A DNA stretch of 64,000 bases from Bacillus gobiensis (GTDB lineage: Bacteria > Bacillota > Bacilli > Bacillales > Bacillaceae), in NCBI RefSeq assembly GCF_001278705.1, contig NZ_CP012600.1:3473917-3537916 (forward strand), written 5' to 3'. The notes beneath the pieces were generated by a model. The model searched no databases. It saw nothing but the letters and a program-made list of their open reading frames with translations, and had not been told where the DNA came from. The position numbers and the translations under genes are program-made. Shown here piece after piece: positions 1 through 64,000 of this stretch. Every line of letters begins with the position of its first letter. Positions within the stretch are counted from its first letter, which is position 1.

Positions 1-879
1 ATCCTGTACAAATGTTTGATCGGTTACATTCCGAAGTTCAAGTACAGGTTTGTTTGTTACCCTTTTACCGGTGGCCTGCTTGCGCGTTTGGCGCTTGAAT
101 AGATCCTTCAGGTCCCTTCCGACCATTAATTTGACCAGATGCTCCGGGTTGGTTTCTTCGATTGGTCCGCTTGCGATCCAATCCCCGTCACGTAAAACAG
201 TAAAACGATCGGATATTTTGAAGATTTCATCCATCCGATGCGAAATATAAATAATAGCTACCCCTTGCTTCTTCAAATCTTCGATGATCGTAAATAATTT
301 ATTTATTTCTTTATCAGATAAAGATGCCGTCGGTTCATCCATTATCAGCACCTCTGCCTTGAAGGACAAAGCTCTCGCAATTTCCACCACCTGCTGCTCC
401 GCGACACTCAGCTTGGAAACAAGCGTCTTGGGGTTTAAGCTTGAGCCCATGGAGCGCAGAATGCTTCCCGCTTTCTCATGAACCTTTTCCCAATCGACTA
501 TCCCAAAGGTTTTTTTCGGAAATTTGGTACCCATTAATATATTTTCACTAATGGTTAGGTTGGGTGAAAGATTCAGCTCCTGATGGATGACACTGATCCC
601 TTTGTTTCTTGCTTCTAGCGGCGATTTCCACTCAATGGGTGAGTCCTTATATACAATTTCTCCATTTGCATCCGGAGTGTATATCCCGCCTAAAATCTTC
701 ATCAAAGTCGACTTTCCGGCTCCGTTTTCCCCCATCAGCGCATGGACTTCACCGGGATATAGGGATATTTTTACGTCTTTTAGCACCTTGACACTTGAAA
801 AAGTTTTGCTGATGTTCTTCATTTCAAGTACAGGCCGCGGCATTTCTCCTGCATCAATGAATACCTGCTCGCTTCCCAC
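1..879 (-). CDS. Ribose-type sugar ABC transporter, ATP-binding protein (3' end outside window)
   Basis: This is the first 293 codons of an RbsA/MglA-type ATPase that energises sugar uptake at the inner face of the membrane. A GTG start at 879 is preceded by AAAGGAGGAAG at good spacing. The first ABC domain shows Walker A GENGAGKST (about residues 50-58), the signature region LSVAEQQ and Walker B VLIMDEPT. The second ABC domain has just begun when the window ends, as expected for the roughly 500-residue duplicated RbsA family. It lies 65 bp downstream of the binding-protein gene on the same strand, so the two form an operon; a permease gene probably follows off the left edge. The substrate is unproven; the neighbouring levanase suggests fructose or a short fructan. 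Confidence 0.93.
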   Translation of the reverse strand, partial: MGSEQVFIDAGEMPRPVLEMKNISKTFSSVKVLKDVKISLYPGEVHALMGENGAGKSTLMKILGGIYTPDANGEIVYKDSPIEWKSPLEARNKGISVIHQELNLSPNLTISENILMGTKFPKKTFGIVDWEKVHEKAGSILRSMGSSLNPKTLVSKLSVAEQQVVEIARALSFKAEVLIMDEPTASLSDKEINKLFTIIEDLKKQGVAIIYISHRMDEIFKISDRFTVLRDGDWIASGPIEETNPEHLVKLMVGRDLKDLFKRQTRKQATGKRVTNKPVLELRNVTDQTFVQD

Positions 880-943
880 CAGATCTTCCTCCTTTTGTTA
901 GAACATACAGTCCGATAAGCGGACTGTATGTTCCTTATTTCTC

Positions 944-1918
944 TTACCAGCCTTTATAAGAATCCAAATTATCCTGGGTGACAAGGTCAACCGGAACCTT
1001 GATCAAACCTTCGACTTTCTCTCCGTCTTTGATCTTTTGACCGATTTCGATTGCTTCTTTCACAATTTCATCTGGATGCTGTGCGGATGTTGCGGCAATC
1101 GTACTGCCTTCTTTTTTCATTGCATCTATTGCTTCCGGAGCTCCGTCTACTCCGACAATAAAGAATTCATCCTGCCGTCCCGCTTGTTCTTGAGCAATTT
1201 GGACGCCCAGCGCTTCAGGGTCGTTGATAGCAAAGATGGCATCCAATGACCCTTTTGGATTCGCTTCAAGAATATTTTCTGTTACTGTAAGCGCTTTTTC
1301 TCTGCTGCCTTCACCATTTTGTTTCGCTACAACTTCGATACCAGAATCCTTGATGGCTTCTTCAAACCCTTTAATCCTGTCCGTTACGGCTGAAACGGGC
1401 GGTCCATCGATGATTGCAATCTTGCCTTTGCCGCCAAGCTCCTTCACGACATATTCCCCTGCGAGTTTACCAGCTTGATAGTTATCAGACGTAATTGTTG
1501 CATCTACTCCGCCTTCTGCATCAACATCCACGGCAATCACCGGAATTCCTGCAGATTTAGCTTGAGCCACAGCGCCCGCGATTCCTTTTGAATCAACTGC
1601 ATTTAATAGAATTAAGTCCACTTTCTTAGTAATGAAGTTTTCGATTTGTGTCGTTTGCTTTGCCAAATCATAATCGGCGCTTTCAGCGATGACCTTGGCA
1701 CCCATTTCTTCACCTGCTTTTTTCGCACCGTCAGCCATCGATACGAAAAAAGGGTTTGCAAGTGTTCCGACCGTCAAGCCGATAACCATTTGATCTCCTT
1801 CTCCGCCTTCTTTGTTTTCACTGCCTCCAGACGTAGGCTCCTCCATACTGCATGCACCTAATAAAAGTAATATGAAAGTCATCATTACAGCCAAAGCAAA
1901 TCTTAAAGTCTTTTTCAT
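944..1918 (-). CDS. Sugar-binding lipoprotein of a ribose-type ABC transporter
   Basis: A 324-residue periplasmic-binding-protein-like lipoprotein (RbsB/peripla_BP_4 family) that captures a sugar outside the membrane. The N-terminus is a lipoprotein signal with lipobox LGAC, giving a modified Cys23, followed by a Gly/Glu/Ser-rich tether. The mature part has family hallmarks: GLTVGTLANPFFVSM at the start of lobe 1, a DSKGIAGAV-type hinge region and the VGVDGAPEA motif near the C-terminus. It is the first gene of the operon with the downstream ATPase. A perfect catabolite-responsive element lies about 41 bp upstream, so glucose repression through CcpA is likely. The exact sugar cannot be read from sequence; fructose is my inference from the divergent levanase gene. 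Confidence 0.93.
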   Translation of the reverse strand: MKKTLRFALAVMMTFILLLLGACSMEEPTSGGSENKEGGEGDQMVIGLTVGTLANPFFVSMADGAKKAGEEMGAKVIAESADYDLAKQTTQIENFITKKVDLILLNAVDSKGIAGAVAQAKSAGIPVIAVDVDAEGGVDATITSDNYQAGKLAGEYVVKELGGKGKIAIIDGPPVSAVTDRIKGFEEAIKDSGIEVVAKQNGEGSREKALTVTENILEANPKGSLDAIFAINDPEALGVQIAQEQAGRQDEFFIVGVDGAPEAIDAMKKEGSTIAATSAQHPDEIVKEAIEIGQKIKDGEKVEGLIKVPVDLVTQDNLDSYKGW

Positions 1919-1958
1919 TGTTGTTTATCCCCCATCGTTAATAAAATTTGATCCCCTT

Positions 1959-1972
1959 TGTTAGCGCTTTCA
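1959..1972. promoter_or_regulatory. Catabolite-responsive element (cre), CcpA operator
   Basis: On the minus strand the site reads TGAAAGCGCTAACA, a full match to the cre consensus TGWNANCGNTNWCA. It sits 41 bp upstream of the binding-protein gene. It should confer CcpA/HPr-Ser-P repression on the sugar transporter. Confidence 0.85.
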
Positions 1973-2104
1973 TTAATATTATAAAGAAAAGCCCAATGTG
2001 CAGCTGGCCCCCCTCACCTCCACTGATTGTTTCTCCACCACTCACTTTGAACGAAAATGACCGTTAATGATTATTTGAGTGAATGGTATTGATTGATTTT
2101 GATT

Positions 2105-2118
2105 ATAAAGCGTTTTCA
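2105..2118. promoter_or_regulatory. Imperfect cre-like site in the divergent levanase/transporter region
   Basis: ATAAAGCGTTTTCA matches 10 of the 12 positions of the cre consensus; only the leading TG is missing. It lies between the divergent transporter and levanase genes, about 320 bp before the levanase start. It could be a second CcpA site or an operator for a LacI-type regulator not seen in this window. The rest of the 1973-2439 gap is AT-rich and shows no gene. Confidence 0.45.
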
Positions 2119-2439
2119 ATAATTGTCAATATATTTTAACAATTCTTTTTCATAAAAAACGGGACTAAATACCTCTGTCAATTTCAATAAAATAAAATTT
2201 GAGTTATTATATGAATCGGTAAAGGCGTTGATACAATAAGTACAATGGCTGATTGGGAAATAATACTTCTTTTTATCAAGGTTTTTATGGTTTAGCCTTT
2301 TAGTAGGAGTAATATTTTAGTATACTTAAATTTTTCAGAATTTTAGGTGTAAAAAATTTCGATTCTTGCGTAATAATAGAGAAGGATGCTAGAATTCTAA
2401 TTTATTAAATAAAAATGATTAAAGGAGACAGGAGACTGC

Positions 2440-4515
2440 ATGAATAAGAAAAAGATATTCATCTTTTCACTCGTCTTTGTGCTGTGTATCGCTTCTGGCA
2501 TAACCACTTATTATATAGTAAAACCCAAGCAAGAAGCACAGCAAAATGATAATGTAACTAAACCACCAGTTCAAGCTAACAGTTATTATAACGAGCTGTA
2601 CCGGCCTCAATTCCATTATTCACCAGAGGCAAACTGGATGAACGATCCGAATGGAATGGTTTTCCATAAGGGTGAATACCATTTGTTTTATCAGTACCAT
2701 CCTTACGATGCGAAATGGGGACCAATGCATTGGGGACATGCAGTAAGTAAAGACCTTGTCCATTGGGAGCATCGTCCCGTTGCATTTACTCCGGATCATA
2801 ATGGAGACATCTTCTCTGGCAGTATTGTTGTTGATCACAACAATACAAGCGGATTTGGCAAGGATGCACTCGTTGCCTTATACACGCAAAACAAAGATGG
2901 CCATCAAGTCCAGAGCTTGGCCTACAGCACGGATGACGGAAACACATGGACAAAATATGAAGGCAATCCGATTATGAAAGACTTTCCTGATCCGGATTGG
3001 CGTGATCCGAAAGTCTTTTGGCACGAAGAAACAAAATCATGGATTATGCCTTTAGCGGCTAAAGATAAAGTGATGCTGTATACGTCACCAAACTTAAAGG
3101 ATTGGTCATTCGCGAGTGAATATAAGCCGCAAAACGCGAGCGGAGCAACACTATTGGAATGTCCTGAACTTTTCCCTCTCCCGGTTGACGGAGAAAAAGA
3201 TAAGCAGAAGTGGGTTTTGACAACCAGCTTGGGAGATGGAGCGATTGCCGGCGGCTCAGGGATGGAGTATTACGTCGGAACTTTTGACGGCAAGACATTC
3301 ACACCTGATAAACCGGAAGCCGAGTGGATCGATTACGGTGCTGACTTTTACGCTGGCGTCACATGGGAAAACGCGCCGAACAACGATCAATACCGTACCA
3401 TGATTGCCTGGATGAGCAACTGGAAGTATGCAAATGATACTCCGACATCTGCTTGGAGAAGTGCAATGACCGTTCCGAGAAAGCTTGAATTAAAAACGTC
3501 CCAAAATGGCGAGGTTAAGCTGGTTCAATCACCGATTCAAGAATTGGAGACGCTTCGCGGCAAAGAAAAATCATATCCATCTCAAGTGATCAAGCCGAAC
3601 ACCAATTTTTTGGCGAATGCAAAAGGTGATACAGTTGAGCTCGTTGCCGACTTTAAGGTAGACGAAATGACAACTTCAAAGGCATTCGGTTTCAGGGTAC
3701 GAAAAGGCGATGATCAAGCAACTTCGATTGGATATAACAATGAGAAGAAGACAATTTATCTCGACCGTTCTTTCTCAGGAGAAAGTTATTTTAATGATCA
3801 ATTTGCCAAAGTTCATGAAGCGCCGTTAGAACCCGTTGATGGACATGTGAAAATGCGTATTCTCGTCGATCGTTCATCCGTTGAACTCTTCGGCAATGAC
3901 GGTCAAGTATCCATTACGGATCAAATTTTTCCTAAGGGGTCAAGTGACGGGATAGAGCTCTTCTCAAGCGACGGGGACGTAACCCTTGAGTCCCTTCATG
4001 TCTATCCGCTTAACCGCATATGGGGTAACAGTTTGTTTCATTCAAATCTGAGCGGATGGGAAGCGTTAAATGGCCGATGGGCAGATACCATTTCGGGGAC
4101 ACAAGGCAGCGATACAGTCGACTCTTTTAAACTAGCAGATTCAAGAGGAAAAGATTTCACGTACGAAACAGATGTAAAGATAGGAAATCAAGGTGCTGGA
4201 GGCCTCGTGTTCCGCTCTGACAAAACAGCCAAAAATGCGTATGTCGCAACAATTGATCAACCCGGACAGATGGTGAAACTTTGGAAAAAAGTGGACGGTG
4301 AAGCATCAATTTTAGCTACGTATCCCGCTAAAATTGATCCTGAAACGACAAATCACTTAAAAGTCACTACAGAGGGTAAAGAAATAAAGGTGCATTTTAA
4401 TGATCAATTAGCGATCCGAACCAAAGATAATTCGCTCTCTTCCGGTTATTTCGGCTTAAATGTCTGGAACGGAACGAGTACCTTTCAAAACGTGAATACC
4501 TATCCGAAGAAATAA
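2440..4515 (+). CDS. sacC: Secreted levanase/exo-fructosidase (GH32) with CBM66-like module
   Basis: A 691-residue extracellular beta-fructosidase hydrolysing levan, inulin or sucrose to fructose. Residues 1-28 form a hydrophobic signal or anchor segment. The GH32 five-blade propeller carries all three acidic motifs: WMNDPNG (nucleophile Asp69), WRDPK (Asp189) and the acid/base in ECPEL (Glu240). A C-terminal beta-sandwich from about residue 530 (SLFHSNLSGWE to the end) resembles the fructan-binding CBM66 of Bacillus subtilis SacC, which has nearly the same total length (677). The start has a good AAAGGAGA Shine-Dalgarno. No LPxTG sorting motif or lipobox is visible, so release or N-terminal membrane retention are both possible. 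It is divergent from a sugar ABC transporter that probably imports the released fructose. Confidence 0.95.
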   Translation: MNKKKIFIFSLVFVLCIASGITTYYIVKPKQEAQQNDNVTKPPVQANSYYNELYRPQFHYSPEANWMNDPNGMVFHKGEYHLFYQYHPYDAKWGPMHWGHAVSKDLVHWEHRPVAFTPDHNGDIFSGSIVVDHNNTSGFGKDALVALYTQNKDGHQVQSLAYSTDDGNTWTKYEGNPIMKDFPDPDWRDPKVFWHEETKSWIMPLAAKDKVMLYTSPNLKDWSFASEYKPQNASGATLLECPELFPLPVDGEKDKQKWVLTTSLGDGAIAGGSGMEYYVGTFDGKTFTPDKPEAEWIDYGADFYAGVTWENAPNNDQYRTMIAWMSNWKYANDTPTSAWRSAMTVPRKLELKTSQNGEVKLVQSPIQELETLRGKEKSYPSQVIKPNTNFLANAKGDTVELVADFKVDEMTTSKAFGFRVRKGDDQATSIGYNNEKKTIYLDRSFSGESYFNDQFAKVHEAPLEPVDGHVKMRILVDRSSVELFGNDGQVSITDQIFPKGSSDGIELFSSDGDVTLESLHVYPLNRIWGNSLFHSNLSGWEALNGRWADTISGTQGSDTVDSFKLADSRGKDFTYETDVKIGNQGAGGLVFRSDKTAKNAYVATIDQPGQMVKLWKKVDGEASILATYPAKIDPETTNHLKVTTEGKEIKVHFNDQLAIRTKDNSLSSGYFGLNVWNGTSTFQNVNTYPKK

Positions 4516-4524
4516 AGTGAACCT

Positions 4525-4717
4525 TCAGTGGGGGCTTCGACGAAATAGGATGTGCTAGTGCAGGCCCCCGCACAGGATGCCTGAGTAACTAGCCTTCGTA
4601 CATTCGTCCCCCACTGACAAGTTTGGTTAAGCCAATCCTAACTTTTACGGGCAGCCCGCCCCCCACCTAGACATCTTTAGGATAACCTAAAGTCTTTCGA
4701 GGTGGGGGGCTTACTGC
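4525..4717. ncRNA. Candidate structured RNA or palindromic element (two large stem arms)
   Basis: A gene-free stretch with dense nested complementarity. Arm 1: stem 4525-4534 with 4608-4617 (10 bp), continuing as 4540-4544 with 4603-4607, then 4554-4559 with 4588-4593, then 4561-4565 with 4579-4583. Arm 2: 4651-4654 with 4714-4717, 4659-4668 with 4700-4709 (10 bp), and 4675-4681 with 4686-4692 closed by an ATAA tetraloop. Internal loops are asymmetric, and neither arm is followed by a T-run, so simple termination does not explain it. The GTGGGGG half of arm 1 could alternatively pair with the CCCCCAC of arm 2. It may be an independent RNA, a transposon-derived palindromic repeat, or the processed 3' end of the levanase mRNA. 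Strand is unknown. Confidence 0.5.
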
Positions 4718-4799
4718 TTGTAATGTGGTGAATTGATATGCAGCTGGAAAACAAAAATTCATGGTATTACTAAAGCTTATTCATTCAAATACAACACAG

Positions 4800-5150
4800 C
4801 TAAAGAGCAATATCATCTATTTCTTTAGGAAAATTAAAAGTCCCATCTTTTTTAAGCTCAAAATTAATTACTTTAAATACGGCATCCGCATGTAATGAAC
4901 CATAAATATGTGGATATAATTTTCCTGTCTCATATAAATCTTCGTAAATAATCTTAGCTTTGACTTTATTTGAGTCTATACACAAAAGTACCAGACCAGT
5001 ATGTCCCTTAAATAAAAAATTAGCTACTTCAATTACTTGCTCTTTTGTAGAACAATGTATAAAACCATCACTTTCTAAACTTGAGGGAGCATAAATACCC
5101 TTATCTTTCGCTTTTAACCATTCTTCATTATCAACAATATGCAGTATCAA
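4800..5150 (-). CDS. DUF952 family protein
   Basis: A 116-residue soluble protein with the DUF952 (COG3502) pattern: an N-terminal ILHIV, then APSSLESDGFIHCST, and LYPHIYG near the C-terminus. The family has no firmly assigned biochemical role; its fold has been compared with ADP-ribosyltransferases, which I mention only as background. The TTG start at 5150 follows GGAGG with 8 nt spacing. It stands alone, between the structured element at 4.6 kb and the divergent aldehyde dehydrogenase. The codon composition is noticeably AT-rich. Confidence 0.8.
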   Translation of the reverse strand: MILHIVDNEEWLKAKDKGIYAPSSLESDGFIHCSTKEQVIEVANFLFKGHTGLVLLCIDSNKVKAKIIYEDLYETGKLYPHIYGSLHADAVFKVINFELKKDGTFNFPKEIDDIAL

Positions 5151-5339
5151 TCTTAATTCCTCCCTTGATAATCATAATTAAATTATCACCACTAAAATTA
5201 GAAAAAATTTACATAATTTTCTCATTGTTTTAACGACATCGCAAGGAGTTTATTGTACAATGTCGAAAATGTAATATTGGAGGCTGACACATTACTATTA
5301 CTATCAATAATAAATCCAAATTTACAGGAGGATTTAAAA

Positions 5340-6794
5340 ATGAATATTCAATCACTTTCCAAGCAATACATAGACGGAATCTGGAGGGATGGTCAGAGCG
5401 AGAGCAGGCTTTCCGACATCAATCCTTATAATGGAGAGGTTTTAGCAGCATTTACAATGGCGAATGTAGATGACGTTGATTTATCTTATAAAGCGGCTTT
5501 AAAAGCGAAGGAAGATTGGGATAAAGTTAATCCTTATCAAAAGCGTGATATTCTCGAGAAGGCTGTTAGCTACATCGATGATAACGAAGAGGATATTGCC
5601 AACATTATTATGGATGAGTTAGGTGGAACTAGGTTAAAGGCTGCCTTTGAAATCGGTTTGGTTAAAAATATGATTAAGGAAGCGGCTACCTTTCCTTTAC
5701 GGATAGAAGGAAAAATATTACCTTCAATTGAGGATGGGAAAGAGAATCGATTATATCGTACTCCGGTTGGTGTGGTAGGCGTAATCAGCCCGTTTAATTT
5801 CCCGTTTTTCCTATCGGTTAAATCGGTTGCGCCTGCATTAGGTGCGGGAAATGGCGTTGTGTTAAAGCCGCATGAAGAAACACCGATTACTGGAGGAACC
5901 CTGATTGCGAAAATTTTTGAAGAGGCTGGCATTCCAAAGGGGTTATTAAATGTTGTGGTAACAGATATCGATGAGATTGGGGATGCATTTGTTGAGCATC
6001 CGATTCCAAGAGTTATATCCTTTACTGGTTCCACGAAGGTCGGAAGTCATATTGGTCAGCTGGCAGTTAAGAACTTTAAAAAGCCGCTATTAGAGTTAGG
6101 CGGAAACAGCGCATTTATCATTTTGGATGATGCAGATATTGATTACGCGGTAAATGCAGCAACATTCAGCCGCTTTACCCACCAGGGACAAATTTGTATG
6201 TCTGCAAACCGTATTTTTGTTCATAAAAGAATTTATGAGGAATTTATCGAGAAGTACAAAGCTAAGGTAGCTTCGCTTAAGGTTGGAGATCCTAGAGATC
6301 CTGAGACGGTTATCGGTCCGGTGATGAATGAAAGACAGGCAGTAAATCTTCAATTGCAAATTAATCGAGGGCTGGAGCAAGGAGCAAAAGCTGTACTTAA
6401 AGGAAATATTTCCGGAACTATCGTTGAACCCACGATTTTAACCGATGTTACACCAGATATGCAGATAGCTCAGGAAGAATTATTTGGGCCTGTTGTGTAT
6501 GTTGTACCATTCGAATCAGAGGAAGAAGCTATTTTGTTGGCTAATGATACAGAATATGGATTGAGTGGAGCCATTCATACAGGTGATCTCAACCGCGGAG
6601 TAGAAATGGCTAAGAAGATACATACAGGGATGATTCATGTAAATGATATCACGATAAACGATGAACCGATCGTGGCATTCGGCGGTGTAAAACAATCAGG
6701 ACTTGGCCGTTTGAACGGTGAATGGAGTTTAGAGGAATTTACGACGTTAAAATGGATTTCAGTGAATTATGATCAGAGAAGCTTTCCATATTAA
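5340..6794 (+). CDS. NAD(P)+-dependent aldehyde dehydrogenase (vanillin/benzaldehyde type)
   Basis: A 484-residue cytosolic aldehyde dehydrogenase oxidising an aldehyde to its acid. The full catalytic set is present: the Rossmann/cofactor region VVLKPHEETP and FTGSTKVG, general base Glu252 in LELGG, catalytic Cys286 in HQGQICMSANR and the LFGPVV motif. Overall it resembles the Bacillus subtilis YfmT (vanillin dehydrogenase) group of aromatic aldehyde dehydrogenases, so an aromatic substrate is likely but not proven. The start at 5340 is chosen because AGGAGG lies 9 nt upstream; an in-frame extension back to 5253 lacks a ribosome binding site. It is a single gene followed by a strong terminator. 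Confidence 0.93.
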   Translation: MNIQSLSKQYIDGIWRDGQSESRLSDINPYNGEVLAAFTMANVDDVDLSYKAALKAKEDWDKVNPYQKRDILEKAVSYIDDNEEDIANIIMDELGGTRLKAAFEIGLVKNMIKEAATFPLRIEGKILPSIEDGKENRLYRTPVGVVGVISPFNFPFFLSVKSVAPALGAGNGVVLKPHEETPITGGTLIAKIFEEAGIPKGLLNVVVTDIDEIGDAFVEHPIPRVISFTGSTKVGSHIGQLAVKNFKKPLLELGGNSAFIILDDADIDYAVNAATFSRFTHQGQICMSANRIFVHKRIYEEFIEKYKAKVASLKVGDPRDPETVIGPVMNERQAVNLQLQINRGLEQGAKAVLKGNISGTIVEPTILTDVTPDMQIAQEELFGPVVYVVPFESEEEAILLANDTEYGLSGAIHTGDLNRGVEMAKKIHTGMIHVNDITINDEPIVAFGGVKQSGLGRLNGEWSLEEFTTLKWISVNYDQRSFPY

Positions 6795-6917
6795 AAGGAC
6801 AATCCGTATGATGAGGAATCATCGGTGAAACATTGATGTGGTCCTTAGCAAGGATGAAATAAAATCACACGTATAATCAATCGACTCATTATCGTACTGT
6901 GAGTTGTTGGCAATAAC

Positions 6918-6952
6918 AAAACAGCTTCCAGACTCAGAAGCTGTTTTAATTT
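6918..6952 (+). terminator. Rho-independent terminator after aldehyde dehydrogenase
   Basis: An 11-bp perfect inverted repeat, AAAACAGCTTC with GAAGCTGTTTT, and a short loop, followed by AATTTT. The remaining 6953-7166 shows no gene. Confidence 0.8.
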
Positions 6953-7166
6953 TGGAGTTGTATCAAAGATAAGGGATGCTTCATTAAAATCTATGATTTA
7001 GTTAGAGAGGTTCACAACAATCAATTAAACGTGGATGTATTACGAAATTGTTTGGAAAGTAAAATTAGTTAGGGGTAGAACTACAACTACACACATTCCC
7101 AAAAAATGAAAATGATCTAATGTCAAAATAAATCGGTCTGGTCCACTGCGCTTTTGGAGAAGTGTT

Positions 7167-7592
7167 TTATTTGTTGGGTTCAGCTGGTACTGAAATATTT
7201 TCAAGGGTTTTTCCGGATTTTTCATCCGACTGATGACTTACAGCTAAATCACCAAGAGAAACGATACCGACTAATTTGTCATTTTCCACAATAGGAAGTC
7301 GACGAATTTGATGCTGGGACATTATATTGGCAGCTTCTTCAACTGACATTTCTTTGGTTCCACTCACAACATCATTTGTCATTAATTTAGAAATACTAGA
7401 TTCACCAGAAAGGTTGTTTGCTAATCCTTTTACGACTATATCGCGATCCGTTATGATCCCCAATAATTTTTCGTTTTCACATATTGGAATTACTCCTACA
7501 TCAAGGTCTTTCATTTTCACCGCTGCTTCGGTACAAGAATTTTCAGGAGTACAACAATCAACATCGGCTGTCATGACTTCAGCAACTTTCAT
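7167..7592 (-). CDS. Two-CBS-domain protein (YhcV-like)
   Basis: A 141-residue protein made almost entirely of two CBS domains (about residues 7-60 and 70-125), each with the GIITDRDIV / GIVSLGDLA-type ending typical of CBS repeats. Such stand-alone Bateman modules usually bind adenine nucleotides and regulate partners. It resembles Bacillus subtilis YhcV in length and pattern. It starts at ATG 7592 after a GGAGG sequence and is monocistronic. The Asp/Cys-rich VDCCTPENSCTEA segment near the N-terminus is slightly unusual. Confidence 0.88.
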   Translation of the reverse strand: MKVAEVMTADVDCCTPENSCTEAAVKMKDLDVGVIPICENEKLLGIITDRDIVVKGLANNLSGESSISKLMTNDVVSGTKEMSVEEAANIMSQHQIRRLPIVENDKLVGIVSLGDLAVSHQSDEKSGKTLENISVPAEPNK

Positions 7593-7748
7593 GATAATTC
7601 CTCCCTCATTATTTTTTAGTTTCTTATTTTATTTAATACCCATTCTATCTCTTATAAAACACTTCCAATTTGGTGATCCCTATATCCAAAAACAAACTCA
7701 AAAATAATTAGTGCTTAAACGAAACAAAGATCTGTTACCCAAAGAAAT

Positions 7749-7790
7749 AATCCCCAACTTCAGGTCAAGAAGTTGAGGATTCAATTGTTT
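7749..7790. terminator. Hairpin between the CBS gene and the small secreted-protein gene
   Basis: AATCCCCAACTT pairs with AAGTTGAGGATT with a single mismatch across a 9-nt loop. It lies downstream of the minus-strand gene ending at 7881 and may terminate it; the T-run is weak on both strands. Confidence 0.4.
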
Positions 7791-7880
7791 TAATAAGCTT
7801 AGAAAAGGACTTTCTTATATTATCTACAAAAGAAATTCGACTGATCATTTATATATTAAGGTATTCGGCCGTTCGTTCAC

Positions 7881-8152
7881 TCATTCACCGAACTTTCCAA
7901 ATCCTTGGGGGGAAAGTATATCATCCGATACTTTAGTTATCTTCATATTCACAGAAGACTGATCATTAACTCCGTCTTCTAAACCATCATTTGCAACAAC
8001 CGGGTCTTCATTTGGATTGCCCTCTTGCCAACCCATTTTATCCCCTATTGGGTCAAGATTGTGGTCTTCAGCTCTAACAAATTCACCACTAACCCCTGTT
8101 GCAAAAAAAGTCCCGTGACAATTAAAGCGCTTAGAAAAATCCATTTTTTCAT
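7881..8152 (-). pseudogene. Small secreted protein, frameshifted in a homopolymer
   Basis: From ATG 8152, which has GTGAGGT 6 nt upstream, the reading frame encodes a classic signal peptide (MKKWIFLSALIVTG) and then runs out of frame at a run of seven identical bases (8103-8109). The downstream acidic mature region, ending PQGFGKFGE at 7881, is intact but one base out of phase. Adding one base to the run joins the signal peptide to a mature part beginning SGEFVRAEDHNLDP, about 90 residues in total. An in-phase ORF also reaches the mature part from 8186, but it has no signal peptide and no good ribosome binding site. I do not recognise the family. It is a sequencing error, phase variation or a true pseudogene. 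Confidence 0.65.
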
Positions 8153-8529
8153 CTGCGACCTCACTTCTCTTCATCAAAATATTCATTGTAATTTTTCAAA
8201 AGTAAATCATTCTTCTAATCCATTAGACAAAGGAATGTTTTACGATAAAAATGATGCATTTGAGACCCATATACCCTGCAAGCTTTCCCCAACCTTTATA
8301 GTCTTGTTTCCTCTATTTTATTACCATATTATAGCAAATTAGTTACGGATAATAAAGCTTATATGTCTTCATCCCTTTGTAAAAATTTATTACTGAAACA
8401 TGGATAAACGCTGACGCTGGAACATCCCAGCGTCTTTCATTTTGCAAACCAGAGAAAAAAGGAATTTACTATCAAGATGCGGAATAGAAAATAGAGAAAA
8501 AGTATTCTGATAGGAAAGGAAATTGACGG

Positions 8530-9504
8530 ATGTCCAAAGCAGACAATATGCTTTCAATTTTGTGGATGCTAAAAGAGCGGAAACGAGTGACGGCAAAGCA
8601 GATCGCAAATGCCTTAGAAATTAATATTCGTACGGTGTACCGTTATATCGATGCCTTATGCGCAAGCGGCGTGCCAATTATAGCAGACTCCGGCCATAAC
8701 GGGGGCTATAGTCTGCTTCATGACTTTACTGACATTCCGTTGTTTTTTGATACAAATGAACAGAAGGCTCTCATTCATGCAGCCGCCTTTGCGAAAGAAG
8801 CCGGATATCCGTTTGGCGAATCCCTGCAGCAAGCCATTTCAAAATTAAAAAAGTATACCAATCCTGAACAATTAAACAAAATCCACCGCCACGAGGAAGG
8901 ATTTGAGGTTATAACGGCTCCTGTTGATCCATCATTGGAAGCCGTCCTTCAAGAGCTTGAGCTGTCGGCAGCCGATGGCTATACACTTCGCATGGAGTAT
9001 CAGACTAAGAATGAGGAATCTATAAAAATCCGGCATATTGATCCATATGGACTCGTTCATTGGAAAAACAGCTGGTATTCGGTTGCCTATTGCCACCTGC
9101 GGGAAGACATTCGAACGTTTCGAGTCGATCGCATTCAGGGGCTTTCACGGACAGATGCCGAATTCGAACGGCCGAAAGACTTTTCAGCAAGAACATTCTT
9201 TCTTAAAAATCTGCTGCCCGACCCTGAGAACAAAGAGCAGCTCATCCCGATCCGAATTCAAGGAAATCAGCCAGCCATCAATGATTTAGCCAGTCACTGG
9301 CTGTTCGGCCATATGATTATCGAACGATCAGAGCATATGATTTGCTTTGTGCTTGAAAAAGACATGGCCGTTCACTACGCCCCTTTCATCCTGCTATCAT
9401 ACGGGAAATCGATTCAGGTGCTTGAGCCGCAGCTGGTGAAAGAAAAATTAATAGAAGCGGCGTCTGAATTGTTAACTTATTATCAAACACTTGAACTTCA
9501 CTGA
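8530..9504 (+). CDS. HTH/WYL-domain transcriptional regulator (YafY type)
   Basis: A 324-residue cytosolic regulator. An N-terminal winged helix-turn-helix of the HTH_11/DeoR kind (KRVTAKQIANALEINIRTVYRYIDAL, residues about 18-43) is followed by a WYL domain (about 140-215, with IRHIDPYGLVHWKNSWYSVAYC) and a C-terminal WCX-like region. WYL regulators often sense nucleic-acid or small ligands and commonly control neighbouring genes. It lies 57 bp upstream of, and co-oriented with, the DJ-1/DinB fusion gene, which is probably its target or operon partner. The Shine-Dalgarno is GGAAAGGAAA. Confidence 0.9.
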   Translation: MSKADNMLSILWMLKERKRVTAKQIANALEINIRTVYRYIDALCASGVPIIADSGHNGGYSLLHDFTDIPLFFDTNEQKALIHAAAFAKEAGYPFGESLQQAISKLKKYTNPEQLNKIHRHEEGFEVITAPVDPSLEAVLQELELSAADGYTLRMEYQTKNEESIKIRHIDPYGLVHWKNSWYSVAYCHLREDIRTFRVDRIQGLSRTDAEFERPKDFSARTFFLKNLLPDPENKEQLIPIRIQGNQPAINDLASHWLFGHMIIERSEHMICFVLEKDMAVHYAPFILLSYGKSIQVLEPQLVKEKLIEAASELLTYYQTLELH

Positions 9505-9561
9505 CCGTTTTTGACAGTCAAGTTGTATTACAATGGGATCAAAATCTGAGGAGGGATAATA

Positions 9562-10683
9562 ATGAAAGAAGTATTGGTTTTTCTTACTGACGGGTTTGCA
9601 GATTGGGAAGCTTCTTATGTGATGGCAGAACTGAATCAGCCGCATACCGATTATCAAATAAAGACGATTGCAATCGATACAGAGCCGAAGCAATCGATGG
9701 GCGGATTACGTGTTCTTCCTGACTATTCCCTAAAGGATTTTGCTAATGTCTCAAACGTAGCCATGTTCATTCTCCCTGGCGGAAACGATTGGAGGAATGA
9801 AAGAAATCATAAGGCAAAAGATTTGATAGAAGAATGCCTGAAACATAACATTCCGGTCGCAGCGATTTGTGATGCGGGGACGTTTTTAGCGAAATACGGT
9901 TTTCTCGATAACAATAAGCATACAGGGTACACATTATCTTATTTAAAGCAGAATGCGCCGAATTACCGCGGGGATGAAAACTATATCGATGCACAGGCCA
10001 TTTGCGACGGCAACATCATTACAGCGAACGAAACTGCCGCATTGGAATTTTCAAAGCTGATTTTAGATCAATTAGGCGTCATGAAGAGCGAGCAGTTAGA
10101 TGAATGGTATGCGGTATTTAAAAAAGGGTTATACCCTCAAGAGACTGAAGGAACTTCAACCGACCACTCCTTACAGCATTACGATTACCATGTATGGGCA
10201 AACCGCAAAGTTTTCAAACACTTAAATGAACTCCCTCGTGATATTTACACGCAAGAAATACAAAGTGTGTTTCCTTCCATTTCTGACGCTGCAGCTCATA
10301 TTTATCTCGTCGATAATGTGTGGCTGTTCGTTCTGTCTGGTCACAGCTTTGACGAAACGGTTCGAATGAGAGACTTGTGGATAGAAGAGACGAAGGGAGT
10401 AAGTCTTGAAGAAATGGAAAAGCTGTATGAAAATTTAACTGAACGCTTTCAGGAATTCTTTCATCAGGCAGGAGATATGGAAACGATCGCTTCTTACAGC
10501 CACCCTCGCTATGGAACCTTAAAGGCAAGCCACTCTGAGCTTGTTCAGCATGTTGTCAATCATGGCACCTACCATCGGGGAAATATCACAGCCATGCTCC
10601 GGCAGTTGGGACATCCGGGGGTGCCAACCGATTTTGCGTTTTATTTGTTTGAGACAAAAAAACTTGAAGATCAGCCTCACTGA
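9562..10683 (+). CDS. DJ-1/PfpI-like domain fused to a DinB-family domain
   Basis: A 373-residue two-domain protein. Residues 1-190 form a DJ-1/PfpI (class I glutamine-amidotransferase-like) fold with nucleophile-elbow Cys103 in AAICDAG and the LPGGNDW loop. Residues about 203-365 form a DinB/YfiT four-helix domain with the metal-binding His pattern: His246 in AAHIYLV and His334/His338 in NHGTYHRG. DJ-1-like proteins often act on electrophile-modified molecules, and DinB-like proteins include metal-dependent thiol transferases, so a detoxification role is plausible but inferred. GGAGGG precedes ATG 9562. A terminator overlaps the last codons. Confidence 0.88.
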   Translation: MKEVLVFLTDGFADWEASYVMAELNQPHTDYQIKTIAIDTEPKQSMGGLRVLPDYSLKDFANVSNVAMFILPGGNDWRNERNHKAKDLIEECLKHNIPVAAICDAGTFLAKYGFLDNNKHTGYTLSYLKQNAPNYRGDENYIDAQAICDGNIITANETAALEFSKLILDQLGVMKSEQLDEWYAVFKKGLYPQETEGTSTDHSLQHYDYHVWANRKVFKHLNELPRDIYTQEIQSVFPSISDAAAHIYLVDNVWLFVLSGHSFDETVRMRDLWIEETKGVSLEEMEKLYENLTERFQEFFHQAGDMETIASYSHPRYGTLKASHSELVQHVVNHGTYHRGNITAMLRQLGHPGVPTDFAFYLFETKKLEDQPH

Positions 10684-10698
10684 TCTTCAAGCTTATTT
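10656..10698. terminator. Bidirectional terminator overlapping the DJ-1/DinB stop
   Basis: A 12-bp perfect inverted repeat (CTTGAAGATCAG, 5-nt spacer, CTGATCTTCAAG) flanked by AAAAAAA on the left and TTATTTT on the right. It serves both converging genes; the left arm lies inside the coding region. Confidence 0.85.
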
Positions 10699-11492
10699 TA
10701 AAAGACGGTAGGTACCAATCCTCCGTCAACGCGCAATGCAGCTCCATTGACGGCTGACGAAAGCGGACTGCTGACAAAGGTGACAAGATGGGCGATCTCT
10801 TCCGGACGAATGAGTCTTTGAATAATGGAAGTCGGGCGATTCTCTTCCATAAACTTCTTCTCTGCTTCTTCAATCGTCAGGTCTTCATTTTCATAAAGGG
10901 TATTTAACATCGACTCTACCCCTTCTGTTAATGTGGAGCCTGGCATGACGGTATTGACCGTTGCATTCGTTCCTTTCGTCAGCTCTGCCAAGCTTCTGGA
11001 AAGTGAGAGCTGCATCGTCTTGGTTGCACTGTAATGCGCCATTTCCTGAGATGGCATAATAGCAGCTTCACTTGCGATAAAGATGACTCTCCCTTCCTTT
11101 TTACGAATCATCTCTTTTAAGTATTGGCGAGTCAATCTCACACTGCTCATAATGTTGACTTCAAACATTTTGAACCATTCTTCATCCGGGATTTCAAAAT
11201 ATTCCGCAGGCTCAAATATTCCCAGATTATTAATTAGGATATCTACCTCGGGATATTCTTCCATGACCTTTTGGCAGCCTTCCTCTGTTCCGAGATCGGC
11301 TTCTGCCTCGTGAAGAACCGCATCAGGAGACTCTTTCAGGATTTCATCAATCGTTTGTTTAATTTTTTCCTGCCGGCGTCCATTGATAATGACTTCGGCG
11401 CCTTCTTTTGCCAATGACGCGGCGATTGCCTTTCCAATTCCGGATGTAGAACCTGTAACGAATGCTTTTTTTCCGTTTAAGCTTAAATCCAT
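10698..11492 (-). CDS. SDR-family oxidoreductase
   Basis: A 264-residue classical short-chain dehydrogenase/reductase. The NAD(P) motif TGSTSGIG is at 13-20, NNLG is at about 88-91, and the catalytic residues are Ser141, Tyr154 and Lys158 (YSATK). Basic residues after beta-2 (NGRRQEK) suggest NADPH preference. The C-terminus VNGAALRVDGG is typical of 3-oxoacyl-ACP-reductase-like SDRs, but the substrate is unknown. It lies downstream of ytbD-ytbE on the same strand, separated by a 14-bp hairpin, so it may be partly co-transcribed with them. GGAGG precedes the ATG. Confidence 0.92.
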   Translation of the reverse strand: MDLSLNGKKAFVTGSTSGIGKAIAASLAKEGAEVIINGRRQEKIKQTIDEILKESPDAVLHEAEADLGTEEGCQKVMEEYPEVDILINNLGIFEPAEYFEIPDEEWFKMFEVNIMSSVRLTRQYLKEMIRKKEGRVIFIASEAAIMPSQEMAHYSATKTMQLSLSRSLAELTKGTNATVNTVMPGSTLTEGVESMLNTLYENEDLTIEEAEKKFMEENRPTSIIQRLIRPEEIAHLVTFVSSPLSSAVNGAALRVDGGLVPTVF

Positions 11493-11522
11493 GATAAAAA
11501 CCTCCTAATCCTATGTATAGGG

Positions 11523-11556
11523 AGATAACTCCTCTTCTTTGAAAGAGGAGTTATCT
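11523..11556. repeat. Perfect 14-bp hairpin between ytbE and the SDR gene
   Basis: AGATAACTCCTCTT and AAGAGGAGTTATCT are perfect reverse complements around a 6-nt loop. A T-run follows only on the plus strand, although both flanking genes are on the minus strand. It may therefore be an RNA-stability or processing element, or attenuate expression of the SDR gene, rather than act as a plain terminator. Confidence 0.6.
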
Positions 11557-11561
11557 ATTTT

Positions 11562-12401
11562 TTAAAAGTCAAAATCATCTGGGTCTGGGCCTACTCGAAG
11601 ATTTTGATTCAATCCATCAATTTGTTCCATTTCCTCTGGCGTCAATTCAAAATCGAATACCGATGCATTTTCAACGATTCGATGCTCTTTTGTTGATTTG
11701 GGAATTGTAACTACTCCATTCTGGATATCCCAGCGCAGAATGATTTGCGCGACAGATTTACCATGGCTTTCTGCGATTGTTTGCAGAAGCTCTTGATCGA
11801 GCAACTCGCCTTGCATTAGTGGCGACCATGCTTCCAGCTGAATATCGTTTGCCCTGCAAAACGCTTGAATTTCTTTTTGCGTTAATCGCGGATGATATTC
11901 CACTTGATTCACCACCGGCTTGATTTCCGCATCCTTCATCAATTCCTCAAGGTGATGAATTTGGAAATTGCTGACTCCAATCGCTTTGACACGACCTTCT
12001 TTATAAAGTGTCTCGAGCGCCTTCCACGCCTCTTTATATTTCCCTTCTACCGGCCAATGTATAAGATACAAATCTAAATACCCTGTGCCAAGCTTTTCTA
12101 AACTTGTTTCATAGGCTTTGAGCGTAGCTTCGTATCCTAAATCAGCGTTCCAAACCTTTGATGTGATAAACACGTCTTCTCTTGAGAGGCCGGCTGCTTT
12201 GATCCCTTCACGGATCCCTTTGCCGACTCCTTCTTCATTTCCGTAAATTGCGGCAGTATCTATGCTGCGATAGCCATGGACGATGGCTGTCTTTACTGCA
12301 GAAATTAGCTCATCACCTTCTTCTACTTTAAATACACCAAGTCCGATGCCTGGCATTTTCACACCGTTATGCAATGTTACTGTATCTTGTAAATGTTTCA
12401 T
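11562..12401 (-). CDS. ytbE: Aldo/keto reductase YtbE
   Basis: A 279-residue NADPH-dependent aldo/keto reductase with a TIM-barrel fold. The catalytic tetrad is present: Asp48 and Tyr53 (DTAAIYGNE), Lys82 (TSKVWN) and His115 (LIHWPVEGKY). The C-terminus IPKSTKEHRI binds the NADPH phosphate. Sequence and length match Bacillus subtilis YtbE closely. It follows the MFS gene ytbD by 35 bp, and the divergent HxlR regulator ytcD completes the same trio known from B. subtilis. The function is probably reduction of toxic carbonyls such as methylglyoxal or quinone-derived aldehydes; this is inferred from the family. Confidence 0.93.
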   Translation of the reverse strand: MKHLQDTVTLHNGVKMPGIGLGVFKVEEGDELISAVKTAIVHGYRSIDTAAIYGNEEGVGKGIREGIKAAGLSREDVFITSKVWNADLGYEATLKAYETSLEKLGTGYLDLYLIHWPVEGKYKEAWKALETLYKEGRVKAIGVSNFQIHHLEELMKDAEIKPVVNQVEYHPRLTQKEIQAFCRANDIQLEAWSPLMQGELLDQELLQTIAESHGKSVAQIILRWDIQNGVVTIPKSTKEHRIVENASVFDFELTPEEMEQIDGLNQNLRVGPDPDDFDF

Positions 12402-12436
12402 TAGTAAATGATCCTCCCAAAAATGTTTTGTATGAA

Positions 12437-13639
12437 TTATGATTTAACTGCGACTGTAAGTTGGTCCTTCGTTTCGAGAAAACGGCTGACTCCTGTTAAA
12501 ATAACAGCACCTGATACCATTAAGCCGCCGATCCAAGCTGTATGAATAAGTCCGATCGAATCTGTAATTGCCCCGCCTAAATACGAGCCAATAGCAATTC
12601 CCGCGTTAAAAGCCGCAATATTAATGGCCGATGCCACATCAACGGCACTCGGGACAAACCGCTCAGCCAGAATGACAACATACACCTGCAGCCCGGGCAC
12701 ATTCATGAAAGCAAATAATCCCATAAAAATGATTGTAATCAGTCCGGCAGCTTTAAATGGAACGGTGAACGTCAAAATGAATAGGACGATTGCTTGAATG
12801 ATAAACATATAAAATAAAGCTGTAATCGGCTTTTGATTCGCAAGTCGTCCCCCGACCATGTTCCCAATGGCAATCGCAATTCCATATACAAGCAAGATCG
12901 CTGCCACCGTTCCTTCCTGAAATCCTGTAATCTCTTGAAGCAATGGTGATAAATACGTAAAGACGACAAATGTTCCCCCATAGCCTAAAGCCGTAATGAT
13001 AAATACTAGCAGCAGACGGCCGTTTGTTAACAGCTTTAGCTGATCGCCAAAAGTTGTACGAGCTGCTTTCTGTAAATGAGACGGAACAAGAAAGATGTTT
13101 GCCAAGAACGCAATGATGCCGACGATAACTATCGCCAGAAATGCCATTCTCCAGCCAGATTGCTGCCCGATAAATGTTCCGATCGGCACCCCGGTCACCG
13201 TTGCAACCGTAAGTCCGGTAAACATCATGGAAATCGCACTCGCCCTGCGATTTTCAGGAACCAGATTCGCCGCGATCGTAGAGGCAATCGACATAAAGAT
13301 CCCGTGAGATAATGCCGAGATCACGCGGGCAGCCAGCAGGACACCGATGCTCGTTGCACTGGCCGCTATGCCGTTTCCGATAATAAAAACAACCATTATC
13401 CATAATAATAAGGACTTGCGTGACATATTGGATGTCATGGCAGTTAGAATAGGTGCTCCAACTGTTACGCCTAAGGCATATAACGAAACGGTAAGACCGG
13501 CTGTCGTTACCGAAATTTGCATATCCTGAGAGATAAGCGGCAGGAGCCCAACGCTGATGAACTCTGTTGTACCAATGGCAAATGCACTGATTGCCAGCGC
13601 CAATAATGCCAGTGTGCTTCGTTTTTTATCTATCGTCAT
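12437..13639 (-). CDS. ytbD: MFS efflux transporter YtbD
   Basis: A 400-residue major facilitator (AraJ/arabinose-efflux-like, DHA1) with 12 predicted membrane segments. The N-terminal AIGTTEFISVGLLP motif is characteristic of the group. It is the first gene of the ytbD-ytbE operon and faces the HxlR regulator gene ytcD, as in Bacillus subtilis. It probably exports a drug-like or electrophilic compound; the substrate is unknown. A GGAGG ribosome binding site precedes ATG 13639. Confidence 0.92.
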   Translation of the reverse strand: MTIDKKRSTLALLALAISAFAIGTTEFISVGLLPLISQDMQISVTTAGLTVSLYALGVTVGAPILTAMTSNMSRKSLLLWIMVVFIIGNGIAASATSIGVLLAARVISALSHGIFMSIASTIAANLVPENRRASAISMMFTGLTVATVTGVPIGTFIGQQSGWRMAFLAIVIVGIIAFLANIFLVPSHLQKAARTTFGDQLKLLTNGRLLLVFIITALGYGGTFVVFTYLSPLLQEITGFQEGTVAAILLVYGIAIAIGNMVGGRLANQKPITALFYMFIIQAIVLFILTFTVPFKAAGLITIIFMGLFAFMNVPGLQVYVVILAERFVPSAVDVASAINIAAFNAGIAIGSYLGGAITDSIGLIHTAWIGGLMVSGAVILTGVSRFLETKDQLTVAVKS

Positions 13640-13750
13640 ATGACTTTCTCCTCCTTTTAGTTTTACGATAAAAAATATTGGGGGTACATCTATGAGCTCG
13701 CAAGTGATATTATGATTGATATAAGTTTTAATGGAAAGTACGCACTTTAA

Positions 13751-13801
13751 AGTTCTATAGGCACCAAAAAGTTCTATAGGTACTTTTTAGTTCCTATAAG
13801 G
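13751..13801. promoter_or_regulatory. Three operator repeats at 19-bp spacing before ytcD (probable HxlR/YtcD sites)
   Basis: AGTTCTATAGG occurs at 13751 and 13770, and AGTTCCTATAAGG at 13789, so the copies start exactly 19 bp apart. The last copy runs into the ytcD Shine-Dalgarno AAGGAGG. Direct repeats in a divergent regulator/target region indicate autoregulation and control of ytbD-ytbE. Confidence 0.6.
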
Positions 13802-13810
13802 AGGATATAT

Positions 13811-14173
13811 ATGCAGAAAAAAAAGTACAACATCGCTGTCGAAGCTACACTGGAAATAATCGGCGGAAAATGGAAATGCGTCATTCTTTGCCATCTGACT
13901 CACGGCAAAAAACGGACGAGTGAGCTGAAGCGCCTAATGCCGAACATTACACAAAAAATGCTGACTCAGCAATTGCGTGAGCTGGAAGAAGACGGGGTCA
14001 TCAATCGAATCGTTTATCAACAAATCCCTCCCAAAGTGGAATATGAACTCAGCGAATACGGCTGGAGTTTGCAATCGATTTTGGATTCTCTTTGTTCCTG
14101 GGGAGAAAACCATATTACAAAAATTTACGGGGATAAAAAGGCTGTTTTGGAAGAAAGTATTTTAAATAATTAA
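13811..14173 (+). CDS. ytcD: HxlR-family redox regulator YtcD
   Basis: A 120-residue winged-helix protein of the HxlR (MarR-like) family. Typical motifs are EIIGGKWKCVILCHL, KRTSELKRLMPNITQKMLTQQLRELE and PPKVEYELSEYG. Cysteines at positions about 23 and 28 (CVILC) and a distal Cys could be thiol sensors, as in other HxlR proteins, though this is inferred. It is divergent from ytbD-ytbE, as in Bacillus subtilis, with its probable operators just upstream. AAGGAGG precedes the ATG. Confidence 0.92.
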   Translation: MQKKKYNIAVEATLEIIGGKWKCVILCHLTHGKKRTSELKRLMPNITQKMLTQQLRELEEDGVINRIVYQQIPPKVEYELSEYGWSLQSILDSLCSWGENHITKIYGDKKAVLEESILNN

Positions 14174-14212
14174 AAACGCTTGCCAATTTTTCTGGCAAGC
14201 GTTTTTCTTTTT
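14173..14212 (+). terminator. Terminator after ytcD
   Basis: AAAACGCTTGCCA and TGGCAAGCGTTTT form a strong stem followed by a T-rich tail. The stretch 14213-14443 contains only an imperfect inverted repeat (about 14366-14436) and no gene. Confidence 0.85.
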
Positions 14213-14443
14213 AGATTTCCGATAAAAAGGCGTCTGTTATAGATGTAAGAAGGCATAGCCCATTATGAAACTGTGCAGGCGGACGAGAGCATGAAGAAAT
14301 CAAGGGGCGCAAAACCAATCACTCCATTTCAAAGGTACCTTACTTTTCCGGAAAAAATACTGAAATGGTGGCTGAGGTAAACCCTGGTATCTCTACATTT
14401 TTTGTGATGCACAAAAATTGGTTTCTCCAGCCATCTGCAGTTT

Positions 14444-14785
14444 TTAATTATTTTGGTTTTTTACCCCCCACTCACATAAGCCTTCCAAAACAGGTAAAAG
14501 TGTTTCAGCTTTATCTGTGAGACTGTACTCGACTTTAGGTGGAACTTGAGGATACTCTTTCCGTTTCACCATACCATCCGTTTCCAATTCTTTAAGTTGT
14601 GAACTCAATGTTTTATAAGTAATAGCTCCTATCTGTCTTTTCAGTTCATTAAAGCGAACCGGTTGGTTTTCTGCTAGGAGGTAAATAATAACCATTTTCC
14701 ATTTACCACCAATAACTGACAATGTATAACCAAAAGGTGTATCTTGAATATTTTTAACTTTACCTTTAAATTCAGCCATACTCAT
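14444..14785 (-). CDS. HxlR-family transcriptional regulator
   Basis: A 113-residue winged-helix regulator with SVIGGKWKMVIIYLL, FNELKRQIGAITYKTLSSQLKELE and PPKVEYSLTDK, the HxlR hallmarks. The start at 14785 follows AAAGGATAG; an in-frame extension to 14818 has no ribosome binding site. No cysteine is present, so a thiol switch is unlikely. It is divergent from an arginase-family gene and an inverted repeat lies between them, so it probably controls that gene. Confidence 0.9.
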   Translation of the reverse strand: MSMAEFKGKVKNIQDTPFGYTLSVIGGKWKMVIIYLLAENQPVRFNELKRQIGAITYKTLSSQLKELETDGMVKRKEYPQVPPKVEYSLTDKAETLLPVLEGLCEWGVKNQNN

Positions 14786-14804
14786 ATTTACACTATCCTT
14801 TCGG

Positions 14805-14833
14805 GTAGTACCTATCAATAAAGTACGTACTAC
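14805..14833. promoter_or_regulatory. Inverted-repeat operator in the HxlR/arginase divergent region
   Basis: GTAGTAC (14805-14811) and GTACTAC (14827-14833) are reverse complements, and the perfect palindrome AGTACGTACT sits at the right half. Position and symmetry suit an HxlR dimer site controlling both genes. Confidence 0.55.
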
Positions 14834-14890
14834 TTTTTTATTTGTGCACAGTTTATACTAACCTTACTTTGAAGTAAAGGGGAGAAAAAA

Positions 14891-15805
14891 ATGACTGAAA
14901 AAACAATACGCCTGTTAATGCCGCAATGGCAAGGGGGAAACAACCCTAACTACTCTTTTGGAGCCGAACTGCTTGCTTGGCTCGCTCCAGACAATGATCA
15001 ACCCCTTATTAATGTACCAGTTCAAGCTTATGATGGAACTCCGCTTGAAAACGAGAACGGTATTAATGGGAGAAAACAGCTACTTGAACAATTGAAGTCT
15101 GCTCATCAAATCATTGATGCTCATAAGCCAGATCGTATTGTAATGTTTGGTGGTGACTGCTTAGTCGAACAAGCCCCATTTGCCTATTTAAACGAACGAT
15201 ACGGCGGGGAGTTAGGTTTAATTTGGATCGATGCTCACCCTGATTTAGTTAGATATGTCGGGTATGATAACGGACATTCATTACCTCTCGGGAATCTTTT
15301 GGGAGAAGGAGATCAGGAGTTCGCCAAACATGTGAAAACCCCTTTAAAACCTGAAAATGTCTTTATCGCGGGATTAGCAGCCCCTACAGAACAAGAAACA
15401 GAAGTGATTTCAGAGGCGTTTCAAAGACTAGGTATAGCTCCTACAGAACAAGAAACAGAAGTTATTCAAAGACTAGGTATTAAAACTGCTGGAACAAAAG
15501 AGTTAACGAACAGCACTGAACCTATAAAAGAGTGGATTAAAGAAAGTGGCATTAAGCACCTAGCTATTCACCTTGATTTAGACGTACTTGATCCAAAGGC
15601 ATTTCGTTCTTTATTATTCGCCAACCCTGAAGCACCCTTCAATTTTTCTCCTGAGGGAACAATGCAAATGCCTCAACTACTTAATCTGATTAAAGAACTA
15701 TCTGAAGAAACAGATGTAGTTGGGTTAGGTATAACAGAGCATTTGCCGTGGGATTCTATTAAATTGAAGAATCTGCTTGGAGAGATACCTATTTTAAATA
15801 AGTAA
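14891..15805 (+). CDS. Arginase/agmatinase-family protein with internal duplication
   Basis: A 304-residue ureohydrolase-family protein. The manganese motifs are mostly kept: DAHPD (114-118) and DLDVLDP (Asp229, Asp231). The first motif, however, reads GGDC (Cys90) where arginases have GGDH. A short tandem duplication is visible: APTEQETEVI followed by QRLGI occurs at 164-182 (with a four-residue insertion) and again at 183-197, between core strands. Expression is probably controlled by the divergent HxlR regulator. The altered metal ligand makes true arginase activity uncertain; a different guanidino or amidino substrate is possible. A GGGGAGA Shine-Dalgarno precedes the ATG. Confidence 0.85.
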   Translation: MTEKTIRLLMPQWQGGNNPNYSFGAELLAWLAPDNDQPLINVPVQAYDGTPLENENGINGRKQLLEQLKSAHQIIDAHKPDRIVMFGGDCLVEQAPFAYLNERYGGELGLIWIDAHPDLVRYVGYDNGHSLPLGNLLGEGDQEFAKHVKTPLKPENVFIAGLAAPTEQETEVISEAFQRLGIAPTEQETEVIQRLGIKTAGTKELTNSTEPIKEWIKESGIKHLAIHLDLDVLDPKAFRSLLFANPEAPFNFSPEGTMQMPQLLNLIKELSEETDVVGLGITEHLPWDSIKLKNLLGEIPILNK

Positions 15806-15850
15806 AGTCATAAACGGAATAATAATAGAACAATTATCTGCTAAATCATT

Positions 15851-15892
15851 AAAATACACTCACGCACTTTATGTATGCGAGGGTGTATTTTT
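15851..15892 (+). terminator. Terminator after the arginase-family gene
   Basis: AAAATACACTC...GGGTGTATTTT with an inner ACGCA/TGCG stem, followed by TT. Confidence 0.7.
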
Positions 15893-15955
15893 ATATGGCA
15901 GCAAGTGCAAAAAAACATTTAAATTCATCTGTTTCATGCTTTATAGCATTATTAA

Positions 15956-16246
15956 TTATTTTTTATAAGAAATAGCAGAATTAATGACAGCCAAAATCAC
16001 TACTGCAATAAACATATATGTACATTCAGCCATTCTAAGATTCAATTCGTCAGAAGCGTATCCTAACATGATAAGATTTAAAACTGAAACAACTATACAA
16101 ATAAACGAAATGCTAATCACAGTAAACCAATTGATTAAATCGAGCTTTTTTTTAAGAAAAACAATATTTATAAACAACGCAATCAAAATAATTATAAAAA
16201 AAACAAATTCATACCTGACATAATTAAAAGCTTCATGAGATAACAT
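15956..16246 (-). CDS. Small three-helix membrane protein, unknown
   Basis: A 96-residue protein with three hydrophobic segments (about 13-31, 37-60 and 73-92) separated by charged loops (FLKKKLDL, SDELNLRMAE). It starts at ATG 16246 after AGGAGG. I do not recognise a family. It is AT-rich and lies between the arginase-family gene and the BadF/ArgH-like pair without an obvious partner. Confidence 0.65.
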   Translation of the reverse strand: MLSHEAFNYVRYEFVFFIIILIALFINIVFLKKKLDLINWFTVISISFICIVVSVLNLIMLGYASDELNLRMAECTYMFIAVVILAVINSAISYKK

Positions 16247-16296
16247 TATTCAACTCCTCCTGAGAGCGTAAAATATCTTGTGTAATAATCAAAAAA

Positions 16297-16437
16297 AGGA
16301 AGACCTTTTCTAGTAGAATTGAGTTACCACACAATATTCACAAAAGAGTCTTCCCTATGAATCAGTTTATATCGTCTTATAGCTTTCTATCCTTTATGAA
16401 TCATTCTGTTATCGCCAAACCACGATTGATGATATAA
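16297..16437 (+). mobile_element. Possible insertion-sequence end remnant
   Basis: GGAAGAC (16297-16303) and GTCTTCC (16348-16354) form an inverted pair right before an ATG (16357) that opens only a 26-codon frame abutting the BadF-type kinase gene. The layout (inverted repeat in a short leader plus a truncated start) resembles the left end of a transposase gene, but no transposase domain is present. This is a weak call. Confidence 0.25.
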
Positions 16438-17348
16438 AAAATCGGTTCTTCCTTTGCTGTTACAACCTTTACCTGCTCAGCCTGCTCTTTTATGCGCAAC
16501 TTAACTTTTTCCCGTATGTATTGATTGTGCTGCAATACACCGCCTTGCAGAATGAGATCAAATTCATCATTTACGATGTCCGTTTTTTGGATAACCGTTA
16601 GCAATAATTGCCCCAATTCTTCAGCAGCGCTGTCTAAAATAGACTTACTCACTTCGTCGCCCAGCTCGCGGGCTTTTTCTACAGACTGCGTTAGCGCGCT
16701 TACGTCGTCAACAGTATACTCCACGCTGTAAACCCAGTTGTATAAATCCTCTATGCTGGCAATTTGAAAATGCTCTAAAATGAGTCTTGCCAGGATCGTA
16801 TTTTTTTCTCGTCCGTCAAGCATTTTTAAAACGGATCGAATCGCTTCCTTGCCGATCCAATAGCCGCTGCCCTCATCCCCAACCCGGTGTCCCCAGCCTC
16901 CTGCTCGTACAAATGTCCCTCTTCCATCGTGAGCAAAAGCAATGGAACCCGTGCCAGCGATCAGTAATACACCTGGTTTGTCTTGCGTTACACCTAATAG
17001 TGCGGATTGGCAATCATTTTCGATTATTAGTTCTGGAATCGTCAAAGATAATTGCTGTACCGCTTTTCGGACAAAACCTTTAACTGTTCTTTCGTCCATC
17101 GAGGTATCAATACCTGCCAGTGCAAAAACTGCTTTGTCAATTCGAGTAAGGCTTTTTTCATTTAATCCAGATTCGTCCAACGCTTCTTGAATCGATTTTG
17201 TAAGTGCTTGTACCGCTCCAAGCTCACCAACGACTTGGTAATTCGATGAACCTGCTTTTCCTCTCCCGAGTATTGCACCTTTAGCATCTGTAATAACAGC
17301 TATCGTTTTCGTAGCGCCGCCATCAACCGCAAGCAGCAGCTTACTCAT
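16401..17348 (-). CDS. BadF/BadG-type sugar kinase (N-acetylglucosamine-kinase-like)
   Basis: A 315-residue ASKHA-fold ATPase. The phosphate-1 loop DGGATKT is at 9-15; further motifs are the catalytic-region ENDCQSALLG, phosphate-2 IAGTGS and GWGHRVGDEGSGYWIG. Members phosphorylate amino sugars such as GlcNAc or MurNAc. The start is set at ATG 17348, where GGAGAG precedes it; this ATG overlaps the last codons of the upstream lyase by 8 nt, showing translational coupling. The kinase therefore probably acts in the same pathway as the ArgH-like lyase, an unusual pairing. Confidence 0.88.
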   Translation of the reverse strand: MSKLLLAVDGGATKTIAVITDAKGAILGRGKAGSSNYQVVGELGAVQALTKSIQEALDESGLNEKSLTRIDKAVFALAGIDTSMDERTVKGFVRKAVQQLSLTIPELIIENDCQSALLGVTQDKPGVLLIAGTGSIAFAHDGRGTFVRAGGWGHRVGDEGSGYWIGKEAIRSVLKMLDGREKNTILARLILEHFQIASIEDLYNWVYSVEYTVDDVSALTQSVEKARELGDEVSKSILDSAAEELGQLLLTVIQKTDIVNDEFDLILQGGVLQHNQYIREKVKLRIKEQAEQVKVVTAKEEPIFYIINRGLAITE

Positions 17349-18864
17349 CTTCGGCTCTCCATTCATTAATAATGCGCTGCACTTCATCATCCGACCTTGA
17401 TAGAATGCTAGTCTTTTCTTCCAGCCAACCTTCCCAAGCGGTTTGCTCTTCATTGCGAATCTTAATGGTTTCACGCATCCGCTCAGGACAAGGTCCACCC
17501 TCAAGCGATCGAATATCAACAAAGTACTTCGGGCTTAAACAATTATTTAGCTGTTCGTTTGTAAGCCTTGATTCACGGCCGACGATTCTTTTTGTGTGTT
17601 CGTTTAATACATCAAGTGTCAGTGCTTGGAGGGATCCGCTTCCTTTTTCGATCAACGCTTTCACTGTTGAACTGACTACATGGTGTGCTTGACGGAACGA
17701 TAGCCGATCGACTCTCACCATTGTATCCGCAAGCTCTGTGACATTGGCAAAGCTTTCTTTTGCGCGATTGAGAAGGACTTCCTTATTAACTTCCATTGTC
17801 ATTAGCACGCTTGAAAGAAGACGGTATATCCCTTCTAACGTTTCGATTGCCTTCCACATGTAGGGCTGCATGTCATCTTCGGTATCCACAATATCTCCGA
17901 ACGGGGTATTGTGCATCATTAGCAGCACCGTTTGTGTATCTCCGGCTACACTCGATAATAGTGCACGCATATGCTCGATGGATACCGGATTTCGTTTTTG
18001 CGGCATAATGGAGCTTATTTGAACGTACGGAGCAGAGAGGGTAAAGACACCAAATTCTTGTGTCCCCCATAAGAGAAAATCCTGTATGGACCTTCCTAAA
18101 TTTAGGGCGGACAGCTGCACAGCGGATGCCGTTTCTGCAATATAATCTGCCCCTGCTACAGCATCCCATGCATTATCAATCATCTCTTCAAAGCCAAGCA
18201 GGTCTTGAACTCGCTTCCGATTCACACGAAAACCCGAAGTAGTAAGTGCAGCCGCTCCCATACTGCTTCGATTAACCGTTTGGTAAGCCGCCGCCAACCG
18301 TTTCAAATCTCTTGTTAACGTATCGGTCATTGCATTAAAATAGTGAGCGAGGGTTGTAGGCTGCGCCTGCTGAGTATGCGTGTACCCAATCATGATCGTA
18401 TCGCAATGCTCTTTTGTCAGCTCAATGAATGTCTTGCGCAGCTGCAATCCGGAATTCATTAGTTCTGTAATTTTCTTGCGCAGCGTCATTCGATAAAGTG
18501 CAATCCCCATATCATTCCGGCTCCGGGCAATATGTAAATTTCCAGCGATATCACCAGCTTTTTCGATCAATGCGTGTTCCACTTGAAAAAATAAATCTTC
18601 AAATCTAGAATCATAGCTGCTCGATTTCAACTCATCAATATCAATACTTCGTACAGCAGCTGCAATTTTTTTCGCTTCCTCTTTTTCAACCAAATCCTGT
18701 TCTACTAGCATGATAAGATGTGCATAATGAATTTGAATCATCGCTTCGGTGAAATTTTGTTTTGCATGATTATAGGCAGGTTCTAACACGATGGATGTAT
18801 ATGTCTTGGAAGGGAAACGCTTCCCCTCACGTTCAGCGATCTGCTCTTGAAGTGATTTTTTCAT
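17341..18864 (-). CDS. Argininosuccinate-lyase-like enzyme (fumarase/aspartase superfamily)
   Basis: A 507-residue member of the fumarase/aspartase superfamily, closest in pattern to ArgH. Visible signatures are ARSRND (113-118), GYTHTQQAQPTTLAHYF (160-176) and the superfamily loop SSIMPQKRNP (284-293), where Ser284/Ser285 would provide the catalytic base. It is longer than a normal ArgH (about 460) and the residue after ARSRND is Met instead of Gln, so a role in arginine synthesis is doubtful, and no arg genes are nearby. The start at 18864 follows AAAGGA; the frame remains open to 18933. It is coupled to the BadF-type kinase. C-N lyases of this group release fumarate from N-succinyl-type substrates. 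Confidence 0.85.
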   Translation of the reverse strand: MKKSLQEQIAEREGKRFPSKTYTSIVLEPAYNHAKQNFTEAMIQIHYAHLIMLVEQDLVEKEEAKKIAAAVRSIDIDELKSSSYDSRFEDLFFQVEHALIEKAGDIAGNLHIARSRNDMGIALYRMTLRKKITELMNSGLQLRKTFIELTKEHCDTIMIGYTHTQQAQPTTLAHYFNAMTDTLTRDLKRLAAAYQTVNRSSMGAAALTTSGFRVNRKRVQDLLGFEEMIDNAWDAVAGADYIAETASAVQLSALNLGRSIQDFLLWGTQEFGVFTLSAPYVQISSIMPQKRNPVSIEHMRALLSSVAGDTQTVLLMMHNTPFGDIVDTEDDMQPYMWKAIETLEGIYRLLSSVLMTMEVNKEVLLNRAKESFANVTELADTMVRVDRLSFRQAHHVVSSTVKALIEKGSGSLQALTLDVLNEHTKRIVGRESRLTNEQLNNCLSPKYFVDIRSLEGGPCPERMRETIKIRNEEQTAWEGWLEEKTSILSRSDDEVQRIINEWRAEDE

Positions 18865-19074
18865 AAGCTGACAATCCTTTCTGATCCCATTATTAGTTGA
18901 TCTCATTTTTGGCTGCATTCGACTGATTTTCACATCGATTACTGGTCGATCCTTATTCCTATCTCAATTATAGATTGTTAGGACTTACCTGCCAACATGG
19001 CTCAGTACCATTTTTATAATATTCGATCTTTTCAATAAAGGGCTAATGCCATTTCTAAGGTGAAAATAAATTTC

Positions 19075-19105
19075 TTGACATTGACACAATGTCAATCTTT
19101 ATAAT
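19075..19105 (+). promoter_or_regulatory. MerR-type promoter with 19-bp spacer and operator palindrome
   Basis: TTGACA (19075-19080) and TATAAT (19100-19105) are perfect consensus hexamers separated by 19 bp. The spacer holds the 7-3-7 palindrome ATTGACA-CAA-TGTCAAT. This is the textbook arrangement for activation by a MerR-family protein, which is encoded immediately downstream. Confidence 0.85.
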
Positions 19106-19137
19106 CAAGATAATTCCAAAACAAGGAGGAGATCCGA

Positions 19138-19539
19138 ATTACCATAAATGAAGTGGCACGGCAAACCGGCGTTAGCGCACGTTCCCTTCGATATTATGAG
19201 AAAAAGAAGCTGTTGATTCCAAAGCGCACTGAAAATGGATACAGGCAATACAGTCAAGATGACATCGAGCGCATTCAGCTGATTAAATTTTACTTAGGGC
19301 TTGGTATGGGAACGAATGATATCGCAAACCTCATCCATTTACCAGAATCCGAGTCGCCAGATCACTTTCAATGCGCATATGAAGCGGTCAAACTCTACGA
19401 AAGCAAGCTTACAGATGTACAACAGCAAATCGAAGTGCTCAAGGGACAGGAAAAACAGTTACTTGAAACGTTGTCATGCTGGAAAGAAATTCAGGACCGG
19501 TTAAATCAGGGAATCCCCCTAGAAAGAAAGGAAGCGTAA
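19138..19539 (+). CDS. MerR-family regulator, probable ATT start
   Basis: A 133-residue MerR-family regulator. The winged helix shows VARQTGVSARSLRYYEKKKLL and ENGYRQYSQDDIERI; a coiled-coil dimerisation helix (DVQQQIEVLKGQEKQLLETL) and a short effector region follow. The conserved family N-terminus (x-T-I-N-E-V-A) is reached only if translation starts at ATT 19138, which lies 6 nt after AAGGAGGAG. The first conventional start, GTG 19153, removes part of helix 1 and is 21 nt from that Shine-Dalgarno. The downstream MFS gene follows by 5 bp. The upstream 19-bp-spacer promoter marks this as an autoregulated MerR operon for drug export. Confidence 0.85.
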   Translation: MTINEVARQTGVSARSLRYYEKKKLLIPKRTENGYRQYSQDDIERIQLIKFYLGLGMGTNDIANLIHLPESESPDHFQCAYEAVKLYESKLTDVQQQIEVLKGQEKQLLETLSCWKEIQDRLNQGIPLERKEA

Positions 19540-19544
19540 AAAAC

Positions 19545-20945
19545 GTGGAAAGTACCTATACCGAAACGAATTCGTCAAACATGAAAAAAAGTGTCATTTG
19601 GATTTATTACATTCTGTTTTTTGCCGTATTGAACGAATCAGTTTTTAATGTATCAACTCCGGATATTGCCGAGCAGTTTGATCTGAGCGCTTCTGGTGTA
19701 AGCTGGGTAATTACGGTCTTTATTATCATATTCGGTATGGGATCCGTTATTTTCGGAAAGCTTTCAGATTTGTTTAGTGTCAAAAAACTGATCACGATCG
19801 GAATTGTCCTTTATGGAATGGGCTCCATTTTGGGGTTTGCTCTGCAATCCTGGTATCCGGGGATCATTATATCCCGTGCGATTCAAGGGGCAGGCGCATC
19901 CGCTATACCGGCACTTATCATGGTCATTGTCGCCAAATATTTTTCACCCGCAGAACGGGGAAACATGTTTGGTATCATCACATCTACCGTTTCCTTCGCG
20001 ATCGGCATCGGACCGGTACTTGGAGGCTATATCGCCGGATCGTTCCACTGGTCCTTTTTGTTTCTTGTGCCGCTACCTGCACTAATCGCTATTCCTTTCT
20101 TCCAAAAGCTCCTTCCGGTAGAAAAGCCGAGCGCAGGCAAATTGGATGTTCTTGGAGCCGTACTGATGGGAATCGCGGTCTCAAGCTTGATTTTATTTAC
20201 AGTAGAAGCCAGCTGGTTTTATTTGCTTATCGGTGTGATAGCGCTCGTCCTATTTATCATACGCATCCGGCGGGCGGATGAACCTTTTGTCGATCCAGCC
20301 CTATTCACGAATCCGCTTTACCGCAGCGGACTCATCATTGGTTTTCTTATCTTCAGCACGGTCATGTCGATGATGTTTGTGATCCCGTTGATGCTGAGTA
20401 ATATGTACGGTTTATCGACAGAGAACATTGGGCTCGTCATGTTTCCGGGTGCTTTTAGCGCAGTCATATTCGGAAGAGTTGCCGGGAAGTTGACGGTGAA
20501 TAGGGGAAGCCATTTTGTCGTATACCTGGGGTTGATATTGATTGCGTTAAGTCTATTGCTGCAGTCTTCATCCATCGGTTATTGGGTCTGGTACATTGCG
20601 TTGTCACTCATCATTATGTACATCGGATTCTCCTTCTTGCAAACGGCATTAACGGAAAGTGTCACGCAGATATTGCCTCCTGATCGTATCGGAGTCGGCA
20701 TGGGTTTTTATAACATGACTTCGTTTATTTCAGGGGCAGTAGGAACAGCTGTCGTTGCCAGAGTATTGGAGCAGGCCGTGCTCAATTTTCCGCTGCATCC
20801 GTTTGTTTTAAACTCCAAGGCATATTTGTACAGTAATCTCATCCTGTTATTAAGTCTTGTGGTTCTGGCGAGTGCGATTCTTTATTACTTTACATTCGGA
20901 AAAAAGAATCCTCAGACGGTTAAGGAATTGCGGAATGAATCTTGA
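19545..20945 (+). CDS. MFS drug exporter (DHA2/TetA(L)-like, 14 TMS type)
   Basis: A 466-residue multidrug or tetracycline-type major facilitator. After a short polar N-terminus the first helix begins at KSVIWIYY; DHA2 motifs are visible (VFNVSTPDIAEQF, WVITVFIIIFGMGSVIFGKLSD, IISRAIQGAGASAIPAL). The GTG start at 19545 is 5 nt after the MerR stop and preceded by AAAGGAAG; an in-frame ORF reaches back to 19476 inside merR without a ribosome binding site. Expression should be induced by the MerR effector, probably the exported compound. Confidence 0.9.
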   Translation: MESTYTETNSSNMKKSVIWIYYILFFAVLNESVFNVSTPDIAEQFDLSASGVSWVITVFIIIFGMGSVIFGKLSDLFSVKKLITIGIVLYGMGSILGFALQSWYPGIIISRAIQGAGASAIPALIMVIVAKYFSPAERGNMFGIITSTVSFAIGIGPVLGGYIAGSFHWSFLFLVPLPALIAIPFFQKLLPVEKPSAGKLDVLGAVLMGIAVSSLILFTVEASWFYLLIGVIALVLFIIRIRRADEPFVDPALFTNPLYRSGLIIGFLIFSTVMSMMFVIPLMLSNMYGLSTENIGLVMFPGAFSAVIFGRVAGKLTVNRGSHFVVYLGLILIALSLLLQSSSIGYWVWYIALSLIIMYIGFSFLQTALTESVTQILPPDRIGVGMGFYNMTSFISGAVGTAVVARVLEQAVLNFPLHPFVLNSKAYLYSNLILLLSLVVLASAILYYFTFGKKNPQTVKELRNES

Positions 20946-20981
20946 TCCAGCTGATTGAGCAGATGCATTATTGATACGTAT

Positions 20982-21027
20982 AAAAACCCCCCTTAAGATA
21001 GGAATTTCTTAAGGAGGGTTTTTTTGT
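20982..21027. terminator. Bidirectional terminator between MFS and MocR genes
   Basis: AACCCCCCTTAAGA pairs with TCTTAAGGAGGGTT (one mismatch), flanked by AAAAA and TTTTTT. It serves both convergent genes. Confidence 0.85.
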
Positions 21028-21036
21028 CATCGACTA

Positions 21037-22467
21037 TCACGTCCAGGCTTCTTTTAACAATCGAATCCCTGCCTCCAGCTCATTCTCTGACAACCCTCCA
21101 AAACCTAATAGAAGGCGGGGAGGCAGCTGAGTGTCGAAGGTTATCCAATACGGTGATGTAGGATAGACCTTCACTCCTTTTTCTTCAGCCTTGCGAACAA
21201 GCTCCGATTCAGAGCGGCCATCGTTCACCTCAATGACGATATGCAAACCGGAATGCTGCCCAATAACCTTCACCCTTTCTCCAAAAAAGCGGGTGATGGC
21301 TGACAAGAGAAACGCATGCTTTTTCTTATACACATTCTTCATTCTGCGCAGATGTTTTTCCCACCAGCCCTCCTCCATAAATCGTTCCAGTGTTTGCATG
21401 TGGATAAGGGAGGCTGTCGGTTCAAGGAATGCTTTTTTGTCCTTGTATTTTGAAATCAGTGATTCAGGAAGCACCATATAGCTGATACGGATTCCTGACA
21501 ATAGAGACTTGGAAAAGGTCCCCATGTAGATGACTCGGCCACTCTTATCCAAACCTTGCAGTGCGGGAATGGGCCGCCCCTGATACCGGAATTCGCTGTC
21601 GTAATCGTCTTCAATGATGTACCTGTCATGTTCAGCTGCCCACTGCAGCAATTTTATACGTTTATGTATCGGTAAGATCATGCCGAACGGAAACTGGTGT
21701 GAGGGGGTTACATACACAAGCTTTGCTTCGGACTTCATCAGATACTCCATATCAATTCCGTCTTCTTCCAAGGGGATTGGCACCATCGGGAAGTTAAGCT
21801 CAGAAAAGACAGATCTTGCCCCGTTATAGCCTGGGTCCTCCACAGCGACAGGCTGTCGTTCTGTTCCGAGCAGTTGACATAGCAATAGCAGCATCTGCTG
21901 GGTGCCAGCTCCAACGATAATTTGGTCTGGTGAGCATCGAACCCCTCTGGATTGACGCAGATATCCTGCTAGTTGATGTCGGAGACCGGGCTCACCCTGC
22001 GGATCGCCGTATAACGACAAAGAGTTTGTATACTCTTGCATGATTTGATGGGAGATCTTGTTCCAAACTGAAAAAGGAAAAGAGCTCAAATCAATCGTGC
22101 CATTTCGAAAATCACATCGAAGCACGGGGGAGGCAGCTGGCTTCGTTTCTACGATCTCTTCCGCATCCTGTCGTCCGGGTTCTTGATTGGTCACTTTTTC
22201 TAGGAATGAAAAATCTTCTTCTAGCTTAAGGACATACAATCCGCTTCGGGGCCTGCTCTCTACATAGCCTTCGGATACAAGCTGCAGGTAGGCAGCTTCT
22301 ACAGTGTTTCGGCTGATATCCAGGTGTTCTGACAGCCGCCTGATCGCAGGCAGCCGCGTGCCGGCATGGATGCGCCCGCTTTTGATTTCTTGGCGAATAT
22401 GCCGATATAACTGCACGTAATATGGATCTTTTTTGTCCTCATACAAATTAAGCGTAATCTCCAGCAT
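21037..22467 (-). CDS. MocR/PdxR-type GntR-aminotransferase regulator
   Basis: A 476-residue fusion of an N-terminal GntR winged helix (about 10-78, with IRRLSEHLDISRNTVEAAYLQL) and a fold-type-I aminotransferase domain (about 110-470). The PLP-binding region reads GTFSKSLLSGIR with the Schiff-base Lys, and YIIEDDYDSEFRY is also present. Such proteins sense PLP or amino acids. It is divergent from a flavin-nucleotide-binding gene, and the intergenic region carries the direct/inverted repeat set typical of MocR operators. It probably controls that neighbour. Confidence 0.92.
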   Translation of the reverse strand: MLEITLNLYEDKKDPYYVQLYRHIRQEIKSGRIHAGTRLPAIRRLSEHLDISRNTVEAAYLQLVSEGYVESRPRSGLYVLKLEEDFSFLEKVTNQEPGRQDAEEIVETKPAASPVLRCDFRNGTIDLSSFPFSVWNKISHQIMQEYTNSLSLYGDPQGEPGLRHQLAGYLRQSRGVRCSPDQIIVGAGTQQMLLLLCQLLGTERQPVAVEDPGYNGARSVFSELNFPMVPIPLEEDGIDMEYLMKSEAKLVYVTPSHQFPFGMILPIHKRIKLLQWAAEHDRYIIEDDYDSEFRYQGRPIPALQGLDKSGRVIYMGTFSKSLLSGIRISYMVLPESLISKYKDKKAFLEPTASLIHMQTLERFMEEGWWEKHLRRMKNVYKKKHAFLLSAITRFFGERVKVIGQHSGLHIVIEVNDGRSESELVRKAEEKGVKVYPTSPYWITFDTQLPPRLLLGFGGLSENELEAGIRLLKEAWT

Positions 22468-22487
22468 GTGAACCTCCGTCTTCCATA

Positions 22488-22536
22488 ATTGACCCTATTA
22501 TAAACGTTAAAATTGGCTCTAACAATCAGGGACAAT
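22488..22536. promoter_or_regulatory. MocR operator: two direct repeats and one inverted repeat
   Basis: ATTGACCCT (22488-22496), ATTGGCTCT (22512-22520) and the inverted copy AGGGACAAT (22528-22536) lie between the divergent genes. Two direct boxes plus an inverted box is the usual layout for PdxR/GabR-type regulators. Confidence 0.6.
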
Positions 22537-22585
22537 AATCATTACACTAGTAAAAATAAAGATACATATACAGGAGGTTATGGCG

Positions 22586-23131
22586 ATGATGCCAATGCGT
22601 TTTCATTTCTTAGAGTGCACAGATAAGGAAAAGATTCAACACTTTTTGAACCATGCGAGAGTAGGTTATCTTGGTTTAGCCCAGAAAGAACAGCCGTACG
22701 TTGTCCCATTAAATTACGTGTGGTGGCAGGGAAAGATTTATTTCCACGGAGCCGATACAGGACGAAAAATTGACATGATAAAAGAGAATCCTCAGGTTTG
22801 CTTTACGGTAAGCGAAGAATACGGAACAATCGCTAATCCGGTCCCAGCCAAGACAGACACCGCCTACATGAGTGTCATGGCTTTTGGAAAAGCGCACCAC
22901 GTCACAGATTTGACAGAAGCGACTGAATCTATGCAGCAATTGTTAAATAAATATGTTCCAGGATATTTCGATACCCCCTTGTCCAAACAACATATAGAAA
23001 AATATCGTTCAAGCAAGGGCAGCGCCACATCGGTCATTAGTATTAGCGTAGAACATCTCAGCGCCAAAGAAAATCCGCTGGAGAAAGAGAATAAATTTTA
23101 TCCCGGACGTGAACGGAAGATGGATATATAA
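22586..23131 (+). CDS. Pyridoxamine 5'-phosphate oxidase-family (flavin-nucleotide-binding) protein
   Basis: A 181-residue split-barrel flavoprotein of the PNPOx-like/FMN-binding group (pattern VGYLGLAQKEQPYVVPLNYVW, then GKIYFHGADTGRKIDMIKENP). It probably binds FMN or F420-like cofactors; the reaction is unknown and true PNP oxidase activity is not implied. ATG 22586 is preferred over ATG 22580 because AGGAGG is 8 nt away instead of 2. It is divergent from the MocR gene, which is likely its activator. Confidence 0.85.
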   Translation: MMPMRFHFLECTDKEKIQHFLNHARVGYLGLAQKEQPYVVPLNYVWWQGKIYFHGADTGRKIDMIKENPQVCFTVSEEYGTIANPVPAKTDTAYMSVMAFGKAHHVTDLTEATESMQQLLNKYVPGYFDTPLSKQHIEKYRSSKGSATSVISISVEHLSAKENPLEKENKFYPGRERKMDI

Positions 23132-23235
23132 GCCCAAGAATCAATGATTTGATCAATAAAAGCATCGCAAAACAAGGATTCAGATTATAACAATAGAATA
23201 CTTTCATAACAATTGTTAAAAAAAGGGGGGAGTTT

Positions 23236-23549
23236 TTGAGCCAGTCTATAACAGAAGATGAACTAACTTTTACTAGATTTCATGACGAATATATAAAAGC
23301 TTGGGAGCTTGCCATGGATACCGGCGAAACTTCAGCTCTGCAAGCGATGTCTTCCGGCTATTATGTGACTTTCTTTTCTAACGAACGGGAAAAGCCCGTA
23401 TTTTTCACACGGGAAGAAGCAATTGAAGGCATGAACAAATCATTGAAAAAGAACAACAAATCGTTGCAAAATTATTTACCATCGAAAACTGGGAGATTCA
23501 AGGTGGCCGATGGATGTTGATAAGGGAAATTGAAGAACCGATTTTATAA
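23236..23549 (+). pseudogene. SnoaL/NTF2-like protein, frameshifted
   Basis: Translation begins at TTG 23236 after GGGGGGAG and reads MSQSITEDELTFTRFHDEY and so on, a small NTF2/SnoaL-like or ketosteroid-isomerase-like protein (fold assignment tentative). At the AAAA run 23468-23471 the frame slips: the next frame reads KLFTIENWEIQGGRWMLIRE and ends EEPIL at 23549, a natural C-terminal strand pair. One extra A would restore a protein of about 104 residues. As sequenced, the product ends at 23520 with an unrelated tail (GRFKVADGC). Sequencing error or recent mutation. Confidence 0.7.
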
Positions 23550-23640
23550 AGAAGTGCCAGCGTTCGTTTTATGCAGGAATTAAAAGATTCATACAGAAAG
23601 ATAATGGGAAAAGAATAAAAAAAGTGAAGGGGGAGCTAAA

Positions 23641-23991
23641 ATGGCACGTGTTGTAGCATTTGAATTAAGCAGCCAGGATCCAAAAAAAGCCGCCGAGTTT
23701 TATTCTAAGGTATTTAATTGGAAAATCGCTGCTCCGAACTACGACTATTGGCCGGTAACTACAGGAGACGATGGCAGTACCGGGATTAATGGAGGCATTA
23801 GTTTAGGACCTATCGAATATCCTCAGGGAACCCGGATACAAATAGAGGTAGAATCCATTGACGACGCTATCGAAAAAGCTTTAGAGAGCGGTGCAGAGCT
23901 TGTGCGCGGGAAAATGGAGTTTGACGAGTTTTATTTAGCATACTTGGAAGACCCTGTTGGGCTGGGATTTGGATTGATACAAAAAAAGTGA
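23641..23991 (+). CDS. VOC-family (glyoxalase-like) protein
   Basis: A 116-residue vicinal-oxygen-chelate protein with one pair of beta-alpha-beta-beta-beta modules: VVAFELSSQDPKKAAEFYSKVFNW at the N-terminus and FDEFYLAYLEDPVGLGFGLIQ at the end. Metal-dependent chemistry (glyoxalase, dioxygenase or antibiotic binding) is possible, but the substrate is unknown. GAAGGGGGAG precedes the ATG. It lies downstream of the frameshifted SnoaL-like gene on the same strand. Confidence 0.88.
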   Translation: MARVVAFELSSQDPKKAAEFYSKVFNWKIAAPNYDYWPVTTGDDGSTGINGGISLGPIEYPQGTRIQIEVESIDDAIEKALESGAELVRGKMEFDEFYLAYLEDPVGLGFGLIQKK

Positions 23992-24050
23992 CTGCTTGAG
24001 CTGTCTAATAAAATGGCACGATCTTATCAAAACAAAAAAATTAAAAATCG

Positions 24051-24107
24051 AAAAATAAGCCGTTTAACATATTAAACATGACTAATATGTTAAACGGCTT
24101 TTCTTAT
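24051..24107. terminator. Strong terminator after the VOC gene
   Basis: AAGCCGTTTAACATATT pairs perfectly with AATATGTTAAACGGCTT (17 bp), with A-rich left and T-rich right flanks. Confidence 0.88.
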
Positions 24108-24241
24108 TTCCTACACAATAAATCCACGATTCCCCACCTACAACTGCCTGTACATCATTAAGTAAGTGTTAATAGGATGTATTAAAGAAAGTGAATGTAT
24201 GTCATTTGTCATAGATCAAAGGTAAAAGGAGATGATAAATC

Positions 24242-24631
24242 ATGATGAACAATGAGGAAACACTGTGCAACAAGTTTGCGGACATTATAGGTGGGCAGCC
24301 TGGATTTGCCGGTGGAAAATGTGTGGCTACAATATCTCGAAATGAAATAAGAGCTACAATTTTGGAGAAGAGGTTTGAGGTGACTTCTTCTTTCTCATTC
24401 GAATCAATAAGTAAGTTCAGTGGGAAAGCATTATGTTTAGGAAGAATAGCACTTTTACAAGATGAAGTCGAACCGTTTATTACTGTAATTCGTGATCAGG
24501 GAATAACCGTTTCGTCTATCCATAATGAATGGTTGTTCGATAATCCCAATTTAATTTATGTCAATATTGAAACTGTTGAAAAACCATTGATTTTTGCAAG
24601 AAAAGTGAGAATTGCGTTAGATGCTATTTGA
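24242..24631 (+). CDS. DUF1259 (LppY/LpqO)-family protein
   Basis: A 129-residue protein corresponding to one DUF1259 repeat: CVATISRNEIRATILEKRFEVTSS, then LLQDEVEPFITVIRDQGITVSSIHNEWL, then NPNLIYVNIET. The family is of unknown function and often occurs as a two-domain secreted protein; this copy has a single domain and no signal peptide. AAGGAGATG precedes ATG 24242. The 24108-24241 gap shows no other feature. Confidence 0.8.
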   Translation: MMNNEETLCNKFADIIGGQPGFAGGKCVATISRNEIRATILEKRFEVTSSFSFESISKFSGKALCLGRIALLQDEVEPFITVIRDQGITVSSIHNEWLFDNPNLIYVNIETVEKPLIFARKVRIALDAI

Positions 24632-24706
24632 ACAGAGCCATGTACCTTATCAAGTAGTAAGATAAAATACCGCTCATCCTTCGAGAGGTGTTTTTCAGTT
24701 TATAGC

Positions 24707-25879
24707 TTATGATGCAGGTTTGTTCACTTTCTGTTCAGCACCCAAAATTCCGCTTGCTTTATAAGTAATGATCGATAAAAGAAACATGGCTGCCGTGAAC
24801 GATGTAACTGAATTGAAATTTCCAAAGTGAGCATATAATTGGCCGGCGATAAATGCACCGAGTGTAGTTCCAAAGTACATAACTGAATTAGACAGTGAAG
24901 CGATCGTTCCTCTTGCGGAGGGGTTAAGCGATTGAAACAGACTCATCATAATTGGAAAAAGAATACCTGCGAAAAAAAACAGCAAAAAGAACGAGATCTC
25001 AACGAGAATCACACTCGGAAAGAAAGGAAGGCAGAAATACAATAACCCCATAAGAAGGATTCCACCAAGTAAAGATTTTGTTTGACCGATTTTAGATATG
25101 TAGCGGGATCCAAAGAAACTTCCGATAAAATTCCCCATCCCAAGTACCAGCATAGCTGTACCAATTTGTGCCACATTGAAATGATAATCATCACTTAACC
25201 ATGTCCCCAAAAACGTAAACGCCGCAAAATTTCCGGTTTGAAAAAGCAGATAGGCAAAGAAAACGATGAAAACGTGCGACTCTGAAAACAGATGTTTATA
25301 TCTATTAAAAATAGATTGCTGGTTTATTTGTTGAGAGGACTTGATTGCCGGCATAAAAACCGTTAAGAAAATCAGCACGATTGAAAAAGCGGCCAAGACA
25401 AAAAAAGGTGCCCTCCACGAAAGCGAAGCCAAGAAGCTTCCCATCGGAAGTCCCAAAGCCTGCGAAACAGCCAAACCAGCAGTGGCTATCCCCATGCTTT
25501 TTACAATCTGATCCGGTTTTACTATTAAAGGAATAGAAGCCCAAACCTGAGGCGTTACAAATGCTGCGCTTACTCCGGCGATAAATCTGAAAGCACACAT
25601 GCTCCAAAAATCAGGCGCCAGCCCGCAGAGAAATGTAGATAAAGCAAAAGCTGCCAATCCATAAATCATAACAGTCTTCCGATTGAGATTATCAGAAATT
25701 GGGCCTGCAACAAGAGCAAATAATGCATAGCCTAACGCATAGGAACTTACCATCCATCCAGACACATCGGTAGTTACATCGTAAAGGCTGCTAAGTATTG
25801 GCAATAAAGGAGAAATTAAAAATGTATCCGTCCCGATGACGAACATAATAAAAAAGAATAAAGCAATCGTTTTGTTCAT
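24707..25879 (-). CDS. MFS transporter (DHA1 type)
   Basis: A 390-residue 12-segment major facilitator with the AraJ/YceJ-like pattern: GTDTFLISPLLPILS at helix 1, VSSYALGYALFALVAGPISDNLNRK (motif A) and FVTPQVWASI. Probably an exporter of a small compound. It is 104 bp downstream of, and co-oriented with, an ArsR-type regulator gene that probably controls it. An AACCTCC-type (GGAGGTT) ribosome binding site precedes the ATG. Confidence 0.88.
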   Translation of the reverse strand: MNKTIALFFFIMFVIGTDTFLISPLLPILSSLYDVTTDVSGWMVSSYALGYALFALVAGPISDNLNRKTVMIYGLAAFALSTFLCGLAPDFWSMCAFRFIAGVSAAFVTPQVWASIPLIVKPDQIVKSMGIATAGLAVSQALGLPMGSFLASLSWRAPFFVLAAFSIVLIFLTVFMPAIKSSQQINQQSIFNRYKHLFSESHVFIVFFAYLLFQTGNFAAFTFLGTWLSDDYHFNVAQIGTAMLVLGMGNFIGSFFGSRYISKIGQTKSLLGGILLMGLLYFCLPFFPSVILVEISFFLLFFFAGILFPIMMSLFQSLNPSARGTIASLSNSVMYFGTTLGAFIAGQLYAHFGNFNSVTSFTAAMFLLSIITYKASGILGAEQKVNKPAS

Positions 25880-25983
25880 GATAACCTCCGGTGTAATAGT
25901 TTTAAAATTATGAAACTATAGAATAAAAAAAGAAACACGATACTCCAGGTAAACGGCAAAATACAGCTGTCTACCTGAACGTT

Positions 25984-26271
25984 TTATAAAGTGTCTAGAA
26001 AATCAGGCAAATACTTTTGAAATGTCTCTAAATTTAAACGAATGTACCTTGTTCTTGAATCCTTTCTTACGATTGTTAAGCCAGCTTCGCGAAGCGTACG
26101 AAAATGATACGATGCTGTTGTCTTAACAATATTGCATTGTTCACCAACCTCTCCACAGCTTAATTCCCTTTGGTTTTTGTATAATGTTCGAACAATCGCC
26201 AACCGTGATTCATCCGCTAATGCTTTAAATATCTGTACTCTGATTTGATCTTCTGATAGTTTTATATTCAT
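25984..26271 (-). CDS. ArsR-family winged-helix regulator
   Basis: A 95-residue ArsR/HTH_20-type repressor: IFKALADESRLAIVRTLY, then SCGEVGEQCNIVKTTASYHFRTLREAGLT. Two Cys residues (positions about 38 and 45) flank the recognition helix, but the metal-binding CVC motif of ArsR is not seen, so a metal ligand is uncertain. It precedes the MFS gene on the same strand. Confidence 0.88.
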   Translation of the reverse strand: MNIKLSEDQIRVQIFKALADESRLAIVRTLYKNQRELSCGEVGEQCNIVKTTASYHFRTLREAGLTIVRKDSRTRYIRLNLETFQKYLPDFLDTL

Positions 26272-26310
26272 GGAACTATCATAGTATAAAATGGGAAGGT
26301 TGGCAAATAT

Positions 26311-26341
26311 AAAAAAACTGACCCAATTATTTTTAGGTCAG
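26311..26341 (-). terminator. Terminator (second) between agcS-type gene and arsR-type gene
   Basis: On the minus strand CTGACC...GGTCAG is followed by TTTTTTT. Confidence 0.65.
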
Positions 26342-26439
26342 CAATCTATATGTTAGCTATGATTTTAAATAAAGTTGTATTATTTATAAAAAAGTGTAAT
26401 CGTTTTTAAACTTTTTTACGAAATGTTCTTTCAAAAAGA

Positions 26440-26486
26440 AAAAAATCCATTTTGATCAATCTTTTTCAAAATGGATTCTTTTTATA
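26440..26486 (-). terminator. Terminator of the alanine/glycine symporter gene
   Basis: AATCCATTTTGA and TCAAAATGGATT are a perfect 12-bp pair. On the minus strand the stem is followed by a long T tract. Confidence 0.85.
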
Positions 26487-26543
26487 TGCCGTAGAATGAG
26501 GATTTGTGGGATATTTTTAATCAAACTTTATTTCAAAGCTACA

Positions 26544-27986
26544 TTAGTGATCTTTTTTGTATTCTTTCTCCCAGTAATCAGCATTTTTAATTCCTAACGC
26601 TTTCGGATCAAATACTGGGTCAATGCCTTGTTTTTTCTGTTTCTCATAATCTTTTAATGCAGCAAGCGCCGGCTTTGCTAAGAGGACGATTGCAATAATA
26701 TTCAGCCAAACCATAATTCCGAGTCCGGCATCTCCCCATGCCCATGCTAATTCTGCGGTTTTCACGGTCCCATAGAATGTAGATGCCAAAATCACAAGCT
26801 TTAAAATCAACATTGCCCATTTGCTATTTTTCCCTTGAGCAATGTATGCAATATTTGTTTCTGCAATATAGTAGTAGGCCATGATTGTTGTAAAAGCGAA
26901 GAAAAATAAGGCAATGGCAACAAATCCGGCTCCAAATCCAGGGATGACACTGTCAATAGCGGCCTGTGTAAATCCAGGACCTGCTTCAACCCCTTTTAAA
27001 TTGTTGACTATGAAAGATCCATCTGCAGCTTCGGTATTATACATTCCCGTAAACAAAATCATAAACGCTGTAGCGGAGCAGACAAAGAGCGTATCAATAT
27101 ATACAGAGAACGCTTGGACCAATCCTTGTTTAACGGGATGTGAAACTTCAGCGGCAGCAGCCGGATGAGGACCTGTGCCCTGGCCAGCCTCATTTGAATA
27201 AATGCCTCGTTTCACTCCCCATGAAATAGCCATACCAATAAGCCCGCCAAATGCGGAATCCAGTGCAAACGCACTTCTGAAAATTAGTGAAATAACACCT
27301 GGCAATTGGTCAATATGCGTAATAACAATGACTAAAGATAACAGGATATAGCCTAATGCCATGAAAGGAACGATTAACTGGGCTGCATTTGCAATTCTTT
27401 TTACACCGCCAAAAATAATGAAACCTAATAAAAGAACGATTAATACCCCAGTAATCGCGGGATGAATACCAAATGCATTTTTTACACCCTCAGAAATGGA
27501 ATTCGATTGTACCCCTGGCATAAGAATAGCCATTGCTATCAGTGCAGCAAAAGCAAAAAGAAAAGCAAACCATTTCCATCCTATTCCTTTTTCGATGTAA
27601 TAGGCCGGACCTCCTCGGTATTGCCCATCCTGTTTTACTTTATAAATCTGCGCGAGAGTTGATTCGATAAAAGCACTGGATGCGCCAAAAAACGCAATGG
27701 CCCACATCCAAAATACAGCACCCGGCCCGCCAAATGCGATGGCTGTCGCTACACCAGCAATATTCCCTGTACCCACACGTCCTGATAACGCAATGGATAA
27801 TGCTTGAAAAGATGAGACTCCTGCTTCTGAGCTTTTCCCTTGGAACATCAATTTAATCATTTCCTTAATATGTCTAACCTGCAGAAAACGAGTCAAAACT
27901 GAGAATGTTAGACCGATAATCATTAATATGTATATAACCGGCTCACTCCACAAAACACCATTTAAACCAGAAACAAATTTCTCCAA
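26544..27986 (-). CDS. Alanine/glycine:cation (Na+) symporter, AGCS family
   Basis: A 480-residue membrane transporter with the AGCS signature ALSGRVGTGNIAGVATAIAFGGPGAVFWMW (about residues 67-96) and the GIYSNEAGQGTGPHPAAAA motif characteristic of the family. It imports alanine, glycine or glutamine with Na+ (compare Bacillus subtilis AlsT, GlnT, YrbD). About 10-11 membrane helices are visible. It is monocistronic, with its own terminator. A cre-like half-matching site lies about 140 bp upstream (28125-28138, same two mismatches as the one at 2105), so carbon control is possible. A GGAGGAGC Shine-Dalgarno precedes the ATG. Confidence 0.92.
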   Translation of the reverse strand: MEKFVSGLNGVLWSEPVIYILMIIGLTFSVLTRFLQVRHIKEMIKLMFQGKSSEAGVSSFQALSIALSGRVGTGNIAGVATAIAFGGPGAVFWMWAIAFFGASSAFIESTLAQIYKVKQDGQYRGGPAYYIEKGIGWKWFAFLFAFAALIAMAILMPGVQSNSISEGVKNAFGIHPAITGVLIVLLLGFIIFGGVKRIANAAQLIVPFMALGYILLSLVIVITHIDQLPGVISLIFRSAFALDSAFGGLIGMAISWGVKRGIYSNEAGQGTGPHPAAAAEVSHPVKQGLVQAFSVYIDTLFVCSATAFMILFTGMYNTEAADGSFIVNNLKGVEAGPGFTQAAIDSVIPGFGAGFVAIALFFFAFTTIMAYYYIAETNIAYIAQGKNSKWAMLILKLVILASTFYGTVKTAELAWAWGDAGLGIMVWLNIIAIVLLAKPALAALKDYEKQKKQGIDPVFDPKALGIKNADYWEKEYKKDH

Positions 27987-28354
27987 TTATGCTCCTCCTT
28001 GCTACTTATCTAGATAGATAATGACCTATTAAATTATGATTATATCAATTTGATTAAACAAGAAATATGTCATATTTTCTCACGTTAACGATATAAAAAA
28101 AGATTCTAAGTAATTAAAACCGATATAAAACGCTTTCATTTAGAAGGTTTTATTATATTAAAATATGAGCTGCTTTTCAAGAATATTCTTTATTATTTGC
28201 AATAATAATCAACCACATGTATTTGTTCCTTTAATGGCCATTGCTAATTTTAAAAAGGTTATTCCCTATTGTTATTATGCTAACAAATGAATAACATATA
28301 TACCCTACAATGCACAGATAAAGAGGCCATTCGGCACCGATCATTCGTTCCTTT

Positions 28355-28471
28355 TCATACCCCTAACAGGGGGAATGAATCTATTTTTTCAATTTCATCC
28401 TCTAGGATAATGCGTACATTTCCATCTTTCTTCATAGTATATTTTTTTAAGAAATCAAGCTTCTGATCCAC
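28355..28471 (-). CDS. Possible 38-residue small protein
   Basis: A GTG at 28471 lies about 11 nt after TAAGGAGG and opens a 39-codon frame: MDQKLDFLKK, a Lys/Asp/Glu-rich middle, ending DSFPLLGV. There is no signal peptide or membrane segment, and I recognise no family. It lies in the gene-poor stretch between the symporter gene and the toxin-immunity locus and may be a remnant. The remaining parts of 27990-28658 show no clear gene. Confidence 0.35.
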   Translation of the reverse strand: MDQKLDFLKKYTMKKDGNVRIILEDEIEKIDSFPLLGV

Positions 28472-28658
28472 AATTGTTAGTACCTCCTTATACAGCTTGT
28501 CTAATATTGTAACAATTTTCGGTTTTTAATAAGTTTATATGGCGTTTTAAAACTCTCTATCCGGATTAATATCATCCATGTTAGCCCTACCAAAAAAGAA
28601 TCGAACATGTTTTTATTCTGCGAAAGTTGAGTTATATTTAAAAATCTCGGTAAGCTTT

Positions 28659-29126
28659 TTATAAATTATTTTGCTTCACTTCCTCGAACCATAAATCAAA
28701 AATATCATCAGGTAATAGTTCGTCATCATTCGAATAAATTAAGTCATATTTATATTGTCCTTTTAGACTGTTTTGTTTTACATTATAATGCAATTTCATT
28801 TCCGTAGGCATTTCTTTATTGAACTCTTCACACTTATTATGGATAAACATTAAATTTTGATTACCAATTTTCAGTGCAGCACTCTGTCTTTCTCTTGAAA
28901 CATCATAAACTTGATTGTGTTGACTACCCAATTCTTTTGTAGCCTCATTTAGTTGATGTTTATGGACAATATTCCCGTTAATTTTACAGAAAAAATCAAA
29001 AGCATACATTTTTGGTTCATATGAACAATAGATAAAGATATCCTCTGCTTTATTATCAACATACTCTAAACAAACTGCCACCATATCTGCTTGTAATTCT
29101 GTAAAATAATCCTCAAATACCTTCAC
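28659..29126 (-). CDS. DUF600/YezG-type immunity protein (orphan)
   Basis: A 155-residue soluble acidic protein resembling the DUF600/YezG immunity family of LXG toxins: YCSYEPKMYAFDFFCKINGNI in the middle and MPTEMKLHYN...YKYDLIYSNDDELLPDDIFDLWFEEV at the C-terminus. In Bacillus subtilis YezG neutralises the LXG nuclease toxin YeeF. Here the only matching toxin sequence is the eroded LXG fragment immediately upstream (29.35-29.56 kb), so this looks like an immunity gene that outlived its toxin. GGAGGT precedes the ATG. Confidence 0.75.
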   Translation of the reverse strand: MKVFEDYFTELQADMVAVCLEYVDNKAEDIFIYCSYEPKMYAFDFFCKINGNIVHKHQLNEATKELGSQHNQVYDVSRERQSAALKIGNQNLMFIHNKCEEFNKEMPTEMKLHYNVKQNSLKGQYKYDLIYSNDDELLPDDIFDLWFEEVKQNNL

Positions 29127-29344
29127 ATGTTTACCTCCTAACGCACTATTCCATCTTTAATAAAATCATTTTAAACCCACTGGCTCCCTTAACCATTACC
29201 GTAACATTAGTACCTGCTCAACCGCTTCTCACTGAGAACGCAGTTAAGGTATTTTTATGTCTAGATAATTCAGTGCTGTACTTAATGGTTCTTATAATTT
29301 ATAAGTTTAAAAGATTGTCAATACGGTAACTTTTATTACGCTTA

Positions 29345-29560
29345 AATTTTCTGCTTCTGGACGATGTCCATACCTTTGGTGTTCTTATAAGCGTCTAAGG
29401 CGTGGTTCGCCGTTGTTTAAGCCTTTGGCGGATTTATAGATCGTGTTTCCGCAATTAATCGCCCTACCGGGATGGACCCGGCTGCGGCCATTGCTCCGGC
29501 AGCTACTTGTTCTGCGGAGGTTAGCTTTTCGCCTGTTGCCAATTAATTCTATTGTATCTT
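29345..29560 (-). pseudogene. Decayed fragment of an LXG toxin gene
   Basis: About 200 bp closely match the segment 31400-31595 of the intact LXG gene (shared runs such as GATGTCCATACCTTTGG, AAGGCGTGGTTCGCCG and TAGCTTTTCGCCTGT), but with many substitutions and indels and no open frame. It encodes part of the conserved pretoxin linker region. It is the relic of a second toxin gene, or of a duplication of the first. The rest of 29127-29782 shows no other feature. Confidence 0.75.
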
Positions 29561-29782
29561 TATTTTTTCTTAAAGCCTATAACTTCCATGGCGAAAGGTG
29601 GATAAGAACTTTATGATACTGTAAATCAAAAGTGCTTTTACAATATTCCTATTGCTTATCACCACGAGCAAACGTAGTCGTCTTTTACAAATCTTGCATG
29701 TCTGCCCAAGATGGTACAACCATCATGAATTTTGAATTTCAAGTAATCATTTTTAATCTTCCAGACATAAATATTTTATAAG

Positions 29783-29822
29783 AAAACAAAAGCACTTGTT
29801 ACCTAAAAGGAAATCAAGTGCT
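29783..29822 (-). terminator. Terminator of the LXG toxin/immunity operon
   Basis: AGCACTTG pairs with CAAGTGCT; on the minus strand the stem is followed by TTTTGTTTTC. It lies 104 bp beyond the immunity stop. Confidence 0.65.
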
Positions 29823-29925
29823 ATTTCTATGCATAATAGGGATTCCTGCAACTCTAAACTGCAAACATCCTTTTCTAATTTGATTACTCTAATCCAAAAA
29901 AGTTCATAAAATAATAGAGTAATAG

Positions 29926-30438
29926 TTAATTTTGTATTTGTAATTCCCTTAAAACTTCTGTCCGCAAATCACTCGCAATATTCCCATTCTTGTAATCATC
30001 CAATAAAAAATTTATTCTCTGAATATAACTATCTGAATTCTCTATACATCTTTCAAAACAGTCTATAAAATGGTCTACTAATGTATCATCAACTAAAGCA
30101 ATTGGTTCTGGATAATATTTGACACCTTCTCTTTCAAATGCTTTTCTACTAGTATAAGCAACTGCATCAATAATACAGTTCCAAGCCATGACGTCTGTTT
30201 CATTATCTGACATCTCTTGAATTATTGTTATACCATTTTCCTCATTATCTAATAATTCATAAAGAATATCCCCTATATTTTCTTTATCTTTTAGCCACTC
30301 CCAACATTTATATATAACTTCCTGGGCTAAAATTTGATCTTCCTTTTGAGAAAATACCGACAAAACTTTTTCTGAAAGTCCAAGAAAAAATACTACTTTA
30401 CCGTCTTCTGTTAAACTACTGAAGTTAGTATTAGCCAT
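29926..30438 (-). CDS. Imm6-like immunity protein for the LXG toxin
   Basis: A 170-residue helical acidic cytosolic protein that should protect the producer from the adjacent toxin. The central MAWNCIIDAVAYTSRKAFE and the surrounding helices resemble the Imm6 immunity family found beside deaminase-type polymorphic toxins; the assignment rests on pattern and context. The start at 30438 is chosen because TTGGAGG is 6 nt upstream; the frame extends to 30471 and would overlap the toxin gene without a ribosome binding site. The toxin stop is 13 nt upstream, so the two are co-transcribed. Confidence 0.75.
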   Translation of the reverse strand: MANTNFSSLTEDGKVVFFLGLSEKVLSVFSQKEDQILAQEVIYKCWEWLKDKENIGDILYELLDNEENGITIIQEMSDNETDVMAWNCIIDAVAYTSRKAFEREGVKYYPEPIALVDDTLVDHFIDCFERCIENSDSYIQRINFLLDDYKNGNIASDLRTEVLRELQIQN

Positions 30439-30451
30439 AATTAACCTCCAA

Positions 30452-32449
30452 CTAATCAATATACTTTCCATGTTTAATCATTAGATTAAGCCTACCAGTT
30501 ACTTTAATGCTTTCATCAATTTCCGATGTTACTTCAATTTTTAAATTAGGATATTTTAAACTTAATTGCTTTAACACACCAGGCGGAACTTTATCATTCG
30601 CTAACCCCTGATAACACTTTCTACATACACCTGAAGGATTCGATTGATGAAGTTTTAATGTTCCTACTACATCTTCTGGTTTTATACCTGCCTTTATTAC
30701 TGCTGAATCAAATTCATTCAGAACACCTTCCTCTGCATGCCTAGTGAACAATGGGTTATTCCCTGGGGCTTTGATATTCCTGTCGGGCATTACTTCATCT
30801 AAATCAGGTAATCTAGCTTCTTTTCGTACTTTCGGCGATCCTCCTTCAAAAGTCAAATCTTCTAATCCATTTACATCAGTCTTTCCAACTGCAACTGTTT
30901 CAGTTTCTGGAACATTCCATTTTTTCCTTAGTGCATCTATATCAGTTTTACCAATTTCAATCTTACTTTCTTTACCCGTACCCTTAGTACCATTCCTCAC
31001 CGAAAACGCCTGTGCAATCTCGCTCACTGACTTTTTCTCGAGGCTAAAGTGGGCCGCCATTGGAATGTTGTTTGGGGTTGCTAGCTGTTGAACACGGACT
31101 TTGACAGGCACCTCAAACTGCCCAACATTTCTCTTGACCTTCTCAAGCGCATTTTTGGCTTGGTTTATTTTGTTGCTGACATATTGGTTGCTGTACGGCG
31201 CTTTTGTATTAGGTAGATTTCTTGTTTGCACATGATCCGCATATCGCGCCAGTCCTCCCAATGCCGTTATTCCAAGTGCATTTGTCAGGCTCTGCGTGCG
31301 TTTCTCGTCTGAAAGCTTGTTGCCGAACATATCCCTTCCGGTTGCTGCTTCGCTAAAGCCGTTGGCTGCAACTAAGCCGTAGATACCCATTTCACTTTTC
31401 TGGAGGATGTCCATACCTTTGGTGCTCTTATAGGCGTATAAGGCGTGGTTCGCCGCATTTAAGCCCTTTGCAGTTTTATAAATCGCGCTTCCGCCTTTGA
31501 TTGCCCGGCCGGCCCAGCCGACTACTGGTATAAAGCCCGCAGCTGCCATTGCTCCGGCGGCGACACGTTCTGCGGTAGATAGCTTTTCGCCTGTGACGGG
31601 GTCAATACCTTCTATTGCTCTCTTATAATCATAATATCCTGTGAGCTCTCCCGTAAAGGTGCAGGTTGCATCCCACGCTTTTTCGTACCAAGGACGGTTT
31701 TCCAGCTCTTCTTGTTCTTTTGCCAGTCTCCTTTGTTCGATTTGATCCTTTTTAAATTGCAAGTACTCCGCTTGTCTGGCGGCATTTTCTTCCCGGAGCT
31801 TGTAGATTTCGCTGTTGTGATAGGCCTTGGCATCGAAGTGGATCGAGGTGACGTTCCCGCCGCTTCCAGTCGAAGCCAACAATTGCTGATAAAGTGTGGT
31901 GACGATGGCTTCATCGCTTTCCAGCATTTCATATTCCTCTTTTAGCACACGGTCCAGCTCATTCACTTCTTTTACCGTTTCCGAACGTTTTTTTTCGGAA
32001 TCCTCGATTTGGGAATGGAAGGATTCTTTTGAAAAAGGTGTGAGGGAGACCAAGTCGTCAATTTGACTGAATGTACCTTTTAATTCCCGGTGCTGTTCAG
32101 AAACCATTTCCTTCGCACGACTGAGGCTGTTCGATACATCCTCCTCCACAAAAGGAACTTGGACAGCCGTATCCCCGGCAAGATCAAAATCCTCTGCAGT
32201 ACCTGGAATCCCTTTCATAAAGGCAATATTTTTATCAATCAGTTGAATCCACTCATTCACTACGTCAATCTGTGCTTGATAAAAACCTTTGATTGCCTCC
32301 GCACCTTTTCCATGAAACCCATCGAGGTCAACAAGTGCCTGCATGTTCTGTTTTACCTGATTCATTTGGCGTTTAAGCTCTTGATACTCCTCGGCACGTG
32401 CTTTTGTCGCAGATTCTAATGTTTTCGCTTCATAGACTTTATTCGCCAT
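30452..32449 (-). CDS. LXG polymorphic toxin with C-terminal deaminase-like domain
   Basis: A 665-residue antibacterial toxin for type VII (Ess/Yuk) secretion. Residues 1-230 form the helical LXG/WXG-like export domain. A variable linker follows, then a Gly/Ala-rich pretoxin region (AERVAAGAMAAAGFIPVVGWAGRAIKG), and at the end a cytidine-deaminase-fold toxin. The toxin domain shows the zinc motif His571-Ala-Glu573 (RHAEEG) and Cys609-x-x-Cys612 (NPSGVCRKC), the order used by YwqJ-type and related nucleic-acid deaminases. It is preceded by YwqH-like and YwqI-like partners and followed by an Imm6-like gene, matching the ywqHIJK layout of Bacillus subtilis. Whether DNA, RNA or a nucleotide is the target is unknown. 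Confidence 0.88.
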   Translation of the reverse strand: MANKVYEAKTLESATKARAEEYQELKRQMNQVKQNMQALVDLDGFHGKGAEAIKGFYQAQIDVVNEWIQLIDKNIAFMKGIPGTAEDFDLAGDTAVQVPFVEEDVSNSLSRAKEMVSEQHRELKGTFSQIDDLVSLTPFSKESFHSQIEDSEKKRSETVKEVNELDRVLKEEYEMLESDEAIVTTLYQQLLASTGSGGNVTSIHFDAKAYHNSEIYKLREENAARQAEYLQFKKDQIEQRRLAKEQEELENRPWYEKAWDATCTFTGELTGYYDYKRAIEGIDPVTGEKLSTAERVAAGAMAAAGFIPVVGWAGRAIKGGSAIYKTAKGLNAANHALYAYKSTKGMDILQKSEMGIYGLVAANGFSEAATGRDMFGNKLSDEKRTQSLTNALGITALGGLARYADHVQTRNLPNTKAPYSNQYVSNKINQAKNALEKVKRNVGQFEVPVKVRVQQLATPNNIPMAAHFSLEKKSVSEIAQAFSVRNGTKGTGKESKIEIGKTDIDALRKKWNVPETETVAVGKTDVNGLEDLTFEGGSPKVRKEARLPDLDEVMPDRNIKAPGNNPLFTRHAEEGVLNEFDSAVIKAGIKPEDVVGTLKLHQSNPSGVCRKCYQGLANDKVPPGVLKQLSLKYPNLKIEVTSEIDESIKVTGRLNLMIKHGKYID

Positions 32450-32473
32450 TCAATCCAAGCCTTTCTTTCATTT

Positions 32474-32734
32474 TTATTTGATCGCTTCATCCTGTTCCTT
32501 TAAGGTGTTTACGTTATCTCGTGTATCCTCGAGATTTTTTAATACGGCCTCCTTATATTGAGAGACCAACTCATGGATGTTCGTTTCTCTTTCCCGCCAC
32601 TTTGCGGTAAAATCAAGTTTATTGTCTCCGAGAGAGGACATAGACGGACCTTTTAACGAAAGTGCGTCAATCTCATTTTTTATTTCATTCAGCTTCGCTA
32701 AAACCTCTTTTGACCTTAGTTGGATCGTTGTCAT
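32474..32734 (-). CDS. YwqI-like small helical LXG partner (DUF5344 type)
   Basis: An 86-residue, almost wholly helical protein (LRSKEVLAKLNEIKNEIDAL ... LVSQYKEAVLKNLEDTRDNV), the size and character of YwqI/LapD-type WXG100-like proteins that bind LXG domains for export. The start ATG at 32734 overlaps the upstream stop (TAATG), and AGGTGG lies 8 nt before it; a GTG 12 nt further upstream is less likely. It is the second gene of the toxin operon. Confidence 0.82.
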   Translation of the reverse strand: MTTIQLRSKEVLAKLNEIKNEIDALSLKGPSMSSLGDNKLDFTAKWRERETNIHELVSQYKEAVLKNLEDTRDNVNTLKEQDEAIK

Positions 32735-33162
32735 TAAAACAGCCACCTTTTTAGATCATTAAATTTGTCTCCTGCAGCTTCCAACGTCTCTTTTCCAGCG
32801 TCCGCTACTTCTTCCGCTTCGCGCGCCAGGATGCCTGCAAAAGACAGTGCTTCCTTTTGAATGTTTAATTGTGTAATCTCCCAATCTATACTGTCTTTGT
32901 AGCTTTCATATTCATCATTCAAAATGTCTTCAATCGTTTGCTGGGCTTCATTTCGGACATCATTAAACTGATCTGCCCGGGAGCCTGTCCAGGATTTCGA
33001 TAGTTCGGGTTTACTAATTTTCTTGCTTTCACCCAAATAATCATTTTGCTGGTGCTCAATTTCTGTTTTGGCTTTTTTCAATCTTTCAATCTTTTCTTCC
33101 ACATCTGCCACTTGGCCCGTTATGGCACCGCGGATTTGTGCTAGATTCTCCAAGCTGAACAA
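32734..33162 (-). CDS. YwqH-like helical LXG partner (DUF5082 type)
   Basis: A 142-residue coiled-coil protein (VADVEEKIERLKKAKTEIEHQQ ... SKSWTGSRADQFNDVRNEA) with a WxG turn (Trp-Thr-Gly), typical of YwqH/LapA-type proteins that pair with LXG toxins. A TTG start at 33162 has GAGGTG 6 nt upstream and gives the family length of about 140 residues; an in-frame ATG at 33213 lacks a good ribosome binding site. It is the first gene of the toxin operon. The 33214-33369 leader has no gene but contains an interrupted TAAGGA/TCCTTA inverted repeat. Confidence 0.82.
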   Translation of the reverse strand: MFSLENLAQIRGAITGQVADVEEKIERLKKAKTEIEHQQNDYLGESKKISKPELSKSWTGSRADQFNDVRNEAQQTIEDILNDEYESYKDSIDWEITQLNIQKEALSFAGILAREAEEVADAGKETLEAAGDKFNDLKRWLF

Positions 33163-33369
33163 TTGTTTCACCTCGTTAAAACTGGATTCAGTGTATGTCA
33201 TCTTTTCCCACATCTTAAGTGTAAGGAGAAAGACTCTTTCCTTAAATAGGTTTATTTTCCTCTTTTTCTGTCATTCCAGGGTGAATAGGCCTACAAATGT
33301 GCCGGGATGAAAAATAAAAAGAATCTTCAGACGAAGTCTTCCATTTCTCTGAAACTTTATATGGATAAG

Positions 33370-33409
33370 CGTAGAAAAACAGACCAAAACTGAAATACAG
33401 TCTTGGTCC
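33370..33409 (-). terminator. Terminator after MFS gene
   Basis: On the minus strand GACCAAGACTG...CAGTTTTGGTC is followed by TGTTTTTCT. Confidence 0.75.
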
Positions 33410-33433
33410 GTCCAGCATGCTACATTCCTGTAG

Positions 33434-34699
33434 TTAACTTACGCCATCTTCTTTTTTCTCTTGATCACTTATCGGCATGATTTGAAATAACCGTACATAA
33501 AGAGCAGCACCGATCAACGTACAAAGCAATAGAAATCCAAAAACGCCGATTGGCGGCAGCCACGCAGAAAGAACAATCGACAATGGTGCGATAAAGCGTC
33601 CTACCGAGTATTGGAGATCAGAAGCTCCCATATATTGACCTCTCGCATTTTCTGGTGCATACTTGCTCACAAAACTATGCCCCACTGGTGAACTGATTAC
33701 CTCCCCGAGCGTTAATATAACCATAAATCCGAGCAACAGCCAAACGTTTGTGGTTAGTCCGATCAAAAACATTCCTGATCCAAACAGCAGTGTTGAAAGA
33801 ATCATTGTATTTCTGTCACTCCAATTTTCAAACCATTTGGTGATAGGAATGACACAAAGGACAAACATGAGTCCGTTTAACCCCAGCATCCATCCGAACA
33901 CCTCTGCGCTGCTGAGCGAAAGCGACCAGTCATTCCAAGTAAACATCGTTTGTGCCGGCACATAATCATTCACGTATACAGCCAAATACAAATCCAACTG
34001 CATGAACGCAACCGTAACAAAAACGCCAGCCAGGATATAAAGGGAAAAGACTTTGTCTTGGAAGATCACGGCATAGTTTTTCCATTGATCCTTCAGAAAA
34101 GAGATCATGGTGTTCGATTTCTCATCTTTCTTAATGGAATTCGGCAGTGTTTCCTGAATCAAAACAAAGATCGCAATGGAATAGAGCAGTGAGACGATCG
34201 TACAGGTCCACAGCAATCCGCTCCGGTAATGAAAGAAGAAAATCGCTCCCAGTACCGGTCCAAATACGGCCCCAATATTCATACCTGTTACAAAGGTGGC
34301 GAACACCCTTCTTCGATCCTTTTCCGTGATTAGATCGGCTACCATCGCCGAGCTTGCCGGCTTGTAAATTGATCCGCCGAGACTGATCCCGATAAATGCG
34401 AGATAATCAATCCAATGGGATGTTGACATAGCAAACAGTACAAACATTACTACCCGCAATAAAGACCCCATCAGCATGGATGGGCGGCGTCCAAATCGGT
34501 CAGATAGAAATCCGCCGAGCATGCTGCCGATGATGTTCATAAGCGGTGGTAAGGTCATCAAAATTCCGGCCGTTGTTTTGCCGAGAGCATCGCTAAAGTA
34601 GAGCGCAATAAAAGGGAAATACATCCAATACATTAAATTGAAGATAGTCTCGCCAATTAACCTGGTTTTCAGGTTAAGATCCCATGAAAGCCATTGCAA
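33434..34699 (-). CDS. MFS transporter (12 TMS, multidrug-like)
   Basis: A 421-residue major facilitator. Motif A is GGFLSDRFGRRPSMLMGS and the N-terminus, IGETIFNLMYWMYFPFIALYFSD, begins directly with a membrane helix. The gene starts at TTG 34699 with GGGGGGG five nt upstream; no in-frame ATG is near. It is single, with its own terminator. The substrate is unknown; the pattern resembles Bacillus multidrug-resistance MFS proteins. Confidence 0.88.
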   Translation of the reverse strand: MQWLSWDLNLKTRLIGETIFNLMYWMYFPFIALYFSDALGKTTAGILMTLPPLMNIIGSMLGGFLSDRFGRRPSMLMGSLLRVVMFVLFAMSTSHWIDYLAFIGISLGGSIYKPASSAMVADLITEKDRRRVFATFVTGMNIGAVFGPVLGAIFFFHYRSGLLWTCTIVSLLYSIAIFVLIQETLPNSIKKDEKSNTMISFLKDQWKNYAVIFQDKVFSLYILAGVFVTVAFMQLDLYLAVYVNDYVPAQTMFTWNDWSLSLSSAEVFGWMLGLNGLMFVLCVIPITKWFENWSDRNTMILSTLLFGSGMFLIGLTTNVWLLLGFMVILTLGEVISSPVGHSFVSKYAPENARGQYMGASDLQYSVGRFIAPLSIVLSAWLPPIGVFGFLLLCTLIGAALYVRLFQIMPISDQEKKEDGVS

Positions 34700-34941
34700 A
34701 AGTTCCCCCCCTAACTAAGGATTAATTACAATGCACTGCATGAAAAGCTTTTTCCAACTGCACTCCTCTCAAATATTCCCGGCCAGGTATGTCTACAATA
34801 AATTATTTTTTTATAAAGATATAGACTTATAATGAGCTTTCGTTTAAACTAATATTATAGAAGCCAAGCAATAGGATCCTTTCTTAAGATGTGCCTTTTT
34901 TAGGAACTAATTTTAGATATTCTACTTACTTATAATATTTC

Positions 34942-34972
34942 AGCCGATCCGTGTACCGGGTCGGCTTTGTTT
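34942..34972 (+). terminator. Terminator-like hairpin without an obvious gene
   Basis: AGCCGATCCG and CGGGTCGGCT form a 10-bp stem with a TGTA loop followed by TTGTTT, in plus orientation. No plus-strand gene precedes it for more than 10 kb, so it could end a small transcript starting in 34.75-34.94 kb. No ORF is seen there. Confidence 0.4.
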
Positions 34973-35021
34973 ATGCTTCTTTAGTCGATAGGCAGCTAAT
35001 GCTAAACCCTTTATAAACAAC

Positions 35022-35053
35022 AAAAAGCCATCTATGTCGCTAGATGACTTTTA
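35022..35053 (-). terminator. Terminator of the CMD-family gene
   Basis: CATCTA-TGTCGC-TAGATG with flanking AAAAG/CTTTT; T-rich on the minus strand. Confidence 0.7.
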
Positions 35054-35087
35054 CATTTCTATCATTCTTCGCTTGTTTTTTAATTCC

Positions 35088-35483
35088 CTAGATTGTTTGC
35101 TTTTCTTTTCTGCTTTCAAAAACTTCCGATGCGACGGTGAGAATTGTGTTTAAGCCGTTTGGAAAGCCGGAATAAATGATCATTTGCATCATTGCTTCCA
35201 GGATTTCTTCCTCTGTCCATCCGACATTTAATGCTCCATTGATGTAAAAACGCAATTGTTCGGTATTTCCAAGCGCCGTCAAGCCTGCCACTGTTGCCAG
35301 CATCCTTGATTTTAGATCCAAGCCTGGTCTTGAAAAGATTTGTCCGTAATTAAATGAAACAGCAAGCACCCCTAAATCCGGAGCAACTGAATCTTTAAAG
35401 CTGTTTACAATAGCCTCGTAATTTTCCTTATCAATTTTCTCTAAGACTTCCAAACCTTTTGTATAGTTTTCATCTAGCTTCAT
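35088..35483 (-). CDS. Carboxymuconolactone decarboxylase (CMD)-family protein
   Basis: A 131-residue all-helical AhpD/CMD-like protein: LGVLAVSFNYGQIFSRPGLDLKSRMLATVAGLTALG then LRFYINGALNVGWTEEEILEAMMQMIIYSG. The AhpD redox CxxC pair is absent, so it is of the decarboxylase-like branch (YurZ-like) with unknown substrate. ATG 35483 has GAGG 7 nt upstream. It is 23 bp downstream of an MFS gene and probably in its operon. Confidence 0.87.
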   Translation of the reverse strand: MKLDENYTKGLEVLEKIDKENYEAIVNSFKDSVAPDLGVLAVSFNYGQIFSRPGLDLKSRMLATVAGLTALGNTEQLRFYINGALNVGWTEEEILEAMMQMIIYSGFPNGLNTILTVASEVFESRKEKQTI

Positions 35484-35506
35484 TATCAATCCTCACCTTT
35501 CTCATT

Positions 35507-36676
35507 TTAGTGTGACGCCACTGGCATCTGTTTTTCTGAACCAATTGCTGAACTCAAAGCGATAGCGACCATAATCAAGCCTGCGGTACAAACACCTGTC
35601 CAATGGAAATGGCTCCAAGCCTGAACCCCTACAAAAGATCCGAGTGCACCGCCAAGAAACGTTGAAACCATATACAATCCATTTAAACGGCTTCTCTTTT
35701 CCGGAGAAAGCTGAAACAGCTTCGCTTGGCATGCCACTTGATTAGCTTGTGTACCTACAGTCACAAGCAGCGCACTGGCGATCACTGCAGGCAAGAATCC
35801 GCCGCCGGCAAACGCAACAATAAAGGACAGCAAACCGATGACCATACAGATCATATTTGCAAGACCGGCGCCTCTATTGTCGATAAATCGCCCGATAACC
35901 GGGGCTGCAAATGCTCCGCCAATACTCACGAGACCAATTGTGCCAACCGCTCCGCTTCCGTAGGAATACGGCGGCGAGGTTAAAAGAAAGACGAGTGTAG
36001 TCCAGAATAAACTGAACGCAGCAAACATCATCCCCTGGCTGAGGCATACCCTCTTTAAGACGTTTTCCTTCATAAAGATCGGCCCTAACGAAAGCAGCAG
36101 CTGTTTGTACGACATGTTTTGTGATTCTTTATTTTTTGGAAGCCCCAGGCGAATAAGAACGATAAATAGAACGGTAAATCCCAAGGACAGCCAATATACA
36201 GCTCTCCACCCGAATTGGGCATCCACGAACCCGCTCACAAGTCTCGCGCATAGTATGCCGGAGACCAATCCGACCGCAATATTTCCGAGGATTTTTCCTC
36301 TTTCATTCGCCTTAGCAAGACTCGCGGCCAGAGGGACAATGATCTGTGGAACGATGGTCACAAACCCTAAAAATAAGCTTGCCGTAACCATCCATATGAA
36401 GCTTTGCGCCATAGCCGATGCCAATAATCCCACACATACAAAAGCAAGCAGAAGCAAAATGATTCGCCGTCTTTCATAAAGATCTCCCAATGGAACGAGA
36501 AAAAGATTGCCAAGTGCATATCCGATCTGGGATAAGGTCGCAATCATTCCAATCTGAGTCGCCGAGACACCAAAGGAATCCGCCATACTTACGAGCAATG
36601 TCTGATTCAAATAGACATTGGCCACAGTAAAACCAGCTGTTGCAGAAAGGAGCCAAACCATTCGTTTTGTCAGCAT
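35507..36676 (-). CDS. MFS transporter (DHA1 type)
   Basis: A 389-residue 12-segment major facilitator: VANVYLNQTLLVSMADSFGVS in helix 1, LFLVPLGDLYERRRII as motif A. Probably an exporter. It is the first gene of a two-gene operon with the CMD-family protein. Upstream (about 36720-36770) two similar blocks, TATTATAGGAGT and TATTAGGAGTA, may be an operator, but no regulator gene is adjacent. Confidence 0.88.
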   Translation of the reverse strand: MLTKRMVWLLSATAGFTVANVYLNQTLLVSMADSFGVSATQIGMIATLSQIGYALGNLFLVPLGDLYERRRIILLLLAFVCVGLLASAMAQSFIWMVTASLFLGFVTIVPQIIVPLAASLAKANERGKILGNIAVGLVSGILCARLVSGFVDAQFGWRAVYWLSLGFTVLFIVLIRLGLPKNKESQNMSYKQLLLSLGPIFMKENVLKRVCLSQGMMFAAFSLFWTTLVFLLTSPPYSYGSGAVGTIGLVSIGGAFAAPVIGRFIDNRGAGLANMICMVIGLLSFIVAFAGGGFLPAVIASALLVTVGTQANQVACQAKLFQLSPEKRSRLNGLYMVSTFLGGALGSFVGVQAWSHFHWTGVCTAGLIMVAIALSSAIGSEKQMPVASH

Positions 36677-37070
36677 GATTAATTATCACCTCTTTTCATT
36701 TTTATCTTACTCAATGTTTTTTTCCTATTATAGGAGTCAGTTTATACTGGTATTAGGAGTAACAAGATGTGAGTCCCTTCAATCGAAAGTGAGAAAAGAG
36801 ATATTAGAAGATAAGCCCTGTACGCGGAATAGGTTTAAATAATGTGAAAACTGAAACGACTCAGGCGATTCATATCTACCATTTATAATATAATAGATTG
36901 TAAGATTTTCAGTTTTTTCAGACGACAAGGAGGGATTGCCCGGAAAACACAAGGAAAATGGGAGACATTGTCCGGCCGAATACTCTTATGATTGGCGATC
37001 GCTAATACAGTATTATTGGATGAAACAGATAGGACTTGACTTCATAATCATATGAAAAGAGGAGACAAAG

Positions 37071-38522
37071 ATGAAATCATCCTTTCAAATCGAAGAAGCC
37101 ACGATCGACATGATGCAACAGGCAATGGAAAATGGGGAGCTATCCTCTGAAGCCCTGACGATTCTTTACATGGAGCGAATTGCAGCCTATGACAAAAATG
37201 GGATACACCTGAATGCGGTGATGGAGCTTAATCCGGATGCCCTTCACATTGCCCGAAGCTTAGATGCAGAAAGAGCGGCCTATGGCGCAAGAAGTCCTTT
37301 ACATGGCATTCCCATTTTGATTAAGGATAATATTGATACCAATGACTCGATGCATACCAGTGCTGGTTCACTAGCCTTGGCTGATCATTACGCCCGAACA
37401 GATTCATTTGTTGTCAAAAAGCTTCGCGAAGCAGGTGCCGTTATTCTTGGCAAAACCAATATGACGGAGTGGGCAAATTTTATGGCATACAATATGACAA
37501 ACGGATACAGTTCAAGAGGCGGACAGGTTCTCAACCCTTATGGACCGCGTACGTTTGATGTGGGCGGTTCAAGCGCCGGTACAGGTGCGGCGATCGCAGC
37601 GAATTTGGCAGCGGCAGGAGTAGGAACGGAAACGAGCGGCAGTATTTTAAATCCGTCCTGTAAAAATTCCCTTGTCGGCATTAAGCCTACCGTGGGACTC
37701 ATTAGCCGTTCCGGGATTATCCCTATTGCCAACAGCCAGGATACGGCTGGGCCAATGGCTCGTACAGTATGGGATGCCGCATTATTACTCGGAGCGTTAA
37801 CTGGTGAAGATATTGAAGATCCAGCTACAACTGTCGGCAAAGATCGAATGCTGGCTGATTATACAAGCTGTCTTCAAAACGACGGGTTACATGGTGCACG
37901 AATAGGGATTGAAAAGAAACATTTTTTCAGACTGAATGAAGAAGAGCTTTCAATTTTTGAACATGCACTTGATGAGCTTGAAAGACAAGGGGCTGATCTC
38001 ATTCACATTGATACCATTTCTGAGCTGGAGTGGGATTCGAGTGTTCTGTTTCACGAATTCAAGGCCGGAGTGAATGCGTATTTATCGAAGGCTGCCCCGC
38101 ATCTTCCGGTTCACTCTCTCCGGGATGTCATTGTTTGGAACGAAGAAAACAGAGTGTCGGCATTGCAATTTGGACAAAAAATCTTGCTTGAATCTCAAGA
38201 AAAATGCGGAACACTGACGGATACTGAGTATATATTGGACCGTTTGAACGACCTCAAGAGAGCAAAGGAAAAAGGCATTGATGTCGTAATGGATGAGCAC
38301 AAGCTTGACGCCATACTTTTTGCCGATGATTATGGCAGTGAGATTGCTGCAAAAGCCGGCTACCCATCGATAACAGTTCCTGCTGGCTACACCTTTCTGG
38401 GGAAACCGTTTGGAATTACTTTTACGGCAAAAGCCTTTGAAGAACCCGCTCTTTTAAAAATTGCTTATGGCTACGAGCAAGCAACTAAGCACCGAAATGC
38501 GCCTGAATTGAGAGATCTATAA
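37071..38522 (+). CDS. Amidase (amidase-signature family)
   Basis: A 483-residue serine amidase hydrolysing carboxamides. The Ser-cisSer-Lys triad is recognisable: Lys85 in PILIKDN, cis-Ser167 in the GGSSAGTGAA loop and nucleophile Ser191 in GTETSGSI. The length fits the family. The physiological amide is unknown. AAAGAGGAG precedes the ATG. It is single and convergent with the symporter operon. The preceding 36677-37070 region holds no recognised gene. Confidence 0.92.
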   Translation: MKSSFQIEEATIDMMQQAMENGELSSEALTILYMERIAAYDKNGIHLNAVMELNPDALHIARSLDAERAAYGARSPLHGIPILIKDNIDTNDSMHTSAGSLALADHYARTDSFVVKKLREAGAVILGKTNMTEWANFMAYNMTNGYSSRGGQVLNPYGPRTFDVGGSSAGTGAAIAANLAAAGVGTETSGSILNPSCKNSLVGIKPTVGLISRSGIIPIANSQDTAGPMARTVWDAALLLGALTGEDIEDPATTVGKDRMLADYTSCLQNDGLHGARIGIEKKHFFRLNEEELSIFEHALDELERQGADLIHIDTISELEWDSSVLFHEFKAGVNAYLSKAAPHLPVHSLRDVIVWNEENRVSALQFGQKILLESQEKCGTLTDTEYILDRLNDLKRAKEKGIDVVMDEHKLDAILFADDYGSEIAAKAGYPSITVPAGYTFLGKPFGITFTAKAFEEPALLKIAYGYEQATKHRNAPELRDL

Positions 38523-38538
38523 TGTTCCATGTGAAACA
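38523..38538. other. parS-like site (15 of 16)
   Basis: TGTTCCATGTGAAACA matches the Spo0J/ParB recognition sequence TGTTNCACGTGAAACA except for one base (C to T at position 8). It lies immediately after the amidase stop. Confidence 0.55.
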
Positions 38539-38544
38539 TTTAAT

Positions 38545-38579
38545 AAAAATCCATCCGAAGTTGATCGGATGGATTTTCA
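38545..38579. terminator. Bidirectional terminator between amidase and symporter genes
   Basis: A perfect 13-bp pair, AAAATCCATCCGA with TCGGATGGATTTT, and a 5-nt loop. Confidence 0.88.
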
Positions 38580-38584
38580 ATCTT

Positions 38585-40063
38585 TTATCTTTCCAGCATA
38601 GCTTCAGACGATTTCGAAGCTAACAGAGGTTTTGTTGCCAAGCTGACACCGATAAGGAAAACCAAATTTATAATCATCGCAATGATGCCCACATTTAGGT
38701 CTTTAACGGCTTGCGGCAAGAAAGGCAGAAGTGTACCGATCGTGTGCCCTGAAAGAGTTGTGAAGGCGACTGTCGCTACTCCTGCACCTATCCCCGCAAA
38801 GGCGCCGTATTTTGTGACAAAATTGTTTTTCATCAAACTAAATAATAGTGCCGGGAAAAGCTGTGTAACGAGACTATATCCCATTAACAGCAAGGCGACG
38901 ATTGTTTCCCCGCCGTTTAGCGTAAAGTACACGGCAATCAATGCAACGACCGGTACGAGGAATTTAGCCGTTTTTGCTACTTGCTGGTCAGTGACCTTAG
39001 GATTTAGCACCTTGTAAATATTTTTGGACAACAGCGTGGCAGACGACATTAAAATCAGTGACCCCGGAACAAGTGCAGTTAATACTCCTGCTGCACCGAT
39101 CACGCCGATTACCCACGGATCAAAGGTTTGCATGGAAATTTTAAGCAACGCAAGATCTGTGTCTCCTCCTGTTAAGCCAGGAACCTCTAAAATTGCGGCA
39201 AAGCCTACAAAGAAAACAAATAAAAGGACAAGAGAATATAAAGGCATGATTGCTGCATTTTTACGGAAAACATTTGCGTTTTGAGCCGTATAAGCTGAAC
39301 CGAACGTATGCGGCCACATATAGAAACCAAATGCCGTCAAAAGAACGGTCGAGATAAACCATGATGAGCTTTGCCCTTGTTCGGGAAGAGCCAAGAAATT
39401 ACTGTCTGCCGCATGAATAGCTTCAAACATCGGCTGAATGCCGCCATAATAATGAAGCGGCAAATAAATTCCGAGAAATAAAACCACAGCCAGAATTAAA
39501 AAATCCTTCGCAATCGCCGTCCATGCAGAGCCGTGGATCCCGGAAATCATAACATAAACCGTTACAGCTATCGCGCCGATCCAAATCGCAGCCGTCGGTG
39601 AAATGCTGCCGAAAGAAGCTTGCGATACAATCAGCCCGAGCCCTTTTAATTGTGTGATAAAATACGGAATCATCGCGACAACACCGACGAGAGATACAAA
39701 AACTCCTAAATAAGGGCTTTTAAATTTCGATACGAAAAAATCAGATTGGGACAGAAGATCATGATCCTTTGCATACTGCCATATTTTCGGCAATAGAAAG
39801 TAAGACATGATGTAGGCAATTGCCCCGTAAGAAATAATATAGTACGTCGGTCCTCCTTTGCCATAGGCCCAACCGCTTCCGCCTAAAAACGTAAACGTCG
39901 TATAAATTTCTCCAGCCATCAGCAAAAACACGAAAAGAGAACCAAAGCCTCTTCCGCCGACTGTCCATTGCTCAAGGTCCATATCTTTACCTTTTTTCGC
40001 TTGAATACCTAGTAAAATAGATAAGATAATTACACCGAAAATGATAATTAGCGCAATATTCAT
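38585..40063 (-). CDS. Sodium:solute symporter (SSS family, YodF/YhjB-like)
   Basis: A 492-residue SSS-family importer with about 13 membrane helices: FVFLLMAGEIYTTFTFLGGSGWAYGKG near helix 2 and WPHTFGSAYTAQNANVFRKNA in the family signature region. It follows the small DUF3311 protein by 2 nt and the M20 amidohydrolase, forming a three-gene operon. It probably imports an N-acyl amino acid, peptide or aromatic amide that the hydrolase then cleaves; this is inferred from context. Confidence 0.92.
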   Translation of the reverse strand: MNIALIIIFGVIILSILLGIQAKKGKDMDLEQWTVGGRGFGSLFVFLLMAGEIYTTFTFLGGSGWAYGKGGPTYYIISYGAIAYIMSYFLLPKIWQYAKDHDLLSQSDFFVSKFKSPYLGVFVSLVGVVAMIPYFITQLKGLGLIVSQASFGSISPTAAIWIGAIAVTVYVMISGIHGSAWTAIAKDFLILAVVLFLGIYLPLHYYGGIQPMFEAIHAADSNFLALPEQGQSSSWFISTVLLTAFGFYMWPHTFGSAYTAQNANVFRKNAAIMPLYSLVLLFVFFVGFAAILEVPGLTGGDTDLALLKISMQTFDPWVIGVIGAAGVLTALVPGSLILMSSATLLSKNIYKVLNPKVTDQQVAKTAKFLVPVVALIAVYFTLNGGETIVALLLMGYSLVTQLFPALLFSLMKNNFVTKYGAFAGIGAGVATVAFTTLSGHTIGTLLPFLPQAVKDLNVGIIAMIINLVFLIGVSLATKPLLASKSSEAMLER

Positions 40064-40065
40064 CG

Positions 40066-40260
40066 TTACTTGTCCTCCTTACTGTCAGGGTCGAATTTAA
40101 ATACAATTCCCATGATAAGAGAGGACAATATCGTCCACATCACTAGCCAAAAAAGTAAAAAAGGCATGCCGAGTATAAACGGTGTTACTTGGTTAAAAAA
40201 TACAACGCCAACAATAATTCCAATGAGAGGAACTAGAGCCAGCCATTTTATTGCGTGCAT
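40066..40260 (-). CDS. DUF3311 small membrane protein (YhjC-like)
   Basis: A 64-residue, two-helix membrane protein (about 5-24 and 31-53) of the DUF3311 family, which almost always precedes an SSS symporter gene and is thought to be an accessory subunit. The stop is 2 nt from the symporter start. GGAGGTT precedes the ATG. Confidence 0.9.
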   Translation of the reverse strand: MHAIKWLALVPLIGIIVGVVFFNQVTPFILGMPFLLFWLVMWTILSSLIMGIVFKFDPDSKEDK

Positions 40261-40283
40261 GAAGCAACCTCCTGTTGTAATTC

Positions 40284-41462
40284 TTACTCTAGAAATTTAA
40301 AAGCTGAATGAACGAATAATGAAACTCCTTTTTCAAGTGCATCCTCATCGATGGCAAAGCGTTCATGATGGTGAGGGAATGTAATGCCTTTTTGAGCATT
40401 GCCTGCCCCAACATAAAAGAAAGCACCCTTTGCCACTTGCTGATACGCAGAAAAATCTTCACCAATCATGGCAGGATCCATATGTTCGATAGCTTCCTCG
40501 CCATATACATCTACAGCAATTTCTTCAATTATTTTGGTTATGTCTTGATCGTTAATAACGGCACGATAACCAAATTGATATTCGAAATCATACTCTGCTC
40601 CGTGGGCATCTGTAATTCCTTTCAAAATCCTTTCCATGAGAATTGGAATTTCTTTTCTCACTTCCGGATCAAACGTCCTGACTGTACCCATGATGTCCAC
40701 TGTACCTGGAATCACGTTATGGGTTGTACCCGATACAAATTTGGCAACGGAAACAACAGCAGGCTTCAGTGGATTGATGTTTCGGGAGACAATGTGCTGT
40801 ACATTGGTAACAAATTGGGCAGCCGTGGCAATACTGTCTACAGTATTATGCGGCATAGCAGCGTGTCCGCCTTTCCCTTTCACCGTAATAAGAAACGTAT
40901 CTGGGGAAGCCATCATCGGGCCGTATACGATACCGATTTTTCCGACCTCAAGATGAGACCAAAGATGGGTGCCGATCACAAAATCAACGCCACCCATTAC
41001 GCCTGCTTCAACAAGCTCTTCGGCTCCTCCTGGAAAGAGCTCTTCCCCATGCTGAAAGATCAAGCGAATTTCACCGGAAAAGCCGGTTCTGTTTTCAGAA
41101 AGGACTTTCGCAGCGCCAAGCAGCATCGATGTATGACCATCATGGCCACAAGCATGCATGACGCCTGGATTTTTTGATGCAAACGGGAGGCCGGTTTTTT
41201 CTTCAATCGGCAAAGCATCCATATCTGCTCGAATCGCTAGGATTTTGCCGGGAGATATCCCGTTGATTTTCCCAACCACACTCGTTTTTGTCGGTCTTGA
41301 CAGTTCAATCCCGCCAAAGGATTCGAGAGTGTTGTATACAAAATCGGCGGTTTTTTCTTCCTCAAAAGAAAGCTCAGGGTTTTCGTGCAGATGCCGTCTC
41401 CAATCAATGACTTGCTGCCGAACTTCATTAATCCATTTGGACCGTTCATTTGCGATTGTCAT
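40284..41462 (-). CDS. M20-family amidohydrolase (N-acyl amino acid/hippurate hydrolase type)
   Basis: A 392-residue dinuclear zinc hydrolase of the M20D group. Metal and catalytic motifs: ADMDALP (80-85), HACGHDGH (Cys105, His107), QHGEE (Glu140-Glu141) and the late MIGEDFSAY. Members cleave N-acyl amino acids, hippurate or IAA conjugates. ATG 41462 with AAGGA just upstream is preferred over an extension to 41483. It is the first gene of the operon with DUF3311 and the SSS symporter. Confidence 0.9.
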   Translation of the reverse strand: MTIANERSKWINEVRQQVIDWRRHLHENPELSFEEEKTADFVYNTLESFGGIELSRPTKTSVVGKINGISPGKILAIRADMDALPIEEKTGLPFASKNPGVMHACGHDGHTSMLLGAAKVLSENRTGFSGEIRLIFQHGEELFPGGAEELVEAGVMGGVDFVIGTHLWSHLEVGKIGIVYGPMMASPDTFLITVKGKGGHAAMPHNTVDSIATAAQFVTNVQHIVSRNINPLKPAVVSVAKFVSGTTHNVIPGTVDIMGTVRTFDPEVRKEIPILMERILKGITDAHGAEYDFEYQFGYRAVINDQDITKIIEEIAVDVYGEEAIEHMDPAMIGEDFSAYQQVAKGAFFYVGAGNAQKGITFPHHHERFAIDEDALEKGVSLFVHSAFKFLE

Positions 41463-41663
41463 GGTTTCCTTCATCCTTTTCATATATTTCAGTAAGTAAA
41501 GAATTATTTGTTAATTACTAATGATAAACAACATATAAAAATTTAACAAGAATAAAAATTTAGAACTTTCCTATTTTAGTAAAGCTTCTGCAGTATTAAA
41601 ACGCATACATTTATAAAAACGTTTTTTGTTTTAGGATTTTCAGTATAATTTCTTTCACTTTTA

Positions 41664-41698
41664 AAAAAACAGCACAAGTATACAACCTGTGCTGTTTC
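41664..41698 (-). terminator. Terminator of the DHA2 exporter gene
   Basis: AACAGCACAAG...CTGTGCTGTT; on the minus strand followed by TTTTTT. Confidence 0.85.
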
Positions 41699-41703
41699 TT
41701 CAC

Positions 41704-43224
41704 TTAATTGGATTTTTCTGCCGTTTCCTGCGATGTTTTGACCTTTGCATTGCCCATAAATAGAATGGTGACAGCGGCAATGGCAATTGGTACGAGCGTC
41801 AGCATAAAGATGTACGTGATACTATCAGACATCGCTTGAATAATCGGGTTCAAGATTTCATCGGGAATTTGAGACCGTGTATCAGGCTGGAAAATTTGCT
41901 GAGGATCTCCCATATCCTGCATAGGACCTGTTCCGCCCATCCCGCGAAAGGCATCAGCCAGTTTATTCGTAAACACATTTGTTTGAATTGTACCAAAGAT
42001 CGTTATACCAAGAGTCATCCCAAGCGATCTGAGGAAGGAGTTGGTTGAGTTGGCTGAGCCCCGGTATCGCGGTTCCAAGTCGTTCATTGAGGCTGAAGGC
42101 AGCAGGGAGAAATTAAATCCTACTCCAAAGCCTGCCACAAGCATAAACACTGTCAGCATATACCTTGCCGTATCAGGACTCATGTTCCCGAGCAAAAGCA
42201 TGCCGATAAAAAAGGCCAGAACGGATAAAATCATTAAATTCCGGAAGCTCGCCTTTGTTTGAAAGATTCCTCCGATCATACTGCCAAGAACGGAACCGAG
42301 CATCATCGGCGTCAGAATAAATCCAGCGCTCGTGGCCGAGCTTCCGTATACGGCTTGTACGAATATCGGAATAAATACCGCAATAATAATAAACGTTCCT
42401 CCGTACAGAAAAGCCAGAATCTGAGAGGTAGCAAATAGACGGTTTTTAAACATCCAAAACGAAATAATCGGTTCTTCCGCTTTTCTTTCCGCAATAAAAA
42501 AGGCCACAAAAAAAATAGCAAATACAGAAAAAAGGCCAATTATCTGAACGGAGTTCCAATCATACGTTTTGCCTCCCAGCTCAAGGGCAAACATCAGGCA
42601 GACAACCGAGACGACTAACGTAATAGCTCCCCACCAGTCAATTTTTTGTTTCTTATGCTCCAGTGATTCATTGTAGTAACGAATGATAAAAAATAAGGCA
42701 AAGATTCCAATTGGAACGTTAATATAAAATACCCAATGCCAGCCGACAGAATCGGTAATAAGAGCGCCTAAAAGCGGTCCGAGTACACTGGATAAGCCGA
42801 ATACGCCGCCAAACAATCCGCTCATTCTTCCGCGTTTTTCAGGCGGAAAAAGGTCAAAAATAATCGTAAATGCGATCGGAAGCAGCGCGCCTCCGCCAAT
42901 CCCTTGAACTGCCCGAAAGACGATCAGCTGATTCATGGATTGAGCAATTCCGCATAACGCTGAGCCCAGCAAGAAAAAAATAAGCCCGAACACAAAAAAA
43001 CGTTTTCGTCCGTACATATCAGAAAGCTTTCCGTAAATCGGCATTCCGGCCATAACGGCTACCATATATGAAGCAGTTACCCAGGCAAATTTATCAAAGC
43101 TTCCAAGGTCCGACACGATCGCTCCCATCGCAGTCGCGACGATGGTATTATCCATGGCAGCCATGAGAATCCCGAGCAATAGTCCGGCTACCACCAGTTT
43201 ATTGGAAGAATCTTTTCGGTCCAT
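41704..43224 (-). CDS. MFS DHA2 drug exporter (EmrB/QacA type, 14 TMS)
   Basis: A 506-residue multidrug exporter: LLLGILMAAMDNTIVATAMGAIVSDL (motif D1), WVTASYMVAVMAGMPIYGKLSDMYGRKR (motif A), RAVQGIGGGALLPIAF and GSVLGPLLGALITDSVGWHWVFYINVPIG (motif C). ATG 43224 follows AAGGAGG; the frame extends to 43248 without a ribosome binding site. It is divergent from a MarR regulator, its probable repressor. Confidence 0.92.
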   Translation of the reverse strand: MDRKDSSNKLVVAGLLLGILMAAMDNTIVATAMGAIVSDLGSFDKFAWVTASYMVAVMAGMPIYGKLSDMYGRKRFFVFGLIFFLLGSALCGIAQSMNQLIVFRAVQGIGGGALLPIAFTIIFDLFPPEKRGRMSGLFGGVFGLSSVLGPLLGALITDSVGWHWVFYINVPIGIFALFFIIRYYNESLEHKKQKIDWWGAITLVVSVVCLMFALELGGKTYDWNSVQIIGLFSVFAIFFVAFFIAERKAEEPIISFWMFKNRLFATSQILAFLYGGTFIIIAVFIPIFVQAVYGSSATSAGFILTPMMLGSVLGSMIGGIFQTKASFRNLMILSVLAFFIGMLLLGNMSPDTARYMLTVFMLVAGFGVGFNFSLLPSASMNDLEPRYRGSANSTNSFLRSLGMTLGITIFGTIQTNVFTNKLADAFRGMGGTGPMQDMGDPQQIFQPDTRSQIPDEILNPIIQAMSDSITYIFMLTLVPIAIAAVTILFMGNAKVKTSQETAEKSN

Positions 43225-43343
43225 TTTATCCTCCTTATATCGTTTCACTTACGTTTTATGCAAACATTTGATAAGATAAAAATAATAATTTAGTAATTAA
43301 ATATCTTGATGATCAAACTAAATTCTATAAGGTGTGGTGAGCA

Positions 43344-43811
43344 ATGTCAACTAAAAACTTACATGATGAGCAATTTGAGGAAACGACAATCCGTCTTTTT
43401 CGAAAGCTGAGTACCAGAATGATTCTTTTTCATCAATTGGCCGCCCAGTCTCTCGGCCTTGTTCATACCGATTTAAAATCTGCTGATATTTTGATCGAAT
43501 TCGGACCTATGACAGCAGGAGAGCTTGGAAAAAAGACAGGGCTCAGTACAGGCTCAGTAACAGCACTGGTCGACCGCTTGGAGAACGCAGGATATGTAAA
43601 AAGGGAAAATGACCCGAACGACCGCCGGCGGGTTATCATCGTCCCCGTGCAGGAATCTAGACAACCGATTAAAAAGCTGTTTTCCGGTTTATCTGAATCG
43701 ACAATTGCTCTTTGCAAGGAATACTCACCAGAAGAACTTGAGATCATCTTTGACTTTTTAAAAAAAGGAACAGATCTAATTGATGCTGAAATCGAAAGGA
43801 TACGAGAATAA
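43344..43811 (+). CDS. MarR-family regulator
   Basis: A 155-residue winged-helix dimeric regulator: MTAGELGKKTGLSTGSVTALVDRLENAGYVKRENDPNDRRRVII is the DNA-binding core (about 57-100). It is divergent from the DHA2 exporter gene, so it probably represses that gene and itself until a drug ligand binds. GGTGTGGTGAG lies before the ATG. Confidence 0.92.
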   Translation: MSTKNLHDEQFEETTIRLFRKLSTRMILFHQLAAQSLGLVHTDLKSADILIEFGPMTAGELGKKTGLSTGSVTALVDRLENAGYVKRENDPNDRRRVIIVPVQESRQPIKKLFSGLSESTIALCKEYSPEELEIIFDFLKKGTDLIDAEIERIRE

Positions 43812-43892
43812 TTTTACAGGACGTTCGCCTATTTTATCCCAAAATCTCCTTTTTTAAATAAAGCCTATTTTGAGTGAATAAATGAAAGCGTT

Positions 43893-44228
43893 TTATTCCA
43901 ATGTTAATCCAAATCGTTTCAGTTCAAGCAAGATTCCCTCCAACTGCTTTCCCTTTTCCGTTAATGAGTACTCCACCTTTGGGGGAATTTCCGGATATAC
44001 GGTTCTAGTGATGATTTTATTTTCCTCTAATTCCCGCAAACGCAAGGACAGCGTTTTTGGACTGATTCCCTCAAGTCCTTTTAACAGATCGCCAAAACGC
44101 AATGTCCCATCTATTAGTAATTCCCGAATGATTAAGAATGACCACTTTGCACTAATAATAGTTAATGATTTTTCAATAGGGCATTGTTCATCATCGCTTC
44201 TTTCAAGAATAATTTTCGTTTCTTCCAC
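43893..44228 (-). CDS. HxlR-family regulator
   Basis: A 111-residue winged-helix HxlR protein with a single N-terminal Cys in QCPIEKSLTIISAKWSFLIIRELL, the position used as a thiol sensor by electrophile-responsive family members. FGDLLKGLEGISPKTLSLRLRELE and PPKVEYSLTEKG follow. It is divergent from a quinone-reductase-like gene that it probably controls. Two similar blocks (ATATATCA...TACTTT, from about 44272 and 44311) between the genes may be its operator. Confidence 0.9.
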   Translation of the reverse strand: MEETKIILERSDDEQCPIEKSLTIISAKWSFLIIRELLIDGTLRFGDLLKGLEGISPKTLSLRLRELEENKIITRTVYPEIPPKVEYSLTEKGKQLEGILLELKRFGLTLE

Positions 44229-44387
44229 ATTTCACACCTCTTTTCTTTTTAATTATAGCTTTTTAAATCCTTATATATCAATTACTTTCTTTTATGAAAT
44301 TATATGAATGATATATCACTACTTTACAAAGGGAAGTAATAGACGAATAATGAAGGGGAAGGCTAATATAAAAAGGAGGTCAAAACA

Positions 44388-44978
44388 GTGAAAAACATTT
44401 TACTTATAAACGGGCATGAGGTCTATCCTCCCCAAGCCAAAGGAACATTAAATCAAACCATTTTTTCTCGTATCACGGAAAGGCTGGAGGATACTTACTC
44501 AATCCAGACTACAGTTATTCAAGATGGTTATGATGTCAGTGAAGAGCAGAAAAAATTCGAGTGGGCCGATGCTGTGATTTTCCAAACGCCGATATACTGG
44601 TTTAGCATTCCCGGCTCTTTTAAAACTTATATTGACCAGGTCTATCAATATGGAGTGTTTTTCACTGGTTCGGATGAATACGGACAGGGAGGGCTATTTA
44701 CTGAAAAAAAATATATGCTTTCTTTGACTTGGAACTCACCGAACGAAGCGTTTCTTGATGAGAACTCGTTTTTTGAGGGGAAAAATGTCGATGAAGCGTT
44801 GTTCCATTTTCACAAAACTCAAGCATATGTTGGGATGAAGCCGCTTAAAACCTTCTCTTTGCATGATGTCATCTCAAATCCGGCAATTGATCAATATTTA
44901 CAAGCACTTGATCACCACTTAGAAGAGGTATTTTCAATCAAAATAGCAGATGGTGATAGCGTTGACGCTGCAAAATAA
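44388..44978 (+). CDS. NAD(P)H quinone reductase-like flavoprotein (MdaB family)
   Basis: A 196-residue flavodoxin-fold oxidoreductase of the MdaB/NQO1-like family: ILLINGHEVYPPQAKGTLNQ at the FMN/FAD loop, WADAVIFQTPIYWFSIPGSFKTYIDQVYQYG and GGLFTEKKYMLSLTWN. It probably reduces quinones or other electrophiles by two electrons. GTG 44388 follows AAAAAGGAGG. It is paired divergently with an HxlR regulator, and an SDR remnant lies directly downstream. Confidence 0.9.
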   Translation: MKNILLINGHEVYPPQAKGTLNQTIFSRITERLEDTYSIQTTVIQDGYDVSEEQKKFEWADAVIFQTPIYWFSIPGSFKTYIDQVYQYGVFFTGSDEYGQGGLFTEKKYMLSLTWNSPNEAFLDENSFFEGKNVDEALFHFHKTQAYVGMKPLKTFSLHDVISNPAIDQYLQALDHHLEEVFSIKIADGDSVDAAK

Positions 44979-44980
44979 AA

Positions 44981-45130
44981 CAGCTCTGGAATTGGTTTGG
45001 CTTCAGTAAAACTGGCAATCAATGAAGGGGCTGATGAAAGTAGTGGCTGAAGCTGTCTTTTACTTGTTAAAAAACCGTTTCGTTACGGATACAGTTGGAC
45101 AAGGCGGCGGCGGGCATCGCCTGCTCTAAA
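44981..45130 (+). pseudogene. SDR oxidoreductase remnant with internal deletion
   Basis: An N-terminal Rossmann piece (frame starting 45 nt before 45028: SSGIGLASVKLAINEGAD) is fused out of frame to an SDR C-terminus (from 45035: MKVVAEAVFYLLKNRFVTD, ending GGGGHRLL at 45130). About 200 residues between them are missing. It is the relic of a gene that would have been co-regulated with the quinone reductase. Confidence 0.6.
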
Positions 45131-45174
45131 AAAGAAACGCGCAGAGCTTAACCGTGCTCCCTGCGCGTTTTTTA
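45131..45174. terminator. Bidirectional terminator, end of the wal operon
   Basis: AACGCGCAG...CTGCGCGTT, with TTTTTT on the plus side and a T-rich minus side. It overlaps the htrC stop. Confidence 0.85.
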
Positions 45175-46389
45175 TCGTCCTATCGCATTTGATTCAGTGA
45201 GAGTGACTTTTGCCGATTTTTGACTCCCATTACGGTAAAAACGAATTTGTGCGGTATCGCCAATATTCTTTTTATAGAGAACTTTTCTTATTTGAATAAT
45301 ATCGTTCACAGGTTTTCCGTCAAATTCGGTGATGACATCGAGCTCCTTCATCCCAGCCTCTCCGGCGGGTGAATTCGGATCAACGCCCATAACGACGATC
45401 CCTTTTGTCACATCTCGAGGAAGCTTTAACGTCTCCTGCCAATGGTTGCTGGAAATATCAGTGAGTGATTTCATTTCAATTCCGAGAAACGGCCGCCTAA
45501 CCTCTCCGTACGATTCAAGATCTTGGATTACTGGAATAGCCAAATTAACAGGTATGGACAAGCCAATGCCTTCGACGGCTGATTCCGCAATTTTCATTGA
45601 ATTAATGCCTATGACTTTGCCATTAATATTTATGAGCGCTCCTCCGCTGTTCCCCGGGTTAATGGCTGCGTCGGTTTGAAGAACCTCTGCATTCCAATCC
45701 GGCTCTCCGTCTTTGTTTGAATCAACGGGGATAGCACGCTCTGTTCCTGATATCACACCTTGGGTCACTGAGCCGGAAAATTGCAGTCCAAGCGGATTTC
45801 CGATCGCAATGACCGGTTCTCCAGGTTTTACTTTATCTGAGTCTCCAAAGTCAGCAACCGCTTTTATTTTGCTGTTATTGATTTTTAATACAGCAAGATC
45901 GGTCAAACTGTCACTTCCGATCAGCTTTGCACCTACCCGAGTCCCATTCTTCAAGCTGATCTCAAGATTGGTCGCTCCTTCGATCACATGGTGATTTGTG
46001 ACCACATATGAGGTTCCGTCGGTTTTTTTATAAATCACACCTGACCCGGTTCCTGCTTCTCCGCCGCTTTCATCCCAAATATTCGTTTTTTGGATATTAA
46101 CAACTCCGACAACCGCATCAGAAACTCTTTGGACAACATCTGTAACTGCATTGTTGACATCGACAGATACTGACCTGACCGGGAGCTCTGAAGCGTCTTG
46201 TTCAACTTGCTGCGTGCCGGTTTGCATATCATATGGCAAAAGGCCTCTGCTTGATAAAAAAGGCAGCGCCATCAGAACAAGAATAGCTCCGATAATAACC
46301 CCGATCAAACTCGAGATAAAGTAGCCCTTCCGGCTTCTCCGAGGTTTTTCAGGTATGTATTTGTGATTATAGGTATCCAATCTGTTCAT
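45172..46389 (-). CDS. htrC: HtrA-like serine protease HtrC
   Basis: A 405-residue membrane-anchored DegP/HtrA protease for surface protein quality control. One N-terminal helix (about 24-45) is followed by the trypsin-like domain with His134 (TNHHV), Asp164 (LTDLAVL) and Ser248 (NPGNSGGAL), and a C-terminal PDZ domain (about 290-395). It is at the end of the walRKHIJ-htrC cluster, as in Bacillus subtilis. Confidence 0.95.
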
Positions 46390-46459
46390 CCTCTCTGGGC
46401 CAGACGTTTACCTATATTGTGATCATTTCGATGAATTATAGTCATTCGTATGAAAAAAT

Positions 46460-47254
46460 TTATATGGCAACTAAAGGGGTAGGTATCTTTGGATCGGTAT
46501 CATACAGTTCGAACGTTTCCCCCGTCACAAATCCTTTCGATGCAAGAGTTTGTTTGACAGACATTCTGGCCAGATCCTTCATATTGTTGTCTTGGCTTAA
46601 ATGCGCCAAGTAAATTCTCGAGGTTTGATCTCCGATTACATCCGTCATCGCAAGCGCCGCATCTTCGTTCGATACATGTCCCACATCACTTAATATTCTG
46701 CGCTTGATGTTCCACGGATATCTTCCCATTTGCAGCATTCCAACGTCATGATTGCTTTCAAATACAAATGCGTTTGCTGATCGGATGATCCCCTTCATCC
46801 GGTCACTGACATAGCCCGTGTCCGTCATTAATGCTAATTTTCTGCCGCCATAGTGAAACACGTAAAACATCGGTTCTGCCGCATCGTGTGAAACGCCGAA
46901 GGATTCAATATCCAATGAGCCAAAGGATTTCACTGCTTCCATCGGAAAAATAAATTTTTGGTCTGAATGAACAGTGCCAATCATATTTTCCATCGCTTTC
47001 CACGTTTTTTCATTCGCATAAATCGGAAGCTTATATTTTCTTGCGAGGACGCCAAGTCCCTTGATATGGTCGCTGTGTTCATGCGTGACAAAGATTCCGT
47101 CTAATTGATCCAGCTTTTTGCCGATCTGGCTCATCAGGCCTTCCATCGCTTTACCGCTTAATCCCGCATCCACCAAAAATGCATGGTCTTCGGTCTCTAG
47201 ATAAAAAGAGTTCCCCGTACTTCCGCTCGCGAGCACGCTGAATTGCAAGCTCAT
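46460..47254 (-). CDS. walJ: WalJ (YycJ), metallo-beta-lactamase-fold nuclease
   Basis: A 264-residue MBL-fold protein with the HEHSDHIKG metal motif (about 58-66) and the VSNEDAALA region. WalJ/YycJ orthologues have 5'-3' exonuclease activity and are linked to cell-division/DNA-replication coordination. The length is identical to B. subtilis WalJ. It is 15 nt downstream of walI. Confidence 0.95.
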
Positions 47255-47269
47255 ATTTCTCTCACTCCA

Positions 47270-48124
47270 TTATTCGTTTTCTTTCTGCTTTACTTCTCCT
47301 TTAATGATTTCACCATCAATTGCGTGAACCATAAATTCCTCGTATATTTCTTGTCCATTTTCATCTTTTCGCTTAATTTCGATGCGCCAAGCGGGAGCCA
47401 GATTTCGAAATGTGGGCAACGGATACTGCGTATAATAGCCTAATTCCCATTCAATAATTTCACTGTTTTCCTGCAGACGGCCTTGGCTGTAAATCACATT
47501 CACGGCTTCTGAAGCTGATAACATCGGCTCCGGATTCTCTAATTCTTTTATATCTGTCAGCATAGACTGAGTGTAGCCAGTCACTTCATTTTTGTCATTA
47601 TAATAAATCGTAATTTTCCCCATATTGGCATCGGTGCCCTCCCCTTCAAAGAGTGTTCGGCCATTATAGGTTTGATAATAAATAATTTGCCTGCTTACTT
47701 TATCTATCTTCCATAACTTATAGTTGTTTCCGTTTAATAGCTGCTTGGCGACAAATTCGTTTGCCCTGCTTGCAAGATCTGATTCTATTAACGCATACGG
47801 AGCCGTGAGACCCATGTTGAGTTCGTTGACAGGGTTGTCTTCTTTTGGTTCACTCAATGAATTTAACGGTTTTTGATTTCTTAACGATTCTATTTCTTCC
47901 TTGGAAAAGCTCTTTCTTTGAGCGGTAATGTACGAACCTTTTTCTACAGTCGTAGGCAGCCGTTTCAAATTTTTTATTCCTTCAGCTTCCATTTCTTGCT
48001 GACGGGTCATTTTTACAATATTTTCTGGTCGTTCTTCTTTCTTTTTAAAATATTCGACTGCGAGAAAGATATCGAGTATCAGGAAGGCAATGATGAAAAT
48101 TGTTGTTGTTTTACTCCACTCCAC
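47270..48124 (-). CDS. walI: WalI (YycI), WalK regulatory membrane protein
   Basis: A 284-residue single-pass protein: a short cytosolic start (WSKTTTIFIIAFLILDIFLAVEY) and an extracellular domain. With WalH it controls the kinase WalK at the membrane. I place the start at GTG 48124 (VEWSKT), 8 nt after AAGGG, because it matches the family N-terminus; an ATG at 48142 is in frame. It overlaps walH by 14 nt. Confidence 0.93.
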   Translation of the reverse strand: MEWSKTTTIFIIAFLILDIFLAVEYFKKKEERPENIVKMTRQQEMEAEGIKNLKRLPTTVEKGSYITAQRKSFSKEEIESLRNQKPLNSLSEPKEDNPVNELNMGLTAPYALIESDLASRANEFVAKQLLNGNNYKLWKIDKVSRQIIYYQTYNGRTLFEGEGTDANMGKITIYYNDKNEVTGYTQSMLTDIKELENPEPMLSASEAVNVIYSQGRLQENSEIIEWELGYYTQYPLPTFRNLAPAWRIEIKRKDENGQEIYEEFMVHAIDGEIIKGEVKQKENE

Positions 48125-49469
48125 TGCCTTCACCCTTTTCATTCATTAGATTCTCCGTAAGCAGAACGATTTGACCATTTTTAAGAACCAGTGACCAGAC
48201 TGGTGTTGCTACTACATAACGGTCTTGTTCACTCGGAGATAACATATATGCTGGCGTAATCTGATCAATATCATCAAACTTGTACATACTCTGATCCTTA
48301 AGCCACTTCACGAGCTCACTGCCGCTCATTATTTCCGTATCGTTTGTTTCAAGCGGAATATCGTCAAGACTAAAGGTCGGTCTTTTATAATCCCATAATT
48401 CTTCATTGGACCATTGCAATTCAATCGATGGGATGCCATAAGAATTATCAGGATTGTTTAATACCGGAACGTGGTCCATTTCCATATTGAAGTAAACTTC
48501 CTGCCGGTCCGTCATATAAAAAAACTGGTAGTTGTCCGTCCATCCTCCATGGCTGTTTAAATATTCAAGACTCCGTCTAATAAGCTGGGCACTAGGCAAG
48601 GTTGTTGTCGGAGTGATTTTCCGATTTTGGAATTGAAGCTGTTTTTGACTCGGGATAATCTGAAGCAACTTGATTCCATCTGTAAAAAGTGTTTTGTTAA
48701 AGCCTGATTCCTGCTTCACATATTTTAGATTATCAAACAGCGCGCTTTTAAAAGTTTCCGATGAATAGTTCTTTGTTGCAAAAAGCTTTCTGTCCATGTG
48801 CAACGGTTGATTTGGTAAAAAAAACTGTTTCTGCTTTTGCTCAAGGTCTTCCGTAAAATAGGTCGGATAGTTTTGTTTATTGTTATCTACTTCTGCCATC
48901 AAATTCTGAAAGTCTGCCGCTTCAACGGTAGCTTCAATAACAACTTGCTGTGAGGATGAAACTAAATAAATTCGTTTGTTCGAGTCATATGATAGACTCG
49001 GAATAACAATTTGATCAAATGATTTCGCTTCATAGGATTCGTCCGTCCATTGAAACAATGATCGAAAAAGATCTATTGGGAGTTCGTCACTAAAGGAAAG
49101 GACAAGCTTCGTGCTGCCGTCTTCCCCATATAACCATGAGGGAAAATTAATGTCATCCTGGTTCATTGATTCAGAAATATTTCTCGTATTCGTAACGTTC
49201 CACTTTCTGATTTTTTCCCATACTTTATCAAAATCATCAGATTGGTTCAGTCCGTAGTGCAATCCGTTATTGTGAAAAAACATTTGATTAGGTCTGACTA
49301 AATCACTCAAATCTCTTTTCTCAGTACTGATAACTTCTTTCTCTGACGTCTCAGACTCAGAACCAGTTGCCTGATTTAACGGCTGATAAGTCCAAATATT
49401 ATAGGTGAAAAAACAGCTAACTAATATCAGAAAAATCAAAAAGTATGATTTCAGAGTTTCACGATTCAT
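48111..49469 (-). CDS. walH: WalH (YycH), WalK regulatory membrane protein
   Basis: A 452-residue protein with one N-terminal transmembrane helix (about 8-27) and a large extracellular part. It forms a ternary complex with WalI and WalK that tunes kinase activity. ATG 49469 follows GAGG at 9 nt; a second ATG three codons upstream is possible. It overlaps the end of walK by 11 nt, showing translational coupling. Confidence 0.93.
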   Translation of the reverse strand: MNRETLKSYFLIFLILVSCFFTYNIWTYQPLNQATGSESETSEKEVISTEKRDLSDLVRPNQMFFHNNGLHYGLNQSDDFDKVWEKIRKWNVTNTRNISESMNQDDINFPSWLYGEDGSTKLVLSFSDELPIDLFRSLFQWTDESYEAKSFDQIVIPSLSYDSNKRIYLVSSSQQVVIEATVEAADFQNLMAEVDNNKQNYPTYFTEDLEQKQKQFFLPNQPLHMDRKLFATKNYSSETFKSALFDNLKYVKQESGFNKTLFTDGIKLLQIIPSQKQLQFQNRKITPTTTLPSAQLIRRSLEYLNSHGGWTDNYQFFYMTDRQEVYFNMEMDHVPVLNNPDNSYGIPSIELQWSNEELWDYKRPTFSLDDIPLETNDTEIMSGSELVKWLKDQSMYKFDDIDQITPAYMLSPSEQDRYVVATPVWSLVLKNGQIVLLTENLMNEKGEGSGVE

Positions 49470-51306
49470 CCCACTCATCCTCTAGCTCTTCCCTGTATGG
49501 CAAAGTAAAAGTTATTTTTGTTCCCTTCCCTTCTTCGCTCTCAGCCCAAATATCACCGCCGTGGGCTTGTACCATTTCTTTGGCTATTGCTAAACCAAGG
49601 CCGGTTCCCCCAAGCTTTCTCGTTCTTGCTTTGTCCACTCGGTAAAATCGCTCGAAAATTTTATCAATATCCTTTTTCGGTATGCCTACTCCTTCGTCTT
49701 TTACACTGATATAAAGAAGCTGCTCCTGCTCATTCGCATTCACCTTAAAGGTAATATGTCCGCCTTCGGGAGAATATTTCAATGCATTGGAAATGATATT
49801 GTCGAGGATCTGGATAATCTTATCCTGATCAATTTCGACGTAATATTCTTTTATCGGTACCTCCCGTATAAAGTCAACATGCTGCTCCTTCGTCATTTCA
49901 AACCGGTCTATAACGAGCAGCATCAGGCGTGGAAAGTTAATCCATTCTCGATTGAACTGGTAATCCTTGCTGTCAAACTTGCTGAGCTGAAGCAAATCAT
50001 TCACCAAACGGATCATTCGTTCCGTTTCATTTTGAGTGACACTTAAAAAACGCGGAGCCAGGTCTTTATTCTCAAGCGCACCTTCCGCCAATGCTTCCAA
50101 GTAGCTTCTGATCGTTGTTAGCGGCGTACGCAGTTCATGAGATACATTTGCAACAAATTCTCTTCTCTCTTGATCTATTTTTTCCTGCTCTGTCACATCA
50201 TAGATTACAGCAATCAAACCCTCGTTGATTCCGTGTTCTTTTTGAATGACCGAGAAATTTACGCGGAGAACAGAAACGTCTCCGTCCTTTTCAATTTCTA
50301 ATACGAGTGACTCCTGCTGAAGTTCAAGCAGGTTTTCAAATGTGTAATGATCATCTAACCCTAGCAAGGACGTAATCGGCATCTCCAAGGCAGTTTCACG
50401 TGAAACATTTAATAGTTCCAAAGCAGGGCTATTTAACAAAACAATGGCGCCGTTGCTGTTCGTAGCGATAACCCCGTCCGTCATATAGGCAATAACCGAC
50501 GAAAGTTTTTTTCGTTCGCCTTCAGTCATCAGCTGTGCCTCTTCCAGCTCATGAGTCAAATGATTAAACGAGCTTGCCAGCTGGCCGATTTCATCGAAGC
50601 CATAGATTTTAACCTTCCGTGAAAAGTTCCCTTTGGCCAGCTCCACTGCTTGTTTTCTCATATCCGTTAAAGGGTGGGTAATCGTTCTCGCAAGAAACAC
50701 TCCAAGTGCAGCAGTAACGACTAACGCCATTCCCGTACCTGAGGCAAGAATCCCGTTTATTGTTGTTATCTGTCCATAGACATTGTCCATCGATGAAAGA
50801 ACATATATCGCACCCAGGTTTTCCTGAGACTCCCTCGATTTAATTGGAGTCACTGTGATGAGTACCCTTCGATCGTTTTCGTCGTCATAATATTGTTTAC
50901 TATTTGTCTTCTCAGGATTGATGAGAAAATTTTTGATGATCGACTCTCTTATTTTTTTCCCAACGATATCTGAATTTGTGCTGTCGGACTTCGTAATGAC
51001 ATCACTGAACGAATTAAGAACGCGTATTTCAAGGATTTCTTCTCTTCTGGTATTGGCCAATACCCGATTAATATCTTCTTCTAAAGTCGGTGTGCTTTCA
51101 TTTCTTGATTTGCTCATTTCTTGTTCAACATTATATGAAAGAACGTCGATCCATTGGTTTGTTGAATCTTTATACGTATTAACGAGAGAAGTTTCAAGCT
51201 GCCGTACGAAGTACACGCCGATAATTTGTATAGCAATGACGAGAAGCAGCACAAATATCGCGGCAAACTTGAAATGTATGGATCGAAAAAATCCAACCTT
51301 GTTCAT
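49459..51306 (-). CDS. walK: Essential cell-wall sensor histidine kinase WalK
   Basis: A 615-residue sensor kinase. It has two transmembrane helices (about 13-33 and 183-206) around an extracellular PAS-like domain, a HAMP domain (207-260), a cytosolic PAS domain (265-375), DHp with phospho-acceptor His390 in NVSHELRTP, and a HATPase domain with the N, G1 and G2 boxes (IISNALKYSPEGG, DEGVGIPKKD, GTGLGLAIAK). It senses lipid II/cell-wall state and phosphorylates WalR. A parS-like site lies within the gene. Confidence 0.97.
   Translation of the reverse strand: MNKVGFFRSIHFKFAAIFVLLLVIAIQIIGVYFVRQLETSLVNTYKDSTNQWIDVLSYNVEQEMSKSRNESTPTLEEDINRVLANTRREEILEIRVLNSFSDVITKSDSTNSDIVGKKIRESIIKNFLINPEKTNSKQYYDDENDRRVLITVTPIKSRESQENLGAIYVLSSMDNVYGQITTINGILASGTGMALVVTAALGVFLARTITHPLTDMRKQAVELAKGNFSRKVKIYGFDEIGQLASSFNHLTHELEEAQLMTEGERKKLSSVIAYMTDGVIATNSNGAIVLLNSPALELLNVSRETALEMPITSLLGLDDHYTFENLLELQQESLVLEIEKDGDVSVLRVNFSVIQKEHGINEGLIAVIYDVTEQEKIDQERREFVANVSHELRTPLTTIRSYLEALAEGALENKDLAPRFLSVTQNETERMIRLVNDLLQLSKFDSKDYQFNREWINFPRLMLLVIDRFEMTKEQHVDFIREVPIKEYYVEIDQDKIIQILDNIISNALKYSPEGGHITFKVNANEQEQLLYISVKDEGVGIPKKDIDKIFERFYRVDKARTRKLGGTGLGLAIAKEMVQAHGGDIWAESEEGKGTKITFTLPYREELEDEWDES
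50392..50407. other. parS-like site inside walK (15 of 16)
   Basis: AGTTTCACGTGAAACA matches the ParB/Spo0J site TGTTNCACGTGAAACA in all but the first base and is nearly palindromic. In Bacillus subtilis one of the parS sites is also inside walK (yycG), as I recall, so position and sequence agree. Confidence 0.7.
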
Positions 51307-51310
51307 AAAG

Positions 51311-52018
51311 CTAATCCTGCTCCGGATTTCTTAAGTAGTAACCCACTCCGCGCCTTGTTACGATCCAGCTTGGATGACTCGGGTTATCTTCAATTTTTTC
51401 CCTAAGTCTTCGAACGGTAACGTCTACTGTCCGTACATCACCAAAATAATCATATCCCCATACCGTTTGCAGCAAATGCTCGCGGGTCATGACTTGTCCA
51501 ATGTGCTTTGCTAAATAATGAAGAAGCTCAAACTCACGGTGAGTCAGTTCAATCGTCACATCTCTTTTCGATACGACGTAAGCATCCGGGAAAATAACTA
51601 AAGACCCGATGTGAATTTCGTTAGATGTTACTTCTTCCTCAGGGGCAGCAATTGTATTTTGCCTGCGTAAATTAGCTTTCACACGCGCTAAGAGCTCTCT
51701 CGTACTAAAAGGCTTTGTGACATAGTCATCGGCACCGAGCTCCAGTCCGATCACTTTATCAATTTCCGAATCCTTTGCCGTCAGCATAATAATCGGCATG
51801 TCGTATTTCTTGCGTACTTCACGGCATACCTCTACTCCATCCTTATTAGGAAGCATAATATCGAGCAATATCAAATCCGGCTGAAGCTCCTCTGTCATTT
51901 CAATCGCCTCATTTCCATCATAGGCACAATGAACCTCAAACCCCTCTTTTCGAAGGTTAAATTCTAATATATCTGCAATCGGTTTTTCATCATCGACAAC
52001 CAAAATCTTTTTTTCCAT
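51311..52018 (-). CDS. walR: Essential response regulator WalR
   Basis: A 235-residue OmpR-family regulator, the same length as the Bacillus subtilis protein. The receiver domain contains phospho-acceptor Asp53 (LILLDIMLP) and Thr101 (DDYVTKPFS), a residue phosphorylated by PrkC in B. subtilis; the C-terminal winged helix includes [38 protein letters not shown] sequence. It controls autolysins and wall metabolism. ATG 52018 follows AAGGAGG; the open frame to 52108 is not used. It is the first gene of the wal operon. Confidence 0.97.
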
Positions 52019-52334
52019 TGCCTGTAACCTCCTTGATGCTTTTCCTTCTATTATCGTATATCTTTCGTAGTATATCCTGAAATATCGAGCAAATAAGCAA
52101 GGTCTCAATCATTATAACGTTTATGTCCACAAATATTAAAAAATCCTATTTGTCCTAAAAGAGGATATCTCATTTATTGTACCATATGGTTCTATGATAT
52201 GAGGGATCTATCAGTGTTTTCCATTCTTCAGTGATCGCCTCTTACTTTCATTTGAACTTGTATGACTATTATATCAGCCACTAGAAACCAGGGTGACTAT
52301 GGGTTCGCCTTCGTTCATTTGTTGTTGTTAAATA

Positions 52335-52362
52335 AGAAAAAACTCCAGAGATGACTGGAGTA
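52335..52362 (-). terminator. Terminator of the M23 peptidase gene
   Basis: ACTCCAG...CTGGAGT; on the minus strand followed by TTTTTTC. The gap 52019-52334 should hold the wal promoter; I could not assign its boxes with confidence. Confidence 0.8.
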
Positions 52363-52363
52363 T

Positions 52364-53773
52364 CTATTTATTCACATATTTCAGAGGGTTTTGCAGCGTT
52401 CCGTTTTCATATACTTCAAAGTGCAAATGGGTGCCTGTCGAATTTCCGGTTGACCCCATTACACCTATTTTCTGCCCTTTTGTTACGATATCGCCAACAG
52501 ATACATCTATCGAGTTGAGATGCGCATACACGGTCTCCATTCCGTTGTTATGGTTAATTGTCACTTTATTGCCGTAACCGCCATCTTCACCGGCTGAGAC
52601 CACTCTTCCATTGTCTGCTGCTTTAATCTCATCATTGCTTGGGCCCGCGATATCAATTCCTTTGTGCATTTTCCCCCATCTATGCCCCAATTTGCTTGAA
52701 ACAATTCCACCGTTAGCCGGCCAAGCGAAATCTCCTGTCCCTTTTTCCGGAATGATCTTGGTGCCGATCGTTTCCTTTTCTTTGACAGGCTCTTTTAAAA
52801 TCTCTTCATCTTCTGATTCCCGATTTGTTTCTTTTCCATTTTCTAAGACAAGGGAGTAAGTGGTTTCTTTTTCACCATTTTCTCCTTTTTCTCGAACGAT
52901 TTTTTCGCCTTTAGGAAGTGACGGGTCCTCTGTTGTCTCTGTTTGAAAATTGATTTGTTCTTTTTCTTTTTTTTCTGCTTTGACGATAACTTTTACAAAT
53001 GGTTCATACATTTGAATATGTACCGCATCACCCGGTTTGATTTTGCTTTCTTCCTTTAAACCCGGGTTTAGTTTCAAAAGCTCTTCTAAAGAAAGGTCAT
53101 AAAGAGCGGCAATTTCCCCGACAGTATCCCCTGCTTGGACCTTATAATCCTTATTCGCAAGTGTTCCTTTTTCAATAAGCTTCGTTGCTTGTTCGACATT
53201 TAGGACGTCTTCCGGCGGAATATTTTTCTGAATGATGGAAACGTTTTTGGAAAGCGATACATCAAAAATGGACATATCTTTTTCATTAATCGGTTCCTTT
53301 TTATCGTTTTCAAGTTGCTTTAGAGTTTTATCTGAAACGTACTTTTTCTTTATGTTTTCTATAGCATGTTCAGCATCCTCTTTACTTTGCAGATAAGCTA
53401 CTTCCTCTCCCTCAATTGTAAGGGCATATCCTTCTGTTAAAACGGGAAGCTCGTGATCCAGCCTTTCAAGCGTTTGTTGATTATCAGATTGCGGATGAAA
53501 CGTTTGGTTGCTTACAACACGGATCGGCTCTGTAGTCAAAGATAGATTTTTAAATTCCCGCTGCGCTTTTCTAGTTTTCTCTTCCGCAAATTCATCAACT
53601 AATTTTTTATCGCTAACAGTACCTATGTACTTATCATTTACGAAAATAAGAAATACATTGTCTTCTTCTTCTGCAGATGCTGAAGATATTGAAAAAGCTA
53701 GTGAGCTTAATAGTACGATCGGTATTAGTATCTGTTTAAACCGCTTTCGCAGTTTACGTCTGTCATTGTTCAA
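52364..53773 (-). CDS. Secreted M23 endopeptidase with LysM and G5 domains
   Basis: A 469-residue peptidoglycan hydrolase. A signal peptide (1-34, SASA-type cleavage) precedes an N-terminal region, a LysM domain at about 210-255 (YKVQAGDTVGEIAALYDL), a G5 domain at 258-340 and an M23 (LytM) metallopeptidase at 350-466 with zinc ligands His370, Asp374, His449 and His451 plus His418. It cuts peptide crosslinks. TTG 53773 with GGAGGT 6 nt upstream is chosen over an extension to 53821. It lies next to walR and is a likely WalR-regulon autolysin. Confidence 0.93.
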   Translation of the reverse strand: MNNDRRKLRKRFKQILIPIVLLSSLAFSISSASAEEEDNVFLIFVNDKYIGTVSDKKLVDEFAEEKTRKAQREFKNLSLTTEPIRVVSNQTFHPQSDNQQTLERLDHELPVLTEGYALTIEGEEVAYLQSKEDAEHAIENIKKKYVSDKTLKQLENDKKEPINEKDMSIFDVSLSKNVSIIQKNIPPEDVLNVEQATKLIEKGTLANKDYKVQAGDTVGEIAALYDLSLEELLKLNPGLKEESKIKPGDAVHIQMYEPFVKVIVKAEKKEKEQINFQTETTEDPSLPKGEKIVREKGENGEKETTYSLVLENGKETNRESEDEEILKEPVKEKETIGTKIIPEKGTGDFAWPANGGIVSSKLGHRWGKMHKGIDIAGPSNDEIKAADNGRVVSAGEDGGYGNKVTINHNNGMETVYAHLNSIDVSVGDIVTKGQKIGVMGSTGNSTGTHLHFEVYENGTLQNPLKYVNK

Positions 53774-53886
53774 GACTTTACCTCCAAAGAAAAATAGGCA
53801 AAAAGTCACATTTCTAGGCAATGATAACTTTCCTGCTTAACTAAAATACCATATTGAATCGATGCTTATATTACTCGTTACAAAAA

Positions 53887-53903
53887 TGTAATAGGAATGT
53901 ATA
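53887..53903 (+). promoter_or_regulatory. Possible WalR box upstream of the M23 gene
   Basis: TGTAAT-AGGAA-TGTATA fits the WalR consensus TGTWAH-N5-TGTWAH with one mismatch, about 115 bp upstream of the peptidase start. It is on the opposite strand, so it is only a candidate. Confidence 0.35.
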
Positions 53904-54001
53904 AATGACGTTACAAACTTTATGGGTTATATTACCAAAAGAGGGGAGAGTAAGAAGAAAATAAAACGCATCAGCTGTAGTCAGCCAACACGCTTTGGAA
54001 G

Positions 54002-54074
<73 letters not shown>

Positions 54075-54184
54075 GTACACTATGTAATTGCTGTTTATCC
54101 TTCGTCAAAATCTACAGTACCTATCTTTAGAAGGCTGTCGTGGGCAGCCCCCTAAAGACAAGTGAGGATTAAAAGATAAAGCAA

Positions 54185-54256
54185 TGACCCGTACGGGATT
54201 CGAACCCGTGTTACCGCCGTGAAAGGGCGGTGTCTTAACCGCTTGACCAACGGGCC
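54185..54256 (-). tRNA. tRNA-Glu (TTC)
   Basis: Acceptor GGCCCGT with ACGGGTC, anticodon loop CTTTCAC (anticodon TTC) and T arm GGTTCGAATCC. CCA is not encoded. Confidence 0.96.
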
Positions 54257-54273
54257 TTCATTTAACGAAAAAA

Positions 54274-54349
54274 TGGTGAGCCATGAAGGACTCGAACCTT
54301 CGACCCTCTGATTAAAAGTCAGATGCTCTACCGACTGAGCTAATGGCTC
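54274..54349 (-). tRNA. tRNA-Lys (TTT)
   Basis: Acceptor GAGCCAT with ATGGCTC, anticodon loop CTTTTAA (anticodon TTT), T arm GGTTCGAGTCC and an encoded CCA at the 3' end. Confidence 0.96.
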
Positions 54350-54465
54350 TTGCTATATAACACTCTTTGGATACTAGATAATTACGACGTCTCCATCTCG
54401 GGAAGCAATCCTAGAAGCAGCTCAATGGATACTTGCTTTGAAGACTGAGTTAAAAGAGCTTCATC

Positions 54466-54505
54466 CAAAAATATAAATCTCGTAAACAACAACGAGATTT
54501 ATATT
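54466..54505 (-). terminator. Terminator of the GNAT gene
   Basis: AATATAAATCTCG and CGAGATTTATATT are perfect complements; TTTT follows on the minus strand. Confidence 0.8.
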
Positions 54506-54590
54506 ATCACAGAATGATAAAGTGAGGCAATATCTTTTTTCACTTAAACTAAATATTCTTCAAAAAAGGGGGCATGAGCGCAGGAGCTTC

Positions 54591-55076
54591 CTATTTATTT
54601 TTTGCTGTTTCACTGGTAGTTATAAGCTTATGAACTGATTCTCTATACACCTTAAAGCCTTTATTTTTATAAAATTTTTTGGCTTCACCATTTTGGGTCC
54701 AATAGTCAAGCTTCACCTCAGAAGCACCATGCTCAACCGCTATCTGATCGATCTTTTCTAATAGCATTGAGCCGCAGCCCTTATTTCGATAGGAATCAAG
54801 CACACCAATTTGATGGACATAAATAGATGTATAGGCCTTTTTAAAAGGGTTTTTTGGGGATTTTTTTATTTCAATCCAGGCATAGCCAAATGGTTTTTCT
54901 TCTTCAATAAGGAGAAAGAGGTGCTCCGGCTTTTGGATAATCCTGTTAAAAAAGTCTTTGATGTCGTCGAAACAATAAGGATTAAAGTTTTCTGGAGATA
55001 ATGTATGATGAAGCTCTTGTACTGGCTGGTTGAGCCGGGCGATGATATCGGCATCTTGAGTTAAAGTAATCTTCAT
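54591..55076 (-). CDS. GNAT-family N-acetyltransferase
   Basis: A 161-residue GCN5-related acetyltransferase: the beta-4 segment IYVHQIGVLDSYRNKGCGSMLLEKI carries the acetyl-CoA pyrophosphate loop (RNKGCGS), and the C-terminus shows WTQNGEAKKFYKNKGFKVYRE. The acceptor is unknown. It lies between tRNA-Lys and purA and is monocistronic. Confidence 0.9.
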   Translation of the reverse strand: MKITLTQDADIIARLNQPVQELHHTLSPENFNPYCFDDIKDFFNRIIQKPEHLFLLIEEEKPFGYAWIEIKKSPKNPFKKAYTSIYVHQIGVLDSYRNKGCGSMLLEKIDQIAVEHGASEVKLDYWTQNGEAKKFYKNKGFKVYRESVHKLITTSETAKNK

Positions 55077-55204
55077 TTTGGATAATCCTCTCCATTTTTT
55101 CTTTATTATACAAGATAGAGATATTTTATCCGCCCGTTTTCAGAATATATCCTCCCATGGCACCAATTTTTCTGCTTATATACCCGCCCTACGCGTCTTC
55201 ATGC

Positions 55205-55234
55205 AAAAAAACCCTCTGCACACTGGCAGAGGAT
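55205..55234 (-). terminator. Terminator of purA
   Basis: CCCTCTGC with GCAGAGG; on the minus strand followed by TTTTTTTT. Confidence 0.85.
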
Positions 55235-55248
55235 TTTCGATCACTATA

Positions 55249-56671
<1,423 letters not shown>

Positions 56672-56762
56672 AGAACTGTTTTTGTTAGATAAATTTACAG
56701 ACTAGCAGGATAAAGTTTACCAGTATAATAGATATATAGATGATAGAAAGGAATCGTTGAAC

Positions 56763-57224
56763 ATGCCAATTATCGAACAAAAAATATGGATCAACGCTCC
56801 GATTGAAATTTGCTTTGACAGCGCCAGGAACGTTGGCATTCACACGAAAACCCTTCAAACAACAAAAGAAAAGGCGATTGCAGGAGTAACCAATGGATTG
56901 ATGGGAGAAGGAGACACTGTCACATGGGAAGCTGTTCATTTCGGTATCCGCCAAAGGCTTACTGCAAAAATCACCAGAATGGAAAAACCTCATTATTTTA
57001 CGGATATGATGGTCAAAGGTGCTTTTTCTTCCTTCACACATCACCATTTATTCAATCAGCATGCCGGGGGCACCATGATAACCGATATCTTTGAATATAA
57101 GTCGCCGTTTGGTTTACTCGGCGTGCTTGCAGATAAGCTGTTTTTAGAAAAATACATGAGAAGGCTGCTATTCGATCGGGCAATTTCTCTGAAAAAGATT
57201 GCAGAAAACGATGATGAAAAATAG
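56763..57224 (+). CDS. SRPBCC/START-like superfamily protein
   Basis: A 153-residue hydrophobic-pocket protein: PIIEQKIWINAPIEICFDSARNVGIHTKT at the start, GEGDTVTWEAVHFGIRQRLTAKI in the sheet, and FLEKYMRRLLFDRAISLKKIAE as the long C-terminal helix. It is related to polyketide-cyclase/COG4276-type proteins annotated as cell-division-inhibitor-like; function unknown. ATG 56763 is 10 nt after AAAGGA; a TTG at 56757 is also in frame. It is divergent from purA. Confidence 0.8.
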   Translation: MPIIEQKIWINAPIEICFDSARNVGIHTKTLQTTKEKAIAGVTNGLMGEGDTVTWEAVHFGIRQRLTAKITRMEKPHYFTDMMVKGAFSSFTHHHLFNQHAGGTMITDIFEYKSPFGLLGVLADKLFLEKYMRRLLFDRAISLKKIAENDDEK

Positions 57225-57225
57225 C

Positions 57226-57262
57226 TAAAAAGCCTTTTCCTAAGAAAAAGCTTTTTGGCTAT
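57226..57262. terminator. Bidirectional terminator between the SRPBCC gene and dnaC
   Basis: AAAAAGCCTTTTC with GAAAAAGCTTTTT (one bulge) between the convergent genes. Confidence 0.75.
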
Positions 57263-58623
57263 GCGCCTGGTGGAACACCCGCATCGTCAAAGCGGCGTTC
57301 CAGATTGACGAATTTGTTGTATTCTTTGACGAAAGCGAGAGATACAGTTCCTACAGGGCCGTTACGCTGTTTTGCAATAATAATCTCTATGATGTTTTTA
57401 TTCTCTGTTTCTTTATCATAGTAATCATCACGATATAAAAACGCTACGATGTCGGCATCCTGTTCAATACTTCCTGATTCCCTGATGTCAGACATCATGG
57501 GGCGCTTGTCCTGCCGCTGCTCGACTCCACGGGAAAGCTGGGATAACGCAATGACCGGTACCTCGAGTTCTCTTGCCAATGATTTAAGTGCACGTGAGAT
57601 CTCAGACACCTCTTGCTGGCGATTATCCTTCGACCTCCCGCTCCCTTGAATGAGCTGAAGATAGTCGATCAGTATCATGCCAAGGCCGTTTTCCTGCTTT
57701 AGCCGTCTGCACTTGGCCCGGATTTCACTGACTCGAATTCCAGGTGTATCGTCAATATAAATTCCGCTGTTGGAAAGGCTCCCCATCGCCATCGTAAGCT
57801 TGCCCCAATCCTCTTCGGTTAAATTACCTGTTCGTAAATTCTGCGCATTAATATTCCCTTCTGCGCAAAGCATACGCATAACAAGCTGTTCAGCACCCAT
57901 CTCAAGACTGAAGATCGCGACACTTTCATCTGTCTTTGTCGCCACGTTTTGGGCGATGTTCAACGCAAAAGCCGTTTTCCCGACAGAAGGACGCGCTGCG
58001 ACGATAATGAGATCATTCCGCTGAAAGCCCGCTGTCATCCTGTCAAGCTCAAAAAATCCAGTAGGAATACCAGTAATATCGCCTTTTCGGTTATGCAGCT
58101 GTTCGATGTTATCATAGGTTTTGACTAGGACATCTTTTATATTTTGGAAGGCGCTCGTATTTTTTCTTTGGGCCACTTCCATAATCGTTTTCTCTGCGTC
58201 ATTGAGCAGATCCTCGACTTCATCTTCTCTCGTATATCCATCCTGTGCAATCGTTGTGGCGGTACGGATTAATCGCCTGAGGATCGATTTTTCCTCCACA
58301 ATTTTTGCATAATATTCGATGTTAGCAGCAGTTGGCACAGAATTTGCTATATCTGTTAAATAAGAAATTCCGCCAACTTCCTCAAGCAATTCGGTGTTGG
58401 CCAGTTCTGACGTTACCGTTACAAGATCGACCGGCTCTCCCCGATCTCCGAGAAGCAGCATAGCATTATATATTTTCTGATGAGACATTCGATAAAAATC
58501 TTCAGGTATGAGTACTTCAGACGCGAGTGTTAAAGCGGATGGCTCTAAAAAGATCGCCCCAAGCACCGCTTGCTCTGCCTCTATATTTTGCGGAGGCAGC
58601 CGGTCCGCTATCAGTTCGTTCAT
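57259..58623 (-). CDS. dnaC: Replicative DNA helicase DnaC (DnaB family)
   Basis: A 454-residue hexameric helicase, named dnaC in Bacillus and equivalent to E. coli DnaB. The N-terminal DnaG-interacting domain (NIEAEQAVLGAIFLEP) is followed by the RecA-like ATPase: Walker A AARPSVGKTAF, Walker B MILIDYLQLI and the SRGVEQRQDKRP arginine-finger loop. ATG 58623 gives exactly the Bacillus subtilis length; the frame continues to 58650. Confidence 0.97.
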   Translation of the reverse strand: MNELIADRLPPQNIEAEQAVLGAIFLEPSALTLASEVLIPEDFYRMSHQKIYNAMLLLGDRGEPVDLVTVTSELANTELLEEVGGISYLTDIANSVPTAANIEYYAKIVEEKSILRRLIRTATTIAQDGYTREDEVEDLLNDAEKTIMEVAQRKNTSAFQNIKDVLVKTYDNIEQLHNRKGDITGIPTGFFELDRMTAGFQRNDLIIVAARPSVGKTAFALNIAQNVATKTDESVAIFSLEMGAEQLVMRMLCAEGNINAQNLRTGNLTEEDWGKLTMAMGSLSNSGIYIDDTPGIRVSEIRAKCRRLKQENGLGMILIDYLQLIQGSGRSKDNRQQEVSEISRALKSLARELEVPVIALSQLSRGVEQRQDKRPMMSDIRESGSIEQDADIVAFLYRDDYYDKETENKNIIEIIIAKQRNGPVGTVSLAFVKEYNKFVNLERRFDDAGVPPGA

Positions 58624-58959
58624 GCAAGGCACCATCCTCTCTAAAAACATGTCAGCTTATATTTTACCATGTGAAATGAAAAAAAATAGACCTAAGAGAA
58701 ACCCAGATTTTTCTTTATTGGCAATCAAGCTTTACTCACAGTGATTCAATGTTTATTTAAAAAATTAATTTTATGCTTGTCTTGTGTTCAATTCTAATAA
58801 TCGTTTTCTTCGAATATATTATTATACTGAAAAACTTTTTACAACGTGCTAAATCCATATACGTTTTAACAACATTTCAGCATTAGAATACACTTAAAAA
58901 GAGACTAAAACTTTCCCGCTTGCAACTTTACTTAAGAAGCGGGAGCAATAAACGATGCG

Positions 58960-59531
58960 ATGGGTGGTCAGCAAATGGATCATCTTCTTAAAGGATTATT
59001 AGGTTCATGGATTCAAGCGATCGGAACAGTTCTTTCTGCTATCGGGAGTACACCGCTGCAAGGAGTCGATGAGGAATTTTTGAATAACCTTAACCTTGGG
59101 GAAATGTTCTTCAGGCAACCGGGAATGCCCTGATGGCAGACGCTCAAGAAACGATTTCATTAGATAAAATTGGAAATGAAATTCAGGCAATTGGAAATAC
59201 CACAGTCATTGCTGGAATGGTGATTGAATTTGATGAAGACACAAAGCAGGTATTAATCATTAAAGGAAATTTTCTTCAAGCCTTAGGCGGGGGAGTATCC
59301 CTTTCAGATGAATTGGATGGCAGAAAAACACTTGATAAAGTATTCGGTATTACCGGAAACATTTTGCAAATCATAGGTAATTCATTACAAGCATGGGGAG
59401 GCATTTACGAGCTTAAAGAAGAAGATGAACAGTCATTAGAAGTGAACGGCAGCTGGATTCAAGCTGTGGGAGCAGTGCTTTCAGCAATAGGTCAAACAAA
59501 AGAAGATAGCAAAGAAATATCAAAAACTTAA
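58960..59531 (+). pseudogene. DUF6944-like repetitive protein, frameshifted
   Basis: Two phases of one coding sequence. From ATG 58960 the frame reads GSWIQAIGTVLSAIGSTPLQ and so on to LNLGE, then leaves phase at the AAA run 59102-59104. Restoring one A continues NVLQATGNALMADAQETISLDKIGNE into the frame that is open from 59133 to 59531. The full protein (about 190 residues) contains six or more copies of a G-[NS]-x-[IL]-Q-A-x-G motif, characteristic of DUF6944-like repetitive proteins of unknown function. Error or pseudogene. Confidence 0.7.
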
Positions 59532-59628
59532 AGGCTTTTCCTTTTTTCACTGTTCGAATTCTGATTGGTATTATTTGTATTTACGGAGTGAATAATACTA
59601 CTTACAAAAGTACTAAGGAGAAGCTGAA

Positions 59629-60123
59629 ATGAACTTAATACTTGTTGTCATTGTAATCCTTAGTACCTTGGTGAAAGGAGATTGGAGAAACTGGGAGAAA
59701 TACTATCCGACAATGCTGTACACAGCTTTAGCGACGTTTCTTTATGAATTTATCTCGCATAGCCATTATCATTTATGGGAGCTTAGAAAAGATTCAATGT
59801 TTAATCTTATGAATGTTCATTTTGTTCACAATCTAATTATCAATCCTTTGATCACTTTGGTGTATTTATCGAATTTCCCAAGTAAACGCAGACAGTAAAT
59901 CATATACATCTTAAAATGGATCCTTATTTTTTTATTGATCGAATGGATTGGTAATCAGTATGGTATGTTAATTTATCACAATGGCTGGCATTTCGGGTGG
60001 TCCGCTTTATTTGTTGTTATTATGTTTCCTATGGTACGGCTTCATCATGTACATAAGCTTTGGGCTCTTCTCCTTTCTGTTCTTTTTGCCTTGTTTTACT
60101 TAATATGGTTTGATTACATATAG
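59629..60123 (+). pseudogene. CBO0543-family membrane protein interrupted by an in-frame stop
   Basis: One continuous reading frame of 164 sense codons carries a single internal TAA at 59896-59898. The first half (LILVVIVILSTLVKGDWRNWEKYYPTML... NFPSKRRQ) and the second half (IIYILKWILIFLLIEWIGNQYGMLIYH... FDYI) are together a normal multi-helix CBO0543-family protein, whose members are common in Bacillus and of unknown function. A C-to-T change of CAA to TAA would explain it. AAGGAG precedes the ATG. Confidence 0.75.
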
Positions 60124-60134
60124 CGACAACATAA

Positions 60135-60160
60135 TAAAAGCCAGCATTTCTGCTGGCTTC
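60135..60160 (-). terminator. Terminator of the rplI operon
   Basis: AAGCCAGCA with TGCTGGCTT; T-rich on the minus strand. Confidence 0.8.
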
Positions 60161-60170
60161 TTTACTAAAC

Positions 60171-60620
60171 CTAATTTTCTTCAGCTACATGAACCTTAAG
60201 AGTGGCTTGGACTTCATGATGAAGCTTTACTGGCACATTTGTGTATCCTAATGAACGGATCGCATCGTTTAATTCGATTTTCCGTTTATCCAGTTTGATC
60301 CCGCTTGCCTTTTTGAGCTGATCAGCAATTTGTTTGCTCGTAATTGATCCAAACAATTTTCCGCCTTCTCCGGATTTTGCGGAAAGCTCAACTGTCAAGT
60401 TTTCAAGTGTATTCTTTAATTGCTTGGCATTCTCCAGCTCTTGCGCCGCTTCTTTTTTCTCTTTATTTTTTTGGCCTTCCAGCGCATTGATATTTGATGT
60501 ATTGGCTTCAACTGCGTAGCCATTTTTTATTAAAAAGTTTTGTGCATATCCATCTGCCACATTTTTAATGTCGCCTTTTTTTCCTTTTCCTTTTACGTCT
60601 TTCAAGAAAATCACTTTCAT
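60171..60620 (-). CDS. rplI: 50S ribosomal protein L9
   Basis: A 149-residue L9: [29 protein letters not shown] is the conserved N-terminal rRNA-binding domain, followed by the long connecting helix and the C-terminal domain. The start codon overlaps the gdpP stop by 4 nt (ATGA), so the two are translationally coupled, as in Bacillus subtilis. Confidence 0.98.
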
Positions 60621-62596
60621 CTTTCAATGCCTCCCTCAAAGTACTCATCGATTGACTCTTTTAACTTATCTAAAGCTTCCCCTATCGTTATTCCAGGAAG
60701 CTGGGTGGCTGCATTTGTCAAATGGCCGCCGCCCTGAAGAGCTTCCATAATAATTTGAACATTGATATTTCCCAGTGACCGTGCACTGATGCATACCGTA
60801 TTGTCGTCCCGTTTTGCTACGGCAAAGGATGCCTCTACGCCATTCATCGAAAGCAGAGAATCAGCTGCCTGCGCAATAATCACCTGATCAAAATAGTCTA
60901 ACGTATCTTCAGGCAAAGATGCAATTGCTAAGCTTTCCTTATATAACGATGTATGCTGGATAAGCTTCGCGCGTTTAATATAATGGTCAACGTCCTCTTT
61001 TAACATCTTTTGCACCAGCACTGTATCTGCCCCTTTTGATTTCAAATAGGAGGCGGCGTCAAAGGTACGAGAGCCAGTTCTTAATGAAAAGCTTTTCGTA
61101 TCTACGATAATTCCTGCCAACAATACTGTTGCTTCGATCATGCTGATTTTGAGCCGCTTCGGCTGATATTCCAAAAGCTCTGTCACTAGCTCTGCCGTTG
61201 AAGAGGCATAAGGTTCCATATAGACAAGCAACGGGTCTTTAATGAACTCCTCGCCTCTTCTATGGTGATCGATGACAACTACTTTATCTAATCTGCTGAG
61301 CAGCCTTTCCTCCAATACCAAGGAAGGTCTATGAGTATCGACCACAACTAACAACGTTTCATTCGTTGAAATATCCATCGCCTTTTCCGGGGAAATAAAA
61401 TGGGACCACAGGTCTTCATATTGTTTAATTTCATTTATGAGACGAGACACACTGGTGCCGATCTCGTCAACATCAATGACAATGTATCCTTCTTTTCCAT
61501 TCGCCTGTGCAACTTTTACAATACCGATTGCTGCGCCAATGGAATCCATATCCGGAAATGTATGCCCCATCACGATCACTTGTTCACTTTCTGTAACAAT
61601 TTCCTTTAACGCATGGGAAATGACGCGTGCACGAACCCTCGTCCTTTTTTCCATAGGATTGGTTTTGCCGCCATAAAACTTTGCTTTGCCATTCGGCAGT
61701 TTGATTGCTACTTGATCTCCGCCTCTTCCAAGAGCCAGATCAAGACTGGATTGAGCTAAATCGCCTAATTCGCTGAGTGATGAGACGGAAGCGCCTACAC
61801 CGATACTTAACGTTAAAGAAATATTGTGATGGGTTGTTTTTTCCCGTATTTCATCTAAGATTGAAAACTTGGAATGTTCTAGTTCAGAAAGAATGTTTTC
61901 ATTCAATACACCTAAAAATCGTTCTGACGAAATACGTTTAATAAATATGCCGTAGCGCTGAGCCCAATTGTTTAGAAGCGACGTCACTTCACTATTAATG
62001 GTACTGCGGGTTTGATCATCCAACCCCTGTGTTATATCGTCATAATTGTCTAAGAAAATATAGGAAATAACTGTCCTTTCGTCTTCATACTGCTTTTCAA
62101 TCTCTACTTGCTCTGTTACATCAAAAAAGTAAATCAGCCGTTCATCTCTTTTAATCATGATTTCATATAAACGGTCATTTATTGAGATGGTTTCCGCTTC
62201 AACCTCTTGATTAATTATCGAAATAAGATGTTCTGAGGTATCTGAAAGAGATCGTCCAACCAATGAATCCTCCTGAAAACAGGATGCCAAATACGGATTA
62301 GCCCATTCTATGTAATGATTATCGTTATAAAGCATGATCCCGATCGGCATCTCCATTAACGCTTCTTCGCCAACCTTTTTTAAGCGGTATGACAAAGTGC
62401 TAATATATTCTTCCAGTTCCGTACGAACCTTATAATCCGCACGCAGAAGAAAATATAGAATAGCTCCAAGGATCAAAATGCCAAACAATCCAATCAGCCA
62501 ATTATAAAAGAAAAGGAACAAGACCGCGATGATTGTTAAAGCAATCAGGGCATAAATTGGATAACGAAATAATGGTTTCTTATAAAAGCTTGGCAT
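60617..62596 (-). CDS. gdpP: Cyclic-di-AMP phosphodiesterase GdpP (YybT)
   Basis: A 659-residue membrane enzyme hydrolysing c-di-AMP to pApA, identical in length to the Bacillus subtilis protein. Two N-terminal helices (about 11-50) are followed by a PAS domain (about 85-150), a degenerate GGDEF domain (about 170-300) and a DHH/DHHA1 domain with [28 protein letters not shown] and [11 protein letters not shown]. Its loss usually raises beta-lactam tolerance. It is between yybS and rplI. Confidence 0.97.
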
Positions 62597-62636
62597 TTTT
62601 TATCAACTCCTCACCTTCGTGAGCCCTCTTTCCTGA

Positions 62637-63569
62637 CTACATTTTTTTTAATTTTTCTCTCATAGTAAAGCCTATGTCAGCAATGCCTACAATTTTCACA
62701 ACATACATAATAAAAGGATTAGCAAAACATAAAATAACCGCAATTATCGGCACAGCCTTTGGAATGTTTTTCATATAACAGTAGAAAAACACAAAAGATA
62801 AGCCTTGGATCATTAAAAGTGTGCCAAGGATGATTTCTGCATTGATTTGAACTGAATATAAAAAGTCTCCCCGTTCTAAAGGAAAGAAATAAAGAAAAAT
62901 CGCTACTAAATAGTACCAAATGATACTTTTAGGAAGCTTCCATTCCCTAAAGGGTTTTAAAGGAGGTGTACCTGATGCAAATCGCTTTAAAAAAGGCTTT
63001 GCAATAAAATGGGTAATAAATGAACTGACAACAGCTGACCCAGCAAACACAGTCGGCAGTAAATATGGCAACAGCTGCATCTGTTCTTTCATGACCTTGA
63101 TTTGTGCTTCTGCTTGCTCTTGATTGCCCACAGCTCCCATAAGGCTTTGAGATGCTTTAAAGGCCTCATTCATCGTTTCGTTATAAAAAGAAATAGGGTC
63201 GAATTGAAAAAATAAGATTCCTGCTGCATAGGAAATGACAATACTTATAACGTATGCAATTGCACCGGAAGCAATTGCATAGGCCGTTTCTTTTCTTTTG
63301 TAGTAAAATCCCATCGTTACGCCTGCAATAATAAACGGTATCACTATAAGCGACTGCAATTGACCGACGATCAGCAGAACAGGCAAGCTGGCAACAGCCA
63401 TCCATATCCCCTGCTTCACCCCATGTCTGATCGTATGTATGATGGAAGGGAGTGGAATGGCAAATATTAAGATCATACTTATGACAGGAAGATAAATTGA
63501 AGCCAGTGTCAAAACAGCCAAAAGAGCAATCATTATAGCTCCTTCAACTAACGCATTCGTTTTTCTCAG
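62637..63569 (-). CDS. yybS: YybS (DUF2232) membrane protein, probable CTG start
   Basis: A 310-residue multipass protein of the DUF2232 family (eight or so hydrophobic segments) with the family N-terminus RKTNALVEGAIM. The best initiation site is CTG 63569, which lies 6 nt after AGAGGTG. The alternative GTG at 63578 is within that Shine-Dalgarno and would not be well placed. It is the first gene of the yybS-gdpP-rplI group. Function unknown. Confidence 0.9.
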   Translation of the reverse strand: MRKTNALVEGAIMIALLAVLTLASIYLPVISMILIFAIPLPSIIHTIRHGVKQGIWMAVASLPVLLIVGQLQSLIVIPFIIAGVTMGFYYKRKETAYAIASGAIAYVISIVISYAAGILFFQFDPISFYNETMNEAFKASQSLMGAVGNQEQAEAQIKVMKEQMQLLPYLLPTVFAGSAVVSSFITHFIAKPFLKRFASGTPPLKPFREWKLPKSIIWYYLVAIFLYFFPLERGDFLYSVQINAEIILGTLLMIQGLSFVFFYCYMKNIPKAVPIIAVILCFANPFIMYVVKIVGIADIGFTMREKLKKM

Positions 63570-63706
63570 GGAAAACACCTCTCGTCAGACTTGCGATTCG
63601 ATCTAAAAGCATGAAACAACGAATGTATACATAGTTTCTATTTTAGCACATCACGAAATTGGAAGTAAAACTAGGAAGAGGTTTATTACTTACCAGAAAA
63701 CTGGTA

Positions 63707-63722
63707 TGTTTCACGTGGAACA
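63707..63722. other. parS site (perfect match)
   Basis: On the minus strand TGTTCCACGTGAAACA is a 16 of 16 match to the Spo0J/ParB consensus. It lies 130 bp upstream of yybS. Bacillus subtilis has a parS site near cotF/yybS as I recall. It supports an origin-proximal position. Confidence 0.88.
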
Positions 63723-63813
63723 CCTTTTTTGTTGATATCAGGTGTATCTCCATGTAAGCTAAAGAGAAGAAGTTTGATTTTTAATACAAGTTCCACCATA
63801 AAGGAGGAAGCTT

Positions 63814-63933
63814 ATGTCTTTAAAATCTATGCTAAAAAAAGCTCTAAGTGATCCCAAAGTGCAGAAATCCATAAAAGAAAAAGTGATCCCTACGCTGAAA
63901 AAAGAATATGAAAAACGTAAAGGGAAGAAATAA
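63814..63933 (+). CDS. 39-residue basic small protein, unknown
   Basis: A 40-codon frame including the stop, with an excellent AAAGGAGG 7 nt before ATG 63814. The product is Lys-rich and helical (MSLKSMLKKALSDPKV to KKEYEKRKGKK), with no signal peptide or membrane segment. It could bind nucleic acid or membrane surfaces; I recognise no family. It is divergent from yybS and next to parS. Confidence 0.6.
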   Translation: MSLKSMLKKALSDPKVQKSIKEKVIPTLKKEYEKRKGKK

Positions 63934-64000
63934 AATACACTCTGAGATATCGACAATAAATCAACCTAACTTTTCAATATATAGTGATATAACAATTAAT

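Follow-up and report, generated by a model that had tools for sequence, protein, structure and literature searches.

The kind of element closest to the one reported here is the bcr1-type repeat, TTTAT-flanked and MITE-like, to which we liken it by description only. In published accounts, bcr1–bcr3 (the group A Bacillus cereus repeats) are dispersed, intergenic, MITE-like and foldable, carry a TTTAT motif and often lie in untranslated regions (PMC6542083, PMC3446304, PMC2267715). The length of bcr1 is given as 147 or 167 bp (PMC2267715), and the first bcr element was reported to be restricted to the B. cereus group (PMC6542083, PMC3446304, PMC2267715). As far as those accounts describe them, the bcr1–bcr3 repeats and ours are alike in their TTTAT ends, their habit and a length near the 157 of our short form, a likeness of description; they differ in that the first bcr element is given for the B. 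cereus group only, whereas the present repeat is carried by many Bacillales and by less closely related members of the phylum. No plasmid record named for the B. cereus group matched the repeat, and an open-literature search with short oligos of it returned no paper title concerning it.

Here we describe a stretch of Bacillus gobiensis DNA directly behind a levanase gene. It is very probably a copy of a non-autonomous mobile palindromic (MITE-like) repeat, which goes into ATAAA sites (TTTAT on the complementary strand) in a fixed orientation and in this case landed on the levanase stop codon. The term window denotes the whole stretch of DNA that was analysed (64,000 nucleotides).

Results

Layout and fold of the window copy

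The repeat is composed, in order, of an ATAAA (TTTAT) flank, arm 1, the linker GTTAGTTGAACC, arm 2 and an ATAAA flank. The features of the window copy are collected in Table 1. The first-pass annotation had described a two-arm structured element of unknown kind at 4525..4717. This extent is too small, the unit being 4512-4733; a covariance model (R1), made from 47 copies of which three belong to the same genome and none is the window copy, matched 4512-4732 with 59.7 bits (E 4.7e-12).

Both arms fold as had been claimed. The RNA minimum free energy (MFE) of 4500-4740 was -99.0 kcal/mol compared with a shuffle mean of -68.0 (z -6.28), none of 200 shuffles was as low, and the main stems, the two of 10 bp, the one of 11 bp and the ATAA-capped one, were present in the MFE structure. 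The opposite strand of the same interval gave a folding z of -6.49. A second proposal, that the G-rich side of arm 1 could pair with the C-rich side of arm 2 to give two states, did not hold up: with this pairing forced in one register the energy was -68.7 versus -97.7 kcal/mol, and since the inter-arm pairing costs 29 kcal/mol in that register two states are unlikely, and the switch was rejected. The interval 4300-5300 contained 0 terminator-like sites; an intrinsic terminator, for which a GC-rich hairpin followed by a T run was sought in that interval, was likewise rejected.

The window copy has ATAAA at its 5' end only. With the 3' ATAAA and one loop stem gone, it appears to be decaying now.

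Table 1. Features of the window copy and its upstream gene (positions are those of the window)
Feature	Position	Strand	Basis
Levanase (GH32) gene, upstream	2440..4515	+	ORF list
Whole repeat element, long form, degenerate copy	4512..4733	+	CM R1 match; alignment of 16 own-genome copies
5' ATAAA flank (TTTAT on other strand)	4512..4516	+	Alignment of copies; parsed ends
Arm 1 basal stem, 5' side, pairs with 4608-4617 (10 bp)	4525..4534	+	MFE; covariation
Bacillaceae-1-like insert, decayed	4535..4607	- (RF01690 orientation)	nhmmer profile without window copy
Arm 1 basal stem, 3' side	4608..4617	+	MFE
Inter-arm linker, degenerate; family consensus GTTAGTTGAACCAATCGG	4618..4644	+	Alignment
Arm 2 outer stem, 5' side, pairs with 4714-4723 (10 bp)	4645..4654	+	MFE
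Arm 2 main stem, 5' side, pairs with 4700-4710 (11 bp)	4658..4668	+	MFE
Arm 2 tip hairpin, ATAA loop; 7-bp stem 4675-4681/4686-4692	4675..4692	+	MFE
Arm 2 main stem, 3' side	4700..4710	+	MFE
Arm 2 outer stem, 3' side	4714..4723	+	MFE
3' terminus; family consensus GCGGGATAAA, decayed to TGTGGTGAAT	4724..4733	+	Alignment; CM match

A dispersed family with covarying arms

When the genome, a single contig of 4.6 Mb, was searched at the DNA level, 17 matches appeared, among them one antisense match of the window's arm 2. The 16 copies, the window copy among them, had a common plan once those on the minus strand were turned: ATAAA, GTGAACCTTCAATCAGTGGGG, arm 1 tip, CCCCACTGATTG, linker, arm 2, GCGGG and ATAAA. 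They fall into long forms of about 218 nt, short forms of about 157 nt (157 model positions) and a one-arm form of 145 nt (L005). Scans with model R1, run with strict filters, an E limit of 0.01 and rough E-values, detected 42 matches in this genome (G000), namely 36 distinct places and 6 antisense shadows, and none in the 43 same-genus genomes.

The first-pass annotation had read arm 1 as closer in architecture to a functional RNA than to a terminator and had named a transposon-derived palindromic element as the alternative, to be favoured if a nucleotide search found many dispersed copies. The 36 distinct places are such copies, and together with the fixed end pentamer, the head-to-tail arrays and a copy-number difference at one site (see below) they make the alternative the better description. 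What stands of the functional RNA is that the arms covary and that the arm 1 tip shares homology with an RNA family of Rfam.

In an alignment of 47 short forms 95.5% of the cells of the consensus structure were paired, and both sides had changed in 15 of 28 pairs. On every measure all 500 shuffles fell short of this, and slid controls did so by far, a comparison in which the structures of the short and long forms are favoured over their slid versions, having been derived from the same alignments. The long-form alignment (20 copies, window copy included) had both-side changes in 14 of 25 pairs. Two adjacent G.A mismatch positions were read from the alignment in the basal stem GTGAAACT/AGTTGAAC. 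This covariation supports the arms, and the selected strand may be DNA or RNA. The compensatory base changes that had been named as a mark of RNA are therefore present, though selection on either nucleic acid would fit them; combined with the conserved linker, such strong covariation would fit selection on RNA too, a point against the mobile repeat.

Ends, arrays and movement

From 124 full-length copies, 85 could be parsed at both ends and 39, whose variant ends were missed by the expression, were left out; the printed ends of these 39 had ATAAA in most cases too. ATAAA was found at the 5' end of 70, at the 3' end of 59 and at both ends of 49 of the 85 parsed copies. A variant pentamer was mirrored at the opposite end in one of the 36 parsed copies that had such a pentamer, and that one lay within a tandem array. 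Since variant pentamers are almost never mirrored, the pentamer lacks the behaviour expected of a free target duplication. Weighed against the mobile repeat, a fixed pentamer is compatible with target duplication or with ends owned by the element.

All nine adjacent pairs of copies were head-to-tail with one ATAAA or ATAAG in common, although two of the arrays came from the same species and the pairs are not all independent. One orthologous site holds a single short copy in Psychrobacillus sp. NEAU-3TGS (L058) and two in tandem in P. lasiicapitis (L131). This single comparison records the gain of a unit and not a bare site, and no clean unoccupied site came to light for the window copy, which again counts against a mobile repeat. 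The ends, the arrays and the orthologous site fit orientation-specific insertion at ATAAA sites or recombination between them. The mobile repeat would move as DNA by a recombinase or transposase acting in trans, its arms would matter as DNA hairpins while it moves, and after insertion they would be passive 3'-UTR structure.

Which enzyme might act in trans was considered for one class. Elements of the IS200/IS605 type lack long terminal inverted repeats, have subterminal hairpins and use a T-rich pentamer as target, and REP/BIME elements can be likened to the repeat in the same three respects. The repeat could accordingly be a MITE or PATE derived from an IS200/IS605-type (Y1, HUH) element and moved by a Y1 transposase in trans: its anatomy, with subterminal hairpins and a T-rich target pentamer, fits, and adjacent copies all have one orientation. 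However, the Y1_Tnp family had no match in the genome, which weakens the mobile repeat as well by depriving it of this helper candidate; 16 repeat-bearing genomes had no Y1 match; and across 298 genomes, 202 of which have Y1_Tnp, repeat and Y1 presence were not associated (p 0.24 and 0.29). The link to IS200/IS605 raised in the first-pass annotation thus found no backing in these searches, and we regard a Y1-derived MITE as doubtful. A resident Y1-mobilised element was rejected, there being no Y1_Tnp match in the genome and the repeat not tracking Y1 presence. IS200/IS605-derived and REP/BIME elements share subterminal hairpins and a T-rich pentamer with the repeat and differ from it in that no Y1 match or co-occurrence was found here. 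Group A IStrons insert after TTGAT, ATTAT or TTTAT (PMC4227781), which agrees with a Y1 origin; because they use TTTAT among their sites, this target is not unique.

Landing on stop codons

The TAA stop of the levanase gene (4513-4515) lies within the 5' ATAAA flank of the repeat. The copy landed on this stop, and any read-through levanase transcript would therefore have it as a structured 3' UTR. We counted as a landing any ATAAA whose TAA is used as the stop of an ORF of at least 90 aa, with non-coding ATAAA at the same loci as background; ORFs were called mechanically and the copies are not all independent. Landings were observed for 14 of 96 named copies with an exact 5' ATAAA, against a background of 59 in 1640 (p 2.4e-5). 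For the own genome the count was 3 of 13, set against 8 of 145 sites in the window that served as background (p 0.049), an enrichment that is borderline under this strict count and to that extent speaks against the mobile repeat. A looser count, which took any xTAAx end, gave 15 of 101 named copies and 5 of 15 in the own genome. Stop-codon landings are enriched, and insertion preference or selection both fit.

Alternatively, the repeat may be kept for its function, as a bidirectional terminator or 3' stabiliser serving the convergent levanase and 116-aa downstream genes. Strong hairpins stand immediately past the stop codon, the ORF pair is convergent and landings at gene 3' ends are enriched. 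Nevertheless, no terminator-like site is present in 4300-5300, the repeat family is missing from the sister species (0 of 43 same-genus genomes) and the window copy is degenerate, and we consider such a role most improbable.

The best levanase homologues in the genus (13 loci fetched) were 53-55% identical. The own genome has nine matches to GH32 levanase, the gene in the window included, and three of the nine belong to a single frame of 1203 aa that lies shortly before the window begins.

Spread beyond the genome

Short-form DNA was present in 34 of 150 genomes, and a one-arm long-form query matched in 49 of 298, most of these matches covering the shared frame only; a sample of 249 genomes from the phylum yielded covariance model matches in 18 (the own genome is included in all three counts). 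A 31-base pattern occurred in at least 120 stretches of named genomes with at least 16 genus names, and the genera among the matches listed included Lysinibacillus, Psychrobacillus, Neobacillus, Cytobacillus, Niallia, Domibacillus, Sporosarcina, Peribacillus and Terrilactibacillus. Copies from six genomes of the same phylum and another class had ATAAA near their ends and a recognisable linker. The repeat family is spread through Bacillales and reaches genomes of the phylum that are less closely related. In one 2.8 Mb genome outside the window's class (G405; L216, L217), head-to-tail arrays of at least three copies had a spacing of about 145 nt.

Six plasmid records matched at E up to 1, one of them annotated as Klebsiella grimontii. 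This record, plasmid pNY3A (CP079755.1, 221561-221652; L214:3001-3092), contains a short copy with ATAAA at both ends, flanked on one side by the gene of a CPBP protease and on the other by a hypothetical one; the copy reflects either transfer between phyla or an assembly mix-up. Neither the window copy nor the insert matched in plasmids or phages when used as query, the short form had no match in phages, and a 25-mer of the long form had none in the genome contig collection. The sole viral-contig match of the insert pattern was judged by its surroundings to be a chance match and was rejected.

A Bacillaceae-1-like insert in arm 1

The arm 1 tip of the long-form window copy contains a stretch of about 66 nt with homology to Bacillaceae-1 RNA (Rfam RF01690). 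The nhmmer profiles, built without the window copy, matched 4545-4601 when made from 8 siblings (E 2.1e-15) and 4545-4598 when made from 11 copies of other species (E 3.1e-4). The window copy itself was unlisted for RF01690 at E up to 5 and is below the 35-bit gathering score; an Rfam gathering search of the window returned three tRNAs only. The Rfam search that the first-pass annotation had offered as a check thus leaves the window copy undetected and succeeds with a sibling (L010), which passes the gathering score of 35 with 37.1 bits. Among the 13 own-genome loci searched, L010 included, five others scored 22.9-30.1 bits, and seven, including the window copy, were unlisted. A low-threshold search of ten loci gave RF01690 at 35 bits or more in seven, with a maximum of 61.2 bits inside a long form (L086), and no match in L151, L153 and L166. 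Arm 1 of the first of the two P. lasiicapitis tandem copies (L131) matches RF01690 with 42.7 bits.

RF01690 also occurs outside the repeat frame, the frame being within 60 nt in 5 of 30 listed loci of relatives. Where it lies in the frame, the module is at the arm 1 tip, in the linker or on the 5' side of arm 2, and in the linker it has both orientations relative to the frame. RF01690 was commoner in frame-bearing genomes (47 of 61 versus 111 of 237, p 2e-5; two frame searches were pooled and the statistic ignores kinship). A pair of neighbouring Bacillaceae-1 matches occurs at L132:4101-4239 and another at L147:48-237, so modules can stack in one repeat. In a same-genus genome a free-standing module (L191:1501-1567) lies directly upstream of a possible 16S rRNA gene start, which we presume from the resemblance of the sequence that follows it. 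The long-form insert is homologous to Bacillaceae-1 RNA and several copies pass the gathering score; Rfam lists an sRNA gene, whereas here the module is nested in a mobile repeat and the window copy is below detection.

A report of CsrA motifs on Bacillaceae-1 is said to be by Gardner and Eldai. In a published scan, CsrA-binding motifs were reported on the reverse complement of Bacillaceae-1, with the strand uncertain (PMC4333381). The strand with these motifs is here the + strand, sense to the levanase gene. The module on this (mRNA) strand could then act as a mobile CsrA sponge, its two AGGA loops titrating or recruiting CsrA and the repeat spreading them into 3' UTRs. Besides the reported motifs, the genome of the window has a CsrA match, and of the 4 pairs in a hairpin with an AGGAY loop (helix 3, long-form alignment), 2 show compensatory changes. 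RF01690 was present in 4 of 22 CsrA-less genomes versus 155 of 289 with CsrA (Fisher p 0.0015), a pooled test that ignores kinship and in which search filters differed between the sets; in f23, one family largely lacking CsrA and chosen after the CsrA survey of 298 genomes, the numbers were 2 of 4 genomes with CsrA and 0 of 15 without (p 0.035). On the other hand, CsrA is nearly universal (286 of 298 genomes), RF01690 is present in 4 of the 12 CsrA-less genomes of that survey, two CsrA-bearing f23 genomes are without RF01690, the genomes compared are not independent, and linker modules can face either way within the frame. The stem of the first AGGA hairpin is gone from the window copy, where the second GGA is partly paired; this makes the copy a poor CsrA candidate even should the proposal be right for the family. 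Taken with these objections, the sponge is unlikely.

Discussion

A TTTAT-flanked repeat of the bcr1 kind extends beyond the B. cereus group. Bacillaceae-1, an orphan Rfam family, gets a partial home, the module being within the mobile repeat in the 5 of 30 listed loci, and this setting would go some way to account for its number of copies and for the doubt about its strand. Landing on stop codons makes the gain of a 3' UTR by insertion directly testable. It is a long shot that ATAAA-targeted repeats throughout the phylum install structured 3' UTRs on stop codons and also ferry predicted CsrA-binding Bacillaceae-1 hairpins. If this were true, a distributed CsrA sponge would be built and rebuilt through transposition, and not as a single sRNA gene.
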